33,143 nt of DNA, from contig JAQGHD010000004.1 of the NCBI GenBank assembly GCA_028288965.1, forward strand, positions 1 through 33,143, written 5' to 3'. Below, piece by piece: positions 1 to 33,143 of this stretch. This DNA is from Candidatus Saccharimonadota bacterium (GTDB taxonomy: Bacteria > Patescibacteriota > Saccharimonadia > Saccharimonadales > JAQGHD01). The notes under the pieces were generated by a model. That model worked only from the letters and a program-made list of their open reading frames with translations, made no database searches and was not told the origin of the DNA. Positions within the stretch are counted from its first letter, which is position 1; each line of letters opens with the position of its first letter. Both the position numbers and the translations under genes were made by a program.

Positions 1-1
1 A

Positions 2-1174
2 AACCGCACTTCACCGTCGACCGCTACCACGCAATATCATTACCTCTCTGCGGCGTCAATTTCTGTCCCCTCCTCTACTGAGGGTAACCGCCAGATTCAA
101 ATGCCCGTAGCCGGTACCTTGCGGAACCTCTCTTTTACGATCGACACTCCACCTGGCACTGGAGCAAACTGGATTATCGCGGTTCGTAAGAATGGCGTGA
201 CCACCGCGTTGTCTGTCACCATCCAAGACGCAGAAGTAACAAAAATCGACACGACGCACTCCGTAACGTTCATGCCAAACGACCTGATTGCTCTGAGAAT
301 TACGCCTAGCTCCGGCACTGTGCCCGCGGCGTTCACCCTTCACTCGTGGGACATCGAGTGCAACGCGCCCGGACAGATCATTGTTGGCGGTAACAGCAAC
401 AACCCCAGCACGGCGGCCGCCAACTTCACCGTGATGCAGGGTGGTAACCCCATCACCTGGACCGGAACCGAATCCAACGTGCAGATCGTCTGCCCAACGG
501 CTGGGACACTCACCAATCTATTTGCCCGTCTGAATCTCGCCACTGGCGCCGGGTCGAGCTACACCGTTATTGTCCGTAAAGGCGGCGACACGGTACTCAG
601 CACGATCATCGCTGATCCAGCCACTTCCAACTCAAACACAACAAATAGTGTGGCGGTGGTAGCGGGAGACCTTTTATCGATCAAGGTCCTACCCTCTGCC
701 TCCCCAGCGCCCACCGCCCGCAGTATTTGGTGGGGGCTACTATTTACCCCCACGGTTGATGGCGAGAGCTTTTTTGGCTTTGGCAACTCGGCCGTCCCCT
801 CCACCACTGCCACCAACTTTGAGCAAGGGTTTTATGCGGGAGCCAATGCCTGGAACGCGACCGAATCCGCCGTTACCGGTTACATTGGTCCGCAAACCCT
901 CAAAAAGTTGTATGTCTCGCTGGTCACGGCTCCCAGCGCCGGAACATCACGGACGTTCACGGTGCGGAAGAACTCCGCAGATACAGCTCTTGCCGGAGTC
1001 GTGTCCGGTACTGGTACCACCGGCAACATAGCCAGTGACGTGACGTTCGCCCGGACTGACACGTACGATATTTCTTCTTTTCGAACCGGTGCCGCCGTGG
1101 CTCCCACCGGCGGCGTCCACATTGGTGTCCTGGTCTACAGTGCTCCCGCCCCCCGCCGAGTGATCATTACCTGA
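2..1174 (+). CDS. Surface/structural repeat protein, partial (5' end off the left edge); three divergent ~120-aa repeats
   Basis: The frame is open from base 2 (NRTSPSTATTQYHYLSAASISVPSSTEGNRQIQMPVAGTL...), so ATG 101 is internal. Repeats align: 'PSTATTQYHY..', 'NPSTAAANFTVMQGG..WTGTESNVQI..AGTLTNL', 'VPSTTATNFEQGFYAG..WNATESAV..QTLKKL', each followed by a VRK[NG]..T.L segment. Confidence 0.8.
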   Translation, partial: NRTSPSTATTQYHYLSAASISVPSSTEGNRQIQMPVAGTLRNLSFTIDTPPGTGANWIIAVRKNGVTTALSVTIQDAEVTKIDTTHSVTFMPNDLIALRITPSSGTVPAAFTLHSWDIECNAPGQIIVGGNSNNPSTAAANFTVMQGGNPITWTGTESNVQIVCPTAGTLTNLFARLNLATGAGSSYTVIVRKGGDTVLSTIIADPATSNSNTTNSVAVVAGDLLSIKVLPSASPAPTARSIWWGLLFTPTVDGESFFGFGNSAVPSTTATNFEQGFYAGANAWNATESAVTGYIGPQTLKKLYVSLVTAPSAGTSRTFTVRKNSADTALAGVVSGTGTTGNIASDVTFARTDTYDISSFRTGAAVAPTGGVHIGVLVYSAPAPRRVIIT

Positions 1175-1177
1175 TAC

Positions 1178-1639
1178 CTACATTTTAGTTTTTGGCACTG
1201 CTTTAAAGTTATTTTCGACTTCTTCAAGAGTATCCATCATATAGGTCACATCCTCAACGGTACTGATTATATAAATAATTTCTTGCTGTAGGTTTAGCAC
1301 TGGAGTGTTGGTTAGGCGCCACCAACGTTCCACGGTGGTAGAGTCTTTGGCAGATGGCACCTGGAGATTGTACCGCTGCAGGGCAAGAGCATGGGCAGTC
1401 TTGGTGCGTAAAACTTGTTTTAATGAATACGCCAAGTTTTTACCTTCTGGATGTTCCACCGTATGAGCATTTTCCGGAAAAATGTCGAACAAATTGCGAT
1501 TTAATATTTGCTGGGGCGTGGTGTGTGTAGCTTTGCAGTAACTAGCTGTAGCGGCGAGAATAACAAACCCGGGCGACAGTAGCACATGACAAGCCGGTAA
1601 AGATTCAAAAACCGTCTTATAATTTGGGGCTGGAATCAT
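1178..1639 (-). CDS. Stand-alone PAS domain protein
   Basis: 153 aa; PAS-like 'VFESLPACHVLLSPGFVILAATASYCKATHTTPQQILNRNLFDIFPEN...RWWRLTNTPVLN'; no kinase domain follows. GGAG upstream of the ATG. Confidence 0.75.
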   Translation of the reverse strand: MIPAPNYKTVFESLPACHVLLSPGFVILAATASYCKATHTTPQQILNRNLFDIFPENAHTVEHPEGKNLAYSLKQVLRTKTAHALALQRYNLQVPSAKDSTTVERWWRLTNTPVLNLQQEIIYIISTVEDVTYMMDTLEEVENNFKAVPKTKM

Positions 1640-1810
1640 AAGCTACTCCACCATTCTTATATTTCTAGTCTATAGCCGATTTGGCCTATTGAATAGCGTT
1701 TATCGCATCGTAACTCGTTTATTTTTAGTGCTCCTGCCACACCCAGACTGTTATTATAAGAGCACCGTAATTACCGCAATTGCTTAAGCATCCGTCCATG
1801 TTACTCATGC

Positions 1811-1838
1811 TTGCATAAGGGCTGATTTGGATTATGAT
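1811..1838 (+). promoter_or_regulatory. Sigma70-like promoter TTGCAT-16-TATGAT
   Basis: TTGCAT 1811-1816, TATGAT 1833-1838, followed by AAGGAG and ATG 1860. Confidence 0.55.
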
Positions 1839-1859
1839 TATCTTAATAAGGAGAGATGT

Positions 1860-2852
1860 ATGACAGAGCTGCTCGAAACCTTGCATAGTCCGGCCCAAAA
1901 GACTGCCGAGACCTGGCACCAAACCGTTGACGCATTAAATAGTGATCCGGACAAACACATTGTTCGGCCTGAAGGTAGCACAACCTATGTTTCTACAGCT
2001 GCTGTTCGGCCTCTAGAGGTCTTACCGGCAATGGTGGGCACCGATAAACAGCATGAGATTTATAATCAAACATACGCCTTGGCAACCCGATACACAAGCA
2101 GATCAGATGATCTGCTTCCCGATTCGCTTATACGTTTTAAGAAACGGGTGAATCAACCAGGTAATCCCATACTACTCATCGTTAATGGCAACTATGCTAA
2201 CCCGTTGTTACAAATTCGCCCCGAAATGAATGAACTGATAACGTTGGACGGCTTAAACCCTATTGATGATACAGCCAACTATCTCCCCACCATTTTACAA
2301 GCCCTGGAATTAAGTAGCCAAGCTAGACGGCAACTCCGTTCTGAAAAGACCAAAAGAGAGCTTGGATTAGCAGCCAAAATCGGAGCCGGCACTATGGCAG
2401 CAGTCATTGTATTTGGCGGGATTGATAAGGGATTTCGCGGCCTGCAACATGCTTTCCATACAGTCAGTGTTCACAAAGCCCAAAATCGGCAGCGCGATGA
2501 TGCATTGCGAAGTGCATTTGATGCTAGAGGTATTAATCTTAAGGTCCCGGCACTAGCTCGTGATACAGTCAGTTTTATTGCTGCTGATAAAGCCTTGTTC
2601 GGCCAACCATTACCCAAGCCATCCGGTCATGATACTTTGGCTCATCCCCGAAAATTCTCGATTAACGATACGTGTGTCACGCTTACAACTATTAGTGCCG
2701 GCCAAAGCGCCAAATTAGAAACTGATGGCAATCCGGATGAACTGATTGCTGTAGTTGGCGGTGATGGCAACCTGCAGGTTTGCCAGCCTGACTATAATAC
2801 TCAACGCTCTCGGCACGTCTTGCTCCAGGTCATAAATAAGATCCCGGGTTAA
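1860..2852 (+). CDS. Hypothetical protein with one predicted TM segment
   Basis: The ORF track starts at 1827, but that start lies inside the promoter; ATG 1860 (MTELLETLHS) has an AAGGAG Shine-Dalgarno. Hydrophobic 'GAGTMAAVIVFGG'. Confidence 0.75.
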   Translation: MTELLETLHSPAQKTAETWHQTVDALNSDPDKHIVRPEGSTTYVSTAAVRPLEVLPAMVGTDKQHEIYNQTYALATRYTSRSDDLLPDSLIRFKKRVNQPGNPILLIVNGNYANPLLQIRPEMNELITLDGLNPIDDTANYLPTILQALELSSQARRQLRSEKTKRELGLAAKIGAGTMAAVIVFGGIDKGFRGLQHAFHTVSVHKAQNRQRDDALRSAFDARGINLKVPALARDTVSFIAADKALFGQPLPKPSGHDTLAHPRKFSINDTCVTLTTISAGQSAKLETDGNPDELIAVVGGDGNLQVCQPDYNTQRSRHVLLQVINKIPG

Positions 2853-2853
2853 A

Positions 2854-3549
2854 TTATTCCCCTGGTTGTTGTAGGCTTGGTATTATTCCTAAGGCTAGAA
2901 TCAGGGCATACAAAACTGCAAAACCGCACATCACGCTTGGGATGCCGGATATCGTTTGGGGATTCACAGCGTTTACAATGCCAGTAGGCAATAAAAAGCT
3001 CAGATAGCCGCAGACCTGCAAGACCAGCGCTTCCCTAGTCCGCTGGTTGGACGAGATGCTAAAGTAAAGGCCCAGTCCAATACCCACAATTACCCAAAAG
3101 TAATAATAAGCAAAGTATAGTCCGCCAATTGGGTGTATCAGTTGAAAAATAGCGTAGTTTCCGGCACAGATATGACCAGCAAAAGCTGAGGTATGAAACC
3201 CAAAAACTACAGCAAAACCCAGTCCGCAGGCATAGGCCAACCACACTAAAGCAGTGGTTTTACGCTTGGCTATGGCATATACCGCGTGCAGCGCTAGCGG
3301 CGGTAGCAACGTTATAGCTATGTAGCCCAGGCGTGAATACACCAAGGCACTGGCTGACGAACGCCCACAAACGTTATACTCAGCAAACTGAAACACTGCC
3401 AGTAACAGCAACATACTGGTGGCCAAACGAACCAACGTCGTCATCCTGTAACGGATAACCGTATAGGCGGCCAAGCCGATTTCAATCACAAGAGTCGCTA
3501 GCATCACCGGTGGCGAGAAGCAATACAGCTTATTTGTTTGCTTGAACAT
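2854..3549 (-). CDS. Polytopic membrane protein, resembling the 7TM sensor region of histidine kinases but without a kinase
   Basis: 231 aa, about 7 hydrophobic segments. Confidence 0.65.
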   Translation of the reverse strand: MFKQTNKLYCFSPPVMLATLVIEIGLAAYTVIRYRMTTLVRLATSMLLLLAVFQFAEYNVCGRSSASALVYSRLGYIAITLLPPLALHAVYAIAKRKTTALVWLAYACGLGFAVVFGFHTSAFAGHICAGNYAIFQLIHPIGGLYFAYYYFWVIVGIGLGLYFSISSNQRTREALVLQVCGYLSFLLPTGIVNAVNPQTISGIPSVMCGFAVLYALILALGIIPSLQQPGE

Positions 3550-3663
3550 TGTTCATAGCTTAACTGCTTATGGCTAGGATAGCTACTTTGAGCCTGCGTC
3601 GCCTACTTCGGCTTTGCGTTTTTTGAAGCATGTTAAACTGAAGAGGCTAGATAAGGAGACATT

Positions 3664-4026
3664 ATGAAGCTTAAAGGTGTAATGCTGGGAACCGAAAATT
3701 CAAAACAATTGGGTGAATTTTACACAAAAATCCTGGGCAAACCAGGCTGGCAACAAAATGATTGGTACGGCTGGGACGTTGATGGTGGCAGCCTCATGAT
3801 CGGCTCACACAGCGAAGTCAAAGGCAGTAACGACATGCCAGGGCGAATTATGATAACTTTTGAAACTAAAGACGTCCAAAAAGAATTTGACCGCATCCAA
3901 TCCTTGGGCGCCAAAGTAGTGGCTAAGCCGTATCAACCAAATAAAGACAATAGCGATATGTGGCTGGCAACTTTTGCCGACCCCGACGGCAATTACTTCC
4001 AACTTACCCCACCCTGGAAAGAGTAA
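3664..4026 (+). CDS. VOC (glyoxalase/bleomycin-resistance) superfamily protein
   Basis: 120 aa; 'KLKGVMLGTENSKQLGEFYTKILGKPGW...ATFADPDGNYFQLTPPW'; AAGGAG upstream. Confidence 0.88.
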   Translation: MKLKGVMLGTENSKQLGEFYTKILGKPGWQQNDWYGWDVDGGSLMIGSHSEVKGSNDMPGRIMITFETKDVQKEFDRIQSLGAKVVAKPYQPNKDNSDMWLATFADPDGNYFQLTPPWKE

Positions 4027-4040
4027 TCAGTCAGCAGTAC

Positions 4041-4700
4041 CTATGATCGCCTAGCGGCCAGGCGGCTTTTGCTCATATAAATGCCAAACACAATCAGCCA
4101 CGTGGTTTGTGGATAGGCCACGAGCCGCTCCATGCCCCCAATACCCAAGCCAAGATAGGTATGGTTAGCAAACAGCGCGAGTGCCACTAACGAAAGCAGA
4201 CCTGACAATATGGTATAGGCTCTTAATGCCCTCGGCAGATCTAACGCATAACCAAGAATGACCATGCCCAAGTTGCCGATTAAAAACGGCAGCGCGGCAC
4301 CAACTAAATGAAAGGCCACTATGGTGTTTTCGGCAAAGATTCCTACTAATAACGTGCCCAGACCGGCCAACCCCATAAAGCTAAACCCGGTGCCACTGCC
4401 AACACTCTCTCTAAATTCTTGAAATATCAAGACGGCTCCGAGCACCATGGTTATCCCTAAAATAATGAATGAGGCGTTCATGAAGGCATGGAGCGGCGAG
4501 CAAACCACACGGCCAGAGTAGACACCACAGGCCGTATTACCGAGATCGCTAATTGTATTATGAAAAATGCTGTAGGGCTGTTTCCAGGCCAGGGCTACTA
4601 CAATTTGAACAATGTAATACTGGATGCTAACTACCCAAAAAGCCGGACCAACAAATGGAAAGCGATTGTTAAACGTCCGAGCGGTCTTAAACGGTTTCAT
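4041..4700 (-). CDS. DUF998 family membrane protein
   Basis: Multi-TM; 'YSIFHNTISDLGNTACG...SPLHAFMNASFIILG' typical of DUF998. ATG 4700 preferred over TTG 4727 because a perfect TATAAT (4708-4713) sits between them. Confidence 0.75.
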   Translation of the reverse strand: MKPFKTARTFNNRFPFVGPAFWVVSIQYYIVQIVVALAWKQPYSIFHNTISDLGNTACGVYSGRVVCSPLHAFMNASFIILGITMVLGAVLIFQEFRESVGSGTGFSFMGLAGLGTLLVGIFAENTIVAFHLVGAALPFLIGNLGMVILGYALDLPRALRAYTILSGLLSLVALALFANHTYLGLGIGGMERLVAYPQTTWLIVFGIYMSKSRLAARRS

Positions 4701-4742
4701 TACATGGATTATATGTCTTTTCCGCAATCGGCGGGCACGAAT

Positions 4743-5231
4743 CTAGGTTTGGTCGCGAGCTTTTTCTAGATCGGCAATAACAATTTTTTTCATTTGCAGC
4801 ATGGCCTTCATGGCTCGATCAGCTTTTGCCGGATCAGGATCCGATAAAATTTCGCCCATAGCCGTTGGCACAATTTGCCAAGACAAACCAAATTTATCCT
4901 TGAGCCAACCGCACTGACTTTCTTGGCCACCATCGGCCGTCAGTTTGTTCCAGTATTCGTCTACCTCTTCTTGAGATTCGCAGTTCACCACAAAAGAAAC
5001 AGATTCGTTAAACGTAAAGTTTGGGCCGCCGTTAAGGGCAGTAAATGACACGCCGTCCAACTCAAAAGCCACAGTCATAACGGTTCCTTCCGATTTGCCT
5101 GAAACTTCCTCGGCGGACTGGGGATATTGAGTGGTATTGGTAATTTTGGAGTTCTTAAAAATTGAGGTGTACAGCTTAGCGGCTGCTTCTGCTTGGGTGT
5201 CAAACCATAAAAACGGACTTATTTTTTGCAT
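4743..5231 (-). CDS. PhnB/VOC family protein (3-demethylubiquinone-9 3-methyltransferase-like)
   Basis: 'MQKISPFLWFDTQAEAAAKLYTSIFKNSKI...LNGGPNFTFNESVSFVVNCESQEEVDEYWNKL'; AAGGAG upstream. Confidence 0.9.
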   Translation of the reverse strand: MQKISPFLWFDTQAEAAAKLYTSIFKNSKITNTTQYPQSAEEVSGKSEGTVMTVAFELDGVSFTALNGGPNFTFNESVSFVVNCESQEEVDEYWNKLTADGGQESQCGWLKDKFGLSWQIVPTAMGEILSDPDPAKADRAMKAMLQMKKIVIADLEKARDQT

Positions 5232-5313
5232 GTATAATCTCCTTAATTGTCCTACCAGTGTAATATGTTCACGGAGTTTTGAGTAGTTTCAACAGGCCTC
5301 TGTGTATAAGTAA

Positions 5314-5343
5314 TTGTGAAATTATTACACGCCTAGGTATACT
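5314..5343 (+). promoter_or_regulatory. Promoter TTGTGA-18-TATACT upstream of the 5376 CDS
   Basis: TTGTGA 5314-5319; TATACT 5338-5343. Confidence 0.5.
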
Positions 5344-5375
5344 TATGCTTAAAGCTAATATAAGGACAATAAAAA

Positions 5376-5963
5376 ATGGTTCGAACTGTAAAAAAATCTA
5401 AACCAGCTACTGGCTGGCAAAAGTTTGTTAATGCCTTAAACCCCGACACATCATCAAAGCGCATGCTTGGCGTAGTCTTAATCTTTGCCGTCCTTGGTGG
5501 CAGCTATTTTGTTTACGGCAGTTATGCTCAAAGCATTAAAAGTGTGGCTTACGTATCAGCCATAGACGCCGTGCAACAACCAGCCACGGTAGTGGCTAAA
5601 TCCCCTGGATCAAAAAACAGCAAAAATGTGTGGAACTTGGGACCAACTGGAAGTATCATGGCCAACATAACTTTGCCATATCTTAATGACAGTGCACCGT
5701 TTCAGATTTGTGCAACGCTTAAGGCAGCCCAGGCGGGCACAGTAAACATTTCATTGGCAGCCGTCAGCAAAGGCGGCGAATTCCCTGTGGCCGTAGATGC
5801 CACAAACGTCTATAAAAAATACTGTGCGCCTATGACCTATCTTAGTGGCTATACCAGTTCTCTCTACGAGCCAGGTGTCGTTAACAAAACAAATGGCAAT
5901 GTGTACGTTGACTCAATCTCGTTCGTCTACAATTCCAAATACATTTCATATGGCACATACTAA
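5376..5963 (+). CDS. Secreted/anchored hypothetical protein
   Basis: 195 aa; basic N-terminus then one TM 'RMLGVVLIFAVLGGSYFVYGSYA', extracellular-type C-terminal domain. Confidence 0.7.
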   Translation: MVRTVKKSKPATGWQKFVNALNPDTSSKRMLGVVLIFAVLGGSYFVYGSYAQSIKSVAYVSAIDAVQQPATVVAKSPGSKNSKNVWNLGPTGSIMANITLPYLNDSAPFQICATLKAAQAGTVNISLAAVSKGGEFPVAVDATNVYKKYCAPMTYLSGYTSSLYEPGVVNKTNGNVYVDSISFVYNSKYISYGTY

Positions 5964-5983
5964 CCTGTAGTTTGGTCACTTAA

Positions 5984-7201
5984 GTGGTAAGCCAGAGGGT
6001 CAAAACAGCTCCGCAGCGCGAGTTTGTTCCCATAAGCATTGGCATTGGAGTACTGGTAGCGTGCTTGCTGCGGCTCCCCTCAACAGACCGTAGCCTATTT
6101 TGGCGAGAGTTCGTTCTGCTGGGCACCGGTGAAATTAGTTTGGTCTACTATTTGTTACAGCCTAGAGCTGTGCATTTATCTAAGAAACTTAGTCTGCTGC
6201 TACTGGCACTCTTAGGCCTGAGTACCTATAGCTTATTGCAAACTCGGCCGCTGCGAGCCGGACTACTGGGCACACCGCTGATTCATCCTGGATTATTTTC
6301 TTTGTACGCTTCGGTATTAATTGGATTTGTGTTTGCAGCACATAGAAAAGCCCTGGGGTTCTGGAAAGCAGCTTACTGGGTGATCTTGGCATTTAGCTTG
6401 GTGAATTTATTGTATTGGCTAACTCACGGCGTGAGTAATCGGCTTGGCCTGGTTGGGATCCAAATAAACTATAGCGCCCTTATATTTGTCTTAGGCATAG
6501 TTATTGGGAGTTGGCTGTATGCCCATGCATATATAACCACTTGGCAGGCTCTGGCGGCCCAATGTTTACTGCTTGTATCCGTAGCCTTAACCCAATCTCG
6601 GGTAGAAATTGTTTTAGCATTGTTAGTCAGCGGCTGGTTTGCTTGCGACTTGTTGTTGCAAAAGTTTAGTAAAACCCAGGCGTGGCTCGTGCTAGGCGTT
6701 ATTGGCTTTGTTCTGGTCATGGGACTTAGTTTTATACCTAGGGTGTCGAGTGGTAGCTACTTTGGCACAAGCGTAACGTATCGGCGGGACCTGGTGCGGG
6801 CTGCATTGCCGACCCATACATCTGGTTGGATACTGGGCTCCGGCATTACCAGTCTGGAAACTAATATTGCTACCCGTGGCTGGCAATATCCGGAACTGCG
6901 CAAAGACCTGCAAACCGGTTGGCACTTTGAAAGTAGCCATAATTACGTGGTTGATCTTATAGTTGAGCGAGGGCTTATTGTGCTGGGCCTTTATCTAGCG
7001 CTCACCTATCTGGCGCTTCAATCCGCCTGGCAGCAAAAAGAGGCCAGCGCAAAATTACTAGGCGTACTGCTAAGTTGCCTGCTGGTGTTCTTGCTGTTTG
7101 ATAACATCAATATTCAAACCGAATTACTCTACTGGGTCCTAGTTATCGGCCTGCTAAGCCCCTACCCACACAGTAGGACCATGGCAGCCAAAAAAGCTTA
7201 G
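5984..7201 (+). CDS. O-antigen ligase/polymerase-like (Wzy/WaaL) membrane protein
   Basis: 405 aa, about 10 TM segments, large loop with 'GSGITSLETN...GWHFESSHNYVVDLIVERGLIVLGLYLAL' (H-N in the ligase loop). GTG start. Confidence 0.72.
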   Translation: MVSQRVKTAPQREFVPISIGIGVLVACLLRLPSTDRSLFWREFVLLGTGEISLVYYLLQPRAVHLSKKLSLLLLALLGLSTYSLLQTRPLRAGLLGTPLIHPGLFSLYASVLIGFVFAAHRKALGFWKAAYWVILAFSLVNLLYWLTHGVSNRLGLVGIQINYSALIFVLGIVIGSWLYAHAYITTWQALAAQCLLLVSVALTQSRVEIVLALLVSGWFACDLLLQKFSKTQAWLVLGVIGFVLVMGLSFIPRVSSGSYFGTSVTYRRDLVRAALPTHTSGWILGSGITSLETNIATRGWQYPELRKDLQTGWHFESSHNYVVDLIVERGLIVLGLYLALTYLALQSAWQQKEASAKLLGVLLSCLLVFLLFDNINIQTELLYWVLVIGLLSPYPHSRTMAAKKA

Positions 7202-7409
7202 GTACCGTAACGTATCAAGATATTGCCGTTCTTGAACTCTTTTGTATTTAGCCGCGTTAACTTCAGTTGCTGATGTAGGCCGGTGAATAAAGAGGTGCCG
7301 TGGCCAATGGCAAAACGCGGGTATTTTGCCAGTCGGCACTTGTAAGGGTGTATGACACAACTACTTTGGGGCTATCGTTCATCAGCTTGGCACTTAATTG
7401 TTGCGTAAG
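7198..7409 (-). pseudogene. Degraded dihydrofolate reductase-family (RibD C-terminal-like) pseudogene
   Basis: Minus-strand frame A (from 7409): LTQQLSAKLMNDSPKVVVSYTLTSADWQNTRVL...; frame B ending at TAA 7198: FAIGHGTSLFTGLHQQLKLTRLNTKEFKNGNILIRYGT*. The two match the family's PKyVvS.TLt..dWqNttvL block and its GkG.pLF.GL...LkL...F.nG..llrY C-terminus, but lie in different frames with the middle missing. Confidence 0.75.
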
Positions 7410-7419
7410 TTACTACTAC

Positions 7420-8109
7420 TTAGTTAACCGAGACGTTTATATCATTTCGAGCCGAAGCACTAGCTGATCCGGAGTAAACATCGCCAACTACCGTGTTATG
7501 GCTGGCGGTGACGTCACCGGAGCGCACGTTTTGGTTATTGCTGGCGTGAATAGAAACATCTGTATCAGTTATTGTTACGTGTCGATTACTCCTATCCATA
7601 CCGTAATTGCTGGAGTAGTTGTTTGAGTTGGAGTTTTGGTAGCTAGTCATATAGTTATTGGATCCGTAATTTTTGTGACTGGTGTACGTCTTTTTGCTGG
7701 ATTGCTGGTACTGGCTAGAACCATACGACTTGTTCTGCTTATTACTGTATGAGGTTTTTCGATCAGGCCTGTCTTTGCAATCATCCTTTTGCTGTTTTGG
7801 CATATGATACTGCGAATAATGTTGGCTGGCCCAGACAGCATAATTATTGCTGTAATTTTTATTGTGAGAGTTATTCCCATAGTTATTTGATTTATGAGAG
7901 TTGCTTGAGGTAATAATGTTTGTTGAGTCCGGGCCCGTCAGGTAAATGCTGGCATTATTCATGCTCCAGCCGGAACTCCTAATAATATTAGTCGATCCCG
8001 GTCCAGTGATATTTATGCTGGCGGCCGACGCCATACCTCCACTGGCTAGCGTTAAGATAGCAGCTGCGCTACTGCCAATTATGCTTGCTCGAATAATGCT
8101 TTTTTTCAT
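7420..8109 (-). CDS. Secreted Asn/Ser/Tyr-rich surface protein with TGP.STNII repeats
   Basis: Signal peptide 'MKKSIIRASIIGSSAAAILTLASGGMASAA'; repeats ASINITGPGSTNIIRSS / ASIYLTGPDSTNIITSS; C-terminal 'SNNQNVRSGDVTASHNTVVGDVYSGSASASARNDINVSVN'. Strong SD. Confidence 0.8.
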   Translation of the reverse strand: MKKSIIRASIIGSSAAAILTLASGGMASAASINITGPGSTNIIRSSGWSMNNASIYLTGPDSTNIITSSNSHKSNNYGNNSHNKNYSNNYAVWASQHYSQYHMPKQQKDDCKDRPDRKTSYSNKQNKSYGSSQYQQSSKKTYTSHKNYGSNNYMTSYQNSNSNNYSSNYGMDRSNRHVTITDTDVSIHASNNQNVRSGDVTASHNTVVGDVYSGSASASARNDINVSVN

Positions 8110-8182
8110 GATAATTGCCCTCCCTTACATTACATAGTTTCCCCTTCCAGTTCTTTTACTGTAAAACAACGGTTTTCACGTC

Positions 8183-8202
8183 GCTAGGAGAATTTTCCTA
8201 GC
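8183..8202. repeat. 20-bp near-perfect palindrome GCTAGGAGAATTTTCCTAGC in a divergent intergenic region
   Basis: 9 of 10 pairs complementary; also TTTTAC-T-GTAAAA at 8154-8166. Confidence 0.7.
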
Positions 8203-8278
8203 CACGCTATCTGTGGACAATCTGTTAAAGCTGGGTGTTAGAGTTTAGTGATAGCTGTGATCTTGTTATACTGCCTAT

Positions 8279-8830
8279 ATGGATGGGTCAGTCACATTAA
8301 AGCTAGACGACTATCTAACAGCACTCGGTGAGCTCTTAAAGGCGGCCACGGGCGAAAAAAAGTTCTTTCGAGCCATAGTCAACGCCCCGTTTGAAAATAA
8401 GTTGGCCTCCGCCAATTTAAGCCTAGGCATTGTGGTTTTTTTGTTGGTCAATAAGCACGACCAAACCATAGATAGGATTGCGCTGTCTGATACCGAACCC
8501 GCCCAGAACGCCGTTACTATTTCCGAAAAACGCTTCGAAGAAATTAAGATCCCCTTGCAGCATAAGTCTAATAGTATTACCGAAGCCATTGCCTCAGGCA
8601 AACCACAAATAACGGCCGACTGGAAGTATTTGTTCATACCAGAGATGAGCCCGCAAGCTGCTCGTTTTAATCAAGCCAATGCTGGTATCGGTTATAGCGT
8701 AGTGTACCCCTTGCAGGCGCGGAATGGCGGCGCACTGATTTTTAGTTATTATCAGGAACCGACTAAGATTACCGCTAAGCACTGGGAATTTATGAAAAAC
8801 TACAGCCAACTGGTTAGTAGCCTGCTTTAG
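8279..8830 (+). CDS. GAF-like domain protein
   Basis: 183 aa; alpha/beta pattern '..IDRIALSDTE...ITEAIASGKPQITADWKYLFIP...IGYSVVYPLQARNGGALIFSYYQEP'. Extended -10 TGTTATACT ends 6 nt before the ATG. Confidence 0.55.
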   Translation: MDGSVTLKLDDYLTALGELLKAATGEKKFFRAIVNAPFENKLASANLSLGIVVFLLVNKHDQTIDRIALSDTEPAQNAVTISEKRFEEIKIPLQHKSNSITEAIASGKPQITADWKYLFIPEMSPQAARFNQANAGIGYSVVYPLQARNGGALIFSYYQEPTKITAKHWEFMKNYSQLVSSLL

Positions 8831-8840
8831 TATCACTCTA

Positions 8841-10118
8841 TTATAGGAGCCGATTACCAACTCGTTGTAGAGCTTCTGGTATGCCCATCTCGGCACTGCC
8901 AGTAACGGCCACGTAGCCTAGGCCTGGCACCAACTTCGACACCCGGCCATTCTCTGACACAAAATATTCTTGCCAGCCAAAATCAGGATGAGCCTTGTCT
9001 TTAACCAGGGTGCGATACATAAATTTGGTATTGAAGTCGCCGGTGCAAGTAAAATCTTTATTATCAGACAAGGGCTTAATAGCATCCTGGACGATCATAA
9101 TGCCATCATCGTCAACCATTTCCCACATATTATTTAACACTTTTTGCTGATCTTCCTGCCTCAGCTGATAAAGAACTGTCGACAGTAATACGATTTTGTA
9201 TTTCTGCCCTTGTCGATGTAATTTATTCAGTAGCTTTGTTGGGGCTTCACGTAAATCTGCTTCTAAAAATCCTACCCCAGTTGGTTGGGCATTCATAAGG
9301 TCGAGCTGATGATTCACGCTCCTAATATTCAATAACTCTTCGGGACGAAACGAACAGGCTATTGCCCATAACCGAAACCCAAGGTCGCGGATGTTACGGT
9401 TATCAATCCCGGCACTGTCGCCAATTTCGACAGTCTCGGCCATCAATCGCCGCATAACCCGAGACATGCGTGGATCAACCCAGTACGAATCGGGATCCTG
9501 ATTTGTTTCAGAATAACCGCCCAGCAGCTGTTGGGATTCAAATCGATAATTTGTTCTGAGTGCTTTGAGGATTTGGTTTTGGCTGCAGCCGCCATCTAGG
9601 ATAGCAGCTGGCTCTGACCAGCGTGGTTGAAAAATTTGCGTAACGGCCTTAATGGTTTTGGCGCGTTCAGCAATGTTACTAACAACTTCCAAAAAAGATA
9701 CATGGTAAACAAACTCATCACGAAGCGGTGTTAGCCCCTGTTCATTTATCCTGAACAGGCTACTAATGTGCTGCTTGGCATAGTCTTGATCGTCAATGAA
9801 CCGCTCTGGGTAAAAATGTCTTGGAATATAAATCAGGGGCGAAGGATCATCGGCCGTATCCCACCGATTACCTTTTACCACACCCATAAAGTTCCGCTGG
9901 AAGGCCCGCCATGATTTATTAACTACATACGGTCCCTTGTCTTCCGCTCCGAGGGTGGGATTAAATTTCAGTATGTCATCGTAGGCTGATTGGATTTCCG
10001 GCTCGTCCAAAAGCTCATACATAGCCCCGGCCATGGCCCTAATACCTCGATCACCGGCAGTCGGATGCTCGGCCTCAAATTTAAAGGCCGACTTAATATG
10101 AACTTGCTCTAGCTGCAT
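8841..10118 (-). CDS. Divergent SAM-dependent methyltransferase-like protein
   Basis: 425 aa; motif I-like 'AAILDGGCSQNQILKAL', later 'GVGFLEADLREAP', motif IV-like 'YKIVLLSTVLYQLRQEDQQKVLNNMWEMVDDDGIMIVQD'. Confidence 0.6.
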   Translation of the reverse strand: MQLEQVHIKSAFKFEAEHPTAGDRGIRAMAGAMYELLDEPEIQSAYDDILKFNPTLGAEDKGPYVVNKSWRAFQRNFMGVVKGNRWDTADDPSPLIYIPRHFYPERFIDDQDYAKQHISSLFRINEQGLTPLRDEFVYHVSFLEVVSNIAERAKTIKAVTQIFQPRWSEPAAILDGGCSQNQILKALRTNYRFESQQLLGGYSETNQDPDSYWVDPRMSRVMRRLMAETVEIGDSAGIDNRNIRDLGFRLWAIACSFRPEELLNIRSVNHQLDLMNAQPTGVGFLEADLREAPTKLLNKLHRQGQKYKIVLLSTVLYQLRQEDQQKVLNNMWEMVDDDGIMIVQDAIKPLSDNKDFTCTGDFNTKFMYRTLVKDKAHPDFGWQEYFVSENGRVSKLVPGLGYVAVTGSAEMGIPEALQRVGNRLL

Positions 10119-10191
10119 GTCGCTATTGTCTCCGTAACTTTACAATAGCGTAAATAGCTGGGTTCGTATATAGAAAGCCTAGCCGAATGCA

Positions 10192-10226
10192 TTCTCAGTT
10201 ACTTCTCAGTGATATGCAGGTAAAAT
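10192..10226 (+). promoter_or_regulatory. 11-bp tandem repeat (TTCTCAGTTAC|TTCTCAGTGAT) plus -10 TAAAAT upstream of the response regulator
   Basis: Units 10192-10202 and 10203-10213 share TTCTCAGT; TAAAAT 10221-10226; ATG 10233. Confidence 0.6.
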
Positions 10227-10232
10227 AGCTTT

Positions 10233-10910
10233 ATGAGAATACTTGTTGTCGAAGATGAACATAAAATCGCTAACGCCCTAAAAAAAGGTTTGATGCAAGA
10301 AAGCTTTGCGGTAGACGTCAGTTATGATGCCGACGACGGACTGGCGATGGCCACAACAGAGGAATACGATCTTGTTATCCTAGATCGTATGCTGCCCGGT
10401 GCCCAAGATGGTCTAGCTATAGTTAGTGCCATGCGGGAAGAAAAAATTCATACTCCAGTTTTAATGTTGACCGCCAAAGACCGGGTTATCGACAAAGTGA
10501 CTGGGTTGAATGCCGGTGCTGATGATTATTTGGTTAAACCCTTTGCTTTTGAAGAACTCATGGCTCGGGTGCGAGCGCTATTGCGACGTCCGCAAGATAG
10601 TAAAGGCCAGGAACTAGCCCACGAAGATCTAACCCTCAACACGCTTACTTTTGAGGTTAAACGGGCCGCTCAGCCCATAGCCTTGTCCAATAAAGAGTAC
10701 GGGCTACTGGAATACCTGATGCGCAATCCAGAGCGTATTCTGACCAAAGACAACATCATTGCTCATGTTTGGGATTACGATGCTAATATCCTCCCTAACA
10801 CCGTTGAGGTATACATTGGCTACTTGCGCAGTAAAATAGACAAACCATTTAAGACTAAAGAGCTCATCCATACCGTCCGTGGTTTTGGCTATAAATTCGG
10901 AGCCCGGTAA
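10233..10910 (+). CDS. OmpR/PhoB-family response regulator
   Basis: REC 'MRILVVEDEHKIANALKKGL...LVILDRMLPG...LMLTAKD...GADDYLVKPF' and winged helix '...LSNKEYGLLEYLMRNP...TVRGFGYKF'. Confidence 0.97.
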   Translation: MRILVVEDEHKIANALKKGLMQESFAVDVSYDADDGLAMATTEEYDLVILDRMLPGAQDGLAIVSAMREEKIHTPVLMLTAKDRVIDKVTGLNAGADDYLVKPFAFEELMARVRALLRRPQDSKGQELAHEDLTLNTLTFEVKRAAQPIALSNKEYGLLEYLMRNPERILTKDNIIAHVWDYDANILPNTVEVYIGYLRSKIDKPFKTKELIHTVRGFGYKFGAR

Positions 10911-10913
10911 CCC

Positions 10914-11915
10914 ATGTTTAAATCCGCTCGCCTTCGTTTAACGCTGGCCTACCTAGCCATCTTGATGCTCATCAGCTTGTTCTTTAGCACAATTTTATAC
11001 AGCGTCTCCAGTCATGAGCTCGACCGGGGATTTCGCGGTGAATCACACATCTATACACTCTACCCTCACGACAATCTGGCATTGCAGGACATTCAAAACC
11101 TATTAGATAAACGACTCGATCAATCGCGGCATCACTTAATACTTAATTTGCTGTACACCAATATATTTGTCTTGCTGTTGGGTGGTGGCGCCAGTTATGC
11201 CTTGGCCACATTTACACTTAAGCCCATAGAAGAATCACATGAAGCCCAAAGCCGCTTCACCGCTGATGCATCGCACGAACTACGCACCCCACTAGCCGCC
11301 ATGCAGACCGGCATTGAAGTAGCCTTGCGCGACCCAAAGCTTACCAAAGAGGAAGCCAAAGATTTACTGCGCAGCAATTTAGAAGAACTTGCCAAGCTGA
11401 CCGCATTGTCCGACGGCTTGCTACAACTAGCCCGGCTTAACAGAAATGACCTTCCGAACGAACGTGTGTCCCTGGCTAAAGTCACCCAAGAGGCCATTGA
11501 CCGAGTCTTGCCGGTGGCCGAGCAAAAAGGCATTTTATTAGAACAAAACGCTTCGTCAGGCGTCACAGTGATTGGCGATAAAGCTGGGTTGGTTGAAGTG
11601 GTAGTTATCTTACTCGAGAACGCTGTTAAATATAGTCCGGCAAAAAGCCGCGTAGTGTTAACGCTGAAGAAACAAGCTAAACAAGCGTCGATAAGCGTCA
11701 AAGATGAAGGCCGGGGCATGAAGGCAAGCGAGTTGCCTCATATATTTGAGCGGTTTTACCGAGCTGATTCCTCACGTAACAAAGAGCAAGTGAGCGGTTA
11801 TGGCCTAGGTTTATCTATCGCCAAATCGGTGGTTGACTTGCACGACGGCACCATTACCGCACAGAGCCAGCCAAGTCGTGGTTCTACTTTTGAAGTTAAA
11901 CTTCCCCTCGCCTAA
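10914..11915 (+). CDS. Membrane sensor histidine kinase
   Basis: Two TMs; 'FTADASHELRTPLAAM'; N box 'LLENAVKYSP'; G boxes 'DEGRGM', 'GYGLGLSIAKSVVDLH'. Confidence 0.97.
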   Translation: MFKSARLRLTLAYLAILMLISLFFSTILYSVSSHELDRGFRGESHIYTLYPHDNLALQDIQNLLDKRLDQSRHHLILNLLYTNIFVLLLGGGASYALATFTLKPIEESHEAQSRFTADASHELRTPLAAMQTGIEVALRDPKLTKEEAKDLLRSNLEELAKLTALSDGLLQLARLNRNDLPNERVSLAKVTQEAIDRVLPVAEQKGILLEQNASSGVTVIGDKAGLVEVVVILLENAVKYSPAKSRVVLTLKKQAKQASISVKDEGRGMKASELPHIFERFYRADSSRNKEQVSGYGLGLSIAKSVVDLHDGTITAQSQPSRGSTFEVKLPLA

Positions 11916-11980
11916 GCAATCTCTCAGCTATTGTTTTTACACTTCGAACTAATAGCATAAATTAAGAGAAAGGAACTGCC

Positions 11981-13339
11981 GTGAACTCACTAACTCGCGG
12001 TATACGCAATACGTTCAGAAATAGTATCCGGACAGTGTCAATTGTATTAATTTTGGGACTCAGTATTGGTTTGTCATTATCAATGCTGGTCGCCCGTCAA
12101 GCTGTTGAGAATAAAATATCCACCGTTAAAAGCACTATTGGCACATCTATAACTGTCTCGCCGGCCGGAGCTCGGGGCTTTGATGGCGGCGGCGAACCGC
12201 TCACACAAGCTGATTTGGACAAAGCTAAAAGCGTGGCCCATGTAACCAGTGTTAGTGGCACACTGCAAGACCGATTAAGCAGCGACAATACCAACTTGCA
12301 GTCGGCCATCGATCCCGGCACACTGGGGCGCCGCTTTGGCCGAAGCAATAGCGGCTTTGGTGCCGGCGGACAAGCGCCAAATGGCGGAACATTTAAGCTA
12401 CCGGTCATGCTCATTGGAACTGATGACCCCGCATCAGCCCAAGTACTCAGCGGCAGCAGCGTAAAACTAACAAGCGGCACACTATATGCCGCCGGCAGCA
12501 GCGACAAAGTCGCCGTTATTGGTAAAGAATTAGCCACTAAGAATAATCTGTCCGTTGGCTCAACTTTTACTGCCTATGCCAGCACCATTACCGTGGTAGG
12601 GATATATGATGCCGGTAACACATTTAGTAACGGCACCGTAGTCATGCCGTTAAAAACCGTTCAGACCCTGTCTAGTCAAGCCAATGCTATTACCAGTGCC
12701 ATTATAAAAGTAGATTCCATAGATACTATTGATGGGGCGGTGAATAACCTTAAAACACAGTTAGGCAGCAAAGCCGATGTTGTGAGCCAAAAAGATACCG
12801 CTACCCAGGCCTTAGCACCACTCCAAAACATTAAAAATGTTTCACTGTTTAGCCTGATCGGAGCGATGGTGGCTGGGGCGATTATCATACTGCTCACCAT
12901 GGTCATGATTGTCCGCGAGCGTCGCCGAGAAATCGGTGTACTAAAGGCAATCGGAGCCAGCAATGTAAAAATTATGTGGCAGTTTATGGCCGAAGCCGTT
13001 AGCTTTACGGTGATTGGAGCTGTCTTGGGCATAGCCATCGGCCTGGCCGGCGGCAAACCAATTACCAACATGCTGGTAACCAACAGTAGTAATGCTAGCT
13101 CAGCCGTCAGCCAAACGGCCGGCCCCGGCCAAGGACCAGTTACCGCACAAGCTGGCGGCGGGGGTTTGTTCCGCCGAGCGGCGAGTAATCTCAATTTAAA
13201 GGATGTCCACGCAGTTATTAGCTGGCACCTCCTGCTTTATGGATTCGCGGCCGCCGTATTGATCGCACTAGTCGGCAGTGCTGTTCCCTCTTTACTAATA
13301 GCTAAGATCCGCCCTGCGGAAGTCATGAGAACGGAGTAA
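11981..13339 (+). CDS. MacB/FtsX-like ABC transporter permease
   Basis: 452 aa; N-terminal TM, extracellular domain, 3 C-terminal TMs; 'VRERRREIGVLKAIGASNVKIMWQFMAEA'; 'IAKIRPAEVMRTE'. Confidence 0.93.
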   Translation: MNSLTRGIRNTFRNSIRTVSIVLILGLSIGLSLSMLVARQAVENKISTVKSTIGTSITVSPAGARGFDGGGEPLTQADLDKAKSVAHVTSVSGTLQDRLSSDNTNLQSAIDPGTLGRRFGRSNSGFGAGGQAPNGGTFKLPVMLIGTDDPASAQVLSGSSVKLTSGTLYAAGSSDKVAVIGKELATKNNLSVGSTFTAYASTITVVGIYDAGNTFSNGTVVMPLKTVQTLSSQANAITSAIIKVDSIDTIDGAVNNLKTQLGSKADVVSQKDTATQALAPLQNIKNVSLFSLIGAMVAGAIIILLTMVMIVRERRREIGVLKAIGASNVKIMWQFMAEAVSFTVIGAVLGIAIGLAGGKPITNMLVTNSSNASSAVSQTAGPGQGPVTAQAGGGGLFRRAASNLNLKDVHAVISWHLLLYGFAAAVLIALVGSAVPSLLIAKIRPAEVMRTE

Positions 13340-13342
13340 GAC

Positions 13343-14014
13343 ATGTTAGAAGTAAAAAAGGTAACCAAGCAATTTTCATCGGGCAGTGGCGACGTCACCG
13401 CCGTAAAAGATATTAGTCTACAGATACCAGCCGGTAAGTTTGCGTCTATCATTGGTAAAAGTGGCAGCGGTAAGAGCACGCTGTTAAGCCTACTCGGGGC
13501 GCTAGACAAGCCAACGTCCGGCAGTATTGAGGTTGATGGCCAAGACATTACGCGGCTGGGCGACCGCGCCCTCAACACCTACCGTGGCAAACAAATTGGC
13601 TTTGTCTTTCAAAGCTACAACTTGGTGCCGAATTTAACAGCGCTCGAAAATGTCATGCTGCCTTTGGAATTTACAAGAGTCGCCCGCCGTGAGCGTGTCG
13701 GACGGGCAAAATCGCTACTCGATCAAGTGGGCATTACTGGCGACAAGCAACAGCGTAAACCCAGCCGCTTGTCGGGCGGTGAACAGCAACGTGTGGCAAT
13801 TGCCCGCGCCTTGGCCAACCAACCCAAAGTTATTCTTGCCGATGAACCCACCGGCAACTTGGACAGCCAAACCGGCAAGATGATCTTCGATTTGCTGCAT
13901 AGCCTAGCCCGTAGCCAAAACACCACTATTGTGGCCGTCACCCATGATCTTTCTATCGCCGGCAAAACTGATATGACCTTTACGCTCAGCGACGGCAAAC
14001 TAGTCAAGCAGTAG
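13343..14014 (+). CDS. ABC transporter ATP-binding protein (MacB/LolD-like)
   Basis: Walker A 'GKSGSGKST', signature 'LSGGEQQRVAIARAL', Walker B 'VILADEPTGNLD'. Confidence 0.97.
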   Translation: MLEVKKVTKQFSSGSGDVTAVKDISLQIPAGKFASIIGKSGSGKSTLLSLLGALDKPTSGSIEVDGQDITRLGDRALNTYRGKQIGFVFQSYNLVPNLTALENVMLPLEFTRVARRERVGRAKSLLDQVGITGDKQQRKPSRLSGGEQQRVAIARALANQPKVILADEPTGNLDSQTGKMIFDLLHSLARSQNTTIVAVTHDLSIAGKTDMTFTLSDGKLVKQ

Positions 14015-14052
14015 TAGCCGCGTTCGCCAAACCTTTACAATAAAGTAGCTTT

Positions 14053-14068
14053 TGTGAATTAATTCACA
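14053..14068. promoter_or_regulatory. 16-bp perfect palindrome TGTGAATTAATTCACA (CRP/FNR-type consensus TGTGA-N6-TCACA)
   Basis: Seen directly, about 55 bp upstream of GTG 14123. Confidence 0.55.
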
Positions 14069-14122
14069 GAGCAATACGCCAAACTTCCGCATACTGGTTG
14101 GAATGTAATTGGAGGAACGGCT

Positions 14123-14269
14123 GTGCTCTGGACAATCATCGTTATCCTGGTCGTATTATGGTTACTTGGTCTTGTCGGCCACATAGGTGGTGGCTTGATA
14201 CACGTGCTGCTGGTTATCGCACTGGTGGTCTTTATTTACAACATGATTACTGGTCGCCGGGCCGTCTAG
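14123..14269 (+). CDS. 48-aa membrane protein, Lmo0937/DUF5670-like
   Basis: Missed by the ORF track. GGAGG at 14111-14115, GTG 14123: VLWTIIVILVVLWLLGLVGHIGGGLIHVLLVIALVVFIYNMITGRRAV*. Confidence 0.85.
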   Translation: MLWTIIVILVVLWLLGLVGHIGGGLIHVLLVIALVVFIYNMITGRRAV

Positions 14270-14291
14270 CCTTTTTTGGTTGTAAAAAGGC
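14269..14291 (+). terminator. Hairpin GCCTTTTT-TGGTTGT-AAAAAGGC
   Basis: 8-bp perfect stem, 7-nt loop, directly after the stop at 14267-14269; followed by AT-rich sequence. Confidence 0.55.
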
Positions 14292-14331
14292 GATATTTTA
14301 GAATTTTTCACATATAATAAAACCGCATAAA

Positions 14332-15252
14332 ATGAGAAGACAACTGAAGCAAAACCAAAAATATTTACTAGGCTTTATTGTATTAGTCTGCCTGTATGCC
14401 GGCCTGACAGTTCTGCTCCCCCCCGACCCTATTTTGTACAGCCGTTATCACCTGACGGATGCTGGCATACGGTTCATTAATCTTAGTTTTGTATTGCCGA
14501 TTATCGGCATTTGGTGCGTGGCGTTTTATGGCGCCTTGCAGGTCAAACATTATGCCCTACTTATTAAGAACACGGCTGATGGAAAACCGCTCGACAAGTT
14601 GGCCGATGGACTGGTTATATTAGTCAGTTCTTCGCCGCTGACTTCAAGTCTAGCTAGCTTTTCTAACTACATAGGGCGAGTTCATCCGCGATTTCAACCC
14701 ACCGGTCGTATTATTTCAAATTACATAGGAGCTATAGTTATCTTCATTGCCTTTTGGCTAATTAGCAACGCCGCCTCGTCGTTATCGGGTCAAGTTAAGA
14801 AAAAGTCCAGTCCCCTGGAGCAGCAATACTGGGTTTTTGGTTTTATAGTTTTAAGTACCATCTATTGTTTTTTATTGATTACGCAGCGAGCGCCTAGCGA
14901 ACCACATGATCCCTACTTCCTACCAAACTGGTTGCTTCTGATGACATTGGCGATACCATACTTATATATATGGTATCGAGGGCTACTGGCCGCCTACAAC
15001 TTACTTTTCTATCAGAAAAAAGTTAAAGGCAGCTTGTACAAACAAGGGCTGTCGCATCTGGCCAAGGGGCTGGTGAGTGTTATAGCTATTTCAATTCTTA
15101 TTCAGCTACTAACCACCGCCTCGGTTCGCCTGAATCGACTAAAACTGACCCCCATTCTTATTATTGTTTATATTTTATTAATTCTGTACGCCATCGCTTA
15201 CGGTTATATTGCCAAAGGCGCTAACCGCCTCAAGAAAATTGAGGAGGTATAG
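14332..15252 (+). CDS. Polytopic membrane protein of unknown function
   Basis: 306 aa, about 6-7 hydrophobic segments; TATAAT at 14313-14318. Confidence 0.75.
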   Translation: MRRQLKQNQKYLLGFIVLVCLYAGLTVLLPPDPILYSRYHLTDAGIRFINLSFVLPIIGIWCVAFYGALQVKHYALLIKNTADGKPLDKLADGLVILVSSSPLTSSLASFSNYIGRVHPRFQPTGRIISNYIGAIVIFIAFWLISNAASSLSGQVKKKSSPLEQQYWVFGFIVLSTIYCFLLITQRAPSEPHDPYFLPNWLLLMTLAIPYLYIWYRGLLAAYNLLFYQKKVKGSLYKQGLSHLAKGLVSVIAISILIQLLTTASVRLNRLKLTPILIIVYILLILYAIAYGYIAKGANRLKKIEEV

Positions 15253-15253
15253 A

Positions 15254-15520
15254 ATGTCCCGATCAAAAAACCTCTTCGAGAAGGCCGTAACAATTAGCGA
15301 AGACTACCTGGGACCAGCCGCTGAACGCTTCATGGCTCGACAAATCTCCACCCACCTTGGCAAACCGCCGGATTTACTCACTAAAAAAGACCTCAGCCAC
15401 TTAATCAATTGGATCAAGCCAACCTTTGCTTTACTGACCGACAATACCGAACTAGTCGATACATTCGTTGATCGTCTGCAGTCTCTATCAGATAATCGCA
15501 CCCAGTCTGAGGACCACTAA
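15254..15520 (+). CDS. Small (88 aa) soluble helical protein, kinase-associated by context
   Basis: ATG 15254 preceded by GAGGAGG (the track start 15209 is too early); MSRSKNLFEKAVTISEDYLGPAAERFMARQISTHLGKPPDLLTKKDLSHLINWIKPTFALLTDN... Confidence 0.75.
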   Translation: MSRSKNLFEKAVTISEDYLGPAAERFMARQISTHLGKPPDLLTKKDLSHLINWIKPTFALLTDNTELVDTFVDRLQSLSDNRTQSEDH

Positions 15521-15522
15521 TC

Positions 15523-16638
15523 ATGATCCGACTCACCGAATCGTCAGCTACTGCCAATCAGGCCACCGTGAACCCTGAGCATTCGCTGGCCGCCGCCGAA
15601 GCCTTGTTCCTGAGCCTTGGGGACGGCGCCATTGTCACCGATGAGGCTGGGCGAGTGAGTCGTATTAATAAAGTCGCTCTGCTATTGCTGGGCTACTCGG
15701 CCAAAGAGCTGGTGGGCCGTTGGTACCCCGACGCCGTGGTGGCGGAAAATGAAGATGGCAATCGTATTCCTAACTGGGAACGCCCGATTACACAAGTGTT
15801 TTTAGAGGGCAAATCTATTTCAGCTCGAGTGTATTATCGACGCAAAGATGGCTCCCGTATGGCGACATTTTTAACAGTTTCCCCAGTCATGTTAGATAGC
15901 AAGCCAATCGGTGCCATAGAAGTGTTTCGCGATATTACCAACGAAGTCGAGCTAGAAAAAACCAAGGACGAGTTTATCTCGCTGGCCTCCCACCAACTCC
16001 GGACACCTGCCACCGGCGTGAAGCAATATGTGGGCATGCTTCTGGAAGGGTACGCCGGAACAATTACTAGCCAACAGCGACAATTACTCAAAAACGCTTA
16101 TGAGAGCAACGAGCGTCAGCTGACAATCGTCAGTGACTTATTACGAGTTGCTCATATAGACGCCGGAAAAGTTCGCTTGGTCCGGCAGCGGGTGGATCTC
16201 GTGCAGCTTATTCAAGATGTTATAGATGGATTAAATAACGTCTTTAAACGACGCTATCAGGAAGTAAATTTTGTCCACCCCAAAACCACGGTCACAGCTG
16301 AGATTGATGTCGATAGAATACGCATGGTTATAGAAAACATCGTCGATAATGCCAGCAAGTACACGCCCGAAGGCAAAAATTTGGAGGTGACCTTGCGCCA
16401 ACGTCCGAGCTGCGTAGAGATTGAAGTCAAGGACGAGGGTGTCGGCATCCCCAGGCGCGATATCAACAAGATGTTTCAAAAGTTTTCTCGGCTCAATAAT
16501 CCACTATCGCAATTAGTCGGTGGCACCGGGCTGGGTTTGTATTGGGCTAAACGTATTATCGACCTGCACGAAGGTGAAATTACCGTTTCCTCAAAGGTTG
16601 GTAAGGGGTCGGTCTTTACCATTTCAATTCCGGTGTGA
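15523..16638 (+). CDS. PAS-domain sensor histidine kinase (soluble)
   Basis: PAS 'AAEALFLSLGDGAIVTDEAGRVSRINKVALLLLGYSAKELVG'; H box 'FISLASHQLRTPATGVKQYV'; HATPase 'NIVDNASKYTPEGK', 'GGTGLGLYWAKRIIDLH'. Confidence 0.96.
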   Translation: MIRLTESSATANQATVNPEHSLAAAEALFLSLGDGAIVTDEAGRVSRINKVALLLLGYSAKELVGRWYPDAVVAENEDGNRIPNWERPITQVFLEGKSISARVYYRRKDGSRMATFLTVSPVMLDSKPIGAIEVFRDITNEVELEKTKDEFISLASHQLRTPATGVKQYVGMLLEGYAGTITSQQRQLLKNAYESNERQLTIVSDLLRVAHIDAGKVRLVRQRVDLVQLIQDVIDGLNNVFKRRYQEVNFVHPKTTVTAEIDVDRIRMVIENIVDNASKYTPEGKNLEVTLRQRPSCVEIEVKDEGVGIPRRDINKMFQKFSRLNNPLSQLVGGTGLGLYWAKRIIDLHEGEITVSSKVGKGSVFTISIPV

Positions 16639-16756
16639 GATCACCGAGAAGCTATTAAGGCAAAATGGAAGTATGGTTAGTAGATATCTTATTTACAGAT
16701 ACAGCCGTTGCGAGTAAAATTGCTATTTACATTGATTGTAAAGATAGAGGAGTAAT

Positions 16757-17152
16757 ATGGCCAAAATTCTGATTGTTGAGGACGACGAAGCGCTAAATAA
16801 AGCTTACGAATTTATCTTAAAACAAGATGGGCACACGGTGATGACTGCCTTTAACGGCCAAGATGGACTTCATAAGGCTGACGATTTTAAGCCCGATATC
16901 ATTTTGCTGGATTTGCTGATGCCAGTTATGGATGGTCTGCAATTTTTACAAAATTTTGATGCCACCAACAAACACCCCAACGTCAAAGTTGTAATACTAA
17001 CCAATCTTGGCCATGAAAAAGAAGTCGAGGAAGCCCTGCAACTAGGGGCCTATAAATACATCTTAAAAGCTCACGAATCGCCGCGACAACTTTCGGTGCA
17101 CGTCAAACACCTTATTGATAAAAATATTGAGAAAAAAGAATCAGCCGTCTAA
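16757..17152 (+). CDS. Single-domain (REC-only) response regulator
   Basis: 131 aa; 'MAKILIVEDDEALNKAYEFIL...DIILLDLLMPVMDG...VVILTNLG...GAYKYILKA'; no output domain. Confidence 0.96.
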   Translation: MAKILIVEDDEALNKAYEFILKQDGHTVMTAFNGQDGLHKADDFKPDIILLDLLMPVMDGLQFLQNFDATNKHPNVKVVILTNLGHEKEVEEALQLGAYKYILKAHESPRQLSVHVKHLIDKNIEKKESAV

Positions 17153-17194
17153 AAACTTTGGCGTTCGTTGCCCGGAGCAACCTCACAATAGCGT

Positions 17195-17223
17195 TTGACA
17201 GTATCCACCCCATACCATACAGT
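17195..17223 (+). promoter_or_regulatory. Promoter TTGACA-17-TACAGT
   Basis: Perfect -35 at 17195-17200; -10 at 17218-17223; ATG 17253. Confidence 0.55.
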
Positions 17224-17252
17224 AGAACGTAATTAACATAAGCAGTCCCAAA

Positions 17253-18932
17253 ATGGCAAAAAAGGCAAAAAAGAAAGTCATGGCAACAAAAACCACTAAA
17301 AAACGAACAACCAAAAAACCAACTATCATAAAAAAGCAGAATAAACGGTTGGCAATATTTGTCATCCTCTTTGCATTAATTGGCCTTATCACGCTTCTCA
17401 TTAGCCATGCTGAGACCATAACGCAAAACATGGTTGTTTTACCCCGTTATGACACCTATGTGCAAAGTGGCGCCAAAGCCAACACCAACCTTAATGACAC
17501 CAACACCCTGCTCAATAGTTCAGTTCAGGGCGGTTGTAATAAGCAAATTACTCACGAATGTGTTTCGACCGTCGATAACCGTACTTATATCCGATTTGAT
17601 GTCAAGACTTTGCCAGCAGGCTACCACATAAAATCCGCGGCCATGCGACTCTGGGCCACCAATTCAAGTCCGGTGGGCGGCATCATATATAGCACTAAGA
17701 ACAATTGGAATGAAACTACGCTTACCTGGAATAACCAGCCTGGGGCCACCAGTGACCCACTGAGCTTTAACGGGCCAGCGGTGGCCGGACAATGGCTTGA
17801 ATTTAAGCTGCCCACTACCAAGATTGATTTTGGCCTAAGTAATAGTTTTGTCATTCAAAATAATCAACAGGATCCGGCAGGCTATGACAGCCGTGAGACC
17901 ACCCATGCGCCTCGTTTAGCGCTCGTACTGGAAAAAGATACAAACAATACTCCTCCTCCCCCACCACCACCGCCACTCTCGGGATCGCCCTGTGAAAAAA
18001 CCGCTAACACCAAGGCCCTTGCCAGCTTTGCCGATTACGCTAGACTGCCTGGTGATCAGGAGGTTGTTGTACCGAATGGCACTTACAAAGGACTTGGAAC
18101 AGTTACCACGGCACATGCCGCAACTGGCGGTGCATGTAAGGGTTGGTTAGTACTGAAGGCTGCAACTCAAGGTGGCGTAACCGTAGACCTCAGCGGTAGC
18201 GATACCGGTCTAACACTTGACGGCGCCAGCCGCATAATGTTTGTGGGCTTCAAGTTCATCAAAGGTTCTATCCACGCCTCCGGCCCAGACCTAACATTCT
18301 GGTACAACGACATGACCTTCTTTCAGAAAACTACTGACAAAAATAGCTCAACTGAACGCTACGCCGAAATGTACAGCCTAGGCTATTCCAAAGCTCGCGT
18401 ACTGTACCTAGAGGGCCCTAGGACCCGCGTATATGGCACAGACCTACATAATGCCTGTTCAACCATGTTCACCCGAGATAACTTACGTGACTTCACTTTC
18501 CAAGGCTCCCATGCCTATATGATCGGACCAACGATGGAACAGGGTGGTAACATCTCTGTACAATGTCACGCCAATGCTATTGGCAGTGAACAAAATCACC
18601 AGTACAACTTGCAGTTCCTAGACTCTGTATTCGAAGGCCGTTTGGAAATGGAGTCAGCTGACGCCACAGATTCTGACTTTACTGTCACTAATTCCTGGTT
18701 TACCAATTCCGACGGCGCCGGGGTACATACCTCTACCAGCTACCACGGCACGTGTCACCTAAGTAACCTGTACGGCTGGAACAATACCGGCCAAAACTTC
18801 TTGTTTGAATCCGGTACTAACTGCAAGGCCAGCGATAGCCTCCACAACAGCGCGCCAGCAGCTGGCACGACGTCACCTGACGCTGCCTGGAAAGCTGCCA
18901 ATCCTTACGAAAGCTGGGATAACTTCCTATAG
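17253..18932 (+). CDS. Anchored extracellular protein: DNRLRE/CBM96-like domain, Pro-rich linker, beta-helix-like domain
   Basis: Lys-rich N-terminus and TM 'LAIFVILFALIGLITLLIS'; 'DNRTYIRFDVKTLPAGYHIKSAAMRLWATNSS...TLTWNNQPGAT'; linker 'TPPPPPPPPLSGSP'; C-terminal right-handed beta-helix-like pattern. Confidence 0.8.
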   Translation: MAKKAKKKVMATKTTKKRTTKKPTIIKKQNKRLAIFVILFALIGLITLLISHAETITQNMVVLPRYDTYVQSGAKANTNLNDTNTLLNSSVQGGCNKQITHECVSTVDNRTYIRFDVKTLPAGYHIKSAAMRLWATNSSPVGGIIYSTKNNWNETTLTWNNQPGATSDPLSFNGPAVAGQWLEFKLPTTKIDFGLSNSFVIQNNQQDPAGYDSRETTHAPRLALVLEKDTNNTPPPPPPPPLSGSPCEKTANTKALASFADYARLPGDQEVVVPNGTYKGLGTVTTAHAATGGACKGWLVLKAATQGGVTVDLSGSDTGLTLDGASRIMFVGFKFIKGSIHASGPDLTFWYNDMTFFQKTTDKNSSTERYAEMYSLGYSKARVLYLEGPRTRVYGTDLHNACSTMFTRDNLRDFTFQGSHAYMIGPTMEQGGNISVQCHANAIGSEQNHQYNLQFLDSVFEGRLEMESADATDSDFTVTNSWFTNSDGAGVHTSTSYHGTCHLSNLYGWNNTGQNFLFESGTNCKASDSLHNSAPAAGTTSPDAAWKAANPYESWDNFL

Positions 18933-18989
18933 TCTAATTTGGGCCGGGCTCGTATGCTATGATCAGAGAAGCAAAAGGAGGGTATGCAT

Positions 18990-19508
18990 ATGATGCTAGA
19001 CTTGCGAACTGATGACCTAAAAGAGACTAAACGAGCCAAAGCCACACTAGATGGTGACGGCTTGAGCGGCACTGCCCAGTTCATAGAGTATCTCGTCGGT
19101 GATTTCTATTACGTCAAAGTTGTTTTAGACCTAAAGGGTGATCCGGCTAAGCTTAAACCCGGCAAACACGCCGTGCACATCCACGAAAAGGCCGATTGCT
19201 CAGGTGGCTTTAAGTGCGCCGGCGGCCACTTTGATCCTGGCCCGTCCGGTAACGCTGACCCCGATGTTAACCACCCCTTTCACGCTGGCGATCTACCAAA
19301 CATTACTGTTGATGACAAGGGCGTTGGCCATTTGGAGGCTATTACTAGCCGTGTAACGCTCAGCGACGGCCCGCGTTCTATTCTGTCAGCTCCAGCCGGC
19401 ACATCTTTGATGGTACATGGTAATCCTGATCCTTATACAAGCGGCAATAGCGGCTCAGGCATCAGTGGCGGGCCCAGAATCGCCTGCGGTATCATCGAGG
19501 CCGTATAA
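18990..19508 (+). CDS. sodC: Cu/Zn superoxide dismutase family protein
   Basis: 'HAVHIHEKADCSGGFKCAGGHFDPG...HPFHAGDLPNITVDDKGVGHLEAITSRVTLSDGPRSIL...LMVHGNPDPY...GPRIACGIIE'. ATG 18990 has good spacing to GGAGGG 18978-18982; 18984 is too close. Confidence 0.92.
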   Translation: MMLDLRTDDLKETKRAKATLDGDGLSGTAQFIEYLVGDFYYVKVVLDLKGDPAKLKPGKHAVHIHEKADCSGGFKCAGGHFDPGPSGNADPDVNHPFHAGDLPNITVDDKGVGHLEAITSRVTLSDGPRSILSAPAGTSLMVHGNPDPYTSGNSGSGISGGPRIACGIIEAV

Positions 19509-20360
19509 GCTCGAATCGTTTTCCATTTCTAGTAAATATTGAGCCATACGCTTAGCTCGAGTTCTTTCGGTAACTGGCTTAATGGATTGGAGCCGGTCGA
19601 TGATGCCCTCGCTTCTCAGCGCCTCTGGGTATAGAAGGCGTATCTGCTCGATAACATGGTTGGCCGTTTCGGCAGTATGGACTACACCTCTGGTTAGCAA
19701 TGACTGGTGCAGCATCATAATGCCAAAGCCTTCACGCAAATTGAGGGCATCCGTGCTAACCGGACCGAAGTAGTCCGGGTGGGTATTTGGAACTTTCGAT
19801 TCAATAGCTTCCTTAATAAAGTGAGCACTGATAGTATTTTGGGTTTGGTAGTACAACGCTTGGCCGTTAAAGTCCGGTATATACGTGCCGAAGTTTTGCT
19901 GCATAAAACAAGCGTTACCCAAAGCCACGCAAGCATACTCCGAAAATAACCAGTCAAAGGCCAAGGCTCGTATATCACGTATTTTTATCGTTCCCTGGTC
20001 TGCTTCATTTAAAACGGTATCAAAAACCCGCATTAGGTCACTCTGCCGCTTTTGAATTTCATCGGGATGTAGAACCATGACTCTTTTGGGCTGGCTGGCT
20101 TCGTGGCTCGTGTCAGGAATGTATTCCACGCTTAAACCAGATTTAGAGCCACTCATCCAGCCAATTTCTAAAGTTATAACATGAATGTCTCTTAAGTGAT
20201 GTGAAAAAATTTCATTGAACTCGGGAGCCACGCCCAGACGCAGGGTGGTATCACTGATTTCGGGTTCCATGGCTTCGGCATATTCGGTACTAATATATTT
20301 TATAGTTCGTAAACTTTCACCAACCGCAATCGGGACTACATTATCGTCATGCTCAGTCAT
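19455..20360 (-). CDS. Hypothetical protein of unknown family
   Basis: 301 aa from MTEHDDNVVPIAVGE; the start overlaps the trmD stop (ATGACTGA); the track start at 20411 lies inside trmD. Confidence 0.75.
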   Translation of the reverse strand: MTEHDDNVVPIAVGESLRTIKYISTEYAEAMEPEISDTTLRLGVAPEFNEIFSHHLRDIHVITLEIGWMSGSKSGLSVEYIPDTSHEASQPKRVMVLHPDEIQKRQSDLMRVFDTVLNEADQGTIKIRDIRALAFDWLFSEYACVALGNACFMQQNFGTYIPDFNGQALYYQTQNTISAHFIKEAIESKVPNTHPDYFGPVSTDALNLREGFGIMMLHQSLLTRGVVHTAETANHVIEQIRLLYPEALRSEGIIDRLQSIKPVTERTRAKRMAQYLLEMENDSSLYGLDDTAGDSGPATDA

Positions 20361-21000
20361 ATTGCTTATTCTGGCCTTTGCGCCATTTGGCAATTTCCCC
20401 GTGGTTGCCACTTAAAAGAATATTCGGCACTTTCATACCTTTAAACTCTTCGGGGCGAGTATATTGCGGGTACTCCAGCGTTTGGCCATCACTAAAACTC
20501 TCGACCTCAGCTGAGGTTTCGCCGCCCAGCACGCCTGGAATTAGACGCACCACACTGTCGGCCACTACCATAGCCGGGATTTCGCCTCCGGTCAGTACAT
20601 AATCACCAATTGATATTTGCTGATCTACAACGCTGGTGACGCGTTCATCATAACCTTCGTAGCGGCCGCAAATAATAATCAGCCCTGTGGTTTTGGCCAA
20701 AGCTCTGGCTTTAGCCTGGGTATAGCGTTCACCGCGGGGAGTCATAAGCAACACGGTGGCTTTGGGATCATTGGCTTTAGCGGTTTCTACGGCAGCAAAC
20801 AGCGGCTCTGGTTTGAGTAGCATGCCGTCGCCACCGCCGTAGGGGGTATCATCCACCTGCTTTCGCGGCCCAAGGCCGTAATCACGGAGGTTAATGCAGC
20901 TAAAGCTGGCCAAGCCCTTGTCTTGGGCCTTAAACAGCATGCTGGTATTCAGCACCTCAGCAAACATCTCCGGGAATAGGGTAATTATTTGTATGTTCAT
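20353..21000 (-). CDS. trmD: tRNA (guanine-N1)-methyltransferase
   Basis: 'MNIQIITLFPEMFAEVLNTSMLFKAQDKGL...DDTPYGGGDGMLLKPEPLF...GRYEGYDERV...SIGDYVLTGGEIPAMVVADSVVRLIPGVLG'. The upstream 59 codons in the track (to 21177) are non-homologous, so start 21000. Confidence 0.97.
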   Translation of the reverse strand: MNIQIITLFPEMFAEVLNTSMLFKAQDKGLASFSCINLRDYGLGPRKQVDDTPYGGGDGMLLKPEPLFAAVETAKANDPKATVLLMTPRGERYTQAKARALAKTTGLIIICGRYEGYDERVTSVVDQQISIGDYVLTGGEIPAMVVADSVVRLIPGVLGGETSAEVESFSDGQTLEYPQYTRPEEFKGMKVPNILLSGNHGEIAKWRKGQNKQYD

Positions 21001-21024
21001 CTTCTTGATTGTACCAGCTCCTAA

Positions 21025-21114
21025 GCCCACAGCATGGGCATGGGAACTGTCAGGAAGGAAAAGAAAAGGGTTGGGCGCCAATTGGCACTCAGCTTTTCGA
21101 TCCTTCCTGGACAG
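21025..21114 (-). promoter_or_regulatory. Two hairpins in the trmD leader
   Basis: CTGTCAGGAAGGA (21047-21059) pairs with TCCTTCCTGGACAG (21101-21114) with a 1-nt bulge; GCCCA-CAGCA-TGGGC at 21025-21039; palindrome GCCAATTGGC at 21077-21086 in the loop. Confidence 0.5.
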
Positions 21115-21137
21115 CTCTTCGGTATTACCCTTGATTA

Positions 21138-21533
21138 CTAGCGGTGCTTCAAGCGGTGAGTCAGCTGATTGAGCCACCGACGCACTTTTGACACTGACGC
21201 GTTGGGCCAGAACTGGTCGTACCGGTTGTGACTACAGGCGTCGCAGATCTCGTTGACGGCGTTTCGGCCGTTGAGAGCCTTGCCGCACTGAGTGCACCAC
21301 CGCACAGTTCGGGTGGGAGTCGGTTGACAATTGCAAAGAGCACAGCCGGCGTCCTGGCAGTTCCAGCATGTGAAACGTGGAGCGAGGACGTTGACGTTGA
21401 TCTGGCTTTCGGGGCAAAAGCCCGGGCAGGCGCGTGAACCGCAGTCAGGACAGACGTCCTGGTCGACGGTGTCCTCACTGAGGAAGGCGTGTGGATTGGA
21501 GTCGATGGGCTGGTCGGGCTTGATCAGGTGCAT
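21138..21533 (-). CDS. Cys-rich multi-zinc-ribbon protein of unknown function
   Basis: 131 aa; CPDCGSRACPGFCP, CWNCQDAGCALCNC, CTQCGKALNGRNAVNEICDAC; AGGAG upstream of the ATG. Confidence 0.8.
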   Translation of the reverse strand: MHLIKPDQPIDSNPHAFLSEDTVDQDVCPDCGSRACPGFCPESQINVNVLAPRFTCWNCQDAGCALCNCQPTPTRTVRWCTQCGKALNGRNAVNEICDACSHNRYDQFWPNASVSKVRRWLNQLTHRLKHR

Positions 21534-21572
21534 GGACTACTCCTGGCTGGGGTTCGTGTCGAACTTGTACGA

Positions 21573-21623
21573 TTGTGATTGGAAACAAAAACAAGAATTT
21601 CTTGTAGTTGTCACCAATCACAA
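21573..21623. repeat. Nested inverted repeats upstream of the zinc-ribbon gene
   Basis: TTGTGATTGG (21573-21582) / CCAATCACAA (21614-21623), enclosing ACAAGAA-t-TTCTTGT (21591-21605). Confidence 0.7.
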
Positions 21624-21729
21624 CATTGTATCAGGGGTATAACGGAGAGCTTTTAAAGTGCTTCGGAAGTAGTCAAGCCACCTCAACGAAACCAGTTTAT
21701 TTTAGCATAAGTATAAAAATAAGTCAACA

Positions 21730-21743
21730 ACCCCAACAGGGGT
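21730..21743 (-). terminator. Possible intrinsic terminator after khpA
   Basis: Minus strand: ACCCC-TGTT-GGGGT then TGTTGACTTATTTTTA. Confidence 0.45.
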
Positions 21744-21753
21744 GTCTTATGGC

Positions 21754-22218
21754 CTAAACGTCTAAATCGTCTAAATCTTCGAGCTCTTTTCGAGTCCGGC
21801 TGACAACGTCGCTATGTTTCCCCTCGTCGGAAACTGCTGTTTCTATGTCATCTTCATCGTCTGCAGGAGCAGGGGTTTTAGCCGGAGTGGCAGCTGGTGT
21901 TTCTTCTTTAGGGGCTTCAGCCGCTGTTTCCTCATCGTGCGACGGTCGTTCGCGGCGCTCGTGCGGTTCGCCATTGTCTACAATTTTTAGGTTGTAGCGA
22001 GCATCGTTCTTGGTGCCAAGGGCTCGCAGCAGTGTGCGCAAGGATTGAGCCGTGGCGCCTCGTTTTCCAATGACGCGGCCTAAGTCCTCAGGGTCAACAG
22101 TAAGTTCTAACAGCACGCCTTTTTCATCAATACGGCGCTCTACAATTACGGCATCGGGTTTGCTGACTAATGACTTAACGATAAATTCAACAAATTGTTG
22201 GTCTATGCTGGCGCTCAT
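21754..22218 (-). CDS. khpA: KH-domain RNA-binding protein with acidic C-terminal tail
   Basis: 'FVEFIVKSLVSKPDAVIVERR...LTVDPEDLGRVIGKRGATAQSLRTLLRALG' then ~70 aa of D/E/A/P. Confidence 0.93.
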   Translation of the reverse strand: MSASIDQQFVEFIVKSLVSKPDAVIVERRIDEKGVLLELTVDPEDLGRVIGKRGATAQSLRTLLRALGTKNDARYNLKIVDNGEPHERRERPSHDEETAAEAPKEETPAATPAKTPAPADDEDDIETAVSDEGKHSDVVSRTRKELEDLDDLDV

Positions 22219-22279
22219 CGCACGCTCCTCTTACTAACAATCATTATAGCAAACATTATTAGCCGGAGAAGTATTAGAC

Positions 22280-22792
22280 TTATGCTTTGTCGGACTCTGG
22301 CTCTGTTGACTCGGCAGGAGATTCAGTCTGGGGCTCTGTCGCTGCCGGCTCGGCTTCAGCAGGAGCTTCGGCTGTCTTGTCGGTTTCTGTAGCAGCAGCT
22401 TGGGGTTCTGGTGTCTCAGCTGCAGGGGCTGGTTCTTCGGCCTCGGTTGCCGGTGACGGTGCCGGAGCCTCAGCTACTGCGGGGCGATTCTTGCGTAATT
22501 TTTCGGCATGTTTCAGGGTCTTATTCTTTTGGGCTGGCTGGTTAACCCATTTGGGCAAGTCCACGCCTTCTGAGGTAAGCAGACTAACCACACGTGGCGA
22601 GGGTTGGGCACCGTGGCTCAAGTAAAAGGTAGCTTTATCTTTAGACAAAGTTATTTTCTTGGTGTGTGGGTCGTAGCTGCCAAGTAGCGCCACAATGCGG
22701 CCGCTAGTAGGAGTTAAACGGGCTTCTTGGACGACCACCCGGTACTGTGCCAAACCTTTTCGGCCGGTGCGTTGCAAACGAATAGCTAACAT
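22280..22792 (-). CDS. rpsP: 30S ribosomal protein S16 with long Ala/Pro/Glu-rich tail
   Basis: 'MLAIRLQRTGRKGLAQYRVVVQEARLTPTSGRIVALLGSYDPHTKKITLSKDKATFYLSHGAQPSPRVVSLLTSEG' then a low-complexity acidic tail. Confidence 0.97.
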   Translation of the reverse strand: MLAIRLQRTGRKGLAQYRVVVQEARLTPTSGRIVALLGSYDPHTKKITLSKDKATFYLSHGAQPSPRVVSLLTSEGVDLPKWVNQPAQKNKTLKHAEKLRKNRPAVAEAPAPSPATEAEEPAPAAETPEPQAAATETDKTAEAPAEAEPAATEPQTESPAESTEPESDKA

Positions 22793-22874
22793 ATAGCGGT
22801 AAGAACTTCCTCTTTAAAGTTTATTCAAACAATCTTGGTTATTTTACAGATAACGACCTCTTAAGTCAATGAGT

Positions 22875-23570
22875 TTACTTCTTGTACGTATTCAGCGCTT
22901 GCTCGGCAGCTACTTGCTGGGCAGCCTGTTTGCTGGGTCCGGTTCCCTCCCCTTTTAACTCGCCCTCTACAAAGACACCAACGGTAAAGATTTTTTCGTG
23001 ATCGGGGCCTACCTCATTTAAAACTTTATACACGGGAGTAAAGCCGGTGACACTCTGCACGGTTTCTTGTAAGTGCGATTTAGGATCAAGCCATGAACCA
23101 TTCTTTAAGATCTCTTGAAAGGTTACAATCAAACTTTCGCTGATAAATTTCTTGGCCGCCTCATACCCTTGATCGAGATACAAAGCTCCAACTACAGCCT
23201 CGTAACAGTTAGCCATGATCTGGGCCCTGGCCCGCAATGTGCCGCGCTTTTCTCCACGACTGAGTCGTAGCAAGGTTTCAAATTCATAACGTTGGGCAGC
23301 GGCACTGATGCTCTCGGTACGCACCAAACTACTCCGCCAGTTGGTCAAAATTCCCTCTGGTTCCTTGAAAGTGTTATATAAATACTCGGTCACCACCAGT
23401 TCGAGCACCGCATCACCTAAAAACTCTAAGCGTTCATTGTGCTCAGTTACTGTTTTCTTATGCTCGTTGACGTAAGACCGATGGGTAAAAGCCGTGATTA
23501 ATAGCTCGGGATCTTTGAATTCGACCCCCAGTTTATCTTTGGCGAATAGTTGATATGCGGATATGTCCAT
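22875..23570 (-). CDS. rnc: Ribonuclease III
   Basis: 'ERLEFLGDAVLELVVTEYLY' signature and C-terminal dsRBD '...GEGTGPSKQAAQQVAAEQAL'. Confidence 0.98.
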   Translation of the reverse strand: MDISAYQLFAKDKLGVEFKDPELLITAFTHRSYVNEHKKTVTEHNERLEFLGDAVLELVVTEYLYNTFKEPEGILTNWRSSLVRTESISAAAQRYEFETLLRLSRGEKRGTLRARAQIMANCYEAVVGALYLDQGYEAAKKFISESLIVTFQEILKNGSWLDPKSHLQETVQSVTGFTPVYKVLNEVGPDHEKIFTVGVFVEGELKGEGTGPSKQAAQQVAAEQALNTYKK

Positions 23571-23582
23571 TATTTGTTTCTA

Positions 23583-24077
23583 TTATCCGCCTTGTCGGAT
23601 TTTTTTAAGCCCCAACAAAATTATTTTGCCAATGTCTTCGTACTCAATTTTCTCAAGCGCGTCATTGGCGCTAAACCACTTAATGCCACTCATCCAATCT
23701 TCTGGCTTGAGTTTATTAGTGTCGCCTTGGGCTTCAATTAAAAAGATCTCGGTGGTCATCAGCACTAGGCTTTGTTGGCGGCGATATCTGAAGTTAATCT
23801 TTCCCAGCCAAGACAGTACTTTGACTTGCTTGAGCCCAGTTTCTTCGCCAACTTCACGCTCAGCCGTGACCTTGGACGTCTCGCCTTCTTCAATATGGCC
23901 CTTAGGAATGGTCCAGCGGTTTTTAGCATCTTGGATCAGTAAGATCTCTACTTCATTCTTAGCATTACGCCTGTAGACAATACCACCGGCAGTTGGCTCG
24001 CGCACCACTTCAGTAATGGCCGGCCGGCGCCGGTTAACGAATTTCTTAATACCTTGGAAAGGTTTAGGTCGCTTCAT
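23583..24077 (-). CDS. NUDIX hydrolase
   Basis: Nudix box 'GHIEEGETSKVTAEREVGEETGL'; 4-nt overlap with nusB. Confidence 0.95.
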   Translation of the reverse strand: MKRPKPFQGIKKFVNRRRPAITEVVREPTAGGIVYRRNAKNEVEILLIQDAKNRWTIPKGHIEEGETSKVTAEREVGEETGLKQVKVLSWLGKINFRYRRQQSLVLMTTEIFLIEAQGDTNKLKPEDWMSGIKWFSANDALEKIEYEDIGKIILLGLKKIRQGG

Positions 24078-24541
24078 TCTACTGCTTCTTTCTTGACTTG
24101 GTCGGCGATGCCACTCTTGTCTTTATTACGCAAAACAGTTCCGAGCACACCGTTGATAAACTTAGAGGAGTTGTCACCACCAAACGCTTTGGCCAGCTCA
24201 ACAGCCTCATTGATAACTACCTTGGGAGGTACACCCTCCTCGTATAACAGTTCGTATAAACCGATATGGAGCACCACGCGGTCCATCCGAGCAATCTGAT
24301 CAATAGGCCATTCCGGAGCTACGGGCTGTAAGACCTCGTTGAGCGCTTGCTCGTTGGCGGTGACACCGTGAACCAGACGTTCGATAAACTCCTGATCATC
24401 CACCATCGCCTGGTAGCGTCCAATATTACGCTTCAGTACATCACTTAGCTTGAAGGTCTTGTCATTACAGTCACGGCGGAATTCTTGCTCATACAGAGTC
24501 TGGAGAGCAATGATGCGGCCAAGGTGACGGTTAGATGCCAT
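24074..24541 (-). CDS. nusB: Transcription antitermination factor NusB
   Basis: 'MASNRHLGRIIALQTLYEQEFR...VPPKVVINEAVELAKAFGGDNSSKFINGVLGTVL'. Confidence 0.96.
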   Translation of the reverse strand: MASNRHLGRIIALQTLYEQEFRRDCNDKTFKLSDVLKRNIGRYQAMVDDQEFIERLVHGVTANEQALNEVLQPVAPEWPIDQIARMDRVVLHIGLYELLYEEGVPPKVVINEAVELAKAFGGDNSSKFINGVLGTVLRNKDKSGIADQVKKEAVE

Positions 24542-24604
24542 ATTGTTAAATATCCTTGCTAACGTTTGCTACTAGTAAAGTATACTCCGCCTAAGGAGTC
24601 TACT

Positions 24605-24748
24605 TTAGGCTTTTTTGGCCGATTCGCGCCTAGTCGTATAAGCCTTTACAGGTGATGTGGCGTTGACAGCACGCGCCAGCTTAACGACCAGGTGGCTTCG
24701 CCGGGTACCAGTTCGTCGTGGGGAAGTTCGTTTCTTGGGTTTTCCCAT
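24605..24748 (-). CDS. rpmF: 50S ribosomal protein L32
   Basis: Missed by the ORF track. Minus-strand translation: MGKPKKRTSPRRTGTRRSHLVVKLARAVNATSPVKAYTTRRESAKKA*. Confidence 0.95.
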   Translation of the reverse strand: MGKPKKRTSPRRTGTRRSHLVVKLARAVNATSPVKAYTTRRESAKKA

Positions 24749-24794
24749 AACTAACGCTCATGTCTCCTGAAATTATTTAATACAATTAGGCTGA

Positions 24795-24823
24795 ATTATA
24801 CCTGAAAAATAGCTATTTTTCAA
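24795..24823 (-). promoter_or_regulatory. rpmF promoter TTGAAA-17-TATAAT with an embedded 20-bp palindrome
   Basis: -35 TTGAAA (24823-24818), -10 TATAAT (24800-24795), perfect palindrome TGAAAAATAGCTATTTTTCA at 24803-24822. Confidence 0.75.
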
Positions 24824-24861
24824 GGGAAACTCTAGCTCTTGCTTATGGCTAGAATTAATTA

Positions 24862-27324
24862 CTATACCACAAAACTGACGAGTTTTTTAGGAACGTAGAT
24901 AGTTTTTTTGATGTCTTTACCTTTTAGGTAACCTGCAACTTTGGCATCTACCTTGGCGGCGGCCACAATTGATTCCTCAGAACTATCTGCTGGCAAGCGC
25001 AAATTAGCCCGAACTTTGCCGTTAACTTGGACCACAACGGTTATAGTGTCGGCAACCAGTAACTTGTCTTCCCAGAGCGGCCAGGCACTTATATGTACCG
25101 ATTCTGTGTGGCCTAGTTCTTGCCAGAGTTCTTCGGTAATGTGCGGTGCAAATGGTGCTAAGAGTTGCACTAATGACGCAGTGGCAAACTTCCAGGCACT
25201 GACAGCGGCAAAATTGTCTTCTGCCTTGAGCTTATAGAGCTGGTTAGTGAACTCCATGAGAGCCGCAATGGCGGTATTGAATCCTAGCTCATGGATATCC
25301 TGGCTGACCCGCTTAATAGCTGTGTGGGTGGCTATTAAAATAGCTTTTTCTTTGGCGGCGTTGTTGGCCACCGGCTGGGCCTCTTTGTACTCATGTACCA
25401 GCGTCCAAACACGTTGCAGAAACCTAAATGTGCCGCCCAAGCCCTCTATGCTCCAAGCTGCCATTTGGTCCCAGGGTCCGATGAATAGTTCCATCAAGCG
25501 AATCGAATCGGCTCCATACCCCTGTTCGATTAACTCACTAGGTGAAATGGTGTTGCCCTTGCTCTTACTCATTTTTTGACCATCGGGTGCCAGAATCATA
25601 CCGTGGTTGCGCAGACTGCTGAACGGCTCGTCAAAACTGATCAGCCCTTCGTCGTGCATGACCTTGGTCCAAAAACGGGCATATAGCAGGTGCATCACGG
25701 CGTGTTCGGCCCCGCCGATGTAATCGTCGACCGGCAGCCAGAATTCGGCTTTAGCTTTATCAAACGGCGCCTGGTTGTTGTGCGGATCGGCAAAGCGCAA
25801 GAAATACCAACTGCTACAGGCAAAGCCGTCCATGGTGTCGGTCTCGCGCTGGGCCGGGCCGCCGCACTTGGGGCAGGTGGTGTTCACAAACTCCGGCACG
25901 CGGGCCAGCGGACTGCGGCCATCACCGCTTGGTTCATAACTCTTAAGTTCTGGCAGCTTAACCGGCAATTGATCTTCGGGCACCGGCACGGCGCCATCTT
26001 TGGGGCAATGAATAATCGGAATCGGTGCACCCCAGTAGCGCTGGCGGCTAATCAGCCAATCGCGGATTTTGTAATTGACTTTTTCTTGGGCCATTTGCTT
26101 GCCTGCGAGCCAGGCAATAATCTTATCCCGCGCTGTCTCACTGCGCTGGCCACTGAACTCACCGGAATCAATTAAAATACCTTCATCGGTGTAAGCGTAG
26201 GCCTTGGCTTGTACCTTTTTGGCCTCCTCAGGATCATCAGGTATAACCGTCACCCGAGCCGGAATATCGAATTTCTGCAAGAACTCAAAGTCACGCTCGT
26301 CATGGATATCGCCAAAAACGGCGCCAGTGCCGTAACCGGCCAGCACAAAGTCGGCTACCCAAATAGGCAATTTTTCGTCATTGGCAGGATTAAGCGCATA
26401 GGCGCCCGTAAAGACCCCTGTTTTCTCTTTTTCATCTTCTTGACGCTCTAAGTCAGTTTTGCCAGCAGTTTGCTTGGCGTATTGTTCGACGGCGGACTGC
26501 TGAGCCTTAGTGGTAATTTTAGCGACCAATGGATGTTCTGGTGCTAAGACTATAAAGGCAGCGCTAAAAATAGTGTCGGCGCGCGTGGTAAAGACGGTAA
26601 TTGGCGTATCACTACCGTCCACTGTAAACGTTAGCTCAGCGCCGGTGCTGCGGCCAATCCAGTTGCGTTGCATGGCTTTGATGGAGTCGGACCAATCTAA
26701 ATCGTCAAGGTCGGCAGCCAGGCGATCGGCGTACTCAGTGATCTTAAAGAACCACTGCTTGAGGGCTTTCTTTTCAACCACGGCGCCGCTGCGGTCGGCC
26801 CGGCCGTCTATGACTTGCTCGTTAGCCAGCACCGTTTTGTCTACGGGGTCCCAGTTTACCAGCGCTTCTTTTTGGTAGGCCAAACCGCGTTTGAACAGCA
26901 GCAAAAATAACCACTGGGTCCAACGGTAATATTCTGGATCGCTGCTGTTAATCTCCCGCGTCCAGTCGTAGCTAAAGCCCATTTGAGTCAGCTGAGCTTT
27001 AAAACGCTGCGTGCTGTCTTTAATAACTGCTTGCGGACTGGTGTGGGTCTTAATGGCGTAGTTTTCAGCGGGCAGGCCAAAAGCGTCCCAGCCCATGGGG
27101 TGCAAAACATTGTAGCCCTGCATGCGCATAGAGCGGGCAATGGCGTCGCCAATGGTGTAATTGCGCACGTGTCCGACGTGCATGGTGGCGGCCGATGGGT
27201 ATGGAAAATACTCCAGCACGTAGCGCTCGGGCTTAGACAGATCTTCCGTGGCGTGATAAATTCCTTGATCTTCCCAAGTTTTTTGCCAACGCGGCTCAAT
27301 TTCTTTGGGGTTATAGCGCTTCAT
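24862..27324 (-). CDS. leuS: Leucyl-tRNA synthetase
   Basis: HIGH region 'PYPSAATMHVGHVRNYTIGD', 'KMSKSKGNT', editing domain and Zn domain present. Confidence 0.99.
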   Translation of the reverse strand: MKRYNPKEIEPRWQKTWEDQGIYHATEDLSKPERYVLEYFPYPSAATMHVGHVRNYTIGDAIARSMRMQGYNVLHPMGWDAFGLPAENYAIKTHTSPQAVIKDSTQRFKAQLTQMGFSYDWTREINSSDPEYYRWTQWLFLLLFKRGLAYQKEALVNWDPVDKTVLANEQVIDGRADRSGAVVEKKALKQWFFKITEYADRLAADLDDLDWSDSIKAMQRNWIGRSTGAELTFTVDGSDTPITVFTTRADTIFSAAFIVLAPEHPLVAKITTKAQQSAVEQYAKQTAGKTDLERQEDEKEKTGVFTGAYALNPANDEKLPIWVADFVLAGYGTGAVFGDIHDERDFEFLQKFDIPARVTVIPDDPEEAKKVQAKAYAYTDEGILIDSGEFSGQRSETARDKIIAWLAGKQMAQEKVNYKIRDWLISRQRYWGAPIPIIHCPKDGAVPVPEDQLPVKLPELKSYEPSGDGRSPLARVPEFVNTTCPKCGGPAQRETDTMDGFACSSWYFLRFADPHNNQAPFDKAKAEFWLPVDDYIGGAEHAVMHLLYARFWTKVMHDEGLISFDEPFSSLRNHGMILAPDGQKMSKSKGNTISPSELIEQGYGADSIRLMELFIGPWDQMAAWSIEGLGGTFRFLQRVWTLVHEYKEAQPVANNAAKEKAILIATHTAIKRVSQDIHELGFNTAIAALMEFTNQLYKLKAEDNFAAVSAWKFATASLVQLLAPFAPHITEELWQELGHTESVHISAWPLWEDKLLVADTITVVVQVNGKVRANLRLPADSSEESIVAAAKVDAKVAGYLKGKDIKKTIYVPKKLVSFVV

Positions 27325-27381
27325 TAGAGATGTATTATAAGGTAAGAGTTACTAGGATGTACATAACTCCGGGCCAGTCAG

Positions 27382-28302
27382 CTACAGTCCCCGAAAGACT
27401 CCGTGGCTGGTTGGCGTAAGGTTGAGTAGCTCGCTCACCGTTACAAACCGGTATTTGCCCGCTAGATCGCTCAAGATTTTATCAATCGCTTGAGCGGTTA
27501 TGACTTTGTCGTGCATGACAATCAAGGCGCCGGGGCGAACTTGAGCTTCTACGATTTGTGCAACATGAGCCGGGTCGGGCTGCGACCAATCCTTGGGGTC
27601 AACATTCCATAAAATAATGGGCAGGTTAATCCGGCTGATAGCCGTGGGATTAAGCGCGCCGTATGGTGGGCGAAATATATGAGGCGGCGCGGCGCCGGTG
27701 GCAGCGATGGCCGCTTGGGTGCGATCAATTTGCGGCTGGATTTGATCTGGCGCAATCTTGGTAAAAAACGGGTGCGTCCAGCTATGGTTGCCTATATCGT
27801 CCCCATCCATGTGCATGCGCTGCACCAAAGCGGTGTTCGTAGCAACGTGCACACCAATCAGGAAAAAACTGGCATGAGCGCCATGTTTTTCTAAAGCGCT
27901 TAATATAATCGGGGTTGAATCGGCGGCCGGCCCATCATCAAACGTTAAGGCCACGCAAGCCTCTATGGCGCAATTGGGTGAAGTCGGCGTGGCGGCCTCC
28001 GGGGGCTTAGTGAGCTTACTCAGCAACATACTGGACAGCGGATCATGGGGCGTTAGTTGCCGCTCGATGGGACCGGGCTCAGCGGTGCTTATACCAGCCA
28101 CGTGAGTATGATTGACTGTTTGAACCGAGACAGAAGGTGGACTAATGCTCACTGTTTTAACGGCCGTGTGTGGCAGAAGCGCGACGCTTAAAGCTACCGC
28201 TGCAAGGCTATATAGCACTAGCTTAGGCACCAGAAAAATTTGGGCCGGCGGCACTGGCCCATACCGGTTATCCCATAGCCGAGACGAATTAACTACCCTC
28301 AC
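27382..28302 (-). CDS. Polysaccharide deacetylase (NodB domain), N-terminally anchored
   Basis: TM 'LVLYSLAAVALSVALLP'; 'VALTFDDGPAADSTPIIL', 'IGNHSWTHPFF', 'FRPPYGALN', 'GALIVMHD'. Confidence 0.95.
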   Translation of the reverse strand: MRVVNSSRLWDNRYGPVPPAQIFLVPKLVLYSLAAVALSVALLPHTAVKTVSISPPSVSVQTVNHTHVAGISTAEPGPIERQLTPHDPLSSMLLSKLTKPPEAATPTSPNCAIEACVALTFDDGPAADSTPIILSALEKHGAHASFFLIGVHVATNTALVQRMHMDGDDIGNHSWTHPFFTKIAPDQIQPQIDRTQAAIAATGAAPPHIFRPPYGALNPTAISRINLPIILWNVDPKDWSQPDPAHVAQIVEAQVRPGALIVMHDKVITAQAIDKILSDLAGKYRFVTVSELLNLTPTSHGVFRGL

Positions 28303-28398
28303 AGTAGTCTTAGCATGCCAGGATTACCACAGCAGCGCAAGCCCGGTTCATTCCCACTCCGTAGTAGCCAGCGGCAGTCTTGGTATCCATATTGGCGG

Positions 28399-29418
28399 CT
28401 ACAAACGGCGGGACTTGCGCCGGCCGGTTTCAAATAGGTAGGTTATGGCGTAGCGTAGCTGGTTGATGGGTAGGTCATGGGCCGGCAGATAGGCTACGTC
28501 TTCCCCGCCAAAGCCTCGTTTAAAAACCGATACGCCGTAAAAACGATGTTTGGTTTGACCGTGCTCGGCGACTCCCCAAAAATTATACCGCTGACAGCCA
28601 CGCCGGCGAGCCTCAGCAATGGCCGCTTGCTGGATGGCGTAGGCACCGGGAAATTCACGAGCCAGGTCGGTGCTGGCGGCATAATGATAGGCCGCCTCCG
28701 GCCCATAGAAAATGATAAAGGCCATGGCCAGTAATTTGTCCTGATAGGTGGCCCGGTACATCAGCACTTTGTCGGCTTCTGCTAAAACTTTGAATTGTTC
28801 ACTTAAAAACTTTTTAGAAAACGGTACAAAATGGTGACGCTTAGCAGTGGCCAGCTGCAAATCACAGAACTCCTCCAGATAGATTGGTTCTTTGGTGGCA
28901 CTCACCTGGATGCCCAGTTTATGAGCCCGATTGAGTTCGTAGCGGGTGCCTTTACGCATAGCTTTGCGCAGTTCATCATCGGATTTACTAAGATCTAGCT
29001 GGCTGGTCAGATCGGCGGTGACGTGCATGGGAGCTTCATTAAAGCCCAGTTCCTGAAACAATCTTCGGTTCTCCTTAGTATCCAGTAGCTGCGGACGCAC
29101 CCGGACAAATAGGCAATTGTGCTGCTTAGCAATGGCCCGAACTTCACGCACCCAGGCATTCACAAGCGCTTTGTTATTCCAGTCAATGATCGGGCCGCCC
29201 GGCACTACCATATGGCGGCCGCGCTTGGCCGGCTCTACTACCGCCAACAACACTCCCACCAGTTGGGAACCGTTATAAAAGCCGCGGCGCTCCACTACCT
29301 TGCCTAAACGGGCATGGAATTCGCCCCAATACCAGGAGTGCAAAAAGTTGGCCTCCGGGTGCTTAGCCATAAAGGCTTCCCAACTGTTTTGCTCTTCAAC
29401 TGGTTTGACGCTAATCAT
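28399..29418 (-). CDS. FemAB/FemX-like peptidyltransferase (GNAT-like)
   Basis: 'NFLHSWYWGEFHARLGKVVERRGFYNGSQLVGVLLAVVEPAKRG...AMRKGTRYELNRAHKLGIQV...RRGCQRYNFWGVAE...FKRGFGGE'. Confidence 0.92.
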   Translation of the reverse strand: MISVKPVEEQNSWEAFMAKHPEANFLHSWYWGEFHARLGKVVERRGFYNGSQLVGVLLAVVEPAKRGRHMVVPGGPIIDWNNKALVNAWVREVRAIAKQHNCLFVRVRPQLLDTKENRRLFQELGFNEAPMHVTADLTSQLDLSKSDDELRKAMRKGTRYELNRAHKLGIQVSATKEPIYLEEFCDLQLATAKRHHFVPFSKKFLSEQFKVLAEADKVLMYRATYQDKLLAMAFIIFYGPEAAYHYAASTDLAREFPGAYAIQQAAIAEARRRGCQRYNFWGVAEHGQTKHRFYGVSVFKRGFGGEDVAYLPAHDLPINQLRYAITYLFETGRRKSRRL

Positions 29419-30599
29419 GCCTTAGACTCCAACCACGCATTAATGTGCTCGGCAATGGCCCGGGCCTTTTTTTCACTCACGTGAATATGAGTAGGCAGAT
29501 TGACCATCCTAGCTGCCACGTATTCAGCATTCGGGCACTCCCCCTTTTTATACGTAGTTTGTTTTAAAACTTGTCTGGGGGCTACCGCTATCGGCGCATC
29601 ATACCAGCGGTCACTTAAGTACACGCCGTAGTGGCGAAGCTGGGCAATGAGCTCTAAGGGCTTGTCTACTATAATTGGAAAGCGCAGGTACACCGCCGTA
29701 TCATCATGGCTAAACTGCAGGGTGCTTGGCAGCCATTCTCTATAGACAGCTGCAATCCGCTGGCGGTGCGCAATAAGCTCAGGTAGTTGCCCGTAGGACT
29801 GCAGAGCAATATGACTATGCCAGCTCGGCAACTTATGAGCTGGAGTAGCCGCACCACTCATCGGACCAGGGAGCAACTTAGTGCTTTTCATAAGTTTCAA
29901 AATCACCCGTCCTATCTGCAAGCGGATGGTCTGGCGAATCAACCATGTTGCCCAAGGATAAAGCCGGGTCGTAAAGCGGTGGCCTAGAGGGGCCGAAGCA
30001 AAGTTCGGTTGAATTTTGGATGCCCAGTATAATACCGCTGCCCCACCGGTAACGGCATCAATCATTTTGTCTTGGCTAAAAGATAGAGCCGCCGCCGCGC
30101 CGACGGTACCGGCTTCTTGGCCGCTAGAGTAACTCATGCCGATACTGTGGGCTAAGTCTTCTACAAGCGGCACTTTATATTCTGCGCACAAAGTTTTAAT
30201 TTTTTGAATATCGGCTGGCATACCTAGGGTATTTTGGATCATCACGGCATTAATTTTGGGTGAGCCTTTCAAAGCCGCGCTTAATCGTTCGGCGGTAAAG
30301 TTCAATTGGTTTTTTTCTATGTCCAGGTAAAGTGGCTGTAAGCCGGCCTGGGTAATAGCTTCGTAGACGGCATAGCAGGTATAACCGTTAATGGCCACCG
30401 AGCTGCCTTTTGGCAGTTGGAGTTGTTCCAGGGCAAGCGCAATTGCTTCGCGGCCTTTATACGTTAGGTACACTTCTGGCGCGCGGTAATGCTGTTTTAA
30501 ATAAGCCTGCAGCCTGGCCGGGGCCTTGGCATCACTGCCTAGGCTATACGCACCGGAGCGTTTGGAATAATTGGAGCCCAGCGAGTTAAAAATATTCAC
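29415..30599 (-). CDS. DegT/DnrJ/EryC1-like PLP-dependent aminotransferase
   Basis: 'VYLTYKGREAIALALEQL..GSSVAINGYTCYAVYEAI...VPLVEDLAHSIG...AALSFSQDKMIDAVTGGAAV'. Confidence 0.88.
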   Translation of the reverse strand: MNIFNSLGSNYSKRSGAYSLGSDAKAPARLQAYLKQHYRAPEVYLTYKGREAIALALEQLQLPKGSSVAINGYTCYAVYEAITQAGLQPLYLDIEKNQLNFTAERLSAALKGSPKINAVMIQNTLGMPADIQKIKTLCAEYKVPLVEDLAHSIGMSYSSGQEAGTVGAAAALSFSQDKMIDAVTGGAAVLYWASKIQPNFASAPLGHRFTTRLYPWATWLIRQTIRLQIGRVILKLMKSTKLLPGPMSGAATPAHKLPSWHSHIALQSYGQLPELIAHRQRIAAVYREWLPSTLQFSHDDTAVYLRFPIIVDKPLELIAQLRHYGVYLSDRWYDAPIAVAPRQVLKQTTYKKGECPNAEYVAARMVNLPTHIHVSEKKARAIAEHINAWLESKA

Positions 30600-31297
30600 G
30601 GCTGGACCACCTTAGCAATGATTTGGGCGACCTTTTGCGGGTGAGTAGCCATAGGCGCATGCCGGGCCCCCTCCACCACAAACAATTTAGCGCCACGAAT
30701 TTTGCGCCGCATCAGCCGGCCGTCACGCAGCGGCGTTGTGCTATCATTGCGCCCCCAGACCAGCGTAACAGGGGTCTTAATGCTCCTGAGGTGAATGGTT
30801 TTATCAGCCGCCAGCATGTTGGCCATGGTTTTTTTCATGTTAGGCGGTGCCTGCTCATAGTCACGGGCGCCAATGATTTTATAGAAAACCCGGCGGACAC
30901 CCGGGACGCGCTTAACCGGTTGGCCGAGCTTGGACACTCCGCGGAGGGTTTTGAGTTTTAATTTGGCTGTTAGGTAGTGGTCGTTTGGAATACCGGCGCT
31001 ATCAATAAGGATTAACTGTGCCAGACGTTCGGGGTATTTTTGGGCGTAGGCTAGGGCAATGCGTCCGCCGTTGGAATGACCGATGACAATGGGGTGCTCT
31101 TCGCCCTCTAGCTGCTGGTCCAGCCACGCCATATAGCTGTCTATATCCCAAACTTTTTTACTGCGGCTAGCCAGTCCCGGCACCTTTAGTTGCACCGGCC
31201 GAAACCCTTCTTTGGTCAGCAAATCGGTAATCACCGTCCATTTTTCTAAGTTATAGGTCCAGCCGTGAATGATAAATAGCTTCTGCGTTGGCTCCAT
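30596..31297 (-). CDS. Alpha/beta hydrolase
   Basis: 'IIHGWTYNLEKW', nucleophile elbow 'GHSNGG', 'LIDSAG', 'VWGRNDSTTP', catalytic-His region 'VEGARHAPMATHP'. Start reassigned to ATG 31297, overlapping the upstream TAA. Confidence 0.92.
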   Translation of the reverse strand: MEPTQKLFIIHGWTYNLEKWTVITDLLTKEGFRPVQLKVPGLASRSKKVWDIDSYMAWLDQQLEGEEHPIVIGHSNGGRIALAYAQKYPERLAQLILIDSAGIPNDHYLTAKLKLKTLRGVSKLGQPVKRVPGVRRVFYKIIGARDYEQAPPNMKKTMANMLAADKTIHLRSIKTPVTLVWGRNDSTTPLRDGRLMRRKIRGAKLFVVEGARHAPMATHPQKVAQIIAKVVQP

Positions 31298-32571
31298 TAT
31301 AGTCCCCAGCCTTTGCGCCGTTTTTGCCACAGGGGTTCACGGCGCACTAACTTAGCGGCATCGGTTTTATCAGCCAGTAAAGTCTCGATTACCCCTTCCA
31401 GAAAACGTACGCCCTTGAACATAATGATTTCACCGCCCTGCAAGTGCTCATGAATATAATCTCGCACTTCTGTAGGCTTTTCAAAAACAGCAATGTTAGT
31501 GCGCGCTTTTAACTCAGCGCTGAGGGCCGGCCAGGCGGCCGCTTTTAAGCGCGGTCCTTCTAAAATAATCTGTTCAAAATGAGTGTTATTGAGTAGTTCA
31601 GCTATCTTTTGATGCTCACGGGCTTCATCTTGGCCCTGCTCTTGCATGTCGCCTACCACTAACCATTTGTGCTCGGCCGGCAAGTCAGACAGCAGGTCGA
31701 TAATGGTTTTCACACTTTCGACGTTGGAGTTGTTGTAGGTGCTATCAATAATGGTGGTGTTCTTAATGCCCTTGTAGACGTTGCTGCGGCCGGGCGGCAG
31801 TTCAAATTGCTTATAGGTGTAGTCGGGCGCTAGTTTTAAGTGCGACATCAGTTGGTCAGTCATGGCCACTTGGTAGTATGTGGCCCGGGGAACAAGCGCT
31901 GGCACCGTATATTGTTTATCCTTAAACCCAAAGGTGGTTTGAGCGGCCGTCAGTTTGTAAACCGACAGGTCTTTTAGGGCTACGGTTTGAATAGCGCCTT
32001 TGGAGCGCTTGGCTTGATCGACCATTAAGGGATTATCGCCATCAATCACCACTAATTCCCGGGTCTCGGCAATCAGGTTGCCGTAATCATAGGCAATAGC
32101 TTCTTCGACTGTTTTAAATTGCCCGGCGGCCACTAACACATCGAACTGGGCGGTGTGGGTGTGCAAGGCGCTGACCCACAGCGTGATGTCCGGTTGGAGC
32201 AGGGTGCCCAGAAAGGCACCTTCTTTGGGCCGGTCGGTATCCACTTCGGCCACATACAATTTTTGGGGATAGACTTTAGTGAATGTCATAAAAGGGGCTT
32301 TGAGGGCCAGCTTCACCCAATCTGCTCGCGAGCGAGTCACGCCCGGCAGGCCCAGGATATCAAACGGGATACCGAACGAACTGTTGGCATGGTGCGAATA
32401 GTGGGCCTGGGGCCCTAGCTGGGCCTCTAACAGATGTAGTAAGGTAGTTTTGCCGGCCGAACCGGTCACCACAATAATCTTGGGGTGCCATCGCCGGAGC
32501 TTTAAGGCCGCGAAGAATCGAAAATAACGAGCAACAATAAAGTATAACCGTCGCTTCAGAGAACGAACCAT
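31297..32571 (-). CDS. Mur ligase family protein (MurF-like, lacking the usual N-terminal domain)
   Basis: P-loop 'VVTGSAGKTTLLHLL'; 'HHANSSFGIPFDILGLPG'; 'VAEVDTDRPKEG'; 'IDSTYNNSNVESVKTIIDLL'; 'LVVGDMQEQG'. Confidence 0.88.
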   Translation of the reverse strand: MVRSLKRRLYFIVARYFRFFAALKLRRWHPKIIVVTGSAGKTTLLHLLEAQLGPQAHYSHHANSSFGIPFDILGLPGVTRSRADWVKLALKAPFMTFTKVYPQKLYVAEVDTDRPKEGAFLGTLLQPDITLWVSALHTHTAQFDVLVAAGQFKTVEEAIAYDYGNLIAETRELVVIDGDNPLMVDQAKRSKGAIQTVALKDLSVYKLTAAQTTFGFKDKQYTVPALVPRATYYQVAMTDQLMSHLKLAPDYTYKQFELPPGRSNVYKGIKNTTIIDSTYNNSNVESVKTIIDLLSDLPAEHKWLVVGDMQEQGQDEAREHQKIAELLNNTHFEQIILEGPRLKAAAWPALSAELKARTNIAVFEKPTEVRDYIHEHLQGGEIIMFKGVRFLEGVIETLLADKTDAAKLVRREPLWQKRRKGWGL

Positions 32572-32650
32572 CCCTCTATTTTACCGTAAAGAGTCAGAAT
32601 TCTGCTATTGATCTATGTAGTAAAGTTCATTGCGTCATGGTGGAGCAATT

Positions 32651-32664
32651 GTAGGTTTCCCTAC
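32651..32664 (-). promoter_or_regulatory. GNRA-capped hairpin GTAGG-GAAA-CCTAC in an intergenic region
   Basis: Minus-strand 5-bp stem with a GAAA tetraloop between two minus-strand genes. Confidence 0.4.
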
Positions 32665-32728
32665 GCATGCCCCATAGCCTCTCGATCATATCAGAGCCCC
32701 GACTGACTGTAAACAAGGCTAGGGGCCC

Positions 32729-33143
32729 CTACTGGATGGCTTGGACGCGGTTTTGCAGTTCGCTGAGCGAAATAGTTTTGGTAGGCAAAGCTATGCGGTA
32801 ACTGCCGCCGTAGCCACTATATTCTTCAACTCGCTCGCTTTGGGCGCTTTGGTTGGGATAGCTAATACGGACCAGCTGGCGTGAGAACACATCAACGCTT
32901 AACTGTAGGGTGATGGCTGCAGAATTAGCGTAAGCGGCCGGGTCAAGTCCGGCAACCGAGGTTAAGCCAATATCCTTGGTGTACGTTTGCAGCATACTTA
33001 CGTAAGCATCGGGCTTAATGCTGACATTATAGGTATACAGACGCCGGCCATGCTCATAACTTCGTTTTACCTTGCTGTAGTCAGGAGCGTAGACCTGCTT
33101 GGTGGCGATTTCTTGGAGCAGCCGGGCTCGATCAGGCGAGTTC
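32729..33143 (-). CDS. Hypothetical, probably extracytoplasmic protein, C-terminal part (runs off the right edge)
   Basis: The frame is open upstream of ATG 32995 to the edge: ...NSPDRARLLQEIATKQVYAPDYSKVKRSYEHGRRLYTYNVSIKPDAYVSMLQTYTKDIGL... Confidence 0.75.
   Translation of the reverse strand, partial: NSPDRARLLQEIATKQVYAPDYSKVKRSYEHGRRLYTYNVSIKPDAYVSMLQTYTKDIGLTSVAGLDPAAYANSAAITLQLSVDVFSRQLVRISYPNQSAQSERVEEYSGYGGSYRIALPTKTISLSELQNRVQAIQ

Follow-up and report, generated by a model that had tools for sequence, protein, structure and literature searches.

A FemAB-containing MurF operon of Saccharibacteria as a candidate Ddl-less form of the murF-ddl module

What does a MurF-like ligase attach when its operon encodes a hydrolase, an aminotransferase and a FemAB-like transferase, and its carriers almost never possess Ddl? 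The operon lies in the window, the whole stretch of 33,143 nucleotides analysed here, which is contig C23 of a 916-kb genome that is 94% complete. D-Ala-D-Ala is the near-universal end of peptidoglycan precursors, and vancomycin, D-cycloserine and beta-lactams target it, directly or through mimicry. Saccharibacteria that retain Mur enzymes and penicillin-binding proteins yet almost never have Ddl would, as a large group, depart from this rule in a way rarely seen in nature, and the conserved operon provides candidate genes. Our searches of open-licence papers turned up no account of this operon or of Saccharibacteria that have lost Ddl; for candidate-phyla bacteria, precursors ending in D-Ala-D-Lac or D-Ala-D-Ser appear as speculation in one paper (PMC8651080). 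The protein families are each known, and the Ddl-less module is new as far as tested.

Layout and conservation of the operon

The operon is genuine. The four minus-strand open reading frames of the preliminary description were recovered at their positions and with their families (Table 1). Of the overlaps given there, TAATG between the ligase and hydrolase genes (31299–31295) and ATGA between the DegT and FemAB genes (29418–29415) were found, while the hydrolase/DegT overlap (30599–30596) reads GTGA and not ATGA. Translational coupling in a peptidoglycan-related operon is borne out. ATG 31297 is the most likely start of the hydrolase; counted from there, the protein is close in length to its homologues, for which 226–232 aa is usual. 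A promoter and terminator scan gave no excess over shuffled sequences, and an Rfam search returned zero hits.

Table 1. Genes of the operon, with positions in the window
Feature	Position	Strand	Profile match
MurF-like ligase, clade A, 424 aa	31297..32571	-	TIGR01143 111 bits, PF02875 8e-12
Alpha/beta hydrolase, ~233 aa from ATG 31297	30596..31297	-	PF00561 2e-19
DegT/DnrJ/EryC1 PLP aminotransferase, 394 aa	29415..30599	-	PF01041 3e-38
FemAB/FemX-like transferase, predicted to be aminoacyl-tRNA-dependent, 339 aa	28399..29418	-	PF02388 6e-43

The conservation of the neighbourhood, proposed earlier as a check, was read by profile searches at 41 loci with a clade-A MurF (MurF-A), the window left out; the named and the unnamed loci come from two collections, and in a few cases one species may be present twice. 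The genes are co-conserved. A hydrolase gene lies downstream of MurF-A at 40 loci, one of them with a remnant; FemAB is present at 38, usually as two genes, and DegT at 32. Some of the gene absences coincide with contig ends. Neither DegT nor FemAB was found by profile searches in 27 non-A murF/ddl regions. The identical gene order in dozens of genomes is far beyond chance, and a chance neighbourhood was rejected. Locus L180 has a single 917-aa open reading frame that joins DegT to FemAB. DegT is missing from six loci of genus g82 and from genome G018; therefore, it is not essential, and the core consists of MurF-A, the hydrolase and FemAB. The window has a single FemAB gene, and so have L192 and L193, which are closely related to it. 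We take the order of the window to be that of the Saccharibacteria, since every close match to clade A in a named genome is from Candidatus Saccharibacteria. The neighbouring NodB deacetylase, which had been counted in the pathway, was rejected as a member: it is missing from the other clade-A loci read, and L262, which has other MurF modules, also has NodB beside leuS.

The ligase and its partner enzymes

The best profile match of the ligase is MurF (TIGR01143), with 111.1 bits against a curated cut-off of 288.6 that none of 61 genomes of the Saccharibacteria order passed. Its AlphaFold model (pLDDT 93.3; best Foldseek hit MurF 3zl8, E 9e-21) shows the ligase fold of the Mur middle and C-terminal domains, ATP P-loop included. 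The UDP-MurNAc-binding N-terminal domain is not present: PF01225 gave no match, and ahead of the P-loop strand the model has only a basic helix (residues 2–28), which leads directly into it. The absence of this domain had been claimed from the sequence, with structure prediction as the check, and the confident model agrees with it. In clade A, the mean net charge of the N-terminal stretch is about +8.

A tree of 74 sequences resolves two monophyletic groups, clade A and MurF-long, both with 100/100 support, and the remaining sequences are MurF-B. MurF-B has no N-terminal UDP-binding domain, and MurF-long has two or three hydrophobic segments ahead of the P-loop instead, in nearly all cases; therefore, the lack of the domain is a feature of the order. 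It is shared by all MurF forms examined there, and the window genome's own MurE is also truncated. Its loss was thus rejected as the novel point that it had been taken for. The P-loop had also been called atypical; however, GSxGKT is essentially invariant across the MurF proteins of the order, and the window sequence GSAGKTT compares with GSSGKT in E. coli MurF. The ATP site is kept in clade A. The fixed or nearly fixed changes of clade A relative to B and long are G to D111, D to S277 and S/N to H283, and the window protein itself has N at position 283.

The hydrolase, found in both the A and the long MurF modules, has a Ser86-Asp196-His224 triad (numbered from GTG 31330) that is conserved in its family. 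In DegT, Lys178 (PLP Schiff base) and Asp148 (pyridine binding) are invariant in 16 homologues. Its best PDB sequence match is QdtB (3frk), and the closest relatives of known structure use nucleotide sugars and cyclitols as substrates. The FemAB model (pLDDT 93.9) has FemX 1xe4 as its best Foldseek hit (TM about 0.8), followed by aminoacyl-tRNA-dependent peptide synthases (TM about 0.7). The double GNAT fold with the catalytic Phe-Lys is present, and Phe299-Lys300, equivalent to Phe304-Lys305 of FemX, is invariant (71/71).

Lys36, Arg211 and Tyr215 of FemX are important for precursor binding (PMC4964394), and His35, Phe200 and Phe204 replace them in the window protein. The Lys36 equivalent is non-basic in 69 of 71 operon FemABs and the Arg211 equivalent in all 71, while four of eight FemABs encoded elsewhere in A genomes have a basic residue at both positions. 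At the level of sequence, this loss points to a different acceptor. FemABX relatives, known peptide synthases, use aminoacyl-tRNA to form amides on small amines (PMC12945691).

Ddl in the carrier genomes and the slot beside leuS

Ddl was counted across the order in 255 genomes with a completeness of roughly 90% or more, with clade A called at E below 1e-80 and Ddl at PF07478 E<=1e-15. A clade-A MurF is present in 80 genomes. Ddl is found in 2 of these 80 and in 156 of the 175 others (Fisher 2e-44, a descriptive value only, in which related genomes are treated as independent and phylogeny is uncorrected); about 19 non-A genomes are also without Ddl. With G011, a genome outside the 255, included, clade A is spread over seven families. 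Within family f35, Ddl is present in 0 of 74 A genomes against about 50 of 62 non-A genomes, the latter denominator being taken from partial lists. The window's own genome has no PF07478 match, and several A genomes have no Ddl hit whatever, among them G055 and G106, both rated 100% complete, and G144, which is a single contig. For the group, genome incompleteness was rejected as the cause because only genomes at or above about 90% completeness were compared, and some carriers are rated 100% or consist of one contig. The preliminary description had missed both the murF-ddl slot and this near-total lack of Ddl.

There are two exceptions. G025 has MurF-A plus MurF-long, Ddl and alanine racemase, is without FemAB, and carries its A gene on a 6-kb contig; G155 encodes a Ddl-like protein that is full-length but divergent. 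Genus g82 holds both states: G126 and G132 have Ddl and alanine racemase, with a MurF-long-Ddl pair in G126, and the other sampled members have the A operon. B-type or long-type MurF was not found in the window's own genome or in G011, G018, G045 and G055. The own MurE and MurD score above their curated cut-offs, and MurC is clear but below its cut-off. By eye, a glutamate-racemase-like open reading frame adjoins murD. A genomes still encode penicillin-binding proteins, which normally imply a D-Ala-D-Ala-like donor, and the SxxK, SxN and KTG motifs are intact wherever they were read; a matching loss of these proteins was looked for and not found.

In relatives, either hydrolase-MurF-long-Ddl or MurF-B, often with Ddl, lies shortly before leuS and the genes w24077, w23586 and w22878. 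The same slot is held by A loci in the window, L180, L192, L193 and L206, in the order MurF-A-hydrolase-DegT-FemAB; the A-operon loci of f35 are mostly located elsewhere. In G202, the Ddl and MurF-B matches fall within one open frame, and MurF-B is therefore tied to D-Ala-D-Ala. Compared with the long module, the A operon has FemAB, usually with DegT, in place of Ddl, and the hydrolase is shared. Replacement of the murF-ddl module is well supported.

Possible routes to the wall peptide and known systems

The carriers almost never have Ddl; therefore, their wall peptides may be completed by another route. We tentatively propose, at slightly less than an even chance, that Saccharibacteria have in this operon a third form of the murF-ddl module, one without Ddl. 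The group attached by MurF-A may come from FemAB, usually together with DegT. The stem tripeptide would be built as usual by MurC, MurD and MurE, all encoded in the genome. The terminal group would then be added by MurF-A, in which a basic helix stands where the UDP-binding domain would be. This step would probably take place at the membrane, by analogy with MurT, which lacks the N-terminal domain and acts on lipid II; there, the domain would probably collide with the membrane (PMC6113224). For the order, a MurF step without a UDP-binding domain is suggested, possibly on lipid-linked precursors. Gene position, co-occurrence and residue loss suggest that FemAB, usually with DegT, makes the replacement group. 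The hydrolase may be a MurF-associated editing or processing enzyme common to the Ddl-type module. The complete scheme, a stem peptide without D-Ala-D-Ala in which FemAB forms an amide from aminoacyl-tRNA (its amine often provided via DegT), MurF-A attaches it at the membrane and adapted penicillin-binding proteins cross-link the resulting wall with its altered terminus, is unlikely to hold in every part. The kept penicillin-binding proteins, the dispensable DegT, G025, G155 and the Ddl-less genomes outside clade A speak against a Ddl-less reading.

The strongest rival is that MurF-A is an ordinary MurF that evolves fast and obtains its D-Ala-D-Ala by salvage from the host bacterium, which would make Ddl dispensable; FemAB would then form cross-bridges, and DegT and the hydrolase would have separate envelope roles. 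Cultured Saccharibacteria are host-dependent, and alanine racemase (Alr) is rare in the order, being already missing from all but 20 of the 255 genomes. The intact penicillin-binding proteins need some cleavable terminus, which keeps salvage alive, and cross-bridge synthesis is the classic role of FemABX enzymes (PMC4964394). However, the operon FemABs lack the precursor-binding Lys/Arg pair, which half of the eight FemABs elsewhere in A genomes match with basic residues, and salvage alone leaves the exchange of Ddl for FemAB at one locus and the fixed MurF-A changes unexplained. We consider it a serious but somewhat unlikely explanation.

It is improbable that the operon produces a surface decoration, such as an aminoacylated amino sugar, with DegT forming the amine, FemAB acylating it, MurF-A coupling it, and Ddl loss an unrelated effect of lineage. 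The substrates of the nearest DegT relatives fit such a product, as does the action of the FemABX relatives Sbb17 and Sba18 on streptothrisamine. However, no MurF other than MurF-A was found in the A genomes studied in detail, several A loci sit in the murF slot, zero nucleotide-sugar pathway genes are conserved within the operon, and DegT is dispensable. Least probable is that a Ddl beyond the reach of PF07478, or a ligase unrelated to Ddl, gives A genomes an ordinary stem peptide that the operon only decorates: the protein of G155 and the presence of other ATP-grasp proteins favour it, but the weak Ddl hits examined in other A genomes mostly match other ATP-grasp families better, and G055, G106 and G144 have zero hits.

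The proposed Ddl-less module can be compared with several known systems. MurF-A shares with MurF the middle and C-terminal ligase domains and the P-loop, MurF is its best fold and profile match, and Glu109, His139, Arg262, Asp276, Tyr279 and Asn281 are conserved. It differs from MurF in lacking the UDP-MurNAc-binding domain, in scoring 111 bits against a cut-off of 288.6, in its clade-wide changes at otherwise conserved positions, and in having no Ddl partner. MurT of GatD/MurT is likewise a Mur core without the N-terminal domain and is a model for a lipid-linked substrate. However, the operon has no GatD gene, MurF-A is nearer to MurF in sequence and fold, and the window ligase has zero cysteines and therefore, unlike MurT, no Cys4 zinc site; a MurT/GatD identity was rejected. 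The hydrolase-MurF-Ddl module of other Saccharimonadales has the same leuS-side slot, a MurF and a homologous alpha/beta hydrolase, but its MurF-long has 2–3 hydrophobic segments, and Ddl stands where the operon has DegT and FemAB.

FemX, FemA and FemB share the double GNAT fold and the invariant Phe304-Lys305 equivalents with the operon FemAB, which has no helical arm, as in Weissella FemX. The operon protein differs from them in lacking the Lys36 and Arg211 equivalents and in lying beside MurF where Ddl is usual. DhpH-C, VlmA, PacB, Orf11, Sbb17 and Sba18 (TM about 0.7) resemble it in aminoacyl-tRNA-dependent amide synthesis on small amines; however, they belong to secondary metabolism and have no adjoining MurF, and the operon FemAB is nearer to FemX.

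N-terminal regions of the Mur ligases

In MurF-long, one of the three MurF forms of this order (loci L245-L262), two or three hydrophobic, membrane-like segments precede the P-loop and take the place of a UDP-binding domain. The MurE of the window's own genome (contig C22, positions 1363-2661 of locus L001) scores far over the murE cut-off and likewise is devoid of the N-terminal domain.

Shared open frames and a second aminotransferase

A single 838-aa open frame in genome G202 (contig C5, 42214-44217) holds matches to both the D-Ala-D-Ala ligase (Ddl) and MurF-B; it is an apparent Ddl-MurF fusion. DegT and FemAB are fused in one 917-aa ORF at locus L180 (4120-6870), where the hydrolase profile matches an overlapping frame just upstream. 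In genome G013, a class-V aminotransferase gene (locus L128, 2572-3789) is flanked by MurF-long and Ddl; therefore, an aminotransferase adjoins MurF in a second module too.

Neighboring genes and D-alanine supply

Two further genes of the window are listed below. A NodB-type deacetylase also adjoins leuS at locus L262, where other MurF modules are present; therefore, NodB goes with the slot beside leuS, in which relatives carry murF-ddl, and not with the operon.

Further genes of the window
Feature	Position	Remark
Putative Cu/Zn superoxide dismutase, 174-aa ORF	18984-19508	Likeness by eye; HAVHIHE stretch
NodB-type deacetylase	27382-28302	Between the operon and leuS

Alanine racemase (PF00842) was found in only 20 of the 255 genomes of the order-wide sample, although Ddl occurs in most of them; D-alanine may therefore be scavenged in this order.
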